DNA from: Caproicibacterium argilliputei
GTDB lineage: Bacteria > Bacillota > Clostridia > Oscillospirales > Acutalibacteraceae
Assembly: GCF_029211325.2 (NCBI RefSeq)
Contig: NZ_CP135996.1
Coordinates: forward strand, 496,001 to 560,000
Direction: 5' to 3'
DNA: 64,000 bases
Below the pieces are notes generated by a model. That model searched no databases, was not told where the DNA came from, and saw nothing but the letters and a program-made list of their open reading frames with translations. Of the stretch, positions 1 through 64,000 are shown piece by piece. Each line of letters begins with the position of its first letter. Position 1 is the stretch's first letter. The translations under genes were made by a program, and so were the position numbers.

Positions 1-1
1 G

Positions 2-34
2 GCGCTGCCGGAAACGTCCGGTGGCTGCGCTTAG
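2..34 (+). CDS. Possible 3' end of an upstream gene
   Basis: From base 2 one frame stays open for ten codons and stops at TAG (32-34). A strong terminator follows at 51-105, which is what the end of an upstream gene would look like. Too little is present to name the protein. Confidence 0.25.
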   Translation, partial: ALPETSGGCA

Positions 35-50
35 CCGCCAGATTTTATGC

Positions 51-105
51 AAAGCAAAACCGCACCTGCTGCTGCAACAAAAGGCAGCGGGTGCGGTTTT
101 GCTTT
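51..105 (+). terminator. Strong intrinsic terminator
   Basis: A 22-bp stem (51-72 with 84-105) has a single G-U mismatch. Its arms carry AAAGCAAAACC and GGTTTTGCTTT, so it has A- and T-rich flanks and could end transcription on either strand. It separates the upstream gene from the kinase promoter. Confidence 0.8.
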
Positions 106-128
106 GCGGAAAGTGTGCGAAAAGGGCT

Positions 129-157
129 GGACGGGGGCGAAAAAGGAGTTTATACTA
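129..157 (+). promoter_or_regulatory. Candidate sigma-A promoter for kdgK
   Basis: TGGACG (129-134) and TATACT (152-157) are separated by 17 bp, about 100 bp upstream of the kinase start. The -35 differs from consensus at two positions. Confidence 0.5.
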
Positions 158-263
158 GGAAAGGTATCCGGCAGAACCAAACAGCTGCCGGAAGATGTTT
201 TGAAAAGCGTGCGCGGCGGTTGAGCGGTGGGCGCAGATGCCATTTGGATTGGGAGGAACAGGG

Positions 264-1289
264 ATGAAACAGGTTTTGACATTTGGAGAAATGCTGATGC
301 GGCTGAAAACGCCGGGTTACAGCCGCATTTTGCAGGCGAACAGCTTTGAAGCCACCTTTGGCGGCGCGGAAATGAATGTGGCGGTTTCACTGGCACAGTT
401 TGGGGATGCGGTCGGCTGTGTGACGAAGCTGCCGCAGAACCCGCTGGGCGACGCGGCGCGCAACACCCTGCGCCGTTACGGCGTGGATACCTCGCGTGTG
501 CTGCGCGGCGGGCCGCGCCTCGGCATTTACTTTTTTGAAAAGGGTACGGATATTCGCCCGACCAATGTCGTTTATGACCGCGCGGGCAGTTCCTTTGCCA
601 CGGCAAGGCGTGCCGAGTTTGACTGGCCCCGGTTGCTGCAGAATGTGGGCTGCTTCTATTTTTCGGGAATCACCGCGGCGGTATCACCGGAGCTGGCAGC
701 GGCGCTGGAGGACGCCCTGCGCTGCTGCCGGGAAAACAATATTCCCGTTGTTTGTGACCTGAACTATCGCGGAAAAATGTGGGCACCGCAGCAGGCGCAG
801 CCGGTCATGAATCGGCTCATGCAGTACGTGACCGTCTGTATTGCCAACGACGAGGATTTTGAGGCGAGTTTGGGCATTGCTGCGTTTGACGGCGATATGA
901 GCCGCGGCATTGAGCAGATTGCGCAATTCCGCAGCTCCATGCAAGAGATTACCAAGCGTTACCCTGCCTGCAAGACGGTGGCAAGCGTGCTGCGCAATAT
1001 TCATTCTGTGGACGAAAGCGAGTGGATGGGCATTCTGCTGCAGGACGGGCAGTTTACGGAAACGGCTGTGCGTAAAATCCATGTGATGGAGGGTGTCGGT
1101 GCCGGGGATGCATTCGGCGCCGGTCTGGTGCACGGACTTCTGCACCGGAAGCAGCCGCAGGAGGTTATCGATTTTGCCTTGAGTGCCAGCGTACTGAAGC
1201 TGATGATTGGCGGCGACCTCAATCTGGTAAAAGAGCAGGAAGTGGCGGCCGTCATGCAGAAAGGTGCAGGTGCAAGGCTCAGCCGCTGA
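264..1289 (+). CDS. kdgK: PfkB-family sugar kinase, probable 2-keto-3-deoxygluconate kinase
   Basis: Predicted to phosphorylate 2-keto-3-deoxygluconate to KDPG in hexuronate breakdown. The 341-residue length fits the ribokinase/PfkB family. The N-terminal substrate signature GGAEMN lies at about residues 33-38, and the C-terminal ATP/catalytic signature GAGDAF lies at about 279-284 with catalytic Asp near 282. The ATG at 264 is chosen over the in-frame ATG at 237 because GGAGG at 252-256 sits at the right distance. The gene is monocistronic, flanked by its own promoter and terminator. The neighbours, a GPH-type sugar transporter and an AraC regulator, suggest a former uronate-use locus. Fructokinase or another ketose kinase is the main alternative, because sugar specificity in this family cannot be read from motifs. 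Confidence 0.82.
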   Translation: MKQVLTFGEMLMRLKTPGYSRILQANSFEATFGGAEMNVAVSLAQFGDAVGCVTKLPQNPLGDAARNTLRRYGVDTSRVLRGGPRLGIYFFEKGTDIRPTNVVYDRAGSSFATARRAEFDWPRLLQNVGCFYFSGITAAVSPELAAALEDALRCCRENNIPVVCDLNYRGKMWAPQQAQPVMNRLMQYVTVCIANDEDFEASLGIAAFDGDMSRGIEQIAQFRSSMQEITKRYPACKTVASVLRNIHSVDESEWMGILLQDGQFTETAVRKIHVMEGVGAGDAFGAGLVHGLLHRKQPQEVIDFALSASVLKLMIGGDLNLVKEQEVAAVMQKGAGARLSR

Positions 1290-1294
1290 AAATG

Positions 1295-1347
1295 AGCAGC
1301 AAAAAACGGAGTATTCGGTAATTTTCCGGATACTCCGTTTTTTGCTG
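1295..1347 (+). terminator. Terminator between kdgK and the convergent transporter
   Basis: Near-perfect stem: GCAAAAAACGGAGTATTCGG pairs with CCGGATACTCCGTTTTTTGC around a short loop. It has A- and T-tracts on both sides, so it probably serves both convergent genes. Confidence 0.8.
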
Positions 1348-1367
1348 TGTCCAAAGAATGGCTGCAA

Positions 1368-2414
1368 TCAGTTTTTCAGTGTTTGTGCTGCGGAAGAGTC
1401 TCCTTTGTGTCTGCCATTTTCCAGGTCATCGATGATTTTGGCGTAGAATTTGTCTAAGTCGAAGAAAATCATGCAAACTACAACCACGATGACCAAAATC
1501 ACCGGAACCACGGTAAATGCAACATTGATGGCAGACAGCGCCTGCGCGGACTGCACTTTGGCGGATGCTTCAAAGCCACCCGCGCTTAAAATCCAGCCCA
1601 GTGCGGCGGTGCCGATGCCGGAGCCAACCTTGGTGCAGAACGAAGAAGCGGCGTTGCCCATGCCGGTGGTACCGAAGCCGTTGAGCCACTGTCCGTATGT
1701 AATGGCATCCTGCAGCAAACCGAACATGGTTGCCGCGCCGCAGCCAAAACCGATACCCTTAATCACGGAGCAGACCACCTGCGCGGTCAGACTGCTGCCG
1801 ACCATCGCGGTGCCCACAAAGCCAACCACCGAAACCACCATGCCGAACAGCATGGTGTAGCGTTTGCTGACTTTTTTCATCAGGAACGGCGTGACGAACA
1901 TGGTGATGATCTGCGCGAGCGACAGTGCATTGGAGATGGGAGCGTAGGTGTTCATATCGTTCATGTTGTACTGTGCAAAGTAAGCGGCGGAGCCGAAGAA
2001 GCACGACATCATGAAATACATGGAGAACAGAACAATGACCATGAGCACCCAGTATTTGTTTTTGAAAAGCCCTTTAACAGATTTGCCGAAGGAAATCTTC
2101 TGTGCGGAGCCGTCCTGTGTGGTGTTTTCAACCACGCGTTCTTTGCAGAAGAAAAAGGTAAAGAAGTTGAGACCGATGGTAATCAGTGACAGAATCACAT
2201 AGGTCTTCGTCCAGCCGGCGGGGTCGTACTGATTGCCGTTGCCGAGGCCGGTGACCATTTTCAGAACAACGGTGTTTACGGTCATGGTACCGGCGGTAGC
2301 CAGCAGCATCCGGAAGTTGCCCAGCAGACCGCGTTCATACTGGTTGGTGGTCATCAGCCCGTTGAGGGAGGCGTACGGCACGTTGATGCCGGTGTAGAAA
2401 ATGGAAGAAACCAT
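1368..2414 (-). pseudogene. GPH-family (glycoside-pentoside-hexuronide) sugar/cation symporter, 5'-truncated
   Basis: The reading frame encodes 348 residues of a GPH/MelB-type membrane symporter. Family members are about 450-480 residues long. The segment begins inside what is normally the region after the third membrane span (YTGINVPYASLNGL matches the conserved cytoplasmic-loop pattern) and continues through the remaining hydrophobic helices to a normal C-terminus. Roughly the first 100 residues are absent. No good ribosome site precedes the ATG at 2414, and the sequence runs directly into the promoter of the divergent AraC gene, so a deletion ending near 2415-2435 is the simplest reading. 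A short protein may still be made but should not transport. Before the loss it probably imported a uronide or glycoside for the neighbouring kinase. Confidence 0.75.
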
Positions 2415-2432
2415 GTTGCCTTAAATATTTTT

Positions 2433-2461
2433 TTCATGTTTTCACGAAAATATGTTATAAT
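2433..2461 (+). promoter_or_regulatory. Promoter of the AraC-type regulator
   Basis: TTCATG (2433-2438, poor -35) and a perfect TATAAT (2456-2461) with a 17-bp spacer. The predicted transcript starts near 2468, which rules out the in-frame ATGs at 2436 and 2460 as starts of the following gene. Confidence 0.55.
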
Positions 2462-2495
2462 GAGCTGTAAATTCTTGCGAACGGAACGCTTTTTT

Positions 2496-3719
2496 GTGAA
2501 TATAGAATATTTGCTGCGGCGCGTTTCGCAGCAGCTGCACACCATTGTGCGGCAGTATGGCAGCCGGGGAGAGCGTGCGCGGTGTATCTGCGAGCGGGTC
2601 GGTTTTCAGGACAGGCTGCATGAGCCTGCCGGTCGTAAAGCTGCGCTGCGTGCCGTCGGCGGGGTTCCGCTGATTTACAGCACTGGCGCGGCCGTTACTT
2701 ACGCGGCAGTGGATGCGGGCAGCAGCTGCCTGCTGATTGGCCCGCTTCAGCTCAGTGATGGGCAGGAAAGCCTTTTTGCGCTGTCTGTGCCGGAAAGTCC
2801 GTCGGCGTGGCTGGAGCAGGTGTACCGCTGCTCGTGCAACGCACTGTTTTGCGAAGTGCTGCTGCTGTATAATTTGTTCCATACGCAGACGATTTCCTCG
2901 CGGGAAATTTTGGCGGTTAATTACGGCGGCGACACGATGCGGGAGGTGCAGAAGGAATTTTCTGAACTGGTCTTTGAACAGCAGGAGACGGGTACGAAGC
3001 ACAACCCTTACGACCAGGAGGTGCGGGAAATGTCCAGCGTGCGCAGCGGCGATATGCAGCGGCTGAAAAAAAGCTGGGCGGAAGATTACGTCGGTAATCT
3101 CGGCGTGCTGGCGAAGAACCGCCTGCGCAGCTTTAAGAATCTGGCGATTGTACTGGTGACGCTTGCAAGCCGCGCGGCTATTGAAGGCGGGATATTGCCG
3201 GAGGATGCGTTTTCTCTGAGTGACAGCTACATTCGGAAGATTGAAGAGCTGCAAAGCCCTGACCTTGTGACACAGGTGGGCAGACAGGCGGAGTATCAAT
3301 ACACCTGCATGGTGCACGCGGTGAAAGAGCGCAAAAAAAATCACGCGCACCGGAAAACTTCCGATCCGCGCGTGGAACAATGCAAGGCTTATATTTACAC
3401 GCATCTGCATGAAAAAATCAGTATTGCGCAAATTGCCGAAAAGCTGCAAATGCACCCTAACTCCTTATCAGCGCTGTTTAAATCCTGCGAAGGAGTGCCG
3501 ATGCGCGACTTCATCTTGGACAAAAAGGTGGACTTGGCAAAAAATCTGCTCATGTATTCTCCATATTCGTTCAGTGAAATTGCCGCTTACCTTGGCTTTT
3601 CCTCGCAAAGTCATTTGGGTACACAGTTTAAAAAACGAACCGGCATAACGCTGCGGCAGTACCGGGCACAGTATCGCGTGCAGGAGTTTTTGGACGGCCA
3701 GCAGGAACATTACCGGTAA
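2496..3719 (+). CDS. AraC-family transcriptional regulator
   Basis: A DNA-binding regulator of about 407 residues. The C-terminal ~100 residues hold two helix-turn-helix motifs of the AraC/XylS type (ISIAQIAEKLQMHPNSLSALFK, then FSEIAAYLGFSSQSHLGTQFKK), ending in the family signature GITLRQYRAQY. The N-terminal ~280 residues are a poorly conserved sensory region without a clear cupin motif. I place the start at GTG 2496, preceded by GGAA, because upstream ATGs overlap the promoter. The gene is divergent from the truncated GPH transporter, which it probably once controlled. Its last 10 bases overlap the convergent merR gene. The inducer is unknown; a uronide or glycoside is an inference from context. 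Confidence 0.8.
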   Translation: MNIEYLLRRVSQQLHTIVRQYGSRGERARCICERVGFQDRLHEPAGRKAALRAVGGVPLIYSTGAAVTYAAVDAGSSCLLIGPLQLSDGQESLFALSVPESPSAWLEQVYRCSCNALFCEVLLLYNLFHTQTISSREILAVNYGGDTMREVQKEFSELVFEQQETGTKHNPYDQEVREMSSVRSGDMQRLKKSWAEDYVGNLGVLAKNRLRSFKNLAIVLVTLASRAAIEGGILPEDAFSLSDSYIRKIEELQSPDLVTQVGRQAEYQYTCMVHAVKERKKNHAHRKTSDPRVEQCKAYIYTHLHEKISIAQIAEKLQMHPNSLSALFKSCEGVPMRDFILDKKVDLAKNLLMYSPYSFSEIAAYLGFSSQSHLGTQFKKRTGITLRQYRAQYRVQEFLDGQQEHYR

Positions 3720-4805
3720 AAGGAAACAAACGCTGCCAGCTCGCCGCTGTGGTTGCCAGTCAGGTCGATGTTTCCGCCGAGTTTCTGCAGCAGTTCGGTG
3801 CGCAGCGCGATGCCGTCTGTCTGAAACAGGTACGCGCGCACTCCCTCACAGCAGTTGTTGATGTTTTTCTGGTAGTTGGAAAAGCGCGGGGCAAATTCCT
3901 GCAGAATCTGCCGCACGGAGCTGCCGTAAAAGCAGGCGGAGGGATGCAGAAACGTCTGATAATTGGCCTTCCAGTCGCGGACAAAGTTTGAATTCTGCAG
4001 GTTGCGGCGGATGGAGGCAATCATCTTTTCTATAAAAGCCGGGTATTCGCTTTCCTTTAGAGCAGCCACTTCTTCAATCAGCTCATCGCGTTGGCTGAAC
4101 AGCATCTGCGTTTCCTTTGGGGAAAGGGTGTACAGGAAGTTGCGCAGCGAGAGCAGCTCGCGGTTCTGGTGGGTGACCATCTGCTTCATCAGGCGGTGCA
4201 GCAGGAAGCGGCGGTATTCTGTCATTTCCAAACCGCGCATGAATGTCCCCCAGAAGTAGGTAACCACCAGTCTGGCGTCCGCCATATCGATAGGTTTATC
4301 TGCGGGGTTCGGCGCAGAGAGGGAAGCGGCGGTATTCTGTCATTTCCAAACCGCGCATGAATGTCCCCCAGAAGTAGGTAACCACCAGTCTGGCGTCCGT
4401 CATATCGATAGGTTTATCTGCGGGGTTCGGCGCAGAGAGGGAAGCGGCGTTAATTTGACCGAGCAGGTCGCTTAGGGCAGACTCCATGTCCAGACTGTCC
4501 AGGATGCTTTCCAAACAGTACCGGCGCTGCTGCAGATCTGCTTCCTGCTCAGAAAGGGCTTTCAGCCTGCGAATCAGGTAGTAATTGGCGGTGTGTGGGT
4601 AAGTCAGCATACTGCGGATATCCTCCACAGAAAGATCCAGCTGGCGCAATTTGCGTACTGCCAGCAGTTTCTGCAAATCCTCTGCAGAAAAGTCCAGATA
4701 GCCGTTTTTGCTTTCAGATGCAGGTGCAAGGATGCCTGCTTGGATATAATAATAGATTGCTTTTTTTGTCAGTCCGGTTTTTTTAACCACTTCATGAATA
4801 CGCAA
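3710..4805 (-). pseudogene. MerR-family regulator split by a tandem duplication
   Basis: The first part (from ATG 4805) has a MerR winged helix: KKTGLTKKAIYYYIQAGIL at residues 9-27, then a dimerisation helix. The frame then runs into a 118-bp direct duplication (4204-4439). Because 118 is not a multiple of three, the frame shifts and the protein ends at about residue 169 with an aberrant tail. The rest of the effector domain continues in another frame from 4285 down to 3710. Removing one repeat copy restores a continuous product of about 325 residues. The N-terminal fragment could still bind DNA as a truncated regulator. It is divergent from the oxidoreductase pseudogene, whose promoter has MerR-type 19-bp spacing. 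Confidence 0.85.
4204..4449. repeat. 118-bp tandem direct duplication inside merR
   Basis: Copy 1 is 4204-4321 and copy 2 is 4322-4439. They differ at one base (GTCCGCCAT versus GTCCGTCAT). The 10-base sequence GGAAGCGGCG stands at the start of each copy and again right after copy 2 (4440-4449). This is the footprint of slippage or unequal recombination between two short direct repeats. Confidence 0.93.
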
Positions 4806-4966
4806 AGCTGCGGCCTCCTTAAAAGAAGTGTTCCCCAGGGGAATGCATTTTGCTCGGATTTCAGGGAATCTTTCATAAAATCATGCTGAAATAGCGCTGA
4901 TAGATATACTATATATGGAATTTTACTGAAAAACAAGTCCCCCCCCCTTTCGTCAAAAATGCAGAC

Positions 4967-4997
4967 TTGACTGTTGCAGCGGGCAATATGTTACGAT
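4967..4997 (+). promoter_or_regulatory. Candidate MerR-type promoter with a 19-bp spacer
   Basis: TTGACT (4967-4972) and TACGAT (4992-4997) are 19 bp apart. MerR-family activators act on promoters with such overlong spacers, and a merR gene is divergent. The intergenic stretch 4806-5062 also contains a run of nine C (4939-4947) but no gene. The pairing of this site with the adjacent regulator is inferred. Confidence 0.5.
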
Positions 4998-5062
4998 TTT
5001 AACAAAAGACAGCAGTCTGTCTTTCAAGAAAGACCAACACACGAAAGAAAGGAAGCAGAATT

Positions 5063-8000
5063 ATGTACGAAAAATTATTTTCGCCGTTTCAGATTCGTGG
5101 TTTGCAGCTGAAAAACCGCATTGTCCTGCCCGCCATGGGGACGAAGCTTTCCGGCAACGGACGTGAAGTGACCGACCGGCTGATTCAGTATCAAGTTGCC
5201 CGTGCAAAAGGGGGAAGCGGACTGAACCTTGTAGAGGTGGCCAGTGTGCACACCCCCAGCGCGCCGCGGCACTTTCTCTCTATCAGTGAGGATTCCTACA
5301 TTCCCGGCCTGCGCCGGTTGACCGACGCCATCCACGCGGCGGGCGGCAAAGCGGGCATCCAGCTTTGGCAGGGCAGCCTGGCAGTCGGCATGGACAAAGC
5401 CGCCATGGTTCTGGTGGCGAGCGATATGCCGGTCAGCCCGGAAATCACGCTGCCCGGCATCACGAAAGAGCAGATTGCGGAAGTCGTGATTTGCTACGGC
5501 AAGGCTGCGCACATAACTACCTGCCGCATTCTTTCCTTTCCGGCGGCATCAACCACCGCACGGACGAGTACGGCGGCAGCTTTGAAAACCGCGCACGCTT
5601 CCCACTGGAGTGTATCCGCGAAATCCGTGCCAACCTGCCGGACACCATGCCGCTGTTTATGCGCATTGACGCACAGGACGATTATCTGGAAAATGGCCTG
5701 ACCATTGAGGATGTCATTGCGTTCTGCAAGCTTGCGCATGAAAATGGTGTGGATGTGCTGGATGTTTCCCGCGGCAATATCCTGACCGCCGGTCTGAAGT
5801 ACGAGGTGCCGCCGGTGGATCTGCCGAAGGGCTTTAATGTGGACAACGCCGCCCGTATCCGCAAGGAAACCGGCGTGCCAACCATCGGCGTTGGACGCAT
5901 TAACGAGCCGAATCTTGCCGAGCAGATTCTGGATGAAGACAAGGTAGACCTGGTCGTGATGGGCCGGGCACAAATCGCGGATCCGGAATTTTGCAACAAG
6001 TGCAAGGCAGGAAAAACAGAGGATATCGACTACTGCGTGGGCTGCAACCAGGGCTGCTACGACGGCTTTGCCGACGAAAATACCCCGTTCATCACCTGCC
6101 TGCGCAACCCTGCGGTCGGCAGGGAGGCGGAGTGCGAGCTGAAACCGACCGAAACGCCGCGCACGGTGCTCATTGCGGGCGGCGGCGCCAAGCTTTCCGG
6201 CAATGTGGTCGTCATCGGCGGCGGCATGGTCGGCATGGAAGTGGCAGAGTACCTGAGCGAGCGCGGCTGCAAAGTGACCGACTTGGAAATGATGAAGGAA
6301 TTCTGCGCGGATTTGGGCGCGCCGCGTAAAATCTTCGTAACGGAAAATATTTTCAAAGACGGTATCAACCCGGTCACGGAAGTGAAAGTGACTGCGATTG
6401 AGCCGGGCAGGGTTGTGGGCGAGAAAGACGGCAAAGCCGTGGAATTCCCCTGTGATTACGCAGTGCTGGCAATCGGGGTGCGCTCTCTGGACAGCAGTGC
6501 GCTGGAGCAGGCATGCTATGACAATGGCGTTGCGTATTTCGCCATCGGCGACGCGGCGAAAGCGCGCAGAGCACTGAACGCAACCCGCGAGGCGTTTGAC
6601 GCGGCGCTGACCTTTGACAAGCCGGAGGTTTACCGCGACGCCTGCAAGCCGAAAAAAGTGGTGTTCCTGACCGGTGCTTCCGGCACAATGGGGCAGGAAA
6701 CCCTGAAGCAGCTGCTGGCGCGCTCCTCGCGCTTCCGTGTGCGGGCGCTGGTGCGGCCGAGCCAGAAAACCGCGCGCTGATGAAAAAGTACAATCACCCT
6801 GCCCTGCAGGTCATCTGGGGCGACCTGACCAGCTATGAGGATATCCTGCGCGGTGTGACTGGTGCAGATTACGTGCTGCACATCGGCGCCATGGTTTCTC
6901 CGGCGGCGGACAAAGACCCGGAGAAAACGCTGTACACCAACATTGGCTCTACGCTGGCCATCATCAAGGCCATCAAGGCGCAGCCCGACCCGGACAAGGT
7001 ACACCTGTGCTACATCGGTACGGTTGCCATGACCGGCAGCCGAATGCCACCGGTGCATTGGGGCCGTGTGGGTGACCCGATGAATCCCTCTATTTTCGAT
7101 TACTACGCGCTTTCCAAGGTGTTCAGCGAGCGCGCGGTTTATGATTCCGGTCTGAAGCACTGGGTTTCTATTCGGCAGACCGGGCAGCACCCGCCGGCCC
7201 AGAGCGCCGGACAGGAGCCAATCATCTTCCATCAGCCGGTGAACAATGTGCTGGAGTGGAGCACCGCGGTGGAGTCCGGCATCTGCATGGCAAATGTGTC
7301 GAGGACTGGGTGCCCGAAAGCTTCTGGTGCAAGGGCTACAACCTTTCCAGCGGCCCGAAGTGGCGCCTGACCTGCTGGGAGTTTTCCAACAAATCCATGG
7401 AGCCGCTCGGCATGAAGTTTGAGGATGTGTTTGACCCGCGCCAAATGTCACGCTTCAACTTCCACGGGCACTACTACACCGATTCGCAGGCACTGGACGA
7501 CATTCTGCATTTCCGCTGCGTCGATTTCGACCAGTACTGGGCCAACGTGAATGCAGAGGTGGAGGCGATGATGGCAAACCCGATGATCCGCGCTATGATG
7601 CCCACGGCAGAGCAGATGAAGCAGGGGAACGCGCAGGTTGCCAAAAAGCCGATGGGCTTCAGCTGGATGTTCGACACAAACCAGGAGGACTGGATTCACG
7701 CGTTCTTCGGCAGTCGCGAGAAGCAGGCAGCTATCCCGAGTTTTGAAGAGGGCTTCAAGCTGTACCATCCGGATGATCAGCACCCGACGTATTTGGACCA
7801 CGGCTACGATGAAAGCAAGCCGCTGGAACAGCTTACCAAGGCAGATTTGGACAAAGCGGCGGCGTTCCGCGGCGGCGAATGCCTGGAGGACAACCACGGC
7901 GATATCTACAAGCCAATCGCATGGAAGTGCGCCGACGGGCATACTTTCCATTCCAGCGTCAACGCGGTGCTCAACGGCGGCCACTGGTGCCCGGAGTGCT

Positions 8001-8161
8001 TGGCGCATGAGTGGAACTACGCAGCCATGGCAAAGGTCAATCCGTTCTATGCGCAGGTTTGGAATCCGCAGCATGACGCGGACGATGATTACTGCATTCC
8101 GATGCAGTACAGCGCATATGACATTACAAAGAAAATCGAAGAGGAATTAAAGGAGAAATAA
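5063..8161 (+). pseudogene. NADH:flavin oxidoreductase (BaiCD/enoate-reductase type) fused to an NAD-dependent epimerase, degraded
   Basis: The N-terminal part matches old-yellow-enzyme-type flavin reductases (MYEKLFSPFQIRGLQLKNRI; NYLPHSFLSGGINHRTDEYG). It is followed by the iron-sulfur cysteines (CVGCNQGC) and a dinucleotide domain. Near 5510 about 17 codons are lost and the frame changes. Near 6183 the first GGG nucleotide motif runs straight into the second (VLIAGGG to VVVIGGG), an in-frame loss of roughly 120 residues. A second domain starting at VVFLTGASGTMG (about 6659) is an extended SDR/epimerase. It is broken by frameshifts near 6757 and near 7302, the latter fitting loss of one G in GTGTGCGAG. 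The C-terminus (frame from 7256) carries a CxxxH...CPxC zinc-ribbon-like segment. Family members reduce 2-enoates, dienoyl-CoAs or bile-acid intermediates. The product is almost certainly inactive. Confidence 0.85.
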
Positions 8162-8163
8162 TC

Positions 8164-8910
8164 ATGTTACTGGACAACAAACTGGCAGTTGTTACCGGCG
8201 GCACACGCGGCATCGGTCTTGCAACCGTACGAGCCTTTCTGGCAGAAGGCGCCACCGTGGTACTGTGCGGTTCCCGGCAGGAAAGCGCAGACCGTGCGGT
8301 GGCAAAGCTCAAAGCGGAAAATCCCGCCGCAAAAGTGGAGGGCATCGCACCGAACCTGACCGACCTTGCAAGCGTGGAGGCTGCGTTTGCGGAAGTGCAG
8401 AAGAAATACGGCACCATCGACATTCTGGTCAATAACGCAGGCGTTTCGGATTCAACACCGACTGCAAAGTACACCGCAGAGCAGATTGATAACGTTCTGG
8501 ATTTAAACGTAAAGGGCGTGATGTACTGCGTGCGCGCCGTGGTGCCCATGATGCAGGCAGCCGGCAAGGGGGTTATTCTGAACACCAGCTCCATGGTTTC
8601 GGTCTGCGGGCAGCCGGGCGGCATTGCTTATCCGGCCAGCAAGTTCGCGGTCAACGGTCTGACGCTTTCTCTGGCGCGGGAGCTTGGCCCCTGCGGTATT
8701 CGTGTCAACGCGGTTGCACCCGGCATTACCGACACGGACATGATGCGCGCGGTGCCTGCGGAGTATATGCAGACCCTGATTGCCACCATTCCGCTGCGCC
8801 GGATCGGCACACCGGAAGACATTGCGAATGCATTTGTATTCCTTGCGAGCGAAAAGGCCAGCTATGTGACAGGCACCGTCCTGCACGTAGACGGCATGGC
8901 AAGAACCTGA
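8164..8910 (+). CDS. Short-chain dehydrogenase/reductase, FabG/BaiA-like
   Basis: A 248-residue classical SDR using NAD(P)H to oxidise or reduce a hydroxyl/keto group. It has TGGTRGIG (11-18, cofactor loop), NNAG (90-93), catalytic Ser at 142/143, and YPASK with Tyr156 and Lys160. The C-terminus ASYVTGTVLHVDGM is typical. It starts two bases after the pseudogene frame ends, with GGAG just upstream, so it was the last gene of the same operon. It is intact even though the gene upstream is broken. The substrate is unknown: a 3-oxoacyl thioester, a hydroxysteroid or a sugar alcohol are all possible. Confidence 0.88.
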   Translation: MLLDNKLAVVTGGTRGIGLATVRAFLAEGATVVLCGSRQESADRAVAKLKAENPAAKVEGIAPNLTDLASVEAAFAEVQKKYGTIDILVNNAGVSDSTPTAKYTAEQIDNVLDLNVKGVMYCVRAVVPMMQAAGKGVILNTSSMVSVCGQPGGIAYPASKFAVNGLTLSLARELGPCGIRVNAVAPGITDTDMMRAVPAEYMQTLIATIPLRRIGTPEDIANAFVFLASEKASYVTGTVLHVDGMART

Positions 8911-8954
8911 AAATTGAAAAGGAACTGACGGTTTCGTCAGACTCCGGCTTTTCG

Positions 8955-8989
8955 GCCGCTGCGGAGAAAAGGCTCTGCGGCGGCTTTTT
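8955..8989 (+). terminator. Terminator after the SDR gene
   Basis: GCCGCTGCGGAG pairs with CTCTGCGGCGGC around an AAAAGG loop and is followed by TTTTT. Confidence 0.85.
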
Positions 8990-8993
8990 GCGT

Positions 8994-9854
8994 TCAGGGG
9001 GCACGGCGCGCGGCCTTGCGGTACTGCAGGGGGCTTTGCGCGGCCATTGCGGAAAAACGTGTGGAAAAGTTCGCTTCATTTACGAAGCCGGTGCGGCGGG
9101 CAATCTCCCCGACCGGCAGGTCAGTTGTAACCAGAAGTTCCTTGGCGCGTGTAATCCGGCAGCGCAGCAGGAAATTGTACGGGGTGGTGCCAATGTACTG
9201 GCGGAACAAACGCAGAAAATAGGATTTGCTGATGTGCGCGGCGGAAACCAAGTCGTCCAGTGCCAGCGGTTCATCATAGTAGGTGCGAATGTGCTCCGCC
9301 GCGCGCTGCACCAGCGCACGGTTGGAGGCGGCCGTGTCATTTTCCAGTGTTTGCACCGCCATGGCGGAAAGCAGGGTGTGAATCGCCAGCCCCTGCCGCA
9401 GGATGGAGGGCATGGTTTCTGTGGGAATGCAGGCAAGCAGCTGCTCAAACGGCTCGCGCGCAGTCAGCGCGGAAAGCGGCACTGCGGTGATGTGCAGTGG
9501 ATTTAAAACCGGCTCTATCGCCTGCACACCGCTGCCGTCGATGTGCGCCCAGTAATGGTGCCAGCAGCTTGCCTCCGGCGCGGTGCAGTAGCTTTGCGGC
9601 TGTCGGCAGTTAAGCAGCAGCGCCTGTCCGGGCGGCAGCAGCACGGTGGTGTCGCCCTGCTCAATCAGCCCCGCACCGCGCAGCGTGAAAAACAGCAGAA
9701 AACTGTTTTTTTCCGAACGTGCAGTGGAAAAATGCGCGTTGCCGTAAAAAAGCCCGGCTTCTGTGCAGCGGTAGGGCTGCGCCAGTGCGGCGGCGCCCGG
9801 CGTGGTGCGCAGCCAGACGCTGCGCGGCTCAAAGTCCAGATTGCAGGAGAGCAT
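8994..9854 (-). CDS. AraC-family regulator of the rhamnose genes (RhaS/RhaR-like)
   Basis: 286 residues with an N-terminal cupin-like sensing half (LIEQGDTTVLLPPGQALLLN matches the AraC arm/binding fold) and a C-terminal pair of helix-turn-helix motifs (LALDDLVSAAHISKSYFLRLFRQ; PVGEIARRTGFVNEANFSTRF). The start at ATG 9854 has GGGAGG about 8 bases upstream. It is divergent from rhaB with about 145 bp between them, the usual arrangement for an activator of rhamnose catabolism. That role is inferred from position; sequence alone shows only an AraC-type sugar regulator. Confidence 0.85.
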   Translation of the reverse strand: MLSCNLDFEPRSVWLRTTPGAAALAQPYRCTEAGLFYGNAHFSTARSEKNSFLLFFTLRGAGLIEQGDTTVLLPPGQALLLNCRQPQSYCTAPEASCWHHYWAHIDGSGVQAIEPVLNPLHITAVPLSALTAREPFEQLLACIPTETMPSILRQGLAIHTLLSAMAVQTLENDTAASNRALVQRAAEHIRTYYDEPLALDDLVSAAHISKSYFLRLFRQYIGTTPYNFLLRCRITRAKELLVTTDLPVGEIARRTGFVNEANFSTRFSAMAAQSPLQYRKAARRAP

Positions 9855-9933
9855 TTTGGGTTCCTCCCGAAAAAATAGAATTTTGCAAAAGAACAGAAGA
9901 ATTATACGGATGGATGGGCGAAAAGCCCTGTGT

Positions 9934-9939
9934 TATACT
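9934..9939 (+). promoter_or_regulatory. -10 box of the rhaB promoter
   Basis: TATACT stands 61 bases upstream of the rhaB start, but no good -35 is found 16-18 bp upstream. This fits a promoter that needs the divergent AraC-type activator. Confidence 0.4.
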
Positions 9940-9999
9940 CAAAAAAGCAAAAAAATTCATTCGTTTTTACAATGTCATTTTAGCAAAAAGGAGCAGGGT

Positions 10000-11475
10000 A
10001 TGCAAACCTATTATTTGGCGGTGGACATCGGCGCCTCCAGCGGCCGGCACATTCTGGGTCATGTGGAAAACGGCAAAATGGTGTTGGAGGAGGTTTACCG
10101 CTTTGACAATACGCAGATTCGCAGAAACGGTCACGACTGCTGGAACCTGACGGCACTCTGGCAGCACATTCTGGCGGGAATGCAGGCGTGCAAAAAGCTG
10201 GGAAAGGTGCCCGCGACCATGGGCATTGACACCTGGGCAGTGGATTATGTTCTGCTGGACTGCGACAACCAGATTCTGGGGGACGCGGTGGCTTACCGCG
10301 ATAAGCGCACTGCTGGGGTGGACCGCGCGGCGGAAGCACTGGTACCTGCCGAACAGCTTTACAGCAGAACCGGCATTCAGAAGCAACCGTTCAACACGCT
10401 TTATCAACTGCTGGCACAGAAAAAGGAGCATCCGGAGCAGCTGGAGCAGGCTGTGCATTTTGCCATGCTGCCGGAATATTTTCATGCGCGCTTAACCGGA
10501 ATCCTGCAGAATGAGTACACCAATGCGACTAGCACCAATCTGGTCAATGCGCGCACCAAGACCTGGGACCGTGACCTGCTGGCGGCGTACCGGCTGCCCG
10601 TGCGGATTTTCGGGCCGCTTGCCATGCCGGGTACGCGGCTCGGCTCCCTGACCGAAGCGGTTCAGCAGGAAGTGGGCTTCGACTGTACCGTGGTGCTGCC
10701 TGCGACGCACGACACCGGCTCCGCGTTTCTGGCAGTTCCGGCACAGGACGACTGCTCGGTGTTCCTTTCTTCCGGTACCTGGAGCCTATTGGGGGTGGAA
10801 AACACCCGGCCGATTACCGACGAAGCGTCCCGCGCGGCGAACTTTACCAATGAAGGCGGCGCGTGGTACCGCTTCCGTTACCTCAAAAACATCATGGGTC
10901 TGTGGATGATTCAGTCCATTCGCCGGGAGCTTAACGGCGTTTCCTATGTGGAGGGCAGCGGCGTACAGACCCGCGCGGCAGAGAAAAAATGGAGCTTTGA
11001 CGACCTGCTTGCCGCGGCGCAGGCTTCCACGTTTTCCGGCTTGGTGGATGTGGATGACGAGCGCTTTCTTGCCCCACAGAGTATGTGCGAGGCGGTTCGG
11101 GAAGTCTGCCGCACCGGCGGGCAGCCGGTGCCGGAGCAGGTGGGCGACCTGATGCGCTGCGTTTACCGCAGCCTTGCCCGCTGCTACGCGCAGAGCATCC
11201 GGCAACTGGAGCAGCTGACCGGAAAAACCTATCGCACGATTCACGTGGTCGGGGGCGGCTGCAAGGACGGATATCTAAATCAGCTGACTGCAGACGCGTC
11301 CGGTCTGCCGGTGCTTGCAGGGCCGGTGGAGGGAACCGCACTGGGGAACCTGCTGGTACAGATGATTGCGGCAGGGGAGTACCCCTCGCTGGTGGAAGCA
11401 CGCACGGCGATTGCCGAAAGCTTCCCCATACAGCGTTTTGCTCCGGCACCGTTTGCAGAGCAGTCCAAATCATAA
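10000..11475 (+). CDS. rhaB: L-rhamnulokinase
   Basis: Phosphorylates L-rhamnulose at O-1 with ATP, the second step of rhamnose breakdown. The 491 residues match the FGGY kinase family. The N-terminal phosphate loop is DIGASSGRH (9-17), the central sugar/ATP region includes LPATHDTGSAFLAVPA, SSGTWSLLG follows, and the adenosine motif VVGGGCKDGYLNQLTA lies near the C-terminus. The start at ATG 10000 has AAAAGGAGC upstream; a longer in-frame extension to 9802 would overlap the divergent regulator and is rejected. It is first gene of rhaB-rhaA-rhaD. Confidence 0.95.
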   Translation: MQTYYLAVDIGASSGRHILGHVENGKMVLEEVYRFDNTQIRRNGHDCWNLTALWQHILAGMQACKKLGKVPATMGIDTWAVDYVLLDCDNQILGDAVAYRDKRTAGVDRAAEALVPAEQLYSRTGIQKQPFNTLYQLLAQKKEHPEQLEQAVHFAMLPEYFHARLTGILQNEYTNATSTNLVNARTKTWDRDLLAAYRLPVRIFGPLAMPGTRLGSLTEAVQQEVGFDCTVVLPATHDTGSAFLAVPAQDDCSVFLSSGTWSLLGVENTRPITDEASRAANFTNEGGAWYRFRYLKNIMGLWMIQSIRRELNGVSYVEGSGVQTRAAEKKWSFDDLLAAAQASTFSGLVDVDDERFLAPQSMCEAVREVCRTGGQPVPEQVGDLMRCVYRSLARCYAQSIRQLEQLTGKTYRTIHVVGGGCKDGYLNQLTADASGLPVLAGPVEGTALGNLLVQMIAAGEYPSLVEARTAIAESFPIQRFAPAPFAEQSKS

Positions 11476-11503
11476 GAAGGAACGGAATGAAAGGAGCCAG
11501 GTT

Positions 11504-12751
11504 ATGAGCTATCAGGAAGCAAAAGAACGCTATGCCGCACTGGGAGTCGACACGGAGGCGGCGCTGGCGGCGTGCGCCGACAAGGCGGTCAGCATCCACT
11601 GCTGGCAGGGTGATGATGTTGTTGGATTTGACAACAAGGACGGCGGTGCGGGAAACGGGATTCAGACCACCGGCAACTACCCCGGCCGCGCGCGGAATTT
11701 TGAGGAACTCAAGGCGGATTTTCTGCAGGCGGTCCGGCTGATTCCGGGCAAAAAACGTATCAACCTGCACGCCTGCTACGCGGTCTTTACCGAAGCACAC
11801 CCGTGGGTTGACCGCGATCAAATCACCTATGACCACTTTGCGCCGTGGGTCGCGTTTGCTAAAGAACACGGTTTCGGCATTGACTTTAACCCCACCATTT
11901 TCAGCCATCCGATGGTCAAGGAGGGGCTGACACTTTCCAGCCCGGACGAAACCGTCCGCCGGTTCTGGATTGCGCACTGCATTGCCTGCCGCCGGATTGC
12001 GGAGCGCATGGGTGCGGAACTGAACGACCAGGTGCTGAACAACGTCTGGATTCCGGACGGCTTTAAGGACGTGCCCGCCGACCGCTTGGGGCCGCGTATG
12101 CGGCTGAAGGCTGCGCTGGATGAAATTTTTGCAGAGCCGTGCCCGCACGTCATCGACTCTGTGGAAAGCAAATTTTTCGCCATCGGCGTGGAGTCGTACA
12201 CCACCGGTTCCAATGAATTTTATATGAGCTACGCGGCGCGTCATCCCGGGGTGTACAATCTGCTGGATGCCGGGCACTTTCACCCGTCCGAGTACATCAG
12301 CGACAAGATTCCGGCGCTGCTTTGCTTCTTTGACAAAGTGCCGCTGCACGTTACCCGGCCAGTGAACTGGGACAGCGACCATGTGGTGAATTACACAGAT
12401 GAAATCCGTGAAATCTGCAAGGAGATTGTCCGCTGCGGCGCGCTGGATAAAGTGCTGGTGGGGCTTGACTTCTTTGATGCGTCCATCAACCGTGTGGCTG
12501 CGTGGGTCATCGGCACGCGCGCCTTTGAGCAAGCGCTGCTCAATGCCCTTCTGCAGCCGGACGAGGAACTTAAGCGCCTGCAGGACACCGGGGCGTTTAC
12601 CAAAAAAATGATGCTGATGGAGCAGGCCAAAATTATGCCTTTCTCAGACGTGTGGGCAGAGTACTGCCGCCGCGAAGGCGTGCCGGCGGATGAAAGCTGG
12701 TTTGCCGAGGTTCAGCGGTACGAAGACGAAGTCCAGAGTAAGCGTGGGTAA
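11504..12751 (+). CDS. rhaA: L-rhamnose isomerase
   Basis: Converts L-rhamnose to L-rhamnulose using divalent metal. The 415 residues match the usual length of about 419. The xylose-isomerase-like barrel shows family signatures: SIHCWQGDDVVGFD near residue 30, GIDFNPTIFSHP, DAGHFHPSEYISDK and GLDFFDASINRVAAW. The ATG at 11504 follows GGAGCC, 28 bases after rhaB, so the two are co-transcribed. Confidence 0.96.
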   Translation: MSYQEAKERYAALGVDTEAALAACADKAVSIHCWQGDDVVGFDNKDGGAGNGIQTTGNYPGRARNFEELKADFLQAVRLIPGKKRINLHACYAVFTEAHPWVDRDQITYDHFAPWVAFAKEHGFGIDFNPTIFSHPMVKEGLTLSSPDETVRRFWIAHCIACRRIAERMGAELNDQVLNNVWIPDGFKDVPADRLGPRMRLKAALDEIFAEPCPHVIDSVESKFFAIGVESYTTGSNEFYMSYAARHPGVYNLLDAGHFHPSEYISDKIPALLCFFDKVPLHVTRPVNWDSDHVVNYTDEIREICKEIVRCGALDKVLVGLDFFDASINRVAAWVIGTRAFEQALLNALLQPDEELKRLQDTGAFTKKMMLMEQAKIMPFSDVWAEYCRREGVPADESWFAEVQRYEDEVQSKRG

Positions 12752-12785
12752 CCAACGAATTTTTCAAAATCGAGGGAATAAAAAG

Positions 12786-13610
12786 ATGGAAATGACAGAT
12801 TTAAAATTTATGCAGGGATATATTCGGATGTGCAACGACGGCTGGCTGCAGGGGTGGCACGAACGCAACGGCGGCAACTTGACTTACCGCATGACTGCTA
12901 AAGAAGCAGAGGCTGCCCGACCGTTTTTCGGCGCTCCGCGCGAGTGGGTGGAGATGGATGTGCAGGCGAAGAACCTGGCAGGCGAATTCTTTGTGACCAC
13001 CGGCAGCGGCAAGTACTTGCGCAATGTTGTTTTAAGTCCGGCGGAAAATATCGGTATTGTGGAGATTAACGCGGCCGGCAACGGCTACCGTATTGTCTGG
13101 GGATTGGAAAACGGCGCGAAGCCGACCAGCGAATTCCCAACGCATTTTCTGAACCACAGTGTCCGCAAAACCGCTTCCGGCGGAACCAACCGCGTGATTT
13201 ATCACTGCCACGCAACCAATGTGATTGCGCTGACGTATCTTTTGCCGCTGACCGACCGTGACTTTACCCGTGCTTTGTGGCAAAGCGCGACTGAGTGTCC
13301 GGTGGTTTTCCCGGCAGGCGTGGGTGTGGTGCCGTGGATGGTTCCTGGCGGGCGCGAAATTGCGTTGGCAACCAGCAAGAAAATGGAAACCTATGACGCT
13401 GCTGTCTGGGCACAGCACGGTCTGTTTGTTTCCGGGCCGGATTTTGATACGGCATTCGGGCTGGCACACACAATTGAGAAGAGTGCGGAAATTTATTGGA
13501 AGGTCTTGGCCGGCGGGCAGGGAAAAATCCGTCAGACCATTACGGACGATGACCTGCGTGCCATTGCACGGGACTTCGGCGTAACGCTGAACGAAGCGTT
13601 CTTAGATTAA
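12786..13610 (+). CDS. rhaD: Rhamnulose-1-phosphate aldolase
   Basis: Zinc class II aldolase cleaving rhamnulose-1-phosphate into dihydroxyacetone phosphate and L-lactaldehyde. The 274 residues equal the family length. Visible motifs are FFVTTGSGKYLRNV, the zinc ligands in VIYHCHATN (HxH) and a later His in VWAQHGLFVSG. The ATG at 12786 has GAGGG about 9 bases upstream. It is the last gene of the operon. No lactaldehyde reductase or rhamnose mutarotase is nearby, so these steps must be encoded elsewhere. Confidence 0.95.
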   Translation: MEMTDLKFMQGYIRMCNDGWLQGWHERNGGNLTYRMTAKEAEAARPFFGAPREWVEMDVQAKNLAGEFFVTTGSGKYLRNVVLSPAENIGIVEINAAGNGYRIVWGLENGAKPTSEFPTHFLNHSVRKTASGGTNRVIYHCHATNVIALTYLLPLTDRDFTRALWQSATECPVVFPAGVGVVPWMVPGGREIALATSKKMETYDAAVWAQHGLFVSGPDFDTAFGLAHTIEKSAEIYWKVLAGGQGKIRQTITDDDLRAIARDFGVTLNEAFLD

Positions 13611-13620
13611 AAGCTCGGTA

Positions 13621-13667
13621 AAAACTGTGTCTGCAGCGTTCCATTCTGTGCAGGCACAGTTTTTTTA
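13621..13667 (+). terminator. Terminator of the rhaBAD operon
   Basis: AAAACTGTG-TCTGCA pairs with TGCAGG-CACAGTTTT and ends in a seven-T run. Confidence 0.8.
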
Positions 13668-13701
13668 CGCTTAAAATTACGAAAAGGCGAAAAAAATCCC
13701 C

Positions 13702-13730
13702 TTTTCTGTCCCGCGTGAAGCGTGTATAAT
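13702..13730 (+). promoter_or_regulatory. rhaT promoter
   Basis: TTTTCT (13702-13707) and a perfect TATAAT (13725-13730) with a 17-bp spacer. A perfect 15-bp palindrome, CTGCCCA-C-TGGGCAG (13739-13753), lies at the predicted transcript start and could be an operator. Confidence 0.65.
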
Positions 13731-13781
13731 AAAAGTTGCTGCCCACTGGGCAGACGGGAATGAGAGGAATGGGGTTATAAA

Positions 13782-14741
13782 ATGGGTGCGGCGTATGCAT
13801 TACTTTTGGTATCGGGAATCTGTCAGGGAAGTTTCGGATTGGGGTATAAAAAATATTCTCCGTTTTCCTGGGAAGCCTTCTGGTGGGTGTATTCCCTTTG
13901 CTGTATTGTGGTTTCGGTTCTGTGGGCGGCATTTGCACAGCCGGACTTTGGCGTCATTCTGGCGCAGGCAGGCTTTTCTGACCTTTGGCTGCCGGTTCTT
14001 TGCGGCGTGGTCTGGGGGCTTTCGACCATTGCGTTTTCCAAGTCGGTGCTGTTGATTGGGATGTCGTTGTGCTTCGGTATCAATATGGGTACCTCCGCTG
14101 CGGTCGGCTCGGTGATTCCGTTTTTCTTTTCCGGCAAACAGCCGTCTGCTGCTTCGGTCGGTTTTCTGCTGGGTGGTCTGGCGGTAACGCTGGCAGGCAT
14201 CGGCGTTATTACCAAAGCCGGACTGATGAAAGAACAGGCGCAGAAAACCGCAAATGCCAAGGCGGGCATTGGTCTGGCGGTTCTTTCCGGCCTGTGCTCC
14301 GGCATTATGAATGTCGGGTTTGACAAAGCGGCGCCGCTCGGTGCGCACGCGACAAATCCGACAGCTGCGGCGGCGGTGCAGTGGCTGCCGGTGCTGGTGG
14401 GCGGTATGGCAGCTTCTATGGTGTGCTGCACGGTTATGATTTTTCGCCGGAAAACGTGGCATACGTTTCGGGTGAAGGGGGCGGCCCGCCGCACGGGGAT
14501 TCTGTTCCTGACTTCTGTGGTTTGGCTGGCAGCACTGGCGCTGTACGGCGTTTCTGCGAAAATGATTGGCAGCTCCGGCAGCAGCGTCTGCTGGCTGATT
14601 TTCAATGCGCTTGCACTGATTATCAGCAACCTGTGGGGGTTAAAAACCGGCGAATGGCAGGGCTGCGGCAAAGCCAAAAAGGTTTTGTTCGGCGGTGACT
14701 TGATTATTTTGGCGTCCTGGCTGCTGATTTTAAATGTTTAA
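13782..14741 (+). CDS. rhaT: L-rhamnose:proton symporter
   Basis: A 319-residue, very hydrophobic membrane protein with about ten spans, matching the RhaT/DMT-superfamily rhamnose permease. Diagnostic segments are SGICQGSFGLGYKKYSPFSWE near the N-terminus and GLCSGIMNVGFDKAAPLG in the middle. ATG 13782 has GAGAGGAATGGGG upstream. It has its own promoter and lies downstream of the rhaBAD terminator, so uptake and catabolism are separate transcripts, perhaps under the same regulator. No rhamnose ABC importer is present in this module. Confidence 0.92.
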   Translation: MGAAYALLLVSGICQGSFGLGYKKYSPFSWEAFWWVYSLCCIVVSVLWAAFAQPDFGVILAQAGFSDLWLPVLCGVVWGLSTIAFSKSVLLIGMSLCFGINMGTSAAVGSVIPFFFSGKQPSAASVGFLLGGLAVTLAGIGVITKAGLMKEQAQKTANAKAGIGLAVLSGLCSGIMNVGFDKAAPLGAHATNPTAAAAVQWLPVLVGGMAASMVCCTVMIFRRKTWHTFRVKGAARRTGILFLTSVVWLAALALYGVSAKMIGSSGSSVCWLIFNALALIISNLWGLKTGEWQGCGKAKKVLFGGDLIILASWLLILNV

Positions 14742-14857
14742 TGGAATTTTGCGGAAGGGTTGCGCCGCGCGCGCAGGTTTGCTATTCTGTATAGTAAAGA
14801 AACGCAGAACTGCGGCGAAGCGGTTTCGCGCGAATCTCGTGAAAAGGAGGGCTTTGT

Positions 14858-16519
14858 ATGCCCCATATAGATATGCAGCGCAAGGTCAATGTCATTGGAC
14901 ACCGGCACCCGGATACCGACTCTGTCTGCTCGGCGATTGCCTACACATACCTGAAAAATCAGCTTGGCGGCAACTGCGAAGCGCGCCGCGCAGGGCAGCT
15001 GAACCGCGAAACGGAGTTTGTTCTGCAGTATTTCGGCGCGCAGCCGCCGCGGCTGTGCACCGATGTTCGCCCACAGGTTAAGGATATTGATATCCGCCGT
15101 CAGCCGGGTGTGGATGGCGATATGTCCCTAAAGGCGGCGTGGGAACTGATGCGCAGTGTGGAAATTGACACGCTCTGTGTAACCAGCGAGCAGAAGGAAC
15201 TGCTCGGCGTGATTACCATTAAAGATATTGCAACAGCCAACATGGATTTGCTGGACACAGCGGTGCTGGCGAAAGCGCGCACACCTTATCGAAATGTGCT
15301 TTCCGCACTGAACGGCAAACTGCTGACCGGCAGTGACAGCGGTGTGATTGACAAGGGTCGGATTTACATCGGCGCGGCATCTTCAGATGCAATGGAAGCG
15401 TATGTGCACGCCGGCGACATTGTGATTCTGTCCAACCGCATTGAAAGCCAGCTTTACGCGGTGGAGTGCGGCGCCGGGTGCATTATCATCTGCGGCGGGG
15501 TTACCGTGCCGCAGACCATTTTGACACGGGCGCAGGAAAAGGGCTGCCGCGTCATTACGACACCGTATCTGCTGTATGACGTTGCAAAGCTGCTAAGCCA
15601 GGCGGCACCCATTCGGCATTATATGAAAACAGAGCATATCCTGAAGTTTAACCTGAACACACCCGTTGAGGAAGCGCAAAAGGTGATGGCAAGCGTGCGG
15701 CTGCGCTACTTTCCGATTCTGGATGAGGAGGGACTGTACTGCGGTGTCATCAGCCGCCGCAACCTGCTCAATGTGCACCGGAAGCGTGTCATTCTGGTGG
15801 ATCACAACGAAAAGACGCAGGCGGTGGATGGGCTGGACGAAGCGGAGATTTTGGAGATTATCGACCACCATCGGCTCAACGCGGTGGAAACCGTGAATCC
15901 AATTTACTTTCGCAATGTGCCGATGGGCTGCACCTGCACCATTGTGTATCAGATGTTCTTGGAGAATCAGGTGGAAATCCCTAAGAGAATTGCCGGGCTG
16001 CTGCTTTCCGCGATTCTGTCCGATACGCTGATGTTCCGCAGCCCAACCTGCACGCCGGCAGATGAAGCGGCGGCTGCCGCGCTTTCCAAAACCGCGCAGG
16101 TGGACATTCCCGCCTATGCGCAGCAGATGTTTGAGGCGGGCGGCGACCTGACCGGCAAGACACCGGAGGAAGTTTTCCTTTCTGACTTTAAGATTTTCAG
16201 CAGTGGAGAGGTTCGTTTTGGCGTGGGACAGAGTATCTATATGACAGAAAAGTCCCGTGCTGCGGCAAAAAAGCTTATTGGCCCGTACCTGCAGAGAGTT
16301 TCCGTGCAGCAGGGGCTGCCGCTGATTTTCTATATGTTTACTGATGTGCCGAACGAATTTACCGACTTAATGTTTGCCGGAACGGACGCAGGTGAAATTG
16401 TTGCCAGCGCGTTTCACGTCCAGCCGGAGGGGCAGACGGCGGTGCTGCCCGGCGTGATGAGCCGCAAGAAGCAGTTGATTCCGCCGCTGATGGCCGCTGT
16501 GCAGGAGCGTATCAAGTGA
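14858..16519 (+). CDS. Manganese-dependent inorganic pyrophosphatase with regulatory CBS/DRTGG insert
   Basis: Family II pyrophosphatase (DHH phosphoesterase fold) hydrolysing pyrophosphate in the cytosol. Length 553 residues; plain family II enzymes are about 310, and the extra length is the CBS-DRTGG-CBS nucleotide-sensing insert known in clostridia. Metal motifs are GHRHPDTDS (14-22), VDHNE and IIDHHR near residues 313-340, which follow the insert, plus a C-terminal DHHA2 domain ending VLPGVMSRKKQLIPPL. The start at 14858 has AAGGAGGG about 8 bases upstream. Such enzymes are inhibited by AMP/ADP and activated by ATP or diadenosine polyphosphates through the CBS domains; that is family knowledge, not visible here. 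Confidence 0.93.
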   Translation: MPHIDMQRKVNVIGHRHPDTDSVCSAIAYTYLKNQLGGNCEARRAGQLNRETEFVLQYFGAQPPRLCTDVRPQVKDIDIRRQPGVDGDMSLKAAWELMRSVEIDTLCVTSEQKELLGVITIKDIATANMDLLDTAVLAKARTPYRNVLSALNGKLLTGSDSGVIDKGRIYIGAASSDAMEAYVHAGDIVILSNRIESQLYAVECGAGCIIICGGVTVPQTILTRAQEKGCRVITTPYLLYDVAKLLSQAAPIRHYMKTEHILKFNLNTPVEEAQKVMASVRLRYFPILDEEGLYCGVISRRNLLNVHRKRVILVDHNEKTQAVDGLDEAEILEIIDHHRLNAVETVNPIYFRNVPMGCTCTIVYQMFLENQVEIPKRIAGLLLSAILSDTLMFRSPTCTPADEAAAAALSKTAQVDIPAYAQQMFEAGGDLTGKTPEEVFLSDFKIFSSGEVRFGVGQSIYMTEKSRAAAKKLIGPYLQRVSVQQGLPLIFYMFTDVPNEFTDLMFAGTDAGEIVASAFHVQPEGQTAVLPGVMSRKKQLIPPLMAAVQERIK

Positions 16520-16624
16520 CGACAGAAGCCCTTTTTGCCGCAGAAGAAAAATTTTAAAAAAACAGTTGACTTTTTTTGCTCCGCGTGCTATTATATATGA
16601 GCACCTTTTGAGGAGCAAAGATAT

Positions 16625-16701
<77 letters not shown>

Positions 16702-16710
16702 AATTGTAAG

Positions 16711-16757
16711 TGCATCGGCTTAACAGTATTTCTGCTGTTCAGCCGATGCATTTTTTT
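16711..16757 (+). terminator. Terminator of tRNA-fMet
   Basis: TGCATCGGCT-TAACAG pairs with CTGTT-CAGCCGATGCA, followed by seven T. Confidence 0.9.
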
Positions 16758-16806
16758 ACTGTCAAAAGTCCGTGTCACTGTTTTCTGCAGTATGAGAAAA
16801 CGAAAA

Positions 16807-16829
16807 GCGCACCCACATTGTGGGTGCGC
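16807..16829 (-). terminator. Terminator of tRNA-Ser
   Basis: An 11-bp perfect stem, GCGCACCCACA/TGTGGGTGCGC, follows the tRNA-Ser 3' end on the minus strand and is followed there by TTTT. Confidence 0.8.
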
Positions 16830-16853
16830 GAAAAATTGTCGGGTTAACCCGAC

Positions 16854-16942
16854 TGGCGGAAGCGGTGGGATTCGAACCCACGAGCCCTTGCGGGCTACCT
16901 GATTTCGAGTCAGGCCCGTTATGACCACTTCGATACGCTTCC
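16854..16942 (-). tRNA. tRNA-Ser (CGA)
   Basis: An 89-nt class II tRNA with a long variable arm and encoded CCA. The anticodon loop reads CTCGAAA, so it decodes TCG. The acceptor arms are GGAAGCG and CGCTTCC. It is convergent with tRNA-fMet; their terminators lie between them. Confidence 0.96.
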
Positions 16943-17150
16943 AAATTTTCGATTGCCTGTACCATGCACAGAACAGTACTATTTTATAGAAAAAGCAGAC
17001 AAATGTCAAGGGCTTGTTTTAAAACGCCGGCAAAGGCAAATTTCAGGAAGCTGCTGCAAAATTATTTTTGGTATAGGAAAACGAAATGCCAACGTGCCCT
17101 TCTGTAATTCTGCTTTTGCCGTGGCTGAAGCGGGGGATTTTACCAAACGC

Positions 17151-17179
17151 TTGACGATTTCCGCCGATTTATGTACAAT
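17151..17179 (+). promoter_or_regulatory. Promoter of the DUF815 ATPase
   Basis: TTGACG and TACAAT with a 17-bp spacer. The -10 overlaps an in-frame ATG at 17171, which therefore cannot be the start codon of the following gene. Confidence 0.75.
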
Positions 17180-17215
17180 AACAGTATCCATACCACAGGG
17201 AATGAGGGATTGGGC

Positions 17216-18457
17216 ATGAATCAAATGCGGCAGGCAGCGGAAGAAATGGCGTCCCTTTCGATTTACAGGGGCATTTTGCAGCGTACGGTGCCAAAGGCAC
17301 TGTACCGGCTGCTGTGGGCGAAAGACCGGGAAACTTTTTTGCGTGCGTGGGGCGACTTTTTCGCCGCCCTCTGCGAGCGCGAATGCAGCGAGAGTTTCGC
17401 GGAACATCTGACCGGTACGGCACTATATGACGAAAACGGCTTTTCGCTGGCCGCTGCGGCAGGCGAAACGAACTTTGCGCCCTCCATGATGCAGGCGGTG
17501 CAGCGCGACCTGCAGATTATTCTGAAACTGGCGCGCATGACGCCGGATGACCTGCTCGACAACTGTGGCTATGAAAACTTGCCGGAGCTGCCCCGCTGGA
17601 ACTGCGGAAAGCCAATTTCAATATTGGAAGGCGCCCCCAACGCGTATTTGGCGCGTATGACCGCATACTATCGGAAAAACGGCTGCGGAATGTATGCCCG
17701 GTACCGTGCGTTTATCTGGCGCGAAAAGAAAATTCTGCCGGTGGCGCACCCAGACCCGCAGAAAATGGCGGATCTGAAAGGATACGACGTGCAGCGTGGT
17801 CTGGTGGAAAACAATACGGTGGCGTTTCTGCATGACTTGCCTGCCAACAACTGTCTGCTGTACGGCGACCGTGGTACAGGAAAGTCCTCTACGGTGAAGG
17901 CACTTCTCAACGAATACGATGCGCAGGGGCTGCGCGTGATTGAAATGCCCAAGGAGTATCTGATGGACTTTCCGTATTTGGTAGACCAGATTGCCTCCAT
18001 TCCGATGCATTTCATTATTTTCATCGATGACCTTTCGTTTTCGCAGCAGGACGGCACGTATGCGGCGCTGAAGTCGGTGTTACAGGGCGGCTTGGCGGCA
18101 AAGCCTGCCAATGCCTTGATTTACGCGACATCCAACCGCCGCCACTTGCTGCGGGAGAGCTTTTCAGACCGTGAGGGCGATGATGTGCACCGCAACGATA
18201 CAGTGCAGGAGTCGCTTTCGCTTTCAGATCGCTTTGGTCTGGCGGTGAATTTTATGAATCCGGACAAGGCGCATTTTCTGGATATTATTGCACAGCTGGC
18301 ACATCAGCGCCAACTGGATGCGTACCTGCCGCAGCTGGAAATCGGCGCGGAGCGTTGGGCAACCGTGCACGGCGGCCGTTCCCCACGCGTGGCGCAGCAG
18401 TATATCCGTGATGCGCAGGCTAAGGTTCGTCTGGGGCAGTCCTTGGACGAGGTGTGA
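17216..18457 (+). CDS. DUF815-family P-loop ATPase
   Basis: A 413-residue AAA-like ATPase of unknown cellular role, widespread in clostridia. Walker A is GDRGTGKSS at about residues 217-225, Walker B is FIIFIDDLSF near 270. A sensor-like ATSNRRHL motif and an arginine-bearing RFGL segment follow. The N-terminal ~200 residues are an uncharacterised helical domain. ATG 17216 is preceded by GAGGG with 7-base spacing. No membrane segment or signal is seen, so it is cytosolic. It stands alone between its own promoter and a weak terminator; the lipoprotein gene downstream is 60 bases away and may be read through. Confidence 0.85.
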   Translation: MNQMRQAAEEMASLSIYRGILQRTVPKALYRLLWAKDRETFLRAWGDFFAALCERECSESFAEHLTGTALYDENGFSLAAAAGETNFAPSMMQAVQRDLQIILKLARMTPDDLLDNCGYENLPELPRWNCGKPISILEGAPNAYLARMTAYYRKNGCGMYARYRAFIWREKKILPVAHPDPQKMADLKGYDVQRGLVENNTVAFLHDLPANNCLLYGDRGTGKSSTVKALLNEYDAQGLRVIEMPKEYLMDFPYLVDQIASIPMHFIIFIDDLSFSQQDGTYAALKSVLQGGLAAKPANALIYATSNRRHLLRESFSDREGDDVHRNDTVQESLSLSDRFGLAVNFMNPDKAHFLDIIAQLAHQRQLDAYLPQLEIGAERWATVHGGRSPRVAQQYIRDAQAKVRLGQSLDEV

Positions 18458-18459
18458 GC

Positions 18460-18492
18460 TTCTCCGGCATTTCGACCGGAGAAAAGGTTTTT
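18460..18492 (+). terminator. Weak terminator or attenuator hairpin
   Basis: TTCTCCGG pairs with CCGGAGAA; a five-T run follows four bases after the stem. Read-through into the next gene is likely. Confidence 0.45.
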
Positions 18493-18517
18493 GCTTAGGA
18501 AGGAGTAATCCATCATT

Positions 18518-19750
18518 ATGCTGAAAAAACTGACGGCTGCACTTTTGTGCGCCGTTCTCACGGTGCTGTCTTTTTCGGGGTGCGGCTTAGGAACCGGTGA
18601 TTCCGTCACCAGTACCGCAAATCCGGAAGACTGGCCCGCGCAGGTGAATGGCGTGAAAATCAGCGGGCAGCCTGCCGGCGTGGCGGTTGTTTCCCCGAAT
18701 CTTGCAGACGTGGTGCTTTCGCTGGGTTATGAGGCACAGCTAAAAGGCAAAAGCAAAGCCTGCACACAAAGCGCGCTTTCCACACTGGCGGATGTCACGC
18801 TGGACGACGCACAGCAAATCAAGAGCCAAGGCGCGTCGCTGGTGCTGACAGACCAGAAACCAACGGAAGTCCAGCAGCAGGCACTGGACAGCGCCGGTGT
18901 GCAGGCAGTCACCATTCCCGCCGCTGCCAGCCGGGCAGATTTGGCGACACTTTACACCGCGGTGGGCACTGCACTGAGAGGGAAAGTGACCGGTGCGGAC
19001 CACGGCAAAAAGGCAGCGCAAAGCGCGCTGCTGACCATGGACGAAATCACGCGGTTGGTTCCCAAATCCAAGACGGTGACAACGGGTGTTTATCTGTATG
19101 ATGCGCAGGGGGGCGCCGCGACCGGCGACACCTTTGCCGGAACACTGCTGCCCGCTGCGGGCATCACCAATGTGGCGGAAAGCAGCACCGGAGGAAAAAT
19201 CGAACTGTCCGCACTGAAAACAGCAGACCCCAAGCTGATCTTCTGTGCCAAGGGTGTCAAAGACACCCTGCTGAAGTCGGCGGACTATCAAGACCTCTCG
19301 GCAGTCAAAAGTCAGAAGATTTATGAGATGGACCCGCTTCTGATGAAAACGCAGGGGGAGGGGATGCTCAACGCCGTGACATTCATGGCCGGCACCGCCT
19401 ACCCGCAGCTGCTGAAGACAACCTCTGCGGCTTCCGAAAGTTCCTCCACAAGCAGTGCGGTGATTCCGAACAGCACAATTCCAGCAGGAACTACGCTGAA
19501 AAAAAATGACCAGAATGATTACGTGAAAGCCATGCAGGACCGCCTGAAAGAACTGGGCTATCTGTTTGTCAACGCAACTGGTCTGTACGGGGATGGTACG
19601 GTGCAGTGCGTGAAGGATTTCCAACTGTATAACGGATTGGATACCACCGGTGTGGCAGACTCCAAAACTTTAACAAAGATTTTCTCGAAGGATGCAGTCC
19701 CGCGCCAAGACAGCAGCGCGATTACGGACAATCCGAACGGAGACGAATAG
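18518..19750 (+). CDS. Lipoprotein: BtuF-like binding domain fused to a peptidoglycan-binding domain
   Basis: A 410-residue secreted lipoprotein. The signal peptide ends in lipobox LSFSGC (Cys22). Residues ~45-305 resemble the two-lobe cobalamin/iron-siderophore binding fold (VAVVSPNLADVVLSLGYEAQLKG at the first lobe). A Ser/Thr-rich linker (~308-330) leads to a PG_binding_1 repeat at ~335-390 (YVKAMQDRLKELGYL; VKDFQLYNGLDTTGV). No permease or ATPase gene is adjacent, so it may not serve an importer. The fusion would tether a ligand-binding module to both membrane and wall. The ligand is unknown. Confidence 0.75.
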   Translation: MLKKLTAALLCAVLTVLSFSGCGLGTGDSVTSTANPEDWPAQVNGVKISGQPAGVAVVSPNLADVVLSLGYEAQLKGKSKACTQSALSTLADVTLDDAQQIKSQGASLVLTDQKPTEVQQQALDSAGVQAVTIPAAASRADLATLYTAVGTALRGKVTGADHGKKAAQSALLTMDEITRLVPKSKTVTTGVYLYDAQGGAATGDTFAGTLLPAAGITNVAESSTGGKIELSALKTADPKLIFCAKGVKDTLLKSADYQDLSAVKSQKIYEMDPLLMKTQGEGMLNAVTFMAGTAYPQLLKTTSAASESSSTSSAVIPNSTIPAGTTLKKNDQNDYVKAMQDRLKELGYLFVNATGLYGDGTVQCVKDFQLYNGLDTTGVADSKTLTKIFSKDAVPRQDSSAITDNPNGDE

Positions 19751-19759
19751 AATGGACAA

Positions 19760-19808
19760 AAGCGAACCCACTGCGGTTAACCGATACCGCGAGGGGGTTC
19801 GCTTTTTT
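19760..19808 (+). terminator. Bidirectional terminator
   Basis: AGCGAACCC-CTGCGGT pairs with ACCGCG-GGGGTTCGCT, flanked by AAAA and TTTTTT. It separates the lipoprotein gene from the convergent degV gene. Confidence 0.82.
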
Positions 19809-19817
19809 GTGTATATC

Positions 19818-20702
19818 TCATTCCCGATTCTTTGCAACGTAGAAAATTGACAGGGCATTTGCCCCTGTGTGTGCCCCAATGACAGGACCCAACTGATTAA
19901 TAAAAATTTTCTGTGGTCTGCAGCGGGACTTCACTTCTTTTTCCAAGTATTTTGCGTCTGCCGGGCAGTCACCGTGTACAATAAAAACAGTCTGCAGAGT
20001 GGTGTCCTGTGTCAGACGGCTTTCCATTTTGTCTAAGAGATTGCTCATGGCCTGTTTACGTCCGCGCACTTTTTCGCGTACGACCAGATGCCCCTCACGG
20101 TCAATCTGTAGAATCGGCTTGATGCCGAGCATGGTTCCAACCAGCGCGGCTGCGCTGCCGACACGCCCACCGCGTTTGAGGTGGTTCAGGTCATCGACCA
20201 TGAACCAGCCGGAAATGCAGAAGCGGTACAACTCCAGCCATGCTTTGAGCTCGTGCAGCGTGTAGCTTTCCTCCTGCTGCTTGCAGCAGGCCAGATACAC
20301 CAGAAGTCCCTCGCCCAGTGTGGCGGTCAGACTGTCTACCCCCTCGATACAGCGCTGCGGGTACTGCGTGCGCAGTGCTTCCATGGCCTCGCAGGCACGG
20401 GCCCAAGTGCCGGAAAGTCCGCTGGAAAAACCGATGTAAAGGATATCCTGCCCCGCTTCCAGATAAGGGCGGAACATTTCTTCAAACTCCGCTTCTGTAA
20501 TCTGGGAGGTGGTGACCCACTTTCCGCTGCGCAGCGCGTTAAAAAAATCCGGCGCGGGGAATTCGTGGTTGTCCGGATAATTGTGATATTCTTTTCCATC
20601 CATCATGAAAGGCATGGGGATGACAGCCAAATGAAATTTTTCCACCAAATCGGCAGGCAGGTCGCAGGTTGCGTCGGTGATGATTTGATATGATCGGTCC
20701 AT
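19818..20702 (-). CDS. DegV-family fatty-acid-binding protein
   Basis: 294 residues of the DegV/FakB family, which hold a fatty acid for phosphorylation by FakA-type kinases. Typical elements are IITDATCDLPADL at residues 7-19, the TSQIT loop (VTTSQITEAEFEEMF), the FSSGLSGT phosphate-type loop, and DDLNHLKRGGRVG in the second domain. The start at 20702 has AAAGGAGG about 11 bases upstream. Firmicutes usually carry several paralogues with different acyl preference; no kinase gene is nearby. Confidence 0.9.
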   Translation of the reverse strand: MDRSYQIITDATCDLPADLVEKFHLAVIPMPFMMDGKEYHNYPDNHEFPAPDFFNALRSGKWVTTSQITEAEFEEMFRPYLEAGQDILYIGFSSGLSGTWARACEAMEALRTQYPQRCIEGVDSLTATLGEGLLVYLACCKQQEESYTLHELKAWLELYRFCISGWFMVDDLNHLKRGGRVGSAAALVGTMLGIKPILQIDREGHLVVREKVRGRKQAMSNLLDKMESRLTQDTTLQTVFIVHGDCPADAKYLEKEVKSRCRPQKIFINQLGPVIGAHTGANALSIFYVAKNRE

Positions 20703-20749
20703 AAAATGGACGGCCTCCTTTGCGGCATACAGTCGGACAATTCTTCAAT

Positions 20750-20778
20750 ATCATACCACAGCGGACGAAAAAAGTCCA
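20750..20778 (-). promoter_or_regulatory. degV promoter
   Basis: On the minus strand TGGACT and TATGAT are separated by 17 bp, about 50 bases upstream of the start codon and just after the terminator of the RNA candidate. Confidence 0.55.
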
Positions 20779-20784
20779 CAGCAC

Positions 20785-20826
20785 AAAAAGGCCGCCGCGA
20801 ATCCCCGACAGGGGGTCCGCGGCGGC
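20785..20826 (-). terminator. Terminator of the rod-like RNA
   Basis: A 9-bp outer stem, GCCGCCGCG/CGCGGCGGC, with an inner CCCC/GGGG stem. A five-U run occurs only in the minus-strand reading, which fixes the transcript strand. Confidence 0.75.
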
Positions 20827-21000
20827 ACAAACATTCATAAATGCCCGCCTGGCCGTAAAGTGCAGAAATAACCTGCCTACGAAAGACAGGTGGGTGTCCT
20901 CCCAGCGGACTCATACTCCCATCGTCCGGCTGTCAAAACAGCCGGGAGGTCTGCATTCCGCCGCCGGAGTCGGGCTCCCAATTTAAAATTGTAGGGTTAT
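20785..21000 (-). ncRNA. Candidate rod-like non-coding RNA, possibly 6S RNA
   Basis: This 338-base gap (20703-21040) has no credible ORF but strong structure on the minus strand. It ends in a terminator: GCCGCCGCG pairs with CGCGGCGGC (20791-20826) followed by TTTTT. Upstream, CTCC-GGCGG pairs with CCGCT-G-GGAG to enclose a further CCGGCTGT/ACAGCCGG hairpin, outside which TGGG/CCCA can pair. Together these make one long irregular rod. A second hairpin, CCTGTCT/AGGCAGG with a TTCGT loop, follows. Length and rod shape fit 6S RNA, but I cannot confirm the family. The 5' end is uncertain. Confidence 0.5.
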
Positions 21001-21040
21001 TCTTAGCACAGGTCCGCGTACCAGGCAGGAAGCGGATTAT

Positions 21041-21349
21041 TTATTCGCCGAACGCTTCGCCCTCGTCCGTATAAAGTTCTTCAAAGTGTGCTTCAAACTG
21101 CGCAGCCAGTGCATCCAGAAGGCTTTCGTCCTCGACCTCTGCCAGCTCCTGCTCGCCGTTTTCATCGATACTCTGGAAGATGAAATAGGTGCCTTCGTCT
21201 TCGATTTTTTCTTGTGCATCGTCAAAAGTCGGCAGCAGCGCGTAGAAGGTTCCCTTGTCGTTGTCAATCACATCGAGAACCTCAAACTCATGCTCTTTGC
21301 CTTCCTCGTCCACCAGAGTGAGCAAATCCGTTCCAAATTCGTCGCTCAT
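21041..21349 (-). CDS. DUF1292 family acidic protein
   Basis: A small, highly acidic cytosolic protein (102 residues) of the DUF1292 family, common beside yrrK/yrzL-type genes in Firmicutes and of unknown function. The family core is visible: LVDEEGKEHEFEVLD, then YALLP and YFIFQ strands, and a Glu-rich C-terminus. The ATG at 21349 has GGAGG 9 bases upstream, so a 30-residue upstream extension is rejected. It is not in the usual ruvX-DUF1292 arrangement; ruvX lies at 32 kb. Confidence 0.85.
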   Translation of the reverse strand: MSDEFGTDLLTLVDEEGKEHEFEVLDVIDNDKGTFYALLPTFDDAQEKIEDEGTYFIFQSIDENGEQELAEVEDESLLDALAAQFEAHFEELYTDEGEAFGE

Positions 21350-21456
21350 TATAGAGTTCCTCCAAACGGCCGGAAAATGACCGGCATATTTTTCTGCGTG
21401 CGGTAAAAAAGCGCGTGCTGCCAGAGCCTGCACCGGCACATCGCTGATGTATATCT

Positions 21457-21485
21457 ATTGTACACAGCTGGTGTGGAGAAGTCAA
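21457..21485 (-). promoter_or_regulatory. Promoter of the DUF1292 gene
   Basis: Minus-strand TTGACT and TACAAT with an exact 17-bp spacer, about 110 bases upstream of the start. Confidence 0.8.
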
Positions 21486-21548
21486 GAATCAATTTTCGGG
21501 GGACTTGCTGAATTTTATAAAAAAAAATATAAAATAGCAAAAAAAGTA

Positions 21549-21577
21549 TTGACATTGCATATCAATGCGGGTATACT
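21549..21577 (+). promoter_or_regulatory. Strong promoter of the large RNA candidate
   Basis: TTGACA, 17-bp spacer, TATACT: one of the best sigma-A matches in the window. It points into about 1 kb without a plausible protein gene. The transcript should start near 21584. Confidence 0.85.
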
Positions 21578-21743
21578 ATAAGCAGAAACAGGGAGTTGGC
21601 AAACAGATTCCGGCACAGCCGCAAGGGGGTTCCCAAAAAGGAACTTTCAGTGTGGGTGGTGCAAAGGCGGAGCGCGAGCGGCTCACTGTTTCAGAACAAC
21701 CAACAAAAAACCTGCCACAGGCAGGAAGAAAGGAGCGAGTCCC

Positions 21744-21803
21744 ATGGGCGAAGATCCAATCGGCAGTTTACAGCAGTGCAGTTCATGCGGCTGCGCTGCG
21801 TAA
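21744..21803 (+). CDS. Possible 19-residue peptide inside the RNA candidate
   Basis: An ATG with AAGGAG 8 bases upstream opens a 19-codon frame ending in a Cys-rich CSSCGCAA tail. It could be a tiny secreted or leader peptide, or an accident of the repeated GGAG...CCCATG RNA motif, whose other copies open frames of only four (21999) and two (22364) codons. The second reading is more likely. Confidence 0.2.
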   Translation: MGEDPIGSLQQCSSCGCAA

Positions 21804-22382
21804 TAAAACAACGGAGTGGTTCCCCAAGGAACCGGGGCGGGCATCGGTGAAAGCCTGCGCGGCAAAGTAAGCGCTGCCCCGTCCGGCAAGCGGATTACAG
21901 GCGTTGGGTTTTGTGTGTGTGCTCTACCCGCTGCGGGGCTTTCCCCGGAGCGGCAGGCAGATGAAAAACGAGACGTCAGGCGGAGGAGTTTGAGTCCCAT
22001 GCACAGGAAATAGAACGGGTTCTGCGGCTCAGAAAGCAAAGTTTCTGCCGGTATATGTACTGACAGACAAGGCGTTCTTCCGCATGAAATCTGTTTGCAG
22101 AAAATCAGACAAGGTAACGGAAAGGATTTGATTCCCAAATACAGGAGAAGCAGTCCGCAATATTCCCGAAAGGATGGATATTCGTTACGGATAAGACTGG
22201 ATTAAGTCAGCTCGCAGGGTGATCTGGAATTGGCCGCCCCAAAGTTTACTTGCCTTGCTCAAAGGCTGCCCTTTCAAGAGGGCGTTTGCAAATGGGATGC
22301 CACCAATGCAGCAGTCGAAAACACCTGAAAAGCAAATATGCATTTGTGCAGAAGGAGAAGTCCCATGCAGTAGTCCAACGTA

Positions 22383-22405
22383 AAATCGTGCAAAGCACGT
22401 TTTCA
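22383..22405 (+). terminator. First terminator of the large RNA candidate
   Basis: AAAA-CGTGC-AAA-GCACG-TTTT forms a compact stem with T-tail. Confidence 0.6.
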
Positions 22406-22412
22406 TAGCCGA

Positions 22413-22457
22413 AGCGGTTCCGGTGCAGCCAGACGTGGCGTGCCGGGGCCGCTTTTT
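22413..22457 (+). terminator. Second terminator of the large RNA candidate
   Basis: AGCGG-TTCCGG pairs with CCGGGG-CCGCT, followed by six T. Confidence 0.75.
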
Positions 22458-22491
22458 TATGTGCGAAAGAGGGCGACGCAGGTATTCAGCA

Positions 22492-22520
22492 TTGCAACCG
22501 GCGCAGGTTTGTGATACTGT
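22492..22520 (+). promoter_or_regulatory. Candidate promoter of the malic enzyme gene
   Basis: TTGCAA and TACTGT with a 17-bp spacer. Downstream, a perfect palindrome ATACAA-A-TTGTAT (about 22544-22556) lies in the leader and might be an operator. Confidence 0.45.
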
Positions 22521-22587
22521 AACAGTAGGAAATTCCGCAAATAATACAAATTGTATATTTTGCTGTTTTACTACAAGGAGGATGTTT

Positions 22588-23766
22588 ATGGACGTGAAAG
22601 AAGAAGCCATGAAAATGCACGCGGAGTGGGCGGGAAAACTGGAAGTCAAGTCTCGCGTGAAAATCCGCGACAGCCACGACCTTTCTATCGCCTATACTCC
22701 CGGCGTGGCGCAGCCGTGCCTTGCAATTCAGAAAGACCCCTCTTTAAGTTACAAACTGACACGCCGGTGGAACACCGTTGCCGTGATTACAGACGGTACA
22801 GCCATCCTTGGTTTGGGGGACATTGGCCCGGAGGCCGGTATGCCGGTTATGGAAGGCAAGTGTGTGCTGTTTAAGGAATTTGCGAATATTGACGCCGTGC
22901 CGCTTTGCTTAAAAACAAAGGATGTGGATGAACTGGTGCGCACGATTTACCTGCTTTCCGGTTCGTTCGGCGGTATTAACCTGGAGGACATTTCCGCGCC
23001 GCGCTGCTTCGAAGTGGAACGCCGCTTAAAGGAACTGTGCGACATTCCCGTGTTTCACGATGACCAGCACGGAACCGCGATTATCGTTGGCGCAGCGCTG
23101 ATGAATGCGCTGAAAGTGGTCGGTAAAAAAATGGGAAGCGTCCGCTGCGTGATTAACGGTGCGGGCAGCGCGGGCATCGCCATTGCGAAGCATGTAATGC
23201 GCCTCGGTGTGCGTAATGTGATTCTGTGCGACCGCTTTGGTATCATTTGCGAGGGGATGGCAGGGCTGAATCCCGCGCATGAGCAAATGAGCCGCCTTAC
23301 CAATCCGGAGCACCGGCAGGGCAGCCTTGCGGATGCGCTTTCCGGCGCGGATGTGTTTATCGGCGTTTCCGCACCCGGTGTGCTGAAGCCCGAAATGATT
23401 CAGAGCATGGCAGAGTCACCGATTGTGTTTCCCATGGCGAATCCGGTGCCGGAAATCATGCCGGAGGAAGCCCTCAAAGCAGGTGCTGCCGTGGTGGGAA
23501 CGGGCCGTTCTGACTTCCCAAATCAGATCAACAACGTACTGGCATTTCCGGGCATCTTCCGCGGCGCGCTGGATGTGCGTGCTTCCGACATCAATGACGA
23601 GATGAAAACAGCGGCTTCGTATGCGATTGCCGGTATTATTACAGACAAAGAGCTTGCGGCGGACTGTATCCTGCCAAAAGCATTTGACAGCCGGATTGTG
23701 CCCGCTGTGGCAAAGGCAGTGGCAGAGGCAGCCGTCAGAAGCGGCGCCGCAGCGCCCCAAGCATAA
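22588..23766 (+). CDS. NAD(P)-dependent malic enzyme
   Basis: Oxidatively decarboxylates L-malate to pyruvate in the cytosol. The 392 residues match the short bacterial malic enzyme form, lacking a phosphotransacetylase tail. Motifs: [12 protein letters not shown] near residue 32, [17 protein letters not shown], metal/substrate motif FHDDQHGTA, and nucleotide loop [13 protein letters not shown] 22588 has AAGGAGG 8 bases upstream. It is monocistronic with a terminator downstream. Cofactor preference cannot be read from these motifs. Confidence 0.93.
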
Positions 23767-23781
23767 ACGGACAAAACAAAC

Positions 23782-23815
23782 AATGCCGCCTCCTTTTCGG
23801 AGAGCGGCATTTTTA
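23782..23815 (+). terminator. Terminator after malic enzyme
   Basis: AATGCCGC pairs with GCGGCATT around an inner CTCC/GGAG pairing, with TTTTT following. Confidence 0.8.
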
Positions 23816-23838
23816 TAAGTGGCAGCGTTTTTGCTGAT

Positions 23839-24822
23839 TTAAGAATGAAGGTTCAACATCTGTACCGGCAGGGCGAGAAATTCGCGCATGACGCTGACGG
23901 TGCGGCAGCTGTCCGGCGTTTTGGAAGGTACCGGATACGCCTGCAGACCGACAGCTTCAGCCAGCAGACGTGCGCGGCAGGTGTGGTAGTCGTCTGTCAC
24001 AATTGCAACAGACTTTGCGCTTCCCAGCAGCTTTTTGGCATTTTTGATGTTTTCATCTGTGTTGACGGATTTGTCGTCAAGCAGGATGCGGTTGGCGGCG
24101 ATTCCTTTTGCGGTCAGACCGCGGCGGATGCATTCCGCTTCCGTAATGGATTCGCCCTTTCCTTTGCCGCCGCAGGCGACAACTTTGGAACTCGGGTTCT
24201 TTTTCAGCCACGCGGCAGCGGTGTTGATACGCACCTGCAGGTCTGCGCTTGGCGTGGTTCCGTTTACTTGCGAGCCGAGCACTAGCGCCGGCGTGCCGGC
24301 AGGCGCGGACGGCCCCTGTGTTCCCAAATACATATTTAGACCCAGAAACAGGCAGACGAACCCCGCAAGCAGATACAAAACAGCGAAAACTGTGGAAAGC
24401 ATACGCGGCACACGGTGCTTGCGCAGCAGAGGCCACAGCAGGCAGCCCACAATGCCCAGCACAGCCGCCCCACAGAACAGCCAGCTGCCAAGATTCATAA
24501 TGTTGTATTGGCGAATCGCCGAATACAACGTGAAAGCAAACAGCAGAACCAGCGGAATGCGCAGCACCCAACCGAGCGCGGGTGTGTGCCGGGCTGCGTT
24601 TTTCAGCGATTTCCACAGGGCAAGCACCAGTCCTGCCGCCATCAGCAGCAGAAACAGCGGCAAAAGCAGGTCGGTGTCCGGCTTGCCTGCATTCCAGATT
24701 TTCTGCAGCTGAAACATCCGTACAATAGCAAGGACGGAAAAAACCGTCACTGCCAGCAGCCCCGGCACCAGCAGTGGATTGCCGCCGCTTGGTTTTGCTG
24801 CTTCAAGTTCCTTGTGGTCCAT
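23839..24822 (-). CDS. YdcF/ElyC-like DUF218 membrane protein
   Basis: 327 residues. Several membrane spans occupy about residues 17-175, followed by a DUF218 domain (~190-320) with the signatures ALVLGSQVNG, VVACGGKGKGE, SITEAECIRRGL and IVTDDYHTCRA. DUF218 proteins such as SanA and ElyC act around envelope polysaccharide and lipid-carrier metabolism in other bacteria; the exact reaction is unsettled. The start at ATG 24822 follows GGGAGGG, so an upstream 36-residue extension is rejected. It is convergent with malic enzyme and divergent from serC. Confidence 0.82.
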   Translation of the reverse strand: MDHKELEAAKPSGGNPLLVPGLLAVTVFSVLAIVRMFQLQKIWNAGKPDTDLLLPLFLLLMAAGLVLALWKSLKNAARHTPALGWVLRIPLVLLFAFTLYSAIRQYNIMNLGSWLFCGAAVLGIVGCLLWPLLRKHRVPRMLSTVFAVLYLLAGFVCLFLGLNMYLGTQGPSAPAGTPALVLGSQVNGTTPSADLQVRINTAAAWLKKNPSSKVVACGGKGKGESITEAECIRRGLTAKGIAANRILLDDKSVNTDENIKNAKKLLGSAKSVAIVTDDYHTCRARLLAEAVGLQAYPVPSKTPDSCRTVSVMREFLALPVQMLNLHS

Positions 24823-24970
24823 GAGTATCCCTCCCTCTGCCGCGGCACAATTTTTGAACTGTCGCGGCGGGACCTTTTTTGTCAGTATACCATTTTTTGC
24901 GGCGGAGAACAACGGAATTGCAAGTTTCATTTGCCAAAACAGGTGGAAAACACTTTTTTCGGGGCATATC

Positions 24971-24999
24971 TTGACTTTATCATTTTAAAGCAATATAAT
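24971..24999 (+). promoter_or_regulatory. serC-serA promoter
   Basis: TTGACT and a perfect TATAAT with a 17-bp spacer, 85 bases upstream of serC. Confidence 0.85.
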
Positions 25000-25083
25000 T
25001 TACTGTATTAGTTTCGGAACAGCCAAAAGTGCGCTGCAGCCGTTACGAACGTATTTATTTAAAGAAATTGGAGGTTCAGTCGT

Positions 25084-26169
25084 ATGAAACGTGTGTACAA
25101 CTTTTCTGCCGGTCCTTCCATGCTGCCTGAGGAAGTACTCCGCAAGGCCGCGGATGAAATCCTGGATTATCAGGGCTGCGGCCAGTCAGTCATGGAGATG
25201 TCCCATCGATCTAGTACGTTTCAGGGCATCATTGATCGTGCGGAGTCCCTCCTGCGTGAAGTAATGGGTATTCCGAACAATTACGAAGTCCTGTTTCTGC
25301 AGGGGGGCGCTTCCAGCCAGTTCGCCATGGTGCCGCTTAACCTGATGACCGGCTCGCACAAAGCCGACTATGTGCTGACCGGCCAGTGGGCAACCAAAAG
25401 CTGGAAGGAAGCCTCCCGCTACGGCGAAACCAAGGTCATTGCCAGCAGCAAGGATAAAACGTTTACATATATCCCGAAGCTGGACCCCAAGACCTTTACG
25501 CCGGATGCGGATTATTTTTATATCTGTATGAACAACACCATTTACGGAACCGTGTACCACACACTGCCCGAAACCGGCAGCGTGCCGTTGGTCGCGGACA
25601 TTTCCTCCTGCATCTGCAGCGAGCCGCTGGATGTCAGCAAGTTTGGCTTGCTGTTTGCGGGTGCGCAGAAAAACCTTGCGCCCGCCGGACTGACCATCGT
25701 GATTGTGCGCGAAGACCTTGTCGGTCATGCACAGGAACTGACGCCCACCATGTTCAACTACAAAACCCATGTGGACGGCGGCAGTATGTTTAACACCCCG
25801 CCCTGCTGGACTATTTATATGTGTATGCTGGTACTGGAGTGGATTCGCGACACGGTCGGCGGTCTTGAGGAAATGCAGAAGCGCAATCGGAAAAAAGCAA
25901 AGCTGCTGTACGATTTTCTGGATAGCAGCAAGCTGTTCCGCGGCACCGTGGTGCCGGAGGACCGTTCGTTGATGAATGTTCCGTTTGTCACCGACAGCGA
26001 GGAACTGAACACGAAGTTTGTCAAAGAGTCGGTGCAGGCCGGTCTGGTCAACCTCAAAGGGCACCGCACGGTCGGCGGTATGCGCGCTTCCATTTATAAC
26101 GCAATGCCGTACGAGGGCGTGGAAAAACTGGTTTCGTTCATGGAGCAATTTGAAAAAGTGAATGGCTGA
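25084..26169 (+). CDS. serC: Phosphoserine aminotransferase
   Basis: A PLP enzyme making 3-phosphoserine from 3-phosphohydroxypyruvate and glutamate. The 361 residues match the family. N-terminal NFSAGPSMLPEEVL (6-19), EMSHRS near 38-43, the cofactor-binding QGGASSQF, and the Schiff-base lysine in AGAQKNLAPAG (Lys196) are all present. ATG 25084 has GGAGG upstream. It is co-transcribed with serA, 38 bases downstream, giving the first two steps of serine synthesis. No serB is present in the window. Confidence 0.96.
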   Translation: MKRVYNFSAGPSMLPEEVLRKAADEILDYQGCGQSVMEMSHRSSTFQGIIDRAESLLREVMGIPNNYEVLFLQGGASSQFAMVPLNLMTGSHKADYVLTGQWATKSWKEASRYGETKVIASSKDKTFTYIPKLDPKTFTPDADYFYICMNNTIYGTVYHTLPETGSVPLVADISSCICSEPLDVSKFGLLFAGAQKNLAPAGLTIVIVREDLVGHAQELTPTMFNYKTHVDGGSMFNTPPCWTIYMCMLVLEWIRDTVGGLEEMQKRNRKKAKLLYDFLDSSKLFRGTVVPEDRSLMNVPFVTDSEELNTKFVKESVQAGLVNLKGHRTVGGMRASIYNAMPYEGVEKLVSFMEQFEKVNG

Positions 26170-26207
26170 AGAAAAACCGCTTATAGCAGAACAGGGGCGT
26201 TAGAGTC

Positions 26208-27365
26208 ATGTATAAAATTCAATATTTAAATAAGATTTCCGCAGCGGGCACCAAGCGCTTCGGGGATAATTACGAAACCGGCGAAGCCGTGCAGAATCCG
26301 GACGCAATCATGGTTCGTTCCGCTTCCATGCACGACATGGAGCTGCCAGAGCAGCTGCTGGCGATTGCACGCGCGGGCGCAGGTGTCAACAACATTCCAC
26401 TGGACAAATGCAGCGAGCAGGGCATTGTGGTGTTCAACACCCCCGGCGCAAACGCAAATGCTGTCAAAGAACTGGTGCTGTGCGCGCTGCTGATGACCTC
26501 TCGCAAAATTGTTTCCGGTGTTTCCTGGTGCAGAGCCTTAACTGGCGAGGATATTCCCAAACAGATTGAAAAAGGGAAAAGTCAGTTTGTCGGACCGGAA
26601 ATCGCAGGCAAAAAGCTGGGTGTCATTGGTCTGGGTGCTATCGGCATTTTGGTGGCAAACGCCGCGCACAGCCTCGGCATGGAGGTTTACGGCTACGACC
26701 CGTTCCTTTCGGTAGATGCTGCGTGGGGGCTGTCCCGTTCCATTCGGCACGCGCGCTCGCTTGACGAAATTTGGTCTGCCTGTGACTATGTGACCATTCA
26801 TGTGCCGCAGACGCCGGACACCAAGGGAATGATTGGCAAGGATTCTCTTGCTAAAATGAAGGACGGTGTGCGCGTGCTGAACTTTGCCCGCGGCGGCTTG
26901 GTGGATGCCGAGGCTATGGTGGCGGCACTGCACAGCGGCAAGGTGGCGGCTTACGCAACCGACTTCCCCACAGCAGAGATGATTGGCATGGAGAATGTGC
27001 TGCCTGTGCCGCATCTGGGTGCGTCTACGCCGGAAAGCGAAGACAACTGCGCCCGCATGGCGGCTGAAGAACTGAAGGATTATCTGGAAAACGGCAATAT
27101 TCACAACAGTGTGAACATGCCGGCGGTTTCCATGCCGCGCGAAAGCAGCGAGCGCATCTGTATTCTGCACCGCAACGTGCCGAACACCATCAGCAAGTTT
27201 TCCGGCAAGGTGGCGAGTCTGGGTATCAACATTGAGAATATGCAGTCGAAGTCGCGCAAAAACTACGCCTACACCATTCTGGATGTCACCGGTGTGGTAA
27301 CGCCGCAGGCAGTGGAGGAACTTTCTGCTTTGGAGGAAGTCATCCGCGCACGTGTGATTCGCTGA
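26208..27365 (+). CDS. serA: D-3-phosphoglycerate dehydrogenase
   Basis: NAD-dependent first enzyme of serine synthesis. It has 385 residues. The catalytic domain's nucleotide loop is VIGLGAIG, then the conserved NFARGGLVD and PHLGASTPESEDNCA. A C-terminal ACT domain (about 315-385; VPNTISKFSGKVASLGINIENM) is the usual site of serine feedback. It lacks the long intervening domain of mycobacterial-type enzymes. The ATG 26208 has only a modest AGGGG ribosome site, as often in a second gene of an operon. Confidence 0.95.
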   Translation: MYKIQYLNKISAAGTKRFGDNYETGEAVQNPDAIMVRSASMHDMELPEQLLAIARAGAGVNNIPLDKCSEQGIVVFNTPGANANAVKELVLCALLMTSRKIVSGVSWCRALTGEDIPKQIEKGKSQFVGPEIAGKKLGVIGLGAIGILVANAAHSLGMEVYGYDPFLSVDAAWGLSRSIRHARSLDEIWSACDYVTIHVPQTPDTKGMIGKDSLAKMKDGVRVLNFARGGLVDAEAMVAALHSGKVAAYATDFPTAEMIGMENVLPVPHLGASTPESEDNCARMAAEELKDYLENGNIHNSVNMPAVSMPRESSERICILHRNVPNTISKFSGKVASLGINIENMQSKSRKNYAYTILDVTGVVTPQAVEELSALEEVIRARVIR

Positions 27366-27388
27366 GTTTTCAACAGAAAAGCAAGTTG

Positions 27389-27426
27389 GAGCCGGTACAC
27401 AGCAGCACTGTGTGCCGGCTCTTTTT
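27389..27426 (+). terminator. Terminator of serC-serA
   Basis: GAGCCGG-ACACAG pairs with CTGTGTGCCGGCTC; five T follow. Confidence 0.9.
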
Positions 27427-27443
27427 GCTGCCGACGCTGCCCC

Positions 27444-27472
27444 TGTCTTTTTACTATAAAATATTGTATAAT
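27444..27472 (+). promoter_or_regulatory. Promoter of the pyrimidine operon
   Basis: Perfect TATAAT (27467-27472) with a poor -35 (TGTCTT) 17 bp upstream. The leader is only about 25 bases, too short for the PyrR attenuator seen in many Firmicutes. Confidence 0.55.
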
Positions 27473-27501
27473 ACAATGGAGAATGACAAGGAGGGCATCG
27501 C

Positions 27502-28770
27502 ATGAAAATCTTGCTGAAGAATGCCAAGCTGGCAGACCCGGAGCGCAGCTCCCCCCAAACCGGAGATTTGCTGCTGGAGGACGGGCGCATTGTTGGCGCG
27601 GGCGGGCACATCACTGTGGAGGATGCAGAAACGGTGGATTGCACCGGCCTGACAGTGGCGCCGGGTCTGGTGGATATGCATGTGCATCTGCGAGACCCGG
27701 GCTTCACTGAAAAGGAAGATATACAGACCGGTTGCCGCGCTGCCGCCGCAGGCGGTGTGACCACCCTGCTGTGTATGCCAAATACACGCCCGCCGGTGGA
27801 CGAGCCGGACACGGTGACTTATATTCTGGAAAAGGCACAGCAGGCGGATGTGCGTGTCTGCGTGGCCGGTGCGCTGACCATGGGGCTGCGGGGTGAAAAG
27901 CGCACGAATCAGCAGATGCTGCGCGATGCGGGAGTGACCGCACTTTCGGATGATGGCCGTCCGGTTGAAAACAGCCGCCTGCTTGCGCAGGCCATGCAGC
28001 AGGCAGCGGTACTGGAGCTGCCGGTGCTGTGCCACTGCGAGGTGCCAGAGCTGACCGACGGAGGCAAAATGAATGAGGGGGCGGTCAGCCGCGAACTGGG
28101 CGTGCCCGGCGTACCGCGTGCTTCGGAGGAGTGCGGTACCATGCAGGTGCTGACGCTTGCGGAAGCGCTCGGACTGCCGGTGCACGTTTGTCATGTGAGT
28201 ACCAAGGGCAGTGTCGCCATGATTCGCAGCGCCAAAAAGCGTGGAGTGCAGGTGACCTGCGAAACGGCGCCGCATTACTTTGCCCTGACCGAGGAAGCCC
28301 TGCGGCAAAAAGATGCCGACCTGCGCATGAGCCCGCCCCTGCGCACGGAGGAAGACCGTCGTGCCGTGATTACAGGTTTGTGCGACGGAACCATTGATGC
28401 CATTGCCACCGACCACGCGCCGCACACACCGGCGGAAAAGGCGGATTTTCTGACGGCACCGAACGGGGCTGTCGGCATGGAAACCAGTTTGGCGGCAGGT
28501 ATTACCTATCTGGTTGAGCCGGGCTTTTTAACGCTGGCACAGCTTTTATACAAAATGAGTGCTGCACCCGCGAAAATTCTGCGCCTGCCGTACGGGGGAT
28601 TAACACCGGGGGCGGCGGCGGATTTGGTGCTGTTTGACGCGAACGAGTCGTGGACAGTAAACCCCGAAGCCCTGCACGGCAAAAGCAAAAATGCCGTCTT
28701 TAAGGGGCTGACCCTGCAGGGTAGGGTGAAGCGGACTTACTGCGGCGGCAGATTGGTATACCAAGCGTAA
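27502..28770 (+). CDS. pyrC: Dihydroorotase
   Basis: A zinc amidohydrolase closing carbamoyl-aspartate to dihydroorotate. The 422 residues match the class I bacterial type. Metal ligands are in DMHVHLRDPG (His60, His62), CHCE and HVCHVST in the middle, and the catalytic Asp in IATDHAPH. ATG 27502 has AAGGAGGG upstream. It opens the cluster pyrC-pyrF-pyrK-pyrD; carbamoyl-phosphate synthase, pyrB and pyrE are not in the window. Confidence 0.95.
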   Translation: MKILLKNAKLADPERSSPQTGDLLLEDGRIVGAGGHITVEDAETVDCTGLTVAPGLVDMHVHLRDPGFTEKEDIQTGCRAAAAGGVTTLLCMPNTRPPVDEPDTVTYILEKAQQADVRVCVAGALTMGLRGEKRTNQQMLRDAGVTALSDDGRPVENSRLLAQAMQQAAVLELPVLCHCEVPELTDGGKMNEGAVSRELGVPGVPRASEECGTMQVLTLAEALGLPVHVCHVSTKGSVAMIRSAKKRGVQVTCETAPHYFALTEEALRQKDADLRMSPPLRTEEDRRAVITGLCDGTIDAIATDHAPHTPAEKADFLTAPNGAVGMETSLAAGITYLVEPGFLTLAQLLYKMSAAPAKILRLPYGGLTPGAAADLVLFDANESWTVNPEALHGKSKNAVFKGLTLQGRVKRTYCGGRLVYQA

Positions 28771-28830
28771 ATGGCTGCTTTTTAATGAACAAATTGTATA
28801 GAATATAAACGATATAACAAGGAGTAAAAT

Positions 28831-29754
28831 ATGGACAGACTGATTGATGCCATCCGCGCAAAGAAAAATCCCACAGTTGCCGGTTTAGACCCGAAGCTTG
28901 CCTATATTCCGGCGTTCATCCGGCGTGCGGCATACGCGCAGTACGGCAAAACTTTGGAGGGCGCGGCGGCTGCCGTCCTTCAGTTTAACAAGGGACTGCT
29001 TGACGCGCTTGCACCGATTGTGCCGGCGGTCAAGCCGCAGTGTGCCTACTATGAGCAGTTTGGCTGGCAGGGGATGCGCGCACTGGAAGCGACGGTTCGA
29101 TATGCACAGGAAAAGGGTCTGTATGTGATTCTGGACGGCAAGCGAAACGACATTGGTACCACGATGGAAGCGTACGCCAAGGCGCTTCTCGGCACCGTGG
29201 AGGTGGACGGGACGGAGCTGTCGGCTTTTGATGGCGATGCGCTGACCGTGAATCCCTATCTGGGTACAGACGGTGTTGCGCCGCTGCTGCCCCTGTGCGC
29301 GCAGCGGGATAAGTCTGTCTTTATTCTGGTAAAAACCAGCAATCCCTCATCGGGAGAACTGCAGGACCGCCTGCTGGAAGACCGCCGCACTTTGTATGCG
29401 ACAGTAGGCTCGTTGTGTGAAGACTGGGGGACGCAGACGCGCGGGCGGTACGGCTACAGCCGCGTCGGTGCAGTGGCCGGCGCGACCTATCCGGCGCAGC
29501 TCGGCGAATTGCGCCGGGCACTGCCGCACACGTTTTTCTTAGTGCCCGGCTACGGGGCGCAGGGCGGCGGCGCAAAGGATGTCGCGCCCGCGTTTGACGC
29601 ACACGGCAGGGGCGCGGTCATCAACGCTTCCCGCAGTATTCTGACCGCGTGGCAGAAGACCGGCGCAGACGAGCAGGATTACGCCAAGGCAGCGGCGGCG
29701 GAGGCGGTGCGGATGCGCGACGAGATTGTTGCGGAAGTCGGAGGGTTCGAATGA
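28831..29754 (+). CDS. pyrF: Orotidine-5'-phosphate decarboxylase, type 2
   Basis: Decarboxylates OMP to UMP. The 307 residues and the pattern VAGLDPKLAYIP, LDGKRNDIG (Lys104) and LVPGYGAQGGGAKDVAP identify the longer 'type 2' family rather than the 230-residue type 1. ATG 28831 follows AAGGAG. The 60-bp gap from pyrC includes AT-rich sequence that might hold a secondary promoter. It overlaps pyrK by four bases (ATGA), so translation is coupled. Confidence 0.95.
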   Translation: MDRLIDAIRAKKNPTVAGLDPKLAYIPAFIRRAAYAQYGKTLEGAAAAVLQFNKGLLDALAPIVPAVKPQCAYYEQFGWQGMRALEATVRYAQEKGLYVILDGKRNDIGTTMEAYAKALLGTVEVDGTELSAFDGDALTVNPYLGTDGVAPLLPLCAQRDKSVFILVKTSNPSSGELQDRLLEDRRTLYATVGSLCEDWGTQTRGRYGYSRVGAVAGATYPAQLGELRRALPHTFFLVPGYGAQGGGAKDVAPAFDAHGRGAVINASRSILTAWQKTGADEQDYAKAAAAEAVRMRDEIVAEVGGFE

Positions 29755-30506
29755 AATACGATACAGAACAGTGTTCCATTGTGGAAAAGCGAAAACTGAC
29801 GGCGGATATTTTTGACGTGACGGTTTTGGCGCCAAAGCTTGCGCCGCTTGCGAAGCCGGGGCAGTTTGCGCAGATTCTGGTGCCGGGGAAAACGCTGCGC
29901 CGGCCGATTTCCCTGTGCGAAATCGGGCAGGACACCCTGCGGTTTGTGTTTCAGGTGCGCGGCGAGGGAACGGCGCAGTTGGCGCGCCTGCAGGTTGACG
30001 ATACGCTGAATCTGCTGGCGCCGCTGGGAAGCGGCTTTCCACACGGCGAGGAAAAGCAGCACGCGGTTTTTGTCGGCGGGGGCATCGGCGTGCCGCCGCT
30101 GCTGGGGGCGGCGGCAGCTTTTCCGGGCAGAAAGGCCGCGGTACTGGGCTTTCGCAGCAAGGATGCGGTTATCTTAATGAAGGACTTTATCCATGCGGGT
30201 TGCGAGGCATTTTTAACCACCGAGGACGGCAGCTTCGGCGTGCGAGGCTTTGTGACGGATGTGCTGCAGAAATTGGAATTTGACGTTTGCTACGCCTGCG
30301 GACCGCTGCCAATGCTGCGTGCCGTGGCGGCGCTGTGTGCCAAGCGCGGCGTGCCGTGTTATCTTTCTATGGAGCAGCGCATGGCGTGCGGCATCGGTGC
30401 GTGTCTGGGCTGTGCGGTGGAACTGCGCCGACCGGACGGCAGTCGGTATTACGGTCATGTGTGCAAAGACGGGCCGGTCTTTTCAGCAGACCGGCTTGTG
30501 CTGTAA
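29751..30506 (+). CDS. pyrK: Dihydroorotate dehydrogenase electron-transfer subunit
   Basis: FAD and [2Fe-2S] subunit passing electrons from the PyrD FMN to NAD. It has 251 residues. The FAD-binding RRPISLCEI comes first, the NAD-domain start GGGIGVPPLLG is central, and the iron-sulfur cysteines sit in ACGIGACLGC (Cys213, 218, 221) with a fourth in HVCKDG (Cys238). It partners the pyrD product encoded 12 bases downstream, together a class IB enzyme. Confidence 0.95.
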   Translation: MKYDTEQCSIVEKRKLTADIFDVTVLAPKLAPLAKPGQFAQILVPGKTLRRPISLCEIGQDTLRFVFQVRGEGTAQLARLQVDDTLNLLAPLGSGFPHGEEKQHAVFVGGGIGVPPLLGAAAAFPGRKAAVLGFRSKDAVILMKDFIHAGCEAFLTTEDGSFGVRGFVTDVLQKLEFDVCYACGPLPMLRAVAALCAKRGVPCYLSMEQRMACGIGACLGCAVELRRPDGSRYYGHVCKDGPVFSADRLVL

Positions 30507-30518
30507 AGGAGGGCAGGT

Positions 30519-31430
30519 ATGGCAGATTTAAGTGGAAACATCGCCGGTGTGCCGTTTGCAAACCCGCTCATCGGCGCCAGCGGCACCGTGGGGTTCGGGC
30601 ATGAGTATGCGGAGTTTTACCCGCTTTCCACACTGGGGGGCATTTCGTGCAAGGGCATTACGCTGGAAGAGCGCCCCGGCAACCCGCCGCCGCGCATTGC
30701 AGAAACGCCCGCGGGCATGCTCAATGCGGTCGGTCTGCAGAATCCGGGCGTGGAGCATTTTATAAAGGAAGACCTGCCGTGGCTCAAGCGGCAGGGCACG
30801 GTGGTGATTGCCAATATCGCCGGCAGCACACCGGAGGATTACTGCGCCATGGCACAGCGACTTTCCGACACGGATGTGGATATGCTGGAGCTGAACATTT
30901 CCTGTCCGAATGTGAAAGCGGGCGGCGCGCAGTTCGGCGTCACCTGCCAGGGGGTGGAAAGCATCACCGCACAGGTGCGCAGGTTTTGTAAAAAACCGCT
31001 GATGGTGAAGCTAAGCCCAAACGTTGCGGATATTGCGGAAAATGCCGCGGCGGCGGAGGCTGCCGGTGCGGACGCGGTTTCGCTCATCAATACCCTGACG
31101 GGTATGCGCATCGACATCCGCACGCGCCGGCCGGTTCTGCGCAACAACACCGGCGGCTTGAGCGGTCCGGCGGTGTTTCCGGTTGCCGTGCGCATGGTGT
31201 GGCAGGCGGCGCGGCGGGTCAAAATCCCCGTGGTCGGTCTGGGCGGCATTTCCACCTGGCAGGATGCGGTGGAAATGCTGCTGGCAGGTGCGTCGGCGTT
31301 TCAGGTGGGAACGGCGTTTTTCACAGACCCGTATGCGCCGGTGAAGATTTTAAAAGGGCTGGATGCATATTTGGAGCAGAACGGAATTGCAAGCGTAACG
31401 GAATTAACGGGGAAGGTGGAACCATGGTAA
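30519..31430 (+). CDS. pyrD: Dihydroorotate dehydrogenase, class IB catalytic subunit
   Basis: An FMN barrel enzyme oxidising dihydroorotate to orotate with NAD through PyrK. It has 303 residues. Signatures: FANPLIGASGTVGFG near the N-terminus, the catalytic Cys in LELNISCPN (about residue 129), and the phosphate-binding VGLGGIS with AFQVGTAFF. AGGAGG lies just upstream of ATG 30519. The last seven bases overlap the histidine phosphatase gene. Confidence 0.96.
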   Translation: MADLSGNIAGVPFANPLIGASGTVGFGHEYAEFYPLSTLGGISCKGITLEERPGNPPPRIAETPAGMLNAVGLQNPGVEHFIKEDLPWLKRQGTVVIANIAGSTPEDYCAMAQRLSDTDVDMLELNISCPNVKAGGAQFGVTCQGVESITAQVRRFCKKPLMVKLSPNVADIAENAAAAEAAGADAVSLINTLTGMRIDIRTRRPVLRNNTGGLSGPAVFPVAVRMVWQAARRVKIPVVGLGGISTWQDAVEMLLAGASAFQVGTAFFTDPYAPVKILKGLDAYLEQNGIASVTELTGKVEPW

Positions 31431-32095
31431 CTATTTATCTGGTACGACACTGCGCGGCGCAGGGCAATGTGGACGGAACCTATCAGGGACGAATCGACAG
31501 CGACATTACGGAAATCGGGAAAAAGCAGCTGGAACTGGTTGCGGCGCGGCTGCGCAATGTGCCGTTTGCGGCAATTTACAGCAGTCCGTTAAAGCGCGCC
31601 CGCGCAACAGCGGACGCCATCAATCAGTATCACCATGTACCGGTTACGGAAGATGCAAGCCTGATTGAAATTGATGTGGGAGAGATGGAAGGCATGAAGT
31701 GGGAAGACTTGCCTAAGCGCTTTCCCAAAGAAGCGGATGCGTGGAAAAACCACCTGCAGGACTTTGTTGCCCCGCAGGGTGAAAGCATTATGCAGGTAAC
31801 CGAGCGGATGTGGAACGGCGTACAGGCAATCTTCCAAAAGGAAAACGAGCCGGGAACGGACAAAACCGTTTGCATCGCAACACACGGCTGTGCGCTGCGA
31901 TGCTTCCTCTGTCGGGCAAAGGGACTACCGCTGTCACGGATTTCCGAAATCCCATTGAGCGACAACACCGGCATTTCCGAGGTTCGTTTTGCAGATGACG
32001 GCAGCTGTACGGTGGTACGCATGGGTGACGCGGCACACTTAGGTGACGGCCTTTCGGTGCTGGGCAGCTTTGGCTGGGGGAAGCAGAAAGCATGA
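31424..32095 (+). CDS. Histidine phosphatase (phosphoglycerate-mutase-like)
   Basis: A 223-residue cytosolic phosphatase of the histidine phosphatase superfamily. The catalytic RH is in YLVRHCAAQGN (usual RHGET replaced by RHCAA), followed by the substrate arginine region SSPLKRARATA and the second His in CIATHGCALR. ATG 31424 overlaps pyrD and the end overlaps ruvX by four bases. The substrate is unknown; relatives act on phosphosugars, alpha-ribazole phosphate or nucleotides. Tight coupling to pyrD may hint at nucleotide metabolism, which is only inference. Confidence 0.85.
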   Translation: MVTIYLVRHCAAQGNVDGTYQGRIDSDITEIGKKQLELVAARLRNVPFAAIYSSPLKRARATADAINQYHHVPVTEDASLIEIDVGEMEGMKWEDLPKRFPKEADAWKNHLQDFVAPQGESIMQVTERMWNGVQAIFQKENEPGTDKTVCIATHGCALRCFLCRAKGLPLSRISEIPLSDNTGISEVRFADDGSCTVVRMGDAAHLGDGLSVLGSFGWGKQKA

Positions 32096-32517
32096 GAATT
32101 TTGGGGATTGACCTTGGCCACGCGCGCACCGGCTTCGCAGTGAGTGATGAAAGCGGTTTTCTCGCTTCGCCGCTGGAAGTGGTGCCATCCTACAACTGGG
32201 ACAAGCTGCTGCCGACTGCGGCAGAGAAAATCAAGCAGACCGGCGCCCAAAAAGTGGTGGTCGGTTTACCGCGAAATATGGACGGCACAGAGGGCGAAAG
32301 CGCACAGAATGCACGCGCTTTCGGCGAAAAGCTGGAAGCGCTTGCCGGTGTGCCGGTAATTCTGTGGGACGAACGCTGCACGACCATCACCGCGCACGGC
32401 TACCTCAATGAAAGCAACGTGCGCGGCAAGAAGCGCAAGGCGGTGGTAGATGCCGTTGCGGCCACGGTGATTCTGCAGGGCTATCTGGATTCCTTAAAGT
32501 TGGGGAACCATTCGTAA
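32092..32517 (+). CDS. ruvX: Putative Holliday junction resolvase / pre-16S rRNA nuclease
   Basis: 141 residues of the RuvX/YqgF RNase-H-like fold. Catalytic Asp7 is in ILGIDLGHARTG, followed by VVGLPRNMDGTEG, DERCTT and a C-terminal VVDAVAATVILQGYL. Family members process the 5' end of 16S rRNA and resemble junction resolvases. It is translationally coupled to the upstream phosphatase by ATGA overlap. Confidence 0.94.
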   Translation: MRILGIDLGHARTGFAVSDESGFLASPLEVVPSYNWDKLLPTAAEKIKQTGAQKVVVGLPRNMDGTEGESAQNARAFGEKLEALAGVPVILWDERCTTITAHGYLNESNVRGKKRKAVVDAVAATVILQGYLDSLKLGNHS

Positions 32518-32565
32518 TAACGGACAAAACGCCCGCCCCGCGCGGGCAGAACTGGAGAAACAGCT

Positions 32566-33228
32566 ATGACAGCATCAAAGCCATGGAACTGGAACCTTGT
32601 CGGGGAAAAAGACCGCACATACTGGCAAACGCCCAGTGCAGAATCCTATTATCTGCTGCACCGCTGGCAGCAGCAGGGCAGGCGCACCCTTTTAGACCTC
32701 GGCTGCGGGCTGGGGCGGCACAGCATTCTGTTTGCGAAAGGCGGCTTCGAGGTTTCTGCGTTTGACCTGAGCGAAACGGCGGTGGCGGAAACGGAACAGT
32801 GGGCGCAGCGCGAGCACCTGTCGCTATCCTGCAAAAGCGGCGATATGCTGGCGCTGCCCTACGCGCCGGAAAGTTTTTCCTGCATTTTCTGCCGCAACGT
32901 GATTTCCCATTCGGACACAGCCGGCGTGCGCAAGGTTTTTCGCGAGGCATTCAGAGTCCTGCAGCCAGGCGGCGAGTTTTACTTTACCCTGTGCTCCAAA
33001 AACTCGTGGGGATTCGGGCAGGACTGGCCGGTGGTGGACGCCAACACGAAAATCCGTGTGGAAGACGGCCCGGAAAACGGTATCCCGCACTTCTTTGCGG
33101 ATTATGACACGATTAGGGAACTTTGCGCCGCATTTCAGATTCTGACTGTGCAGCAAATTGAGGATATTCTGACGGATGGCGTACCGGGCGGCTGGCATTA
33201 TCATGTGCTGGTAAAAAAACCGGACTGA
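32566..33228 (+). CDS. Class I SAM-dependent methyltransferase
   Basis: 220 residues. The SAM-binding motif I is LLDLGCGLGRH (42-52), motif II is FDLSE, and motif III follows LQPGGEFYFTL. The opening WNLVGEKDRTYWQTPSAESYY is typical of a small clostridial methyltransferase family of unknown substrate. GGAG sits before ATG 32566. The small GC-rich hairpin at 32530-32547 has no T-run, so it may be read through from ruvX. Confidence 0.85.
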   Translation: MTASKPWNWNLVGEKDRTYWQTPSAESYYLLHRWQQQGRRTLLDLGCGLGRHSILFAKGGFEVSAFDLSETAVAETEQWAQREHLSLSCKSGDMLALPYAPESFSCIFCRNVISHSDTAGVRKVFREAFRVLQPGGEFYFTLCSKNSWGFGQDWPVVDANTKIRVEDGPENGIPHFFADYDTIRELCAAFQILTVQQIEDILTDGVPGGWHYHVLVKKPD

Positions 33229-33301
33229 GCCGACAGCTTTTGCTTGCGCCGGGCAGGCCCGATGTGGTAATCTGTTCTGTAAAACGGTTTGAGGTGATGA
33301 T

Positions 33302-34153
33302 ATGGTTCCAATACAAAAAAGGGTGGCGGCCATCCATGATTTGTCCGGATTCGGCAAGTGCTCCCTGAGTGTCATCCTGCCGGTGCTCAGCAGCATGGGG
33401 CATGAGGTGTGCTGTGTGCCCACGGCGGTGCTTTCCTCTCACACCGGCGGACTGTCGGATGTGACCGTGCGGGATTTAACACCGGAAATGCCCGGCTTTC
33501 TGCGCCAATGGAGCGCGCTGCAGATTCCGTTTGACGGCATTTACACCGGCTTTTTGGGCAGCGCGGAGCAGCTGCGGGTGGTGCATGATTTCATAAAGAC
33601 GTTCCGCCGGGAGGATACACTGGTTATGGTAGATCCCGCCATGGCGGATAACGGCAGCCTGTACCGTACATACACACCGGAAATGGCGGCAGGCACCAAG
33701 CAGCTGTGCCGAGAGGCGGATCTGATTGTGCCGAATATGACGGAGGCGTGCCTGCTGCTGGGCGAGCCGTACCGTGAGGGGCCGTACACGCGTGCCTGGG
33801 TGGAGGACGCCCTGCACCGCTTGACGGAACTTGGCCCGCGCACCGCCGTGATGACGGGTGTGTGGTTTTCGCCGGAGCTGCTGGGTGCGGCGGGGTACGA
33901 CCGTATGACCGGCGAGCTAAGCTATGCGCTTTCTGCCCGCGTGCAGGGCGGCTACCATGGCACCGGTGATTTGTTTGCAGCAGTGCTGCTGGGGGCACTG
34001 CTGCGCCGCGTCAAGCTGCGCGATGCGCTGCAGCTGGCGGTGGATTTTACGGCCGGCGCCATTCGCCGCACACGGGAAGCGCGCGGCGACCCGCGCTGGG
34101 GTGTGTGCTTTGAGCCGGAACTGCCGCGGCTGATTCATGAGCTGGGCCTGTAA
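33302..34153 (+). CDS. Pyridoxal/pyridoxamine kinase
   Basis: Ribokinase-superfamily kinase of 283 residues, PdxK/PdxY type, phosphorylating B6 vitamers. It has IHDLSGFGKCSLS near residue 12, the PTAVLSSHTGG segment, DPAMADNGSLY, LIVPNMTEACLLLG, and the anion hole GGYHGTGDLFAAVLLGALL with catalytic Asp. Clostridial members sometimes act on HMP instead, so thiamine salvage is an alternative; the thiamine transporter at 37-40 kb makes that worth noting. GAGG lies just upstream of ATG 33302. Confidence 0.87.
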   Translation: MVPIQKRVAAIHDLSGFGKCSLSVILPVLSSMGHEVCCVPTAVLSSHTGGLSDVTVRDLTPEMPGFLRQWSALQIPFDGIYTGFLGSAEQLRVVHDFIKTFRREDTLVMVDPAMADNGSLYRTYTPEMAAGTKQLCREADLIVPNMTEACLLLGEPYREGPYTRAWVEDALHRLTELGPRTAVMTGVWFSPELLGAAGYDRMTGELSYALSARVQGGYHGTGDLFAAVLLGALLRRVKLRDALQLAVDFTAGAIRRTREARGDPRWGVCFEPELPRLIHELGL

Positions 34154-34158
34154 GCATC

Positions 34159-34187
34159 TTTACAAATACAGGCAAAAAGGATATACT
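34159..34187 (+). promoter_or_regulatory. Promoter of the FHA-SEDS/PBP operon
   Basis: TTTACA, 17-bp spacer, TATACT, beginning only six bases after the kinase stop codon. Confidence 0.75.
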
Positions 34188-34199
34188 AATAAAAGTAAG

Positions 34200-34234
34200 C
34201 AAAGAATCAAGGAGCCGTGCTTCTTGATTCTTTG
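34200..34234 (+). promoter_or_regulatory. Leader hairpin of the FHA-SEDS/PBP operon
   Basis: A perfect 12-bp stem, CAAAGAATCAAG/CTTGATTCTTTG with an 11-base loop, begins about 6 bases after the predicted transcript start. A broken T-rich tail follows. It may be an attenuator or a 5' stabiliser of the mRNA. Confidence 0.55.
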
Positions 34235-34293
34235 TTATTTGCAGAGCAGTTCGGCTGCTTTGCGCAATTGCGGAAATCATAGGAGGTGGGCAC

Positions 34294-36063
34294 GTGCCGG
34301 ATATTTCGGCGATGCTTTCTGTATTGACACCTGCTTTCTTTGTCTTGCGCGGTGTGGCAGCGGTTTTGACAGTGTTCCTGGTCATTTGCTGCTACACCTC
34401 CATGCGGGCGGGACGCCGCCGCGAGGAACCGGTTGTCTTTTTGGAAAATCAAAGGAACCACAAAAACATCCCGGTGCTGTACTGGGAGAACAGCCTTGGC
34501 CGCAGCCAGAGCTGTGACATCATGCTGCCGGACAGCGCGGTCAGCCGTGACCATGCGGTGCTTATGCGCAGAGAGAGCGGCTGGCTCCTGACGGATACAG
34601 GCTCAAAAGGCGGCACTTACCTGAACGGCAAGCGTATAAAGGATACGGTCAAGGTAATTCCCGGTGACTTAATCGGCATCGGGCGCACCAACTTGGTTTT
34701 TCGCCGTGTGACGGATGCCAATGGAAAAGCGCCGCGCCGCCGCCCGCGCCGCGCTGCCAATCAAGCCAGCCTGCTGGTGCTGTGCAGCATCATTCAGGTG
34801 TTGTACTTTATGCAGGCATTCTTTGCGGATAAGCAGTTTTCCATGCTGCCGTTTCTGCCCATGGCGGCGGTCATTGGGGCGGAGTGGGGCTTTTACGTCA
34901 TTTCGCGGCACGTTCTGGGCCGTACAAACTTTGAACTGGAAACGCTGGCGTTCACGCTTTCCGGCGTGGGCATTGCGCTGCTGTGCGGCACGCGGGAAAA
35001 GCTGACAAAAACGCAGACGGCTCCGTCGGCGAATGCGCTGTTTCATCCGACCATGGATGCCGTGTACTCGCAGGTGATCATGATGATTGGCGGGCTGGTA
35101 CTGTTCAGCTTCCTAATCTGGTTTATGAAGGATCTTACGCGTGTCAACAAATGGCGCACGCCGATTGCCGCCATCGGGCTGCTTCTGCTGGCAATGCCGC
35201 TGCTGCCGGGCATTGGCAGCAGCATCAACGGCTCCAGAAACTGGATTCATCTGGGCAGTTTTTCGGTACAGCCCAGTGAGTTTGTGAAGCTGTGCTTCAT
35301 TTTTGCAGGCTCGGCAACGCTGGATCATTTGCAGACCAGACGCAACTTGATTGGGTTCATCGGCCTGCTGACCTGCGTGATGGGCATTCTGATTTTGGAA
35401 AAAGATATCGGCGGCGCAGCGGTGTTTTTTGCAACCTTTTTGATTATCGCTTTTATGCGTTCTGGTTCCATGCGAACCGTGGTGCTGAGCGTTGCGGCCG
35501 CGGGTGTGGGCATTGTGACGGTGCTGGGAATGTTCTCCCATGTTAAAGAGCGTTTTGCAGTTTGGCGGCATGTGTGGGACGCAAATAACATTTACGACAA
35601 AGGCTTTCAGCAGACGCGCGTGCTGACTTACTCGGCGAGCGGCGGTTTGTTCGGTGTCGGTATCGGCAACGGCGGTCTGGGCGGCGGCACCGGCCCGCTC
35701 AAGGGCTACACCAATGTCACTGCCAACACCAGCGACTTGGTTTTCGGCATGATGAACGAGGAACTGGGGCTGCTCATGGCGGTGGTTCTGGTTGGCGTGA
35801 TTGCAATGTTCCTTTTCTTTGCGCGCAGTGACGCCACGCGCTCCCGCTCCACCTTTTACTCCATTACCGCCTGCGCCGCCGCGGGGATGCTGCTGTTTCA
35901 GGCGTGCCTGAATATTTTCGGCAGCACCGATGTGTTTCCGCTTACCGGCGTGACACTGCCCTTTATCAGTGCAGGCGGCAGCAGCATGATGGCGGTTTGG
36001 GGGGCTTTAGCATTTGTCAAATCCAGCGACGAGCGGACATATGCAGTCAGGAGGCGAAGTTGA
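34294..36063 (+). CDS. FHA domain-SEDS (FtsW/RodA/SpoVE) fusion glycosyltransferase
   Basis: A 589-residue membrane protein. One membrane segment (~14-34) is followed by a cytoplasmic FHA phosphothreonine-reading domain (~60-135, with GRS, SRDH and NGK at the expected places). A SEDS polytopic domain (~155-585) then carries GSRNWIHLGSFSVQPSEFVKL, LILEKDIGGAAVFF and the C-terminal GVTLPFISAGGSSMMA. SEDS proteins polymerise lipid II into glycan strands with a class B PBP, which here is the next gene. The FHA domain suggests control by a Ser/Thr kinase of the PASTA type. ATG or TTG choice is clear: GGAGG lies 10 bases before 34294. Confidence 0.93.
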   Translation: MPDISAMLSVLTPAFFVLRGVAAVLTVFLVICCYTSMRAGRRREEPVVFLENQRNHKNIPVLYWENSLGRSQSCDIMLPDSAVSRDHAVLMRRESGWLLTDTGSKGGTYLNGKRIKDTVKVIPGDLIGIGRTNLVFRRVTDANGKAPRRRPRRAANQASLLVLCSIIQVLYFMQAFFADKQFSMLPFLPMAAVIGAEWGFYVISRHVLGRTNFELETLAFTLSGVGIALLCGTREKLTKTQTAPSANALFHPTMDAVYSQVIMMIGGLVLFSFLIWFMKDLTRVNKWRTPIAAIGLLLLAMPLLPGIGSSINGSRNWIHLGSFSVQPSEFVKLCFIFAGSATLDHLQTRRNLIGFIGLLTCVMGILILEKDIGGAAVFFATFLIIAFMRSGSMRTVVLSVAAAGVGIVTVLGMFSHVKERFAVWRHVWDANNIYDKGFQQTRVLTYSASGGLFGVGIGNGGLGGGTGPLKGYTNVTANTSDLVFGMMNEELGLLMAVVLVGVIAMFLFFARSDATRSRSTFYSITACAAAGMLLFQACLNIFGSTDVFPLTGVTLPFISAGGSSMMAVWGALAFVKSSDERTYAVRRRS

Positions 36064-36064
36064 C

Positions 36065-37456
36065 GTGAAAACAACCGGAAAACGTTCCCTTTTTCTGTTT
36101 TTCTTTCTGCTGCTTTTTGCAGGCGGTATGTGCTTTTTCCTGTTTGAATATGTCACAGACGGCGGGCAGTGGGCCATGCAGCCCTACAACGCGCATTTAA
36201 GCGGTACCTCCACAACCGCCAACGGCAGCGTGGTGGATCGCCACGGGCTGAAGCTGCTGACAACCAACAATGGAAAGCGCACCTATAGTGACGATGAAAC
36301 GGTGCGCAAATCCACCCTGCATCTGGTGGGGGACTCTGCCGGCAATATTTCCACAGGCGTGCAGAATGCTTTTAAAACAGAACTGACCGGTTACAACATT
36401 GTGACCGGCCTGACCGACATTAAAACGACGAAACAGGGCGGCAGCATTCGGCTGACAGTCGATGCGGATTTAAACAAGCTGGCATACCGCAAGCTTGCGG
36501 GGCGCAAGGGCGCCGCTATTGTGACAAACTGGAAAACCGGCGAGGTTCTGTGCCTGGTCAGTACGCCGACCTTTGACCCCGCCAATCCGCCCTCTGACCT
36601 GAAAACCAATGAAAGCGCCTATCAGGGGGTTTACGTGAACAAGGCGCTGACCGGTCAGCTGACACCCGGCTCTATTTTCAAAATCATCACGTCTGCCGCT
36701 GCCATTCAGAACATTTCAAATCTGGACAGCCGCACCTTCCACTGCAACGGTTCCGTGATTGTAGACGGCAACGCGATCACCTGCGCAAATGGCGAAAAGC
36801 ACGGCACCATTGACTTTCAGCACGCGCTGGCGGATTCCTGCAATGTGACGTTTGCACAGCTGGCCATCGAAATGGGCAAGAATAAGATGACTGCGGCGGC
36901 AAATTCACTGGGGCTGAATGAATCATTTAACATCGATACGCTCACGGTTCCAAAGTCTAACTACAATGTGGCCAATGCTAGTGACAATCAGCTGGGATGG
37001 TCCGGTGTCGGGCAGTACACGGACCAGGTGAGTCCGGCGTATATGGTTCGTCTGCTGGGTGCCATCGCCAACGGCGGCACGCCGCAGGAGCTGCGCATTA
37101 TCAAAAGTGTCACCGGCGACCTGACCAGCCCCAACAAATTCGGCACGCCGAAGCTTGGCCGCCAGCTTATGACAACAGATGTGGCAAGTCGGCTGAAAAA
37201 CTACCTGCGCGGCGATGTGAAGATTTCTTATGGGGATGACTTCTTCGGCGATATGAAGCAAATGTGCGCAAAAACCGGCACCGCCGAACTTGGCGGTGAG
37301 AAGGGCAACAACGGCTGGATGGTCGGTTTTTCTGCTGATGAGAGCACCCCGTATGCGTTTGCCGTGGTGGTACAGAACACCGATGAATTTGGCATCAACG
37401 CGGCAGGCCCGATTGCGCGGGCGCTGCTTAACGAAGCGGTCGACAACCATGACTGA
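36065..37456 (+). CDS. Class B penicillin-binding protein (PbpA/FtsI-like transpeptidase)
   Basis: About 463 residues: a short cytosolic tail, one membrane anchor (~8-28), a pedestal and a transpeptidase domain. The active-site triad is visible: SIFK (Ser203, Lys206), SCN in ADSCNVTF, and KTG in CAKTGTAEL. I choose GTG 36065, two bases after the SEDS stop, with AGGAGG 10 bases upstream; ATG 36041 lies before that ribosome site. It is the partner of the SEDS gene upstream and crosslinks the strands that protein makes. Confidence 0.9.
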   Translation: MKTTGKRSLFLFFFLLLFAGGMCFFLFEYVTDGGQWAMQPYNAHLSGTSTTANGSVVDRHGLKLLTTNNGKRTYSDDETVRKSTLHLVGDSAGNISTGVQNAFKTELTGYNIVTGLTDIKTTKQGGSIRLTVDADLNKLAYRKLAGRKGAAIVTNWKTGEVLCLVSTPTFDPANPPSDLKTNESAYQGVYVNKALTGQLTPGSIFKIITSAAAIQNISNLDSRTFHCNGSVIVDGNAITCANGEKHGTIDFQHALADSCNVTFAQLAIEMGKNKMTAAANSLGLNESFNIDTLTVPKSNYNVANASDNQLGWSGVGQYTDQVSPAYMVRLLGAIANGGTPQELRIIKSVTGDLTSPNKFGTPKLGRQLMTTDVASRLKNYLRGDVKISYGDDFFGDMKQMCAKTGTAELGGEKGNNGWMVGFSADESTPYAFAVVVQNTDEFGINAAGPIARALLNEAVDNHD

Positions 37457-37465
37457 ACTGAGAAT

Positions 37466-37494
37466 TTGACAAATGACAAGGTCTGCGCTACAAT
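37466..37494 (+). promoter_or_regulatory. Promoter of the thiamine transporter operon
   Basis: TTGACA, exact 17-bp spacer, TACAAT; transcription should begin just before the riboswitch. Confidence 0.85.
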
Positions 37495-37505
37495 AACTAT
37501 GCATC

Positions 37506-37604
37506 TACAAATGGGGTGCTGGGCCTTACGGGGCCGTGCTGAGACGGGAGAAATCCCGAACCCTTTTGCCTGATCCGGACAATGCCGGCGGAGGTAACAT
37601 AACA
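37506..37604 (+). promoter_or_regulatory. TPP (THI-box) riboswitch
   Basis: The conserved thiamine-pyrophosphate aptamer is recognisable: GGGGTGCTGGG, the signature CTGAGA (37539-37544) followed by a short P3 extension, ACCCTTTTGCCTGATCCGGA-type strand, then AATGCCGGCGGAGGTAA. It precedes a terminator (37624-37655), so TPP binding should switch the operon off by early termination. Confidence 0.96.
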
Positions 37605-37623
37605 GTTTTGTTGCAAACCTTTT

Positions 37624-37655
37624 GCCGCCTGTTGTCAAGACAGGCGGCATTTTTT
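37624..37655 (+). terminator. Riboswitch-controlled terminator
   Basis: GCCGCCTGT/ACAGGCGGC, nine perfect pairs, with a six-T run. It is the expression platform for the TPP aptamer. Confidence 0.88.
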
Positions 37656-37726
37656 CTGCGCGTTCTCAAGCTGTCCAGGTATCCGGGATGCAATTCTATG
37701 ATTTTTTATAAAGGAGATTGTGAAAC

Positions 37727-38029
37727 ATGGAAAAATTCCCAGCAAGCGTAGCTATTCAGGTTCTGCCGCACGTCGATACCGATGAGGAAGTTGTGCGGAT
37801 TGTGGACGAGGTCATTGCGTATATCAAAAGTACCGGCGTCAATTACTATGTCGGCCCGTTTGAAACAACGCTGGAGGGCGACTACGAAGAACTGATGGAG
37901 ATTGTGAAGCAGTGCCAGTACATTGCCGTCAAGGCCGGCTGTCCGCAGGTGGCGGCGTATGTGAAGATCAGCTTTAAGCCGGAAGGCGGGGTGCTGACGA
38001 TTGCACAGAAAGTTACAAAGTATCACTGA
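37727..38029 (+). CDS. Cytosolic thiamine-binding protein (MTH1187/YkoF-like family)
   Basis: A 100-residue ferredoxin-like-fold protein of the Thiamine_BP family. Recognisable segments are VAIQVLPHVDTDEEVVRIVDEVIAYI, YVGPFETTLEGDYEELMEIV and a C-terminal AYVKISFKPEGG. No signal peptide, so it acts inside the cell. AAGGAG lies upstream of ATG 37727. Control by the TPP riboswitch and overlap with the permease gene support a role in binding thiamine or its pyrimidine part; relatives are known to bind hydroxymethyl-thiazole or thiamine. Confidence 0.88.
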   Translation: MEKFPASVAIQVLPHVDTDEEVVRIVDEVIAYIKSTGVNYYVGPFETTLEGDYEELMEIVKQCQYIAVKAGCPQVAAYVKISFKPEGGVLTIAQKVTKYH

Positions 38030-38792
38030 CAAGCTTTCGCCGCTGTTTCTGCTGGCGGCGGTGCTGATTGTCTGGCAGGCGGTTGTTTCGTTCGGTGTAG
38101 TGCCCAATTTCATGCTGCCGAGTCCGGTGCAGGTGGTGCAGGCGTTTGTAGATGACTTTCCGGCACTGATGCTGAATGCCTCCACCTCTCTGCAGGAAAC
38201 CTTTTGGGGAATGCTCATCGCGGTAGCGATGGCATTTGGCTCCGCATTTTTGATGGACCGCTTTCAGCTGGTCAAAAAGAGCCTGTACCCCATTCTGATT
38301 CTCACACAGACGATTCCTTCGGTGGCAATCGCGCCGCTTTTGGTGCTGTGGCTTGGCTACGATATGACCCCAAAGATTGTGTTGGTCATTGTTTCCTGCT
38401 ACTTCCCGATTGCGGTGGGGCTGCTCAATGGCTTTTCCAGTGCGGATCCGGATGTGATTAACCTGATGCGCACCATGGGCAGCAGCCGCTGGCAGATTTT
38501 TTGCCATGTGAAAATTCCCAGTGCGCTGAACAATTTTTTTTCCGGTCTGCGCATCAGTGTGTCCTATTCGGTCATCGGCGCGGTGGTCGCGGAGTGGCTG
38601 GGCGGCAACAGCGGCCTTGGTGTGTATATGACGCATATGCGCAAAAGCTATGCGTATGACCGGATGTTTGCGGTTATTTTTCTGGTTTCAATCATCAGCC
38701 TTCTGCTGATGAAACTGGTGGATGTGCTGCAGCGGGTGTGTATGCCGTGGGAAGCGGCGGTACAGTCCGCACCCGATGCGGCAAAAGTTTGA
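38001..38792 (+). CDS. ABC transporter permease for thiamine precursor (ThiX-like)
   Basis: A 263-residue membrane protein with about six spans of the BPD_transp_1 type. The coupling-helix EAA-like motif is MRTMGSSRWQIFCHVKIPSAL. The TTG start at 38001 overlaps the preceding gene by 29 bases. Together with the binding protein and ATPase downstream it should import hydroxymethylpyrimidine or N-formyl-aminopyrimidine. Specificity is assigned from the riboswitch and the THI5-like binding protein. Confidence 0.88.
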   Translation: MHRKLQSITDKLSPLFLLAAVLIVWQAVVSFGVVPNFMLPSPVQVVQAFVDDFPALMLNASTSLQETFWGMLIAVAMAFGSAFLMDRFQLVKKSLYPILILTQTIPSVAIAPLLVLWLGYDMTPKIVLVIVSCYFPIAVGLLNGFSSADPDVINLMRTMGSSRWQIFCHVKIPSALNNFFSGLRISVSYSVIGAVVAEWLGGNSGLGVYMTHMRKSYAYDRMFAVIFLVSIISLLLMKLVDVLQRVCMPWEAAVQSAPDAAKV

Positions 38793-38821
38793 GGGTAAGG
38801 TATGTTTAAGGAGAAAAATCC

Positions 38822-39883
38822 ATGAAAAAGATAAAAATTTGGAAATCAATCACGGCGGCAGTGCTGGCGGCTTCAGTCGCTGCTGCGGCGTCTGCGTGCG
38901 GCGGCGCATCGCAGACCTCTTCTGCCGGAAGCACAGCGGCATCTGCAGCGTCCGCTTCCGCTGCGACCGGCAAGTTGGAGAAAATTAAGTTCGTACTGGA
39001 CTATACGCCGAATACCAACCATACCGGCATCTATGTGGCGCAGGCGCTTGGCTACTTTCAGGATGAAGGTTTGGAAGTCGAGATTGAACAGCCGCCGGAG
39101 TCCGGCACTGCCGCGCTGGTCGGTTCCGGCAATGCGCAGTTCGGCGTCGGGTTTCAGGACACAGACATGGCATCTGCGCTGACTTCAGACACACCGCTGC
39201 CGATTACGGCGGTTGCGGCGTTGATTCAGCACAACACTTCCGGCATCGCTTCGGTCAAAAGCAAAAATATCACACGCCCGAAGGATATGACCGGTCACTC
39301 TTACGCCACCTGGGACACACCGGTGGAAAAGGGAATGCTCAAGTATGTGATTAACAAGGATGGCGGCGACTATTCTAAAGTAAAGATGATTCCTTCCGGC
39401 GACAACTCCATCGTGCAGATTCAGACCAATACGGACACCGCCTGGATTTACTACGCATGGGACGGCATTGCGGCAGAGGTGCAGAACGTACCGCTGAATT
39501 TCTTTACGTTTAAAGATATCGACCCGGTGCTGGACTGCTACACGCCAGTGCTCATTGCCAACAATGCATTTTTGAAAAAGGAACCGGAAACCGCGAAGAA
39601 GTTCCTGCGCGCCGCAAAAAAAGGCTACGAGTACGCCATTGAAAAGCCGGATGAAGCCGCAAAGCTGCTCATGCAGCAGGTGCCGGATCTTAAAAGCAGT
39701 GAGAAGCTGGTCATCAAAAGTCAGGAATGGCTGAAAGACCAGTACAAGGCAGAAGTGCAGCAGTGGGGATACATTGACCCGTCGCGCTGGAATGCATTTT
39801 ACAAATGGTTGTACGACAACAAGCTCATCAGCAAGGAGATTCCGGCGGGCACCGGCTTCTCGGATGCTTATCTGGAAAAGTAA
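38822..39883 (+). CDS. NMT1/THI5-like substrate-binding lipoprotein (ThiY-like)
   Basis: A 353-residue lipoprotein with lipobox AAASAC (Cys26) and a Ser/Ala-rich linker. The THI5/NMT1 fold follows: IKFVLDYTPNTNHTGIYVAQALGYFQDEGLEVEI, FGVGFQDT and YATWDTPVEKGMLKYV. Captures a pyrimidine precursor of thiamine at the outer membrane face for the adjacent permease. GGAG lies upstream of ATG 38822. Confidence 0.92.
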   Translation: MKKIKIWKSITAAVLAASVAAAASACGGASQTSSAGSTAASAASASAATGKLEKIKFVLDYTPNTNHTGIYVAQALGYFQDEGLEVEIEQPPESGTAALVGSGNAQFGVGFQDTDMASALTSDTPLPITAVAALIQHNTSGIASVKSKNITRPKDMTGHSYATWDTPVEKGMLKYVINKDGGDYSKVKMIPSGDNSIVQIQTNTDTAWIYYAWDGIAAEVQNVPLNFFTFKDIDPVLDCYTPVLIANNAFLKKEPETAKKFLRAAKKGYEYAIEKPDEAAKLLMQQVPDLKSSEKLVIKSQEWLKDQYKAEVQQWGYIDPSRWNAFYKWLYDNKLISKEIPAGTGFSDAYLEK

Positions 39884-39892
39884 GGAGCGCCT

Positions 39893-40636
39893 ATGGAAAC
39901 GAAACTGACAGCAGAGGGAATCACCAAAAGCTACGATGGCGTAAAAATTCTGGAAAACGTGAGCCTGGAGCTGCGCGACCAGGAGATTGTGAGTCTGCTT
40001 GGTGTCAGCGGCGCTGGAAAGACAACGCTTTTTAATGTGATTTCAGGGCTTTCACAGCCGGATTGCGGCCATGTTTTTCTGAAAGACAGTGAAATCACCG
40101 GGCAGGCCGGCCACGTTTCCTATATGCTGCAGAAAGATTTGCTTCTGCCGTACCGCTCTGTGGTAGACAACGTTGCGCTGCCGCTGCTGCTGCACGGCGT
40201 ACCCAAAAAAGAGGCGCGGCAGAAAGCCGGCGCGCTCTTTGCGGACTTTGGTCTGGAAGGGACGCAGAAAAAGTGGCCGGCGCAGCTTTCCGGCGGAATG
40301 CGCCAGCGCGCGGCGCTGCTGCGCACGTACCTGAGCAGTGAGGGGGTTGCGCTGCTGGATGAGCCGTTTTCTGCGCTGGATACCATCACCAAGGATACCA
40401 TGCACACCTGGTACCTGAATGTCATGCAGAAGATTGAGCTTTCCACGCTGTTTATTACGCATGACATTGATGAGGCCATCCTGCTTTCCGACCGTATTTA
40501 TGTGCTTGCGGGCAGGCCCGGACACATGATTGCGGAGATGCCGGTGACCGAGCCGCGCCCGCGCACCCGGGATTTTACGTTGACAGAAACGTTTCTGGGC
40601 TACAAGCGCAGGATTATTGAACTGCTGAAAATTTGA
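39893..40636 (+). CDS. ABC transporter ATPase for thiamine precursor (ThiZ-like)
   Basis: A 247-residue ATPase of the nitrate/taurine/thiamine-precursor group. Walker A is GVSGAGKTT (37-45), the ABC signature LSGGMRQR, Walker B VALLDEPFSALD, and switch His in FITHDIDEA. It starts 9 bases after the binding-protein gene and closes the operon. Confidence 0.93.
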   Translation: METKLTAEGITKSYDGVKILENVSLELRDQEIVSLLGVSGAGKTTLFNVISGLSQPDCGHVFLKDSEITGQAGHVSYMLQKDLLLPYRSVVDNVALPLLLHGVPKKEARQKAGALFADFGLEGTQKKWPAQLSGGMRQRAALLRTYLSSEGVALLDEPFSALDTITKDTMHTWYLNVMQKIELSTLFITHDIDEAILLSDRIYVLAGRPGHMIAEMPVTEPRPRTRDFTLTETFLGYKRRIIELLKI

Positions 40637-40667
40637 ATATAGGGAATCGAAAGTCAGAGTGATTCCA

Positions 40668-40711
40668 GCAAGACCGCGGTATGCAGTATGCCGCGGTCTT
40701 GCTGCGTTTTT
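40668..40711 (+). terminator. Terminator of the thiamine transporter operon
   Basis: AGCAAGACCGCGG pairs with CCGCGGTCTTGCT; five T follow after GCG. Confidence 0.85.
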
Positions 40712-40784
40712 GGGGAATTTTAGCGGTGTGCAAAAAACGATATGTAAGAAATTTATAGAATAAGGACAGTTTATTTTATTATAA

Positions 40785-40812
40785 TTGAAAATTTATTGTG
40801 ATATTATATAAA
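40785..40812 (+). promoter_or_regulatory. Candidate promoter of the first sugar importer
   Basis: TTGAAA, 16-bp spacer, TATAAA. A second TATAAT (40780-40785) overlaps it. The region 40730-40820 is strikingly AT-rich, typical of a regulated start. Confidence 0.55.
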
Positions 40813-40862
40813 TACGCTCAAGGGAGGAACGAAGCTGAAAGAAATAAAGGAGGAAATGCGTC

Positions 40863-42233
40863 ATGAAGCAGAGTGTTTTGAAAAGGTTCATCGCTGTATC
40901 CCTGACCGCAGCGATGGCGGTTTCTTTTACCGCCTGCGGTGGTGAAAGCAGCACTTCCGGGGGCAGCTCGACCGCTGCGTCCGGCAGCAGCACCGCCGCC
41001 AAGGCGGAAGGGGACAAGGAGATTACCTTCTGGAACATCGCCACAGAGGATCCGGACAAAAAAATCATGGAGTACGCGGTCGACAAGTTCAATAAGACCA
41101 ACAAGGATGGTTACCACGTCACCATGGTGCCGACGCAGAACGATAACTACAAGGAAAAGCTGGTTGTTGCCATGAGTTCCGGCGAGTGTCCGGATATGTA
41201 CACCAGCTGGTCCGGCGGCCCGATGAATGAATACATCGAGTCTGGTTACGCGCAGCCGATTGACGACCTGATGAAGTCGTCCGGCGTACAGGACAAACTG
41301 ATGGAAGCATCCATTTCGCAGGCAACCTACAACGGACATATCTATGCGGTGCCTGTGCTGAACGTTTCCATGGCAGGCATTTTCTACAATAAGGAGATGT
41401 TCAAAAAGTACAACATTTCTGTGCCGACCACGCTTTCTGAACTGGAGAAAGCGGCGGATACACTGAAAAAGAACGGCATCACACCGTTTGCGCTTGCAAA
41501 CAGCAGCAAATGGACCGGTTCCATGTACTTCCAGTGCCTGGCGGCACGTAAAGCTGGGCTGGAACCCTTCCGCAACGCGGTGGCCGGTAAAGGCAGCTTT
41601 GAGGATGACTGCTTTACTTACGCGGGGGAGAAGATTCAGGAGTGGACCAAGAAAGGCTACTTCCCGGACGGCGTGAACTCCCTGAGTGAGGATGACGGGC
41701 AGGCACGTCAGCTGCTGTATCAGGAGAAAGCAGGCATGGATTTGATTGGTTCCTGGTACACCGGCAATATCAAGACCGACAGCGAAGAGTTTTATAAGAA
41801 AGTCGGCTGGTTCCCCTTCCCGAAGATTGACGGCAGCACCGCAGACGATACCATTCAAATCGGTACCGTGGGCGACCAGTTCATTTCCTTTAACTGTAAG
41901 GGCGACAAACTGAAGGCTGCCTTTGAGTGCGCTTCCCTTTACTCTTCGGATGAAGCGGTCGACCTCATGATTCAAAACGGCAAGATTCCGCCGGTAAAAG
42001 GCGTGGAAAACAAGCTGAGCGACCCGCTGACCAAGCAGATCTGCGAGGCAGCCAACAAAGCCTCCAGTGTGCAGCTTTGGTACGACCAGTACCTGCCGCC
42101 GGCTGTGGCGGAAACACACCTGAATACCTGCCAGGAGTTGTTTGGTCTGACCATGACACCAAAGGAAGCCGCGGCAAAAATGCAGAAATCCATGAAGGAT
42201 TATCTGGCAAGCAAGAGCAGCTCCAAAAAGTAA
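40863..42233 (+). CDS. Carbohydrate ABC transporter substrate-binding lipoprotein
   Basis: A 456-residue lipoprotein with lipobox SFTAC (Cys25) and a Gly/Ser/Thr/Ala linker, then a family-1 solute-binding fold (ITFWNIATEDPDKKIMEYAVDKFNK; AVPVLNVSMAGIFYNKEMFKKYNI; FALANSSKWTG). Binds an oligosaccharide for the two permeases downstream. AAGGAGG precedes ATG 40863. A terminator follows the gene, so the binding protein is probably made in excess over the permeases, as is common. The sugar cannot be inferred from sequence. Confidence 0.9.
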   Translation: MKQSVLKRFIAVSLTAAMAVSFTACGGESSTSGGSSTAASGSSTAAKAEGDKEITFWNIATEDPDKKIMEYAVDKFNKTNKDGYHVTMVPTQNDNYKEKLVVAMSSGECPDMYTSWSGGPMNEYIESGYAQPIDDLMKSSGVQDKLMEASISQATYNGHIYAVPVLNVSMAGIFYNKEMFKKYNISVPTTLSELEKAADTLKKNGITPFALANSSKWTGSMYFQCLAARKAGLEPFRNAVAGKGSFEDDCFTYAGEKIQEWTKKGYFPDGVNSLSEDDGQARQLLYQEKAGMDLIGSWYTGNIKTDSEEFYKKVGWFPFPKIDGSTADDTIQIGTVGDQFISFNCKGDKLKAAFECASLYSSDEAVDLMIQNGKIPPVKGVENKLSDPLTKQICEAANKASSVQLWYDQYLPPAVAETHLNTCQELFGLTMTPKEAAAKMQKSMKDYLASKSSSKK

Positions 42234-42251
42234 AACAAGAAACACGCCGCT

Positions 42252-42298
42252 AAAAAGCGCCGCCTGTGCTGCAAGTTGCTGCGGGGCGGCGCTTTTTT
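42252..42298 (+). terminator. Partial terminator between binding protein and permeases
   Basis: AAAAAGCGCCGCC pairs with GGCGGCGCTTTTTT around a 20-base loop. As it lies inside an operon, it probably lowers downstream expression. Confidence 0.8.
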
Positions 42299-42346
42299 AC
42301 CGGAAGCGGCGGCTGATGTACGATACAGAAGGAGATGTCTGTCATA

Positions 42347-43246
42347 ATGAATGCGTCAAAATCTCTGGCAGTCAGAAGGCGCCGCAGCACCAGACTGTAT
42401 GCGCTGGCATTTCTGGCGCCGGTGGCGATTGTACTGCTGGTGTTTGTTTTTTACCCCATTGTGGATACATTCGCAATCAGCGGGTACCGCTGGAACGGAA
42501 TTTCCGCTGACCGGCAGTGGGTGGGCTTTGCAAACTGGAGCAGCCTGCTGCAGGACAGCAAGTTTTGGACGGCGTTCCTCAACAATATCATTATCATGAT
42601 TCTGTCCATTGTCATTCAAATTCCGCTGGGGCTTGCCATGGCAACGTTCATTGATTTCGGCGGCAAGAAAATGACGGTTTTTAAGGTTCTGTGGTTCATC
42701 CCGATGCTGATGTCCAGCGTCGCCATCGGCTTTCTGTTCACCTACGCACTGGCGACAAACGGCGGCCTAATCAGTTCGATTTCCGCATTGTTCGGCGGGG
42801 GAAATGTAGATTTGCTCGGCAATCCGAAAAATGCGCTGATGACGGTAATCATGGTCATCTGCTGGCAGTTTGCGCCGTTTTACATGGTGTATTTTATGGC
42901 GGCGTATACTAACATTCCGTTTGATGTTTACGAGGCAGCCACCATTGACGGCGCGACGCGCGGACAGTATTTTTTGCACGTTGCGCTGCCGCTGCTGGCA
43001 CCTTCCATGAAAAGTGCCGCGATTCTTTCAATGGTCGGTTCGCTCAAATACTTTGATTTGATTTATGTGATGACCGGCGGCGGCCCGGGCACCTCTACGG
43101 AACTGATGGCAACGTATATGTACAAGGAGTCGTTTAAAAACTTCAACATGGGCTACGGCTCAACGATTGCGGGCGGTATGTTTATTCTGATTACCGTCAT
43201 TTCGCTGCTGACCATGCGTGCCATTACCGGAAAGGAGGAGAAGTAA
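42347..43246 (+). CDS. Sugar ABC transporter permease (MalF/UgpA-type)
   Basis: A 299-residue CUT1 permease with six spans. The cytoplasmic loop motif is EAATIDGATRGQYFLHVALPLLAP, and GGGPGTSTELMATYMYKESF is characteristic of the family. Start: ATG 42347, 12 bases after GGAG; the ATG at 42335 directly abuts the ribosome site and is rejected. It pairs with the permease encoded two bases downstream. Confidence 0.92.
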   Translation: MNASKSLAVRRRRSTRLYALAFLAPVAIVLLVFVFYPIVDTFAISGYRWNGISADRQWVGFANWSSLLQDSKFWTAFLNNIIIMILSIVIQIPLGLAMATFIDFGGKKMTVFKVLWFIPMLMSSVAIGFLFTYALATNGGLISSISALFGGGNVDLLGNPKNALMTVIMVICWQFAPFYMVYFMAAYTNIPFDVYEAATIDGATRGQYFLHVALPLLAPSMKSAAILSMVGSLKYFDLIYVMTGGGPGTSTELMATYMYKESFKNFNMGYGSTIAGGMFILITVISLLTMRAITGKEEK

Positions 43247-43247
43247 C

Positions 43248-44126
43248 ATGACAGGAACCATTCATTCGCAGGAGCTTGCCTTGAAAATCAAGCAGAGCAG
43301 GCGTAAAAAAGTGCTGGCGTGGACCGTGGCAGGGGTGCTTTCTGCTATTTATCTGGTGATTTCTCTGGCACCGTTCATTTTTATGGTGATGAATTCCTTT
43401 AAAGAGAAATTTGAAATGCTGGTCGGCGGTGTGTTTGCATTGCCGAAAAGCCTTAGCTTTTCGAATTACAGCTCAGTGCTGCAGGGAAACTTCCTGCACT
43501 ATCTGCTGAACAGTGTGATGATTCTGGTGATTTCCCTGCTCATTCTGCTGTTTGTTTCCGCGTGTGCTTCTTACCCGCTAAGCCGCTTCCACTTTAAGAT
43601 GCGCGCGCCGATTTACTCGGTGATTGTGGCGTGTATGTGCATTCCGGTACATATCACGCTGATTCCGATTTTTCGCATGGCAAAGGCTTCGCACCTGTAT
43701 GACTCGGTGTGGTCGCTGATTGGGCCGTATGTGGCGTTTGGCGTGCCGATTTCCGTGTTCATTCTGACCAGCTTTATGAAAGAAATTCCGCGCGAAATTG
43801 AGGAATCCTCTGAGATTGACGGCTGCAACAAAGTGCAGATCTTTTTCAAAATGATTCTGCCGCTGTCCAAGCCGGGGCTGGCGACACTTGCCATTTACAA
43901 TGGCGTCAATATGTGGAATGAGTTCAGCTTTGCATACACATTAACCCAGTCGGCAAACTCGCGTACCCTGCCGCTGGCCGTGTGGGACTTTCAGGGGCAG
44001 TACAGCATGAATACGCCGATGATTATGGCGGTGCTGACGCTGAGCCTGCTGCCCATGGTGATTATCTTTATTATTTTTCAAGACAAACTCGTGAAAGGCA
44101 TGACTGCGGGCGCTGTTAAGGGCTGA
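43248..44126 (+). CDS. Sugar ABC transporter permease (MalG/UgpE-type)
   Basis: A 292-residue partner permease with six spans. The loop motif is ESSEIDGCNKVQIFFKMILPLSKPG and the C-terminus is LVKGMTAGAVKG as in MalG. ATG 43248 follows AAAGGAGGAG. No ATPase gene is present in the cluster, so energy must come from a shared MsmK/UgpC-type ATPase encoded elsewhere. Confidence 0.93.
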   Translation: MTGTIHSQELALKIKQSRRKKVLAWTVAGVLSAIYLVISLAPFIFMVMNSFKEKFEMLVGGVFALPKSLSFSNYSSVLQGNFLHYLLNSVMILVISLLILLFVSACASYPLSRFHFKMRAPIYSVIVACMCIPVHITLIPIFRMAKASHLYDSVWSLIGPYVAFGVPISVFILTSFMKEIPREIEESSEIDGCNKVQIFFKMILPLSKPGLATLAIYNGVNMWNEFSFAYTLTQSANSRTLPLAVWDFQGQYSMNTPMIMAVLTLSLLPMVIIFIIFQDKLVKGMTAGAVKG

Positions 44127-44224
44127 AGGAACTGCGGACACAAAAGAAACAGACAGTGTATTGCAAATAGCGACGCTGTCTGTTATGCTTATGACACAAA
44201 AATCAGTTTAATGAGGGTGTCAAA

Positions 44225-45964
44225 GTGAGCAAATTGATGAATTCTGTACATCGCTGGAATTTTGACAAAAAAATCAAAGCTCTGGTTTCCACCGCGCTCA
44301 TCGCAACCGCAACCATCATGCTTTTGGTTTCGCTGCAATCCTCCACCGCTGCGTTGACTGACCAGTCCCGCTCGCTGCTGCAGGAGCAGAACCGGGCGGT
44401 TGCCGCCGGCTTTGAAGATTCCCTGAACAACTACAAGTCGCTGGCATACAGTTTGGTGCTGGACGACTCGGTGCAGCGCTACCTTTATAATCCCGGTGAC
44501 GTGACGCGCGCAAACAGCGCACGCAATGTTCTGCGCAGCACACTGAATATGTATTCCTCGCTGAACTTTGTGGCGTTGGTTCATCCGGACGGCAACTTTC
44601 TGTACAAAGGCAACGGCTCTTCCTTTACGACCCGATTTGCCGAGGTCTATTCGGAAGATTACCGTGGCTGTCTGTACAGCAGCGGCGCAGGTATGCATCT
44701 TAACTATACGAAGTCTTACTACAATCGCTACACGCTGAATGTGTACTTTCCAGTGTATGACACCAACTATATCGGCAAAAAACGCGGGATGCTCTGCTTT
44801 AGTTTCAACGACAGCAGTCTGGAGCAAGTGCTGCAGCATCAGGATGACAGTATGCACAGCGGTGTTGCGGTGCTCAGCGACGAAGGCGTGGTCATGGCGC
44901 GCAGCAGCCAGTCCGGCGCTGCGGAAGGAATTGACGTTTCGTGGTTTTCCGGTGACAGCGGTTCCTGCCAGCGAGGCGGGCGGTTTTACCTGTATCAGCG
45001 CGTTACGGGCTGGCCGTTTTATGTGGTCAGCAGTGTTGCGGCGGCAGATCTGTACGCATCCAGCAGAAGAACGGTTGCACTGCTGCTGGTGCTGGTGGCG
45101 GGTGCGGTGGTGCTCAGTCTGCTTGTGGTGAACAGCATGGTCCGCGTGCTGTACAAACCCCTGGACAAAGTGGTTCGAAAAATGGACGCGGTGGCCAACG
45201 GCTCTTTACAGACCCGCATTAACGAGCAGCACATGGGCGCGGATTTTAAGAAGCTTGCCGCCGGATTCAACACCATGATGGATAAAATGCTGCTTCTGAT
45301 GGATCAGGTGAAAGAGGAGCAGCACCAAATGGAGCAGATCCGCTTCAATACACTGCAGTCGCAGATTAAGCCGCACTTTCTGTACAATACGCTGGAGTGT
45401 GTGCACTGGCAGGCGGAAGCAGACGGCAATAAGGAAATTTCCACGCTGGTCATGGCGCTGGCAAAGTATTACCGCATCTGCCTGAGCGAGGGGCGCGACA
45501 TTGTTTCTCTGGCAGAGGAAATCGAGTGTGTGCGCAGCTATCTCATCATTCAGAATATGCGCTACGGCAATATTATTGACAGCAATTTTGACATTGACCC
45601 TAACCTGGAAAACATCGCGATTCCTAAACTGACGCTGCAGCCTTTAGTGGAAAACAGCATTTATCACGGCATTAAGGTCAAGGAAGGCCGGCGAGGCTGT
45701 GTGGTGCTTTCCGCGCGGCGCGGCGGCGGTGACATCTGGCTGACGCTGGCGGATACCGGCACCGGTATGACACAGGAAGAGGTTCAGGAAATCAATCAGG
45801 CTATCTCGCAGTACGACGAACGTTTTGGCTATGGTGTGCGCAATGTGCACCGGCGGATTCAGCTGATTGCCGGGTCGCCGTATGGCCTGCATTATTCCCG
45901 CAATGAGAAAGGAGGCGTAACAGTGACCATCTGCCTGCCGGACCGGCCGGTCGACGAGGACTAA
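44225..45964 (+). CDS. Sensor histidine kinase, YesM/LytS type
   Basis: A 579-residue membrane kinase. Membrane spans lie at ~18-38 and ~285-305 with an extracellular sensor between them; a HAMP linker follows (~305-360). A His_kinase domain has the phospho-accepting His in QIKPHFLYNTLE (about 387) and an ATPase domain with LQPLVENSIYHGI and DTGTGM. The start is GTG 44225 with GAGGG upstream. It lies directly downstream of the importer and pairs with the response regulator 17 bases later, so the importer's substrate, or its binding protein, is the likely signal. Confidence 0.92.
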   Translation: MSKLMNSVHRWNFDKKIKALVSTALIATATIMLLVSLQSSTAALTDQSRSLLQEQNRAVAAGFEDSLNNYKSLAYSLVLDDSVQRYLYNPGDVTRANSARNVLRSTLNMYSSLNFVALVHPDGNFLYKGNGSSFTTRFAEVYSEDYRGCLYSSGAGMHLNYTKSYYNRYTLNVYFPVYDTNYIGKKRGMLCFSFNDSSLEQVLQHQDDSMHSGVAVLSDEGVVMARSSQSGAAEGIDVSWFSGDSGSCQRGGRFYLYQRVTGWPFYVVSSVAAADLYASSRRTVALLLVLVAGAVVLSLLVVNSMVRVLYKPLDKVVRKMDAVANGSLQTRINEQHMGADFKKLAAGFNTMMDKMLLLMDQVKEEQHQMEQIRFNTLQSQIKPHFLYNTLECVHWQAEADGNKEISTLVMALAKYYRICLSEGRDIVSLAEEIECVRSYLIIQNMRYGNIIDSNFDIDPNLENIAIPKLTLQPLVENSIYHGIKVKEGRRGCVVLSARRGGGDIWLTLADTGTGMTQEEVQEINQAISQYDERFGYGVRNVHRRIQLIAGSPYGLHYSRNEKGGVTVTICLPDRPVDED

Positions 45965-45980
45965 CACAGGGGGATTAGAG

Positions 45981-47546
45981 ATGTATCAGATATTGGTGGT
46001 GGATGACGAGCAGATGATTCGCATGGGAATCAAACGCGCATTGGCGTGGAACACGCTGGGCATTAACAGGGTTTACACTGCGTCTTCCGGAAAAGAGGCT
46101 CTGGAGCAGCTTCGGGAACACCGCCCGCAGATTATGCTGACGGATATTTATATGTCGGAAATGACAGGTCTTGAGCTGATTGAAGCTGCCAAAAGCATCG
46201 TACCGTGCCTGCGGGTTCTTGTTTTAACCGGTTATGACCGCTTCGACTACGCGCGCGAGTGTCTGCGCCTGCACGTGGAGGATTTTCTGCTGAAGCCGAT
46301 TGACGGCGAGGTGCTGCGCGAATCCATCTTCCGCCAGGTACAGGCGCTGGATGAGCTGCAGCAGGAAAGCCGGCCCGCACAGCTGCGCGCCACCGGTCTG
46401 CAGGAACAGATGCGGCTGGAAAAGGAAATGCGGGCGCTGGTGCGCCGAAAGCTTTCTGAGCAGGAAACTGCGGATTTGTGCCGCCGCAACCGCTTTGACT
46501 GCGGGCAGCTGCTGCAGGCGGCTGTGCTGGTGCCGGAACTGTACATGGAGCAGCAGGGTGCCAACGGGTTTCGGGCGATGATGGCGCGCAGCATCTGTAT
46601 CAGCATGGTGGACAGACAGGGCAAGGGTGTCACTTTTGCCGACAGTGACGGAACCATTATTCTGGTCTTCTTTTTGGGAGAAAACGCGGAAAGCGGGGTT
46701 GAGCAGGCGGAGTCGCTGACCGGCGTGCTGGCGGACGATTTCGATACGGCGCCGCGCATCGTGCTGGGCAGCTGCGAGAAGGGATTTTCCAATCTGTACA
46801 TTTCCTACAATGACGCACGCATGATGCTGCAGGATGAAAAGACAGAGTTCTGCAGCATTGTGCAGACGGTGCCGGACCGCAGGCGGGAAACTCTGTTTCA
46901 GGATGTGTATACAGAGCTCAAGGGCATGATGTGCGCCAATGTGGGCGACACGGATAAAGTGCTGAAAGCATATGCAACGTTCTGCAAAGCAGTGGATTCC
47001 TACAACCTTTCTGCTGCCAACACCCGGCGCTGCTGCCTGGAAATCGCCAGTTCGGTTTATTATTCTATTCTGACGCAGAAAAGTGTGGAAAACGGGGAAA
47101 GCCTGAACGCACTGGCGCAGAGCCTGACCCACGCGGTCCGCGCGGATGCCTGTGAAATGACGCGGATGTACCTGACCAAACTGTTGGAGCAGGGCAGCCA
47201 CGGTGTGCATGACTTGGTTTCTGCAGCCAGACGGTATATCGACGCCCACTTGGAAGAGGAACTTTCGGTGGCAAGTATCGCCTCCTCCCTGTTTGTAACC
47301 CCCAATTACTTTTCACGGCTGTTTAAGCGGGTAACAGGCGAGGGCTGCAACGAGTACATTGTGCGCAAGCGCATTGAAAAGGCGAAGTCCCTGCTGGAAA
47401 CCACCAGTTTGAAAACCGGCCGCATTGCGATGATGGTCGGCTACCGGGACACCAATTACTTCTCCCTTGCTTTTAAAAAACATACCGGGCAGTCCCCCAC
47501 GCAGTACCGGGAGGAAATACGCAGGAATACAACGGAGGTTTCGTAA
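45981..47546 (+). CDS. Response regulator, YesN type (REC plus AraC helix-turn-helix)
   Basis: 521 residues. The receiver domain (1-120) has acidic pocket Asp9/Asp10, phospho-acceptor Asp55 in IMLTDIY and Lys in LLKPID. A ~270-residue middle region follows. The C-terminal AraC domain (LSVASIASSLFVTPNYFSRLFK; GRIAMMVGYRDTNYFSLAFKKHTGQSP) binds DNA. It probably activates the importer operon upstream. The stop codon overlaps the next start by one base. Confidence 0.93.
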   Translation: MYQILVVDDEQMIRMGIKRALAWNTLGINRVYTASSGKEALEQLREHRPQIMLTDIYMSEMTGLELIEAAKSIVPCLRVLVLTGYDRFDYARECLRLHVEDFLLKPIDGEVLRESIFRQVQALDELQQESRPAQLRATGLQEQMRLEKEMRALVRRKLSEQETADLCRRNRFDCGQLLQAAVLVPELYMEQQGANGFRAMMARSICISMVDRQGKGVTFADSDGTIILVFFLGENAESGVEQAESLTGVLADDFDTAPRIVLGSCEKGFSNLYISYNDARMMLQDEKTEFCSIVQTVPDRRRETLFQDVYTELKGMMCANVGDTDKVLKAYATFCKAVDSYNLSAANTRRCCLEIASSVYYSILTQKSVENGESLNALAQSLTHAVRADACEMTRMYLTKLLEQGSHGVHDLVSAARRYIDAHLEEELSVASIASSLFVTPNYFSRLFKRVTGEGCNEYIVRKRIEKAKSLLETTSLKTGRIAMMVGYRDTNYFSLAFKKHTGQSPTQYREEIRRNTTEVS

Positions 47547-48571
47547 TGAAGCGAAGAAAATATAGCAGCACGGCAATTTCTCTTTTGCTGGCAGCTGCGC
47601 TCCTCGGCGGATGTCAAGTCCGCTCGGGCGGCAGCACGGGGGTTTCCTCTACGGAAGAATCCACAGGAACGGTTTCTTCGGAAGTGCAGTCGACAGCGTC
47701 TTTTAAACAGCAGACGCGGCCGCAGTTTGTTGCCAAAGGCATTCGCTCGCTGTGCGTGCAGAAGAACGGTCAAGTGGTTTTTCAGGCGTCCTACGCGCCG
47801 GCTTCCTATAAGAGCAGTTTTGACAGCTGGCAGCTTTCACAGCCGTACCAAAACACAGTCATGGTGGATACACAGGCATTGTATGAATTGTTTGACAAGC
47901 TTGCCGCCATTGATTTTTCTGCGCCCGTGCAGGTCAAAAAGGATACCGACACCGGCCTTTCTTCCAGTGAGGATTCCTTTACGGTGCAGTTCCTGCAGAC
48001 CAAAGAGGAGTCCACCGCGGTGGCATCCGTGAATCCGGACAGCACGGCAACGGTGTTTCTGGGAAAGGAAGACGGCAGCGGCAATGTGTATGCGGCCGTC
48101 AAGGGAAATGCATCGGCAGTGTTTCGCGTATCAAAATCCACAGCGGATACGCTGCGCCAGCTGGAGCCCTACGATTATGTGCTGAAGATTGCAGGTGTTG
48201 TCAATGTTGCTAGTGTATCAGGGTTGACGCTTCAATCAGGCGGCAAAACTTATACGGTTTCCGTGGACAGCGGCACATACCGCACGGGCAGCGGCAGGAC
48301 ACTGTCGAAGGCAAATTTCACCACGCTGTATCAGGACTTGCTGGGTGTGGAGCTGACCGGAAAGGTCAAAGCAAAACCTGCTTCCGGCACTGCGGCAGAT
48401 TTGACAGTCACGTTTCACCGCAGCATGGCGGCGGCGCCGGAAATGCGCTATGTTTACACACCGCAGAGTGGAGATACGGAAACGCTGACCGTTAACGGCC
48501 ACACATTTTTTACGGTGAGCCGCGCGCAGGTGCAGGCGCTGGTTCAGAAGGTTGCAGAATGGTGCGGGTAA
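47546..48571 (+). CDS. Lipoprotein with DUF4340-like repeats
   Basis: A 341-residue lipoprotein with lipobox LLGGC (Cys23), then a Ser/Thr-rich linker. The body contains two similar halves rich in short beta strands (VVFQASYAP...; SGLTLQSGGKTYTVSV...), suggestive of DUF4340-type domains; this is a weak resemblance. GGAGG precedes ATG 47546. Coupling to the response regulator suggests it is an accessory to sensing or uptake of the same substrate. Function unknown. Confidence 0.7.
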   Translation: MKRRKYSSTAISLLLAAALLGGCQVRSGGSTGVSSTEESTGTVSSEVQSTASFKQQTRPQFVAKGIRSLCVQKNGQVVFQASYAPASYKSSFDSWQLSQPYQNTVMVDTQALYELFDKLAAIDFSAPVQVKKDTDTGLSSSEDSFTVQFLQTKEESTAVASVNPDSTATVFLGKEDGSGNVYAAVKGNASAVFRVSKSTADTLRQLEPYDYVLKIAGVVNVASVSGLTLQSGGKTYTVSVDSGTYRTGSGRTLSKANFTTLYQDLLGVELTGKVKAKPASGTAADLTVTFHRSMAAAPEMRYVYTPQSGDTETLTVNGHTFFTVSRAQVQALVQKVAEWCG

Positions 48572-48577
48572 GATAAA

Positions 48578-48612
48578 GGGCATTCGGGAAATTTTCCGGG
48601 ATGCCCTTTGCT
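48578..48612 (+). terminator. Terminator after the lipoprotein gene
   Basis: AAAGGGCAT pairs with ATGCCCTTT with inner CGGGAAA/TTTCCGG pairing; the T-tail is interrupted. Confidence 0.65.
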
Positions 48613-48743
48613 TTATCCTAAATAAAGCGGATATTTGCTCAAGCGAAAAGGGGAGCAAAAATTCGGTGCCTTTGAAAGCAGCCTGCAAAATCCGCGTGCT
48701 TTTCCGAGAAAAGTGTGTGCTTCTTTCAGATTTCAACAAATAC

Positions 48744-48772
48744 TTGCGGAATTTTTGTAGCTGATGTACAAT
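48744..48772 (+). promoter_or_regulatory. Promoter of the metallophosphoesterase gene
   Basis: TTGCGG, 17-bp spacer, TACAAT, 37 bases before the start codon. Confidence 0.65.
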
Positions 48773-48808
48773 ATAGAATAGAACAGTTTGGAATGCGGAG
48801 GGAACCAG

Positions 48809-50122
48809 ATGGAAAAACAAAAATGGCAGCCGCTGCCGCGGCAGGGTGTCCGCGCGCGCATTGGGATTTGCAGCGATTTGCACGTGTGTGAAGCTTATCC
48901 TTCCCGCGAGAAACTCGGTGCTGTTTTCTCTGCTTTTTATCAGCTGGCTCCGCAGCTGGACGCCGCTGCCTTTGTGGGGGATTTAACCGACTGTGGAAAT
49001 GCACAGCAGTATGCGGCTCTGCGCCGGTTTACTGCCGAATATACAGCGGGGCACAGAGGCACGACCGGTGCGCCGACGCAGATTCTTTACTGCATGGGCA
49101 ATCACGATACCTTTGAGCCGGGCGTGCACCGTGCCCAAGCGGTTTTTGCTGCGCAGACTGGACAGAATCCCTGTGAACTGACATGGGTGAACCTTGTCCC
49201 CGTGATTAAGCTGGCACCCGGACCAAACGCGGAGGATGACTACACCGGCTGTTATTCCTTTTTGAAGCGGAGTCTGTATGCGGCAGCTTCCAAGGTGCCG
49301 GGGCTTCCGATTTTCGTGTTGGCGCACCACGGGATTCGCGGCACTGCCTACGCAACGGACGAGTGGTACGGGAATTACGGTGAGGGAACCGAGCACGATT
49401 TGGTGCGGCTTTTGCAGCAGTACCCGCAGGTCATTCATGTTTCCGGGCATTCGCACGCGGTGTTGGAGGATGAACGCTCCATTGACCAAAGTCTGGGGTT
49501 TACAGCGATACAGGACAGCACCGCCGGTGCTTACTTTGAAAATGAAACCGGCAAACAGGACCCGGAAACCGGAGAACCGGCAACGGTGCCGCCCTTTGGG
49601 CAGGAGGCCTGTCAGGCGCTGCTGGCGGATGTGCTGGCGTCCGGAAAAGTGGTGGTGCACCGGTTAAACCTGACGGCGGGCCGCTTTTGCGCCGCCCCGT
49701 GGGAAATCGACATTCCGGCACTTCTGCAGGCAAAAAAGGCGGGGCAGCCTTTGTGCTTTCCGTATACGCCAGGCCGTACCGGGACTGCTCCGGTGTTTTT
49801 GCCGGACGCGCGTGCGCGGCTGCAGTTTGAGCGGGCAGATACAGCTGCGGTTCAGTTTCCGCGCGCGTGGCCGGCCGACACCGGTGCCTGCAGCCGGGTG
49901 CAGGCGTATCGGATACAGCTCCTGCGGGAGGATGGCGGAGAGCCGGTGTGTCGGTGGATTTTCTCGGACATTTACCGGCGGGAGCAGCGCGAAGATTGGT
50001 GCGTGCGTGTAAAAACGGCGGTTCCCTTTCAGGGAACGTGGCGCGTGCAGGTGTGCGCAGCAACCGCGTTTGGGCAGCTGAGTGAACCTCTGTGCAGTCC
50101 TGCAGTGGATGCGGTACTTTAG
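48809..50122 (+). CDS. Calcineurin-like metallophosphoesterase
   Basis: 437 residues, no signal peptide. The dinuclear metal motifs appear in order: SDLHVCEAY (from about residue 22), VGDLTD, GNHDTF, AHHGI and SGHSH. The C-terminal ~130 residues form an extra beta-rich domain. Substrate unknown; relatives hydrolyse phosphodiesters or phosphomonoesters. ATG 48809 follows GGAGGGAA. It has its own promoter and lies between two sugar-uptake loci without obvious link to either. Confidence 0.88.
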   Translation: MEKQKWQPLPRQGVRARIGICSDLHVCEAYPSREKLGAVFSAFYQLAPQLDAAAFVGDLTDCGNAQQYAALRRFTAEYTAGHRGTTGAPTQILYCMGNHDTFEPGVHRAQAVFAAQTGQNPCELTWVNLVPVIKLAPGPNAEDDYTGCYSFLKRSLYAAASKVPGLPIFVLAHHGIRGTAYATDEWYGNYGEGTEHDLVRLLQQYPQVIHVSGHSHAVLEDERSIDQSLGFTAIQDSTAGAYFENETGKQDPETGEPATVPPFGQEACQALLADVLASGKVVVHRLNLTAGRFCAAPWEIDIPALLQAKKAGQPLCFPYTPGRTGTAPVFLPDARARLQFERADTAAVQFPRAWPADTGACSRVQAYRIQLLREDGGEPVCRWIFSDIYRREQREDWCVRVKTAVPFQGTWRVQVCAATAFGQLSEPLCSPAVDAVL

Positions 50123-50128
50123 GTGCTC

Positions 50129-50157
50129 TTGCTTTTATGACGATGAAGCTGTATAAT
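50129..50157 (+). promoter_or_regulatory. Promoter of the amino-sugar regulator transcript
   Basis: TTGCTT, exact 17-bp spacer, TATAAT. The predicted transcript begins near 50164, about 125 bases before the regulator gene. Confidence 0.8.
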
Positions 50158-50222
50158 CTGCTTGTCCGAAAGGAGCGGCGGCGGTGGCTGTCCGGCTCGC
50201 TTTCGACATAGACGGGGACAAA

Positions 50223-50263
50223 GAGGGCCTTCAAAATGTACGCATTTTGAACGGCCCTTTTCT
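50223..50263 (+). terminator. Attenuator-like terminator in the rpiR leader
   Basis: AGGGCC-TTCAAAATG pairs with CATTTTGAA-CGGCCCT around a TACG loop and is followed by TTTC. It lies between the promoter at 50129-50157 and the regulator start at 50290, so most transcripts may end here. Confidence 0.75.
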
Positions 50264-50289
50264 ATACAAAGACGGGAGGACGGAATCAA

Positions 50290-51114
50290 ATGTATCAGAG
50301 TGCTGTAAAGCAGCGCATCCTGAGCGTGAAGGAAGAATTTACGCCGGTTGAAAACAGTTTGGCTGACTTTTTTCTGCACAATACCAAACAGATGGACTTT
50401 TCTTCGAAGAATCTTTCCAAAGTTCTGTATGTTTCAGAGGCCGCACTGTCCCGCTTTGCGAAAAAATGCGGTTACAAAGGGTATCGGGAGTTGATTTTTA
50501 ATTATCAGAACGATCTGGTGCAAGAAACGGATGAGCCGGATGTCAGCAAAATGGCGCAGGAGGTGCACGACCGCTACTGGGAGCTGCTGCAGCATGCATT
50601 TTCGATGCTGGATGAGGTGCAGGTGGCGCGTGTTGCCGGGCTGATGAGCAGCAGCAGGCGGGTTTTTGTGTATGGCATGGGCAGTTCCGGCTTTGCGGCG
50701 CAGGAATTTCAGCTTCGGTTTATGCGGCTTGGGCTGGCGGTGGAGGCAATCACCGACCCGCAGATGATGCGCATGAATTCTGCGGTGCTGGGCGCGCAGG
50801 ATATGGTGGTCGGCATTACGCTGAGCGGAAAAACGAAAGAGGTTCTGGAAAGCCTGCATCTTGCCAAGGGAAATCATGCACGCGCGGTTTTGCTGACAGG
50901 GCTGACAAAGCTTGCCTCAGAGGGAACTTATGATGAAGTGCTGGCACTTGCGGCCGTGGAAGGTCTGGACACAGGCGCGATGATTTCACCGCAGTTTCCG
51001 GTTCTGGTTATTTTAGATATGCTGTACACATACTTTTTAGAAAGCGATATGAGTTTAAAAACCCAAAAGCACCGGGAAACCCTGGAGGCTTTGCAGCGAG
51101 AGCATCGCCGCTGA
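50290..51114 (+). CDS. MurR/RpiR-family transcriptional regulator
   Basis: 274 residues: an RpiR helix-turn-helix domain (1-77, FSSKNLSKVLYVSEAALSRFAKKCGYKGYREL) and a SIS phosphosugar-binding domain (~115-245, VFVYGMGSSGFAAQEFQLRF; VVGITLSGKTKEV). Such regulators sense sugar phosphates, often amino-sugar phosphates (MurNAc-6-P, GlcN-6-P). Its position at the head of the GH20-ABC-NanE locus supports ManNAc-6-P or GlcNAc-6-P as signal. GGGAGG precedes ATG 50290. Confidence 0.93.
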   Translation: MYQSAVKQRILSVKEEFTPVENSLADFFLHNTKQMDFSSKNLSKVLYVSEAALSRFAKKCGYKGYRELIFNYQNDLVQETDEPDVSKMAQEVHDRYWELLQHAFSMLDEVQVARVAGLMSSSRRVFVYGMGSSGFAAQEFQLRFMRLGLAVEAITDPQMMRMNSAVLGAQDMVVGITLSGKTKEVLESLHLAKGNHARAVLLTGLTKLASEGTYDEVLALAAVEGLDTGAMISPQFPVLVILDMLYTYFLESDMSLKTQKHRETLEALQREHRR

Positions 51115-51125
51115 AGAAAAAATCG

Positions 51126-51180
51126 GAGCCATGCAACTTTCTTGAAAAAATCCTGCAAGAAAGCTGCATGGCTCTTTTTT
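51126..51180 (+). terminator. Terminator after rpiR
   Basis: GAGCCATGCA-CTTTCTTG pairs with CAAGAAAG-TGCATGGCTC; six or more T follow. Confidence 0.92.
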
Positions 51181-51341
51181 AAACCCTTTCGGTTGTATTT
51201 TAGAAAAAGCAAGAAGGACTTTGCAAAGTGAAGAATTTCTGCTTCAATACCAATAAAAAGAAAGCCTGCTGTGGATGTACTTTCAGTGAAACGCCCAATT
51301 CAAAAGAGATTTGCAACTACTTTCAGGATACGGCAAATGCA

Positions 51342-51370
51342 TTGCAATGCAGAATTGGGGTTGCTATAAT
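51342..51370 (+). promoter_or_regulatory. Promoter of the amino-sugar operon
   Basis: TTGCAA, exact 17-bp spacer, perfect TATAAT, 65 bases before the hexosaminidase start. Confidence 0.8.
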
Positions 51371-51434
51371 ACAGGTGTTCCACAAAAAAATGAACAAACA
51401 AGAAAAAGAGTATGCAGGAGAGGAGGCGGAAAGC

Positions 51435-53270
51435 GTGAAAATACAAGCAAACGACTGTGACCATACCGCGCGGTTCCTTTTGGAGGAGATGCGGCAGGAG
51501 CTGGATGTGCAGCTATGTACAGAGGGCATCTGCCTTGCGGCACACAGCATGGAAAAGCCCGGCTTTACCGTGCAGGAAGAAAACGGCACCGTCACGGTTC
51601 AGTATGGCAGTCGTGTGGATTTTTGCCGGGCGCTCGCGGCGGTTTGTGCCCATGCTGGTGAAAGCGGCTGGCAGGCACAGGAAAGCTGCGTTTTTGATGA
51701 CTTTGGGGTTTCTTTGGATTGCTCCCGAAATGCGGTCATGAAGCCGGAAGCGGTTTGTCGCTTTCTGCGGCTGGCGGCTCTGATGGGGTACCGTTTTGTG
51801 GGACTGTACTTGGAAGATACGGTTGAGGTCGAGGGGGAGCCCTGCTTTGGAAATCAGCGCGGTGCTTACACCGGCGCACAACTGCAGGCACTTGACCACT
51901 ATGCGGAGTCGCTTGGTGTGGAACTGCGCGCCTATATCCAGACGCTTGCGCACATCAATCAGATTACCAGGTACCAGACTTATGAGCCAATCATCGACAC
52001 AGACGACATTCTGCTGGTGGGGGACGAACGCACCTATCAACTGCTGGACCGGCTGCTGGGCAGTATTTCCCAGAATATTCGCAGCCGAAAGCTCAACATC
52101 GGTATGGACGAAGCACACATGGCCGGTCTTGGCAAATATTTGGACCGCAACGGCTACCATCCCCGTACCGAGGTGCTGCTGGAGCACCTGCACCGCGTTT
52201 TGGAGCTTTGCAGAAAGTACGGCTTTCAGACACAGATGTGGAGTGACCTGTTCTTTCACCAGATGGACGGCAAAACCTGTTTGAACGCAGGAGATGTGCC
52301 GCGGATACCGCCGGAAGTAGAGCTGGCATACTGGGACTATTATTCCTGCGACAAGGAACACTACAAGGAGATTCTGCGCCAGCACCGGCAGATGACCGAC
52401 CGCGTGGCATTTGCCGCCGGAGCTTGGAAATGGACAGGCTTTACGCCACACAATTCCTACAGCATGGAAACCGGGCGGGCAGGCTTGGCTGCCTGCCGGG
52501 AAAGCGGTGTGCGGTCGGTAGTCGTAACCACCTGGGGGGACAACGGCGCGGAAGCAAGTCCTTTTTCAGTTTTGCCGGCACTTTACGCGGACGCACAGCT
52601 GGCTTACGATGCGCCGGAAGATGCGGCACGTTTTTGCTCCATCACCGGGATTTCTTTGCACGACTTCTTAAAAATAGACTTGCCGTGCCGCTTTTCCGAG
52701 CGCGCCGGTGTGCACAACAATGCCAGCAAGTACCTGCTGTATCAGGATGCACTGTACGGAACCTTTGACTCTGTGGTGCCGGACGGAATTGCTGCTTTTT
52801 ACAGCGAGACGGCGGAGCAGCTGGAGCCTTTGTGCGGAACGCCGCGCTTCGGCTATGTGTTTGAAACGCAAAGGCAGCTTTGCCGCGTGCTTTCCCACAA
52901 GGCGGCACTGAGCCGCACGATTTACGAAGCCTACCACGCGCAGGACCGCGGCTGCCTGCAGCGGCTTGCACAGGAGGAGATGCCACAGCTGCTTGCAGAC
53001 CTTGGCGCGTTCCGGCAGGTCTTTCGGCGGCAGTGGATGCAGGACAACAAACCGTTTGGGTTTGAAGTGCAGACCATTCGTCTGGGTGGTTTGGAAGCGC
53101 GCCTGCAGGAGGTGCGAGGGGTGCTTCTGCAGTACCTTAACGGGGAGCTGAGCTGCATTGAAGAGCTGGAAGCGCCGCGCATTCCCTTTTCTTATTTTGA
53201 GGAGCAGGATCTTGAAAAGCTCAATTATAATCTTTGGAGCGTGATTGTGACGCCCGGCGTGATTGGATGA
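51435..53270 (+). CDS. Glycoside hydrolase family 20 (beta-N-acetylhexosaminidase-like)
   Basis: About 611 residues, no signal peptide, so intracellular. The GH20 barrel begins after an alpha/beta N-terminal domain (~1-90). The catalytic Asp-Glu pair is in NIGMDEAHMAG (Asp225, Glu226), preceded by the barrel strands GYRFVGLYLED and ELRAYIQTLAHINQ. GH20 enzymes remove terminal GlcNAc or GalNAc by substrate-assisted catalysis. The start is placed at GTG 51435 after GGAGGCGG, because a longer frame back to 51228 would span the promoter. It is the first gene of a long operon with the importer next to it, so it probably trims imported oligosaccharides. Confidence 0.88.
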   Translation: MKIQANDCDHTARFLLEEMRQELDVQLCTEGICLAAHSMEKPGFTVQEENGTVTVQYGSRVDFCRALAAVCAHAGESGWQAQESCVFDDFGVSLDCSRNAVMKPEAVCRFLRLAALMGYRFVGLYLEDTVEVEGEPCFGNQRGAYTGAQLQALDHYAESLGVELRAYIQTLAHINQITRYQTYEPIIDTDDILLVGDERTYQLLDRLLGSISQNIRSRKLNIGMDEAHMAGLGKYLDRNGYHPRTEVLLEHLHRVLELCRKYGFQTQMWSDLFFHQMDGKTCLNAGDVPRIPPEVELAYWDYYSCDKEHYKEILRQHRQMTDRVAFAAGAWKWTGFTPHNSYSMETGRAGLAACRESGVRSVVVTTWGDNGAEASPFSVLPALYADAQLAYDAPEDAARFCSITGISLHDFLKIDLPCRFSERAGVHNNASKYLLYQDALYGTFDSVVPDGIAAFYSETAEQLEPLCGTPRFGYVFETQRQLCRVLSHKAALSRTIYEAYHAQDRGCLQRLAQEEMPQLLADLGAFRQVFRRQWMQDNKPFGFEVQTIRLGGLEARLQEVRGVLLQYLNGELSCIEELEAPRIPFSYFEEQDLEKLNYNLWSVIVTPGVIG

Positions 53271-53358
53271 ATGCAAAGGCAGGATACGGAAAACGACTTT
53301 TCGCTTTCCTGAAGATACAGCCCAGAAAAGTTTCGCTTATTAAAGGAGGAACAAAATT

Positions 53359-54663
53359 ATGAGAAAGATGTTGAAAAAAGTTCTTGGCTTTACGATGGCG
53401 GCAGCCATGATCAGCACCGCGCTGACCGGCTGCGGCAGCGGCAGCACCGCTTCTACAGCCTCCGCTGCAGCGGGCGGCGCTTCCAGTGCCGCTGCCACCG
53501 GTGAAAAGACCACGCTTCAGTTCTGGACAATTTCCCTGCAGCCTACCTTTACAACTTTCTTTAACAACCTGATTAAAAAGTACGAAAAAGAAAATCCGAA
53601 CATCACGGTCAACTGGGTGGACCTGCCTTACGAATCCATTCAGCAGAAGCTGGTGACCGCAACCGCCGGCGGCACCTCCCCGGATGTTGTCAATCTGAAC
53701 ACCCAGATGGCGCTGACACTGGCAGGCAAAAACGCACTGGTTGACTTGGAAAAAGAAGCAACCGATGCGCAGCGCAGCATTTACATCAAGAGCCTGTATG
53801 ACTCCACAAAAATCGGTGACTCCGCCTATGCGTTCCCGTGGTACGCTTCCCCGAACATCATGTTCTACAACAAGGATTTGTTTGCCAAGGCGGGCATCAA
53901 AGATTTGCCGACAGAGTATCAGAAAGCTTTTGACGAAGCAAAGACCATGAAAGAGAAGACCGGCGCATACCTGTACAATCCGCCGGAGTTCTTTAATCTG
54001 CTGTTTGAAGAGGGCATTCCGGTGCTTAACAGCGACAACACAGCCGCGGCGTTCAATACGGCAGATACCGTCAAACTCATCAACAGCTTTAAAACTATGA
54101 CCGACAAAGACTACCTGCCAAAGACCAACTGGGGGCAGTGGGACACTGAACTGAAGCTGTTTGAAACTCAGAAGCTTGCCATTGTCAGTTCTTCTGGTTC
54201 TTCCTTGACCCGCATTAAGGACGAGGCACCGGACGTGTACAAAAAGATTGGTGTGGCGGCGCCGCTGACCGGCAGCAAAGACATCAGCCGCAACGCCCTG
54301 ATGAATCTGGTTGTTCCATCGAAGAGCAAAAACCACGAGGAAGCCATCAAGTTTGCTGCCTTTATCACCAACGATGAAAACCAGCTCGCTTTCTGCAAGC
54401 AGACAGCCATCTTCCCCTCTACCACCAAAGCCAGCGAAGACTCTTACTTTACTTCCGACACCAGCACGCTGGAAGGGCAGGCACGCAATATGTCCGCAAA
54501 AGTCAGCAAGACTTCTGAGGACTATTCTCTCGGCGTGGAAGGGCAGAGCGACATTCAGGATGCGGTCAACAAAGTGTATGAAGCGGCCATTACCAGCGGT
54601 CAGGATGTGAACACAGCCCTGAAGAATGCCGAAACCAAGGTCAACTCTCTGCTGAAAAAATAA
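53359..54663 (+). CDS. Carbohydrate ABC transporter substrate-binding lipoprotein
   Basis: A 434-residue lipoprotein with lipobox ALTGC (Cys25) and a Ser/Ala/Gly linker. The family-1 solute-binding fold follows: LQFWTISLQPTFTTFFNNLIKKYEKENPNI, AFPWYASPNIMFYNKDLF. AAAGGAGG precedes ATG 53359. Serves the two permeases downstream; an N-acetylated sugar or oligosaccharide is inferred from the neighbouring GH20 and NanE. Confidence 0.92.
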   Translation: MRKMLKKVLGFTMAAAMISTALTGCGSGSTASTASAAAGGASSAAATGEKTTLQFWTISLQPTFTTFFNNLIKKYEKENPNITVNWVDLPYESIQQKLVTATAGGTSPDVVNLNTQMALTLAGKNALVDLEKEATDAQRSIYIKSLYDSTKIGDSAYAFPWYASPNIMFYNKDLFAKAGIKDLPTEYQKAFDEAKTMKEKTGAYLYNPPEFFNLLFEEGIPVLNSDNTAAAFNTADTVKLINSFKTMTDKDYLPKTNWGQWDTELKLFETQKLAIVSSSGSSLTRIKDEAPDVYKKIGVAAPLTGSKDISRNALMNLVVPSKSKNHEEAIKFAAFITNDENQLAFCKQTAIFPSTTKASEDSYFTSDTSTLEGQARNMSAKVSKTSEDYSLGVEGQSDIQDAVNKVYEAAITSGQDVNTALKNAETKVNSLLKK

Positions 54664-54677
54664 GCGCTTTTGTCCCG

Positions 54678-54717
54678 AAACGCCGCCTTTGTGCGGGCAC
54701 TGAAACAAGGCGTTTTA
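54678..54717 (+). terminator. Imperfect hairpin after the binding-protein gene
   Basis: AAACGCC/GGCGTTT with an inner CCTTTGT/ACAAGG-type stem and four T. It probably reduces expression of the permeases relative to the binding protein. Confidence 0.5.
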
Positions 54718-54807
54718 CAAAAGCAAGCGCATAGTTAAAGTATTGACAATCTGTTTCAGGTGCCTGCGTGCTTGAAACAGATTGTGCTTTATCAGGAGGT
54801 ATTTTTT

Positions 54808-55740
54808 ATGAGGACTACAAGTTCCGCAGGCGCGGCGCAGCCGCCGAAGCGTTCGCGCAGGCTGCTGAAAACGCCTGCCGCACGGGAAACACTGCGCGCG
54901 TATCTGTTTATGGCACCGGCGCTGATTATGCTGGCGATTTTCGTGTTCGCTCCGATTTTGGGCAGCCTGCCGCTGATGTTTATGGATTACTCTGTGCTGG
55001 GGGAAACAAAGTTTATCGGCTTGCAAAACTTTCAGGAAGCATTTGCGGACCGCGACTTTCAAATCGCCATGGTCAACACAGTCATCTTCGTGGTGGTTGT
55101 GCCGATTATCCAGATTCTTTCCATCCTGCTTGCCGTGTTGGTCAACCGCAAGCTGCGGGGCATCACGGTGTTCCGTACCCTGTTTTACATTCCGGTTGTC
55201 ACCTCCATGGTGGCGGTGTCCATTATGTGGGGATTTATCTTCGACCCAAATGGGCTGATTAACACCCTGCTGCTCAACATGGGCGCCATTAAATCACCGC
55301 TTGGCTTTTTGACAGACAGCAAAACCGCCATGCTGTGCATTATGTTTATCACCATCTGGCAGGGACTTGGTTACTACATGATGATGTACTTGGCGGGGCT
55401 GCAGTCCATTCCGCACGATGTGGAAGAGGCCGCCATGGTGGACGGCGCAAATGCGGCGGTTGCCTTTGTTAAAGTGAAGCTGCCGCTGCTCAAGCCGTAC
55501 ATTTGGTTTTGCACACTGAACTCCGTGATTTCTGCCGTTGGCGTGTTTGATGCGGTGTATGTGCTGACCAAAGGCGGCCCGGACAATGCAACCATGGTCA
55601 TTAACTACTATTCCTACATCAAGGCGTTCAATGACTTCCAGTTCGGCTACTCTGCCGCGGTTGGTTTCATTCAGGCGTTGATTACCGGTGTGTTCAGCAT
55701 TTTCGTGTATTGGTACGGCAGAAAAGCAGAGGAGGAATGA
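54808..55740 (+). CDS. Sugar ABC transporter permease (MalF/UgpA-type)
   Basis: A 310-residue CUT1 permease with six spans and a basic N-terminus. Loop motif EAAMVDGANAAVAFVKVKLPLLKP and family segment TKGGPDNATMVINYYSYIKAF. AGGAGG lies 8 bases before ATG 54808. No ATPase gene accompanies it. Confidence 0.93.
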   Translation: MRTTSSAGAAQPPKRSRRLLKTPAARETLRAYLFMAPALIMLAIFVFAPILGSLPLMFMDYSVLGETKFIGLQNFQEAFADRDFQIAMVNTVIFVVVVPIIQILSILLAVLVNRKLRGITVFRTLFYIPVVTSMVAVSIMWGFIFDPNGLINTLLLNMGAIKSPLGFLTDSKTAMLCIMFITIWQGLGYYMMMYLAGLQSIPHDVEEAAMVDGANAAVAFVKVKLPLLKPYIWFCTLNSVISAVGVFDAVYVLTKGGPDNATMVINYYSYIKAFNDFQFGYSAAVGFIQALITGVFSIFVYWYGRKAEEE

Positions 55741-55743
55741 CAG

Positions 55744-56601
55744 ATGAAAACCATAACCAATTCCGTGGCTCTGCACCGGCGGCGCAAGGGAATGAAAACT
55801 TTGAAATTGGTTCTGACTTACCTCATGCTGCTGCTGATTGCAGTGGTGTGCGCGGGGCCGTTCCTTTGGATGCTGAGCGCCTCCTTTAAGTCCGGTCAGA
55901 ATATTTACGACCTGAGCCTTCTGCCGACTTCCCCGACGATGGAAAATTATTTGGGTGTTTGGAACTTCCTTTCCGTACCGCAGTATCTGCTCAATACGGT
56001 GATTATGACCGTGGCGAGCATCGCGCTGGATGTGGTGTTTTCCGCGCTGTGCGCGTACCCGCTGGCGTGCATGAAGTTTAAAGGCCGCGACGCGATTTTA
56101 AGCCTGCTGATTGCTTCTATGATTATTCCGGCGGCGGCAGGGATGGTCATCAATTACCTGACGATTTCCTCCATGCATCTGCTCAACACCCTGACCGGCG
56201 CGATTATTCCCGGCGCGGTAAAGGTTTTCAGCATCATTCTGCTGCGGCAGGCGTACCTGGGGGTGCCGAAAGAGCTGATTGAAGCGGCACGCATTGACGG
56301 CGCACGCGAAATGCGCATTTGGGGACAAATCATGGTGCCGGGCATTTTGCCAACCATCAGCACGGTTGTTATTTTTGATTTCATCGGCAAGTGGAACGAA
56401 TTTTTGTGGCCTGTCATCGTCCTGCAGGACCCGGCGAAGTATCCGCTGGCAACTGCCCTGCAGTACCTGAACGGCTCCTTTAACTACAAATTCGGCTACA
56501 TTGCCGCCGGTGCGATTATTTCCATTATTCCGGTTATCATCGTCTTTGTCCTTTGCCAGAAAAACTATATCGAAGCCGTCAGCGGCGCAATCAAAGGATA
56601 A
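55744..56601 (+). CDS. Sugar ABC transporter permease (MalG/UgpE-type)
   Basis: A 285-residue partner permease. Loop motif EAARIDGAREMRIWGQIMVPGILP; C-terminus YIEAVSGAIKG as in the MalG branch. It starts three bases after the stop of the upstream permease, so the two are translated together. Confidence 0.94.
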   Translation: MKTITNSVALHRRRKGMKTLKLVLTYLMLLLIAVVCAGPFLWMLSASFKSGQNIYDLSLLPTSPTMENYLGVWNFLSVPQYLLNTVIMTVASIALDVVFSALCAYPLACMKFKGRDAILSLLIASMIIPAAAGMVINYLTISSMHLLNTLTGAIIPGAVKVFSIILLRQAYLGVPKELIEAARIDGAREMRIWGQIMVPGILPTISTVVIFDFIGKWNEFLWPVIVLQDPAKYPLATALQYLNGSFNYKFGYIAAGAIISIIPVIIVFVLCQKNYIEAVSGAIKG

Positions 56602-56613
56602 GGAGAGGCTTGT

Positions 56614-58779
56614 ATGTATCCGGAATATTCTGTATGGATTGAAATTCAGGCAAACAAAAAGACCATCTGCAATCCGGCTGATTTTCGCAGCCAGATGCAG
56701 AAATGCGCGCGCGCAGGCATTGGCTCTGTGATTTTAAGCGTAAAGGATACCAGCGGCTTTGCCATTTACAACAGCAGATTTGCACCGCATTATGCGCGGT
56801 ATGATACCACCTTTGTGCCGGGGAAGGACTACCTTGCCCAGTGTCTTGCGATTCTTAAAGAGTTGGGAATGCACTGCTATGCTTCCATCGACATTTTTGC
56901 CGAAGGGAACAAGCAGCGTCCGCACCCTGCGATGCATGGCCTGCTGCACCCGGACTGGCAGACGGATGTGTATGGTTTGGACGCGCAGGGCGCTGCCCAT
57001 GTGCAGTCGGTCACAGACCCGCAGCCGCTGCGGACGTTGGGCAGCATTGATGATTTCGGCGAGATTTTTGTAAATCCGGCAAAGGAGGAAGTGCGCGGCT
57101 ACGAACTTTCTCTGCTGGAAGAACTGATGGATGGGTACGACATCGACGGCATTGCACTGGACCGTGTGCGCTACGTTGGGCTAAGCTCCGACTTTGGTGC
57201 GCTCACGCGCAAAAAGTGGGAAGCATTTACCGGCAGGAGCAGCGCCGGCTGGCCAACGTCCGTTTATCAGCTGGAGCCGGACGGCGGGGAACTGCGGCTG
57301 GTTCCGGGGGCGGATTTCGGAAGCTTCCTGGAGTTCCGCGCCCAAACCATCCGGCAGTTTGTGGAGCAGGTGCGGGCATTGGTTGACCGATATGACGGAA
57401 AGTTTCGCTTTCTGGACTACACCGGTTCCTGGTATCCGCTGTACCACCAGGTCGGCGCAAACTGGGCTTCCGCGCAGTATGTGCCGGAAAAAGAGTATCC
57501 GTGGGTAAACCCGCAGGCTTACGCCCAAACCGGTTATGCGGAGCTTTTGGATGGCTTGCTTTCCGGATTCTATTATCCGGAAGTGCGGGAAGCAGACGCG
57601 GCGGCAGCGGACCGCCCCGCGTGGTGGTACAGCGTGGAAGGCTCCGCACGTATGGCAAAAACAGTGACGCGGGGCGTGGCGCCGGTGTTTGGCGGGCTGT
57701 TTCTGGAGCAGTACGCGCAGGACTTAGCCGCTATGCCGGAAGCGGTGCAAATGTGCTTTGCACGTTCGGCGGGCTGTATGCTGTTTGACCTTTCGTATTT
57801 GGAACAAAACAACTGGTGGCCGCTGGTGGGTGTGGATGCAGATGGTGTGCCGCAGCTGCGGCCACTGCAGGAAAGCGACCTGCCTGCATTGGAAATGCTG
57901 TGGCGGCGCAGTTTTCCACCCGCGTTTGCCATGCGGCAAAACGATTTGCGGGCGCGCATTTTCGGCGACCCGGACTTTTGCGCCGAGGCTTCCTTTACCC
58001 TGAAAAAAGCGGACGGTACCCTGCTTGGCGCGGTGGTGGGCAAGGCTTTTCACGAAGATGTGGAGCTTTACCGGCATGCGGGCTGCCTGAGTGCTTTGCT
58101 GGTTGACCCAGCGCTGCAAAACCGCGGCTTCGGCACGCAGTTATTTTTCGCCTGCGAACGGGCACTGCGCCGGCAAGGCATCGGAAAGATTTTTCTGGGG
58201 CAGGAATTTTGCAATTTCTTTTCCGGTATCCCGGCGCCTACGCCGGAAAAGCTCCGCTTTTTCGCAAACCTCGGCTGTACCAACAACACGGAAGACCACT
58301 ATGACCTCACGGCGGATATTACGAACAATCCGTTGATTGACCGCTTTGATACGGCGCCGTTTGCGCAGAAGTTTTCCACGGAACAGCTTTCTCCGGTGGA
58401 AAAGGAAGCGCTCTTTGCGTTCCTTGACCGCGAGTTTCCGGGCCGCTGGGCGCTGGAAGCGCGGGAACAACTTGCACAGGGCCGGCAGGAGCCGTATTTT
58501 GTACTGCTGAAAGACAAAGCGGGGCAGGTGCAGGGGTTCTGCCATGTTTCTGTGAAAGAGGACGGCAGCGGCGGTCTGGGCCCCATCGGCATTGCCAAAG
58601 CGGTGCGTGGGCACTGCGTCGGCGAATATCTGCAGCGGCAGTCCTTCATGCATCTGCGCTCCCTTGGGGCGCGGGAAGTGTGCATCGACTGGACTATTTT
58701 AAAAGATTTTTACGGAAAGTTCGGCTTTCAGCCGGTTAGAACCTACCGGGGAAGCTGGAAGCAGGTGCAGGAAAAATGA
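56614..58779 (+). CDS. Three-part protein: GHL10-like barrel plus two GNAT-like domains
   Basis: 721 residues, no signal peptide. Residues ~1-400 resemble GHL10/family-10-like glycosidase barrels: ARAGIGSVILSVKDTSGF, and FVNPAKEEVRGYELSLLEELMDGYDIDGIALDRVRY, where the IDGI.LDR strand is diagnostic. Residues ~410-560 are a GNAT N-acetyltransferase domain (LRPLQESDLPALEMLWRRSF; ALLVDPALQNRGFGTQLFF is the acetyl-CoA loop). Residues ~590-721 look like a second GNAT half, less well preserved. I know of no characterised protein with this order. In the operon it sits between the importer and DUF4127/NanE genes, suggesting hydrolysis and acetylation of an amino sugar; that is inference. Confidence 0.75.
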   Translation: MYPEYSVWIEIQANKKTICNPADFRSQMQKCARAGIGSVILSVKDTSGFAIYNSRFAPHYARYDTTFVPGKDYLAQCLAILKELGMHCYASIDIFAEGNKQRPHPAMHGLLHPDWQTDVYGLDAQGAAHVQSVTDPQPLRTLGSIDDFGEIFVNPAKEEVRGYELSLLEELMDGYDIDGIALDRVRYVGLSSDFGALTRKKWEAFTGRSSAGWPTSVYQLEPDGGELRLVPGADFGSFLEFRAQTIRQFVEQVRALVDRYDGKFRFLDYTGSWYPLYHQVGANWASAQYVPEKEYPWVNPQAYAQTGYAELLDGLLSGFYYPEVREADAAAADRPAWWYSVEGSARMAKTVTRGVAPVFGGLFLEQYAQDLAAMPEAVQMCFARSAGCMLFDLSYLEQNNWWPLVGVDADGVPQLRPLQESDLPALEMLWRRSFPPAFAMRQNDLRARIFGDPDFCAEASFTLKKADGTLLGAVVGKAFHEDVELYRHAGCLSALLVDPALQNRGFGTQLFFACERALRRQGIGKIFLGQEFCNFFSGIPAPTPEKLRFFANLGCTNNTEDHYDLTADITNNPLIDRFDTAPFAQKFSTEQLSPVEKEALFAFLDREFPGRWALEAREQLAQGRQEPYFVLLKDKAGQVQGFCHVSVKEDGSGGLGPIGIAKAVRGHCVGEYLQRQSFMHLRSLGAREVCIDWTILKDFYGKFGFQPVRTYRGSWKQVQEK

Positions 58780-60296
58780 AAAAGAAAATTGTGTTTTTGC
58801 CACTTGATGAGCGGCCGTGCAATTACGACTTTCCAGACCGGCTTTTTTCACACGGTGACTTTGAAATTGTGAAGCCTGAAAAGCTGGGAAACAAAAAAGA
58901 ACCCGCCGACCGGGCGGCGCTTGCGGCCTTTCTGAAAAAAGCCTGCAGAACCGCAGACGGTTTGGTGGTGTCTGTGGATATGCTGCTGTACGGCGGGCTG
59001 GTGCCCTCACGGTTGCACCACCACAGCGCGGCGGAACTGAAAAAGGCGGCGGTGATTTTAAAGGAAATCCGGCAGGAAAATCCCGGCTTGCTGATTTACG
59101 GGTTCCAGTGCATTATGCGTTGCCCAAGCTATTCCAGCAGCGATGAGGAACCGGACTACTATGAACACAGCGGCGCGCTGATTCATCAGGCGGGCGAGGC
59201 GCTGCACCGCAGTCGTCTGGGGCTGTGCCAGGAGCAGCAGCTCAAGTCGATTCTCAAAAAAATTGATGAAAAGGAACTGACAGATTATGTTTCCCGCCGC
59301 GAGTGCAATCGGGAGTTAAACTACCTGATGATCAGCTATGTCAAAGAGGGCATTTTAGATATGCTGATTATTCCGCAGGACGACTCTGCGGCTTACGGTT
59401 ATGCCGCAATGGACCAGCAGGATGTACGGGAGAAAATCATGAAGGAGCGTCTGCAGACAAAAATCCTCATGTACCCTGGTGCGGATGAAGTGGGCATGAC
59501 GCTGCTTGCCCGCATGGTCAACCATATGAGCGGGTGCAAGCCCAAGGTATATGTCAAGTACGCCGCAGAAGGCGCTAAAAGCGTCCTGCCGATTTATGAA
59601 GGAAATTCTCTGGACACCACCGTTCATTTCCAGATTCTTGCCGCAGGGTGCCAGCTCACGGATACCTACGATACGGCGGACTTTATTCTGGCTGTGACCG
59701 CGCCGTCAGAGAAAATCGAAGAAGCGGACAGGCAGCCTTCCGCCGCAAAGGGCTATTGCGTGGAACGCTGCCTGCCGGAGCTGCTGGATTTTCTCTGTGA
59801 GCGAGTGAAGGAAGGCAAGCTGGTTTCCGTGGCAGACAATGCTTACGGAAACGGCGGCGAGCTGCAACTCATCAGTATGCTGGATCGGTGCGGCTTGTTG
59901 GACAAAGTGGCGGGCTATGCCGGGTGGAACACCTCGGCAAATACCCTTGGCACTGCAATTGCTGAGGGCGTGGACGCCTGTCACAGCGGCTGCACACAGG
60001 AACACATGGATTTCCTGATGGAGCGGTATCTGGAAGACGCCGGGTATTGTGCGTTGGTGCGCTGGCAGGTCAATTCTGTACTGGAAAAGTACGGCATGAA
60101 TTACTTTGATGTTCAGGAGCAGGAGGGTACGGTTAGCAACTTGGTATTTGACGGTCTGCAGGCATTTGCGGCGGCGTATCTGCCGTCACTTGCGGGGAAA
60201 GTGGTGCTGCAAAAAGTCTGGATGCCTTGGCGGCGAATGTTTGAAGTCGGCGTGCGCGCTGTTTATACGGGGAAAAGGAAGGGAGAATCGTCATGA
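58776..60296 (+). CDS. DUF4127 family protein
   Basis: 506 residues matching DUF4127. The family opening FLPLDERPCNYDFPDRL is at residues 6-22. Conserved acidic and aromatic segments follow: SVDMLLYGGLVPSR, IIPQDDSAAYGYAAMDQ, YPGADEVGMTLLAR, DNAYGNGGEL and GWNTSANTLGTAIAEG. No signal peptide. The function is unknown. The pattern of invariant Asp/Glu/His/Asn residues suggests an enzyme. It overlaps the upstream fusion gene and the downstream nanE gene by four bases each, so all three are translationally coupled. Confidence 0.88.
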   Translation: MKKKIVFLPLDERPCNYDFPDRLFSHGDFEIVKPEKLGNKKEPADRAALAAFLKKACRTADGLVVSVDMLLYGGLVPSRLHHHSAAELKKAAVILKEIRQENPGLLIYGFQCIMRCPSYSSSDEEPDYYEHSGALIHQAGEALHRSRLGLCQEQQLKSILKKIDEKELTDYVSRRECNRELNYLMISYVKEGILDMLIIPQDDSAAYGYAAMDQQDVREKIMKERLQTKILMYPGADEVGMTLLARMVNHMSGCKPKVYVKYAAEGAKSVLPIYEGNSLDTTVHFQILAAGCQLTDTYDTADFILAVTAPSEKIEEADRQPSAAKGYCVERCLPELLDFLCERVKEGKLVSVADNAYGNGGELQLISMLDRCGLLDKVAGYAGWNTSANTLGTAIAEGVDACHSGCTQEHMDFLMERYLEDAGYCALVRWQVNSVLEKYGMNYFDVQEQEGTVSNLVFDGLQAFAAAYLPSLAGKVVLQKVWMPWRRMFEVGVRAVYTGKRKGESS

Positions 60297-61015
60297 AAAC
60301 CAACGAGGAAATCCTGCAGGCGCTTCGGGGCGGCCTGATTGTTTCGTGCCAGGCGCTGCCGGAAGAGCCGCTGTACAGCTCCTATATTATGAGCCGCATG
60401 GCATATGCGGCGATGCTGGGTGGGGCAGTCGGCATCCGTGCCAACACACCGGAGGATGTTCATGAAATCAAGGCGACGGTCAATTTGCCGGTTCTGGCAC
60501 TGTATAAAAAGGACTACGCCGACTCTTCGGTATACATTACGCCGACAGGAGCGGAAGTGGACGCGCTTGCGGCAGAACATCCGGAAGTCATTGCGATGGA
60601 TGCGACCAACCGGCCGCGCCCAAACGGTCTGACACTGGACGAGTTTTTTGCCCGTGTCCGCGAAAAATATCCGCATCAGCTTTTTATGGCGGACTGCGCA
60701 ACTTTTGAAGAGGGCGTGCACGCGCAGGCACTCGGCTTTGACATCATCAGCACGACGCTGTGCGGATACACCGAGGATACAAAACATACGCTGCTGCCAA
60801 ACTTGCCGCTTGTTGGCCGGCTGGCGGATGCCTTGCGGATTCCCGTGATTGCCGAGGGGGGCATCTGGGAAGCCGAGGATTTGAAGCAGGCGTTCGCGCA
60901 GCACGCGTTCGCGGCTGTTATCGGTACGGCAATTACCCGCCCACGGGAAATTACCCGGCGTTACGTGCAGGCAATTTCCAAAGAAGATGGCTGCCAAACA
61001 CGAAAAAACGCCTGA
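60293..61015 (+). CDS. nanE: N-acetylmannosamine-6-phosphate 2-epimerase
   Basis: Converts ManNAc-6-phosphate to GlcNAc-6-phosphate. The 240-residue TIM barrel matches NanE: GGLIVSCQALPEEPL at 13-27, GAVGIRAN, the catalytic Lys region LALYKKDY, AMDATNRPRP and PVIAEGGIW. Sialate lyase (NanA) is absent here, so the locus may use free or glycan-derived ManNAc rather than sialic acid, or the lyase lies elsewhere. It is the last clearly coupled gene of the operon; a terminator follows. Confidence 0.93.
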   Translation: MKTNEEILQALRGGLIVSCQALPEEPLYSSYIMSRMAYAAMLGGAVGIRANTPEDVHEIKATVNLPVLALYKKDYADSSVYITPTGAEVDALAAEHPEVIAMDATNRPRPNGLTLDEFFARVREKYPHQLFMADCATFEEGVHAQALGFDIISTTLCGYTEDTKHTLLPNLPLVGRLADALRIPVIAEGGIWEAEDLKQAFAQHAFAAVIGTAITRPREITRRYVQAISKEDGCQTRKNA

Positions 61016-61037
61016 GCAAAATGCGAAAGGCAAATTA

Positions 61038-61085
61038 GAAAAACGGCTGCTCTGCATGAAAATGCGGCGCAGCCGTTTTCTGTTT
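61038..61085 (+). terminator. Terminator of the amino-sugar operon
   Basis: GAAAA-CGGCTGC pairs with GCAGCCG-TTTTC around an 18-base loop, T-rich tail. The rest of 61086-61273 shows no gene; a GGATACGG- and AT-poor stretch leads to the next ORF. Confidence 0.75.
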
Positions 61086-61273
61086 TGCAAAAGTGTCCTA
61101 CCGGCGTGGGAAAGCATAGTATGGGCTGTGGGTATCCAGAATCAAATTAGGCAAGGCAGCCGCTTCTGCGAATTTTGCGGAATCTTTCTCATAAGGCAGA
61201 AAAAGGCTGACCGTATCCCAATGAGCCAAAGAACCTGTCGGGTTTCAGCAAATCACAGAGAGGGTGACGTTTC

Positions 61274-61672
61274 ATGGCAGTTTGTCAGAGTTACAGGAAC
61301 TTGAATCGGGATGAAATTTTTGAGGTGCTGGACAGTGCCGAATACTGCAGGCTGGGAACCGCACAGGAAGATCAGCCGTATGTGGTTCCCATGTATTACC
61401 GGTGGCGGTTTGACGAAAACGGCCGCGCCTGGTTTCGTCTGTTCAGCGAACCCTGCGGCCGGAAAATGGACGAAATGGAGGCAAACAGCCTGGTCGCACT
61501 GGAGATGGAACTGCCAGTGGATGGGGCAATCCGCACGGTGGTCGTGCAGGGGCGGGTGTACCGGTTTGTTCCACCTTGCGGGCCGGATCTGCGGAGCATT
61601 GAAGTGTACGCGGCGGAAATTTCGGGCAGGGAGATTACCTCTGTCCTGAACGAAGGGAGCGATCTTTCATGA
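61274..61672 (+). CDS. Pyridoxamine 5'-phosphate oxidase-like flavoprotein (NimA-type)
   Basis: A 132-residue split-barrel flavin-binding protein. The pattern EIFEVLDSAEYCRLGTAQEDQPYVVPMYY at residues 14-42 matches the NimA/HugZ-like PNPOx branch, and RKMDEMEANSLVALEME follows. Cytosolic. Relatives bind FMN, F420 or heme and reduce small molecules; the substrate is unknown. No strong ribosome site precedes ATG 61274 (AGAGGGTGACGTTTC is the best), so expression is probably low. Confidence 0.78.
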   Translation: MAVCQSYRNLNRDEIFEVLDSAEYCRLGTAQEDQPYVVPMYYRWRFDENGRAWFRLFSEPCGRKMDEMEANSLVALEMELPVDGAIRTVVVQGRVYRFVPPCGPDLRSIEVYAAEISGREITSVLNEGSDLS

Positions 61673-61893
61673 GGAACTGCAGACGGAACTGCCGTTCAAA
61701 CAGCAGCTCGACACAGAGCAGCTGGCAGCCGACGATGCAGATGTATGCCGGCAGCGCGGAAAATCTGGGGCAGTCCATTGCCGCCATCAAGCAGGCACAG
61801 TGTGACAGTCAGCGCCGCGCGGCGGAAACACAGGGCTTGGCGTGCAGGCTGCGTTTCGGCGGATTGCCGCCCACGCGGTTTTCGTGCGCCTAA
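61669..61893 (+). CDS. Small hypothetical protein
   Basis: A 74-codon frame whose ATG overlaps the preceding stop (ATGA) and has GGGAG 8 bases upstream, as in coupled genes. The composition (Asn/Ser/Gln/Arg/Cys-rich start) matches no family I recognise and the second half looks non-protein-like, so it may be spurious. Confidence 0.3.
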   Translation: MRNCRRNCRSNSSSTQSSWQPTMQMYAGSAENLGQSIAAIKQAQCDSQRRAAETQGLACRLRFGGLPPTRFSCA

Positions 61894-61917
61894 GGGTTCC
61901 AAGCTGTTCGTGGAGAA

Positions 61918-61959
61918 AAAAAGTGGGCTGCCGGTTTTTTGTCCGGCGGCCCACTTTTC
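61918..61959 (-). terminator. Bidirectional terminator after the ROK kinase gene
   Basis: AAAAGTGGGC-GCCGG pairs with CCGGC-GCCCACTTTT; long T-tracts flank both arms, serving both convergent transcripts. Confidence 0.88.
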
Positions 61960-61970
61960 CAAGTGCCAAG

Positions 61971-62849
61971 TTATTTTTCGGCAAGATGCACGGCACCGAG
62001 CAGACCGGCCATGTTGCCGAGCGCGGCTTTTTCCAGGTGCACAGCGCGGTGGTTGGGCATTAAAGTCTGCGGGAGTTTTTGCCGAATGCGGTCCAGAATC
62101 AGCGGTTCGTTCATGATGCCGCCGCCCAAAACGACACAGGGCGGGTTCCATGCGTGGATGAGCGAAACCAACCCCCAGAGGATTTCCTCAATCCAGTCCT
62201 GTACAATTTGGTACAATTGCGGCTGCTTTGGCAAGCGGGCAAAAACTTCCCGACCGGAAAGCTGCAGGCCGGTTTCTTCCTGCACTCGGCGGCAGAGTGC
62301 GCCGGCAGAAGCGTAGGCTTCGTAGCAGCCGTGGCCGCCGCAGGTGCAGGGGAGACCGCCTGCGTGTGTCAGAATGTGACCGAATTCGCCGGCTGCACAG
62401 GACGCTCCGTGATAGATGCTGCCGTTCTGCACGATGGCGCCGCCGATGCCGGTGCCGTAGGTCAGGCACAGAAAGCTGTCATAGGGCTTTCCAGCGCCAA
62501 AATACGCTTCGCCCAGTGCGGCGGCGTTGACATCGTTTTCCACGGTGACCGGAACGCCGAAGGCTTCTTCCAACAAGCGTTTGACCGGCGTGCCGGTGTA
62601 ACCGGGCAGGTTTTCTGTGGCAAACAGAATGGTACCCGAAACCGGATTTACCTGCCCTGCGGTACTGACGGCGATGCGGTCAAAGCTGCCCATGGATTTG
62701 AGAATTTTCTGCACAGTCTGCATCAAAGTTTCTGCTCCCAGAAAAGCGTTGGTCGGTGTTTCGGAAACTTCCTTTTGAGAAACCGGCTGACCGGTGTAAA
62801 GCAAGGATTTTACTGCGGTTCCGCCGATGTCCAATGCTGCGATTTTCAA
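61971..62849 (-). CDS. ROK-family sugar kinase
   Basis: About 292 residues. The phosphate loop DIGGTAVKS is at residues 6-14, then the sugar-binding ENDVNAAALGEA and TYGTGIGGAIV. A zinc-binding segment has His in GEFGHI and Cys in CTCGGHGCYE. It phosphorylates a hexose or N-acetylhexosamine. Start: TTG 62849 with GGAGG 7 bases upstream; an earlier TTG (62870) precedes that ribosome site. Convergent with the amino-sugar operon, it is a good candidate for the GlcNAc/ManNAc kinase that feeds NanE (NanK-like). Glucose or fructose kinase activity is the alternative. Confidence 0.88.
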   Translation of the reverse strand: MKIAALDIGGTAVKSLLYTGQPVSQKEVSETPTNAFLGAETLMQTVQKILKSMGSFDRIAVSTAGQVNPVSGTILFATENLPGYTGTPVKRLLEEAFGVPVTVENDVNAAALGEAYFGAGKPYDSFLCLTYGTGIGGAIVQNGSIYHGASCAAGEFGHILTHAGGLPCTCGGHGCYEAYASAGALCRRVQEETGLQLSGREVFARLPKQPQLYQIVQDWIEEILWGLVSLIHAWNPPCVVLGGGIMNEPLILDRIRQKLPQTLMPNHRAVHLEKAALGNMAGLLGAVHLAEK

Positions 62850-63049
62850 GCGGGCACCTCCTCCAGGCAAAGGATTGTTTAACGGTTTTTCTTTTTTCTA
62901 TTATCGCGCAGCAGCCGCAAACTTGCAAGGAAACGGCCGTATTCTGAAGGTACTTTCAATTTTTCTTCTGAAACTGCTTTTTTGAAAAATTCGTCGTGGC
63001 AGGCGAATCTGGCCCCGCTTTCGCGGGCAGGGCAGAGGAGGTGAGCAGT

Positions 63050-63346
63050 GTGGAAACGGAAAGACAGCCGGAGACTGCGGCCCTGGCGCTGCAGAGCGCC
63101 CGCTCCGCGCACCATCGTCTGGATCGTCTGGAAGCGGACGTGAAGGATATTCACGCACTGGCGCAGGCAATGGCTGCAACCCAAAAGGAAATGGAAAACA
63201 TGAAGGAGGACATGGGGGATGTCAAAAAAAATCTTGCGGTGCTGACTGCACGGCCGGGCAGAAAATGGGAGCTGCTGGTCAACACGGTCATCGCTTCGGT
63301 TTCAACGGGTTTGGTAAGTGCGGCTTTGGTTTTGTTTTTGAAGTGA
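63050..63346 (+). CDS. Phage-type small membrane protein (XhlA-like)
   Basis: A 98-residue protein. A coiled coil (~20-70, with HHRLDRLEADVKDIHALAQAM and EMENMKEDMGDVKKNLAVL heptads) is followed by RPGRKWELLVNTV and one C-terminal membrane span (~78-96). This layout is that of XhlA-like accessory proteins next to phage holins. The GTG 63050 start has GGAGG 7 bases upstream. It is followed 13 bases later by the holin gene. Confidence 0.7.
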   Translation: METERQPETAALALQSARSAHHRLDRLEADVKDIHALAQAMAATQKEMENMKEDMGDVKKNLAVLTARPGRKWELLVNTVIASVSTGLVSAALVLFLK

Positions 63347-63359
63347 GGAGGAAGTTTTT

Positions 63360-63812
63360 ATGAGTTTGACAGCAGCAATTGTGGTGGTGGCTTCGGCAGT
63401 TTGCCTGGTGGCGGTTTGCTGGTTGGTGCACACACTTGGCAAGAACGAAACAACGGTTTTGAAGGGGCTGACGGCGGCGGGAACTGCCGCGGAGGCGGCG
63501 GATAAACTTACAGATGCACTGAAAGAGGTGCTGCCGGACAACAAAGGGGTTTTGCTGCTCGACAAAATTGTAGATTACGCAAAAATCGGGGTGCAGGCGG
63601 CGGAGCAGCTGGCAAAAAGCGGGCAGATTGATGCCAAGGCCCGCAAGGAAACCGCTACCAACTATCTGCTGGCGGTTCTGAAAGCGGCAGGGGTGGAGGT
63701 AACGCCGGAAATCCAAACGGCGATTGATGGTGCGGTAGAGTGCGCCGTCGCCGCGCTGCCGGCTTCCAATCTTGCGGCGCAGCTGCAGGAAATCACAAAG
63801 CAGGGTTCCTGA
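63360..63812 (+). CDS. Phage holin, LLH family
   Basis: 150 residues. A single N-terminal membrane span (~4-25, LTAAIVVVASAVCLVAVCWLVHTLG) is followed by a helical cytosolic part. The segment LLDKIVDYAKIGVQAAEQLAKSGQIDAKARKETATNYLLAVLKAAGVEV is the mark of the LLH holin family. AGGAGG precedes ATG 63360. Holins make membrane holes that release an endolysin. No amidase or other lysin gene, and no other phage gene, is visible in the remaining sequence. Confidence 0.87.
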   Translation: MSLTAAIVVVASAVCLVAVCWLVHTLGKNETTVLKGLTAAGTAAEAADKLTDALKEVLPDNKGVLLLDKIVDYAKIGVQAAEQLAKSGQIDAKARKETATNYLLAVLKAAGVEVTPEIQTAIDGAVECAVAALPASNLAAQLQEITKQGS

Positions 63813-63822
63813 ATTTGCCCGT

Positions 63823-63859
63823 GACCGCCGCAGAGTTTCAGTTCTGCGGCGGCCTTTTT
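63823..63859 (+). terminator. Terminator of the holin pair
   Basis: ACCGCCGCAGA pairs with TCTGCGGCGG(C) around a short loop; six T follow. The final 140 bases to the window end include a TATAAT at about 63951 and no gene that can be supported. Confidence 0.85.
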
Positions 63860-64000
63860 TGGCGTTTGCAGCGGAAACCAAGAAATATCTCTAATAATTC
63901 CGGTGCTTTTTCTGTAAATCTTCCGATAGGAATTTTATACGGAAAACGGTTATAATGAAACAGGAAATTTCTCTGGTTGGTTTACGAAGCGTAACGAACC

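Follow-up and report, generated by a model that had tools for sequence, protein, structure and literature searches.

Lambda bar is a two-codon minigene, and the familiar minigenes of this kind adjoin the gene they control. GOLLD, ROOL and OLE are among the RNA families of Rfam. The available excerpt of PMC3997798 describes STAB-SD stabilising leaders (cryIIIA, ermC, atpE) and reports that in Bacilli a strong Shine-Dalgarno site can protect an RNA even where no start codon follows it, and that very long untranslated RNAs are among those protected. Two-codon minigenes are described in the corresponding excerpt of PMC8708949 for the EHEC LEE1 ler leader and for mg2 of axe-txe, and there a two-codon minigene acts in cis, possibly through RNA protection. 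Dual-function RNAs, among them RNAIII, SR1 and VcdRP, are treated in the excerpted part of PMC8672173.

Here we analyzed a putative stand-alone transcription unit in Caproicibacterium argilliputei, situated in a window of 64,000 nucleotides (the whole stretch of DNA examined; NZ_CP135996.1, positions 496,001 to 560,000 of the forward strand). The original prediction had placed ~870 nt without a protein gene between a TTGACA-17-TATACT promoter and two terminators, and its boundaries were confirmed. The promoter matched the consensus at 11 of 12 positions and ranked first of 7 promoter-like sites in a 3-kb scan (mean of 2.1 in shuffles), and both boxes were kept in all six of the relatives in the alignment. 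The terminator scan of 3 kb gave 12 terminator-like sites compared with a mean of 4.2 in shuffles, and two of them stand at the 3' end of the unit. The second terminator has 21 predicted pairs in the consensus fold of six species, 10 of them with two-sided change. Promoter and terminators bound the unit, and it is flanked, as had been stated, by the DUF1292 and malic enzyme genes, the latter downstream on the same strand. Both long-range closures that had been pointed out were seen, the one at 21585/21686 as the 11-nt repeat of Table 1 (91%) and the one at 22114/22183 as GTAACG/CGTTAC, observed by eye and too short for the repeat listing. The ~880 nt hold no ordinary gene; what had been overlooked is a 19-codon ORF, the strong Shine-Dalgarno site in front of it and the repeated GG..GAGTCC.ATG motif. 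The features are collected in Table 1. A 6S RNA gene lies beside DUF1292 (window 20838-21034, minus strand), and L032, L091 and L136 likewise have 6S close to the unit.

Table 1. Features of the unit and its divergent neighbour, in window positions. Energies are for the predicted 16S duplex.
Feature	Position	Strand	Details
DUF1292 (PF06949) gene	21044..21349	-	Divergent neighbour; guide to homologous loci
Promoter	21549..21577	+	TTGACA-17-TATACT; boxes 21549-21554 and 21572-21577; kept in six relatives
Transcribed unit	21584..22461	+	Start inferred from the -10 box
5' domain	21585..21692	+	Imperfect 11-nt inverted repeat as closure (arms 21585-21595, 21682-21692)
Ribosome site 1	21728..21742	+	GAAAGGAG-C-GAGTCC; -17.1 kcal/mol with the genome's own 16S 3' tail
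Micro-ORF	21744..21803	+	19 codons, MGEDPIGSLQQCSSCGCAA, stop TAA
Hairpin at micro-ORF end	21773..21799	+	9-bp stem, 9-nt loop; stop codon starts 2 nt after; predicted in the six-species consensus
Anti-motif	21786..21796	+	Complementary to the GAGTCC region of site 1; mismatch in this genus
Ribosome site 2	21982..22013	+	GGAGGAG, GAGTCC, then ATG-CAC-AGG-AAA-TAG (4 codons); -13.0 kcal/mol
Ribosome site 3	22119..22144	+	GGAAAGGATTTGATTCCCAAATACAG, no start codon; -16.6 kcal/mol
3' domain	22215..22330	+	Limits approximate; blocks GTGA.CTGGAATTGGC and CCAAT..AGCAGT.GAAAACACC conserved in six species; closed by ATTGG/CCAAT
Ribosome site 4	22352..22373	+	AAGGAGAAGTCCC, then ATG-CAG-TAG; -12.8 kcal/mol
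First terminator-like hairpin	22387..22403	+	Terminator scan
Second terminator	22412..22458	+	Terminator scan and six-species consensus fold; kept in relatives

To follow the unit among relatives, both similarity and synteny were used. A blastn search recovered it in 7 of 11 genomes of the genus, and with the DUF1292 gene as guide a motif-bearing unit was found at the same place in all 11. The synteny guide located the module in 30 of 52 family loci examined, genus loci included; because a promoter-like match 40-700 nt upstream was required for a locus to be counted, the promoter at these loci is partly a condition of the search. Across the order, presumably Oscillospirales, a pattern for the first motif that contains AAAGG matched 53 of 394 genomes (59 places), compared with 2 genomes for the reversed control. 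The pattern matched 2 of 373 genomes of the class outside the order, the same as its reversed control (2 genomes), and the ORFs behind these two matches, of 44 and 3 codons, do not make them modules. Two alignments were built, one of the window with six others and one of the window with five others. The window and its six relatives share a conserved promoter, followed by GAAAGG.G(U)GAGUCC.AUGG and then a hairpin; downstream, the alignments revealed a weakly conserved middle, more copies of the motif, a 3' domain closed by ATTGG/CCAAT and a terminator. The 5' module also follows a promoter-like site in further genera, as well as in the families f13 and f26 of the order, whose units share the module; the whole RNA is not common to them as far as examined. 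The f13 units (L138, L139, L143, L147, L149) carry a further conserved element, GGGCATACYGATGRGTATG, which by eye forms a hairpin with a one-sided internal loop. A second, short RNA unit of ~300 nt with the same motifs was seen in G000, the window's own genome (L041, around position 1500; G000:C1:177510), and also in G002 and G007 (L042; L063). Its motifs stand before ATG-GAG-TAA, ATG-GCA.. and, in a third copy, ATG-ACT, with a promoter and terminator recognized by eye, and the gene upstream of it in G000 and G002 looks by eye like a recQ helicase.

Pairing with the 16S 3' tail of the window's genome, GGATCACCTCCTTTCT, was predicted for all four ribosome sites. The leaders of the micro-ORFs gave a median of -19.3 kcal/mol (-15.4 to -21.7; 46 leaders), calculated with the window genome's tail for every genome and with order-wide leaders that had been found by the AAAGG-containing pattern. 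The best starts of the 39 long ORFs in the window gave a median of -11.4 kcal/mol, and GAGTCC was present in 0 of 39. Nine rows had been dropped for these energies and for the counts of motif copies, namely three near-identical genus rows, L135, L154-L156, L158 and L162. The property that defines STAB-SD leaders, strong Shine-Dalgarno pairing with no need of a start codon, is thus found here as predicted pairing. The conserved GTGAGTCC differs by one G from the perfect 16S complement GTGATCC, and 16S pairing is therefore not its sole constraint. On the sequences compared, the best-conserved parts of the RNA are predicted ribosome-entry signals, not a giant fold.

The micro-ORF was examined first in the 30 family modules, which had been picked by synteny with ORF length disregarded. 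An ORF of 16-32 codons was present in 29 of the 30 and the remaining one runs off its contig; the two shifted frames end within 16-32 codons in 10 and 11 of the 30. The start codon is AUG, with GUG in one case. Among order-wide matches examined besides the window, 34 of 54 have an ORF of 16-32 codons (24/30, 7/21 and 3/3), and the remainder comprise two-codon leaders, ORFs of 3-12 codons and longer ORFs. Besides these 54 and the window's own, the 59 places include four more (second matches of G080, G607, G561, and G472). A chosen set gave 52 of 52 in-order modules (29 family, 23 order-wide; its 55 rows include two out-of-order rows), a figure that is partly circular because six rows (L131, L133, L134, L137, L153, L157; ORFs of 3-5 or 173 codons) were dropped by eye with the sequence in view. 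This set also leaves out L128-L130 and L132 (repeats or short RNA). Within codons 2-7, differences at positions 1, 2 and 3 numbered 47, 57 and 112, counted in chosen groups of relatives whose pairs are not independent, and in the same pairs the single-change codons comprised 61 synonymous and 53 non-synonymous cases. These data support a micro-ORF of 16-32 codons that evolves like coding sequence. Judged by this evolution, the unit combines a translated ORF with the lack of a long gene, the arrangement of dual-function RNAs. The hairpin at the micro-ORF end has one stem pair with two-sided change, and the same pair is broken in one species. In L154, L155 and L156 a module with an ORF of 22-30 codons precedes a gene, which in L154 and L155 looks by eye like a lipoprotein gene.

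A conserved GUGAGUCC lies between the Shine-Dalgarno site and the AUG, and its complement recurs near the end of the micro-ORF. Analysis of 49 modules revealed a mean duplex energy of -10.11 kcal/mol, compared with -7.39 kcal/mol for shuffled sequences, and the observed mean was reached by 0 of 300 shuffles. When the anti-motif was swapped between clades (49 modules, 26 clades), the mean was -9.54 kcal/mol and 31 of 2000 swaps reached the observed value, which is modest support for the pairing. The energies and the position count that follows exclude G110, both out-of-order rows and three genus rows that are near-identical to others. The distance from the end of the anti-motif to the stop codon is 1-12 nt in 40 of 49 modules, and it is within 15 nt in 47% of shuffles. 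Where the motif varies, its partner matches the variant (GCAGTCCAA/TTGGGCTGC in G220; AGTCCGA/TCGGGCT in G133), and the pairing is mismatched in the window and in most species of its genus. The anti-motif occupies different frames in different genera and all three are represented (CTG-TTG-GGC in G064, TGT-TGG in G156, GTT-GGG in G010); it is therefore kept as RNA.

Further copies of the motif follow the micro-ORF. Strict downstream copies (GG..GAGTCC..ATG) open a two-codon ORF in 20 of 28 cases, compared with 45 of 596 other ATGs; the rows include near-identical genomes, and after these were collapsed by eye the count was 11 of 15. With a looser motif it was 23 of 50. The start-codon-stop arrangement that characterizes two-codon minigenes is thus found behind Shine-Dalgarno sites more often than expected by chance. 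All six species aligned within the genus have ATG-CAG-TAR at site 4, and its sole variable base is the one free to vary in the stop codon (TAG or TAA). The 4-codon ORF at site 2 of the window departs from the two-codon rule. Another 27 strict copies have no ATG, and several of these continue with.AAATACAG or similar. One f26 genome carries five copies after its micro-ORF, opening ATG-TAC-TAA, ATG-AGA-TAA and ATG-ACT-TGA, with two lacking an ATG. A two-codon leader also stands before other sequence in three genomes, in at least two of them before protein genes (L171, L172 and L176; GAAAGG..GAGTCC-ATG-GGC-stop). A promoter-like site lies upstream in L171 and L176, the leaders of L171 and L172 directly precede genes, and the L171 gene looks like one for a secreted protein. 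Two-codon leaders are therefore not unique to long RNAs, and these cases suggest that they are in common use across the order. The docking module may be of general use there, with the long RNA employing it repeatedly.

Comparison of these loci supports a candidate RNA with its own promoter and terminator, a micro-ORF, GUGAGUCC and its complement, and extra two-codon or AUG-less sites, and the class is well supported by sequence. One tiny gene and several ribosome-binding sites with almost no protein to make suggest an RNA built to hold ribosomes. We give about an even chance to the reading of a long RNA that stands alone and is organized around sites of ribosome entry, in which a gated micro-ORF and parking sites would keep the transcript occupied and stable. 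In such an RNA, 30S subunits would dock at every ribosome site. At site 1, the segment at the ORF end would fold back on GUGAGUCC and close the start. Termination only a few nucleotides farther on would place a ribosome over the anti-motif, so that the start would stay open and translation would sustain itself. The other sites would hold ribosomes that stop immediately or never start. We infer this ribosome-loaded state from the docking effects reported in the excerpts of PMC3997798 and PMC8708949. Its benefit would most likely be a stable, ribosome-covered transcript, as in STAB-SD leaders and two-codon minigenes. It is possible, if doubtful, that the RNA is of a new kind which captures ribosomes or 30S subunits at a graded series of several sites (the gated micro-ORF, the two-codon ORFs and the sites with no start) and so senses or buffers the translation state of the cell; this would liken it to 6S RNA, which does the same for RNA polymerase.

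A dual-function RNA of the usual kind, with a micropeptide that has a protein function of its own and a long remainder that base-pairs with targets, seems to us unlikely. The codon-like variation of the ORF fits it, as does M-[GDV]-x-E, which recurs by eye at the start of the micro-ORF, but past the first residues the peptides share little (also by eye). Neither the presence of the anti-motif in all three frames in different genera nor the two-codon and AUG-less copies would be explained by a peptide function. More unlikely still is an RNA that base-pairs in trans, with its GAGUCC repeats as the seed for target mRNAs or for a second RNA bearing GGACUC. GAGUCC does recur with variable spacing and a variable Shine-Dalgarno part, a constancy that is partly a condition of the search because the patterns contain GAGTCC, but such a seed leaves unexplained why AUG-codon-stop follows most AUG-bearing copies.

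We also consider it improbable that this RNA is large, noncoding and purely structural in the manner of GOLLD, ROOL or OLE, the kind the original prediction had in mind. The unit folds better than 20 of 20 dinucleotide shuffles (z-score -6.26), and the 3' blocks are conserved in six species. In contrast, the covariation term contributed -0.98 of -95.36 kcal/mol in the six-species consensus fold, even though some two-sided change was present in 28 of 116 pairs, and the overall fold gets little support from covariation. Length varies as well: in 45 of 55 rows the distance from the motif to the first strong terminator-like hairpin is 73-1484 nt, no such hairpin was found in the other 10, and the 73-nt case (G061) is probably not the end of its unit. 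Homologues whose variation follows codons had been named as evidence against a structured RNA, and this was found in part, in the micro-ORF. What stands of that proposal is a long conserved unit with its own promoter, but its best-kept parts are predicted translation-initiation sites. The failure to match it to a known family was borne out, as the unit had no covariance-model match in Rfam 15 at the gathering score; a permissive threshold gave four sub-threshold matches (E 0.7-5.1). Related loci (7 + 12) matched at the gathering score only in neighbouring 6S genes. The Rfam scan also gave a T-box in L152 with a score of 71.1, under the cut-off of 93.

A sponge for a protein that recognizes translation starts, such as CsrA, has very little probability. 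The RNA carries several Shine-Dalgarno-like copies and CsrA is encoded in the window's genome, but a sponge of the CsrB/RsmZ type does not fit the presence of CsrA in 4 of 11 genus genomes, all 11 of which contain the RNA module. No CsrA match was obtained in G004 and G007, near-complete genomes that carry the RNA, and the GGA core is not kept, as GGG, GGT and GGA all occur. The CsrA version is largely refuted; a sponge for some other protein is possible. That the unit is a leader or attenuator of the malic enzyme gene, which follows on the same strand, is barely credible, as terminators stand between them, the next gene in G007, G006 and G010 is a flavoprotein gene (by eye a thioredoxin reductase), and other families have other neighbours by eye. 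An ordinary gene was rejected, since by eye no long plus-strand ORF looks kept across homologues and a 151-aa minus-strand ORF seems merely to mirror the conserved blocks. A phage element was likewise rejected: the four motif matches in viral contigs had ORFs of 154 codons (two) or ORFs open to the end of the stretch (two). The motif had no match in plasmids.

A limited literature search found no published description of this RNA, and the taxon names searched for were absent from the main texts of PMC8632094 and PMC8040213. If selection keeps start-codon-stop ORFs in an RNA without genes, evolution would thereby testify that initiation with no product has a use of its own. If docking is its function, this would be an apparently unnamed RNA that acts on or through ribosomes across one order, by inference Oscillospirales. 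Oscillospirales are abundant in guts. Long "noncoding" candidates need a micro-ORF test before they are filed as structured RNAs.

With GOLLD, ROOL and OLE the RNA shares its size and its nature as a stand-alone long bacterial RNA; unlike them it has no Rfam match and little covariation, and its conserved parts are predicted translation signals. RNAIII, SR1 and VcdRP, as described in the excerpt of PMC8672173, are likewise stand-alone RNAs with a small ORF, whereas here no conserved peptide is evident, there are extra ribosome sites, and the anti-initiation element lies inside the ORF. The STAB-SD leaders of the PMC3997798 excerpt resemble it in that a long RNA carries strong Shine-Dalgarno sites, not all of them followed by a start codon; there one 5' site protects an mRNA, whereas here several sites run through a unit with no long gene and stabilisation is putative. 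Two-codon minigenes share with it AUG-codon-stop behind a good Shine-Dalgarno site, and unlike the familiar minigenes the two-codon ORFs described here occur several times in a single unit that has no gene, and they turn up in different genera.
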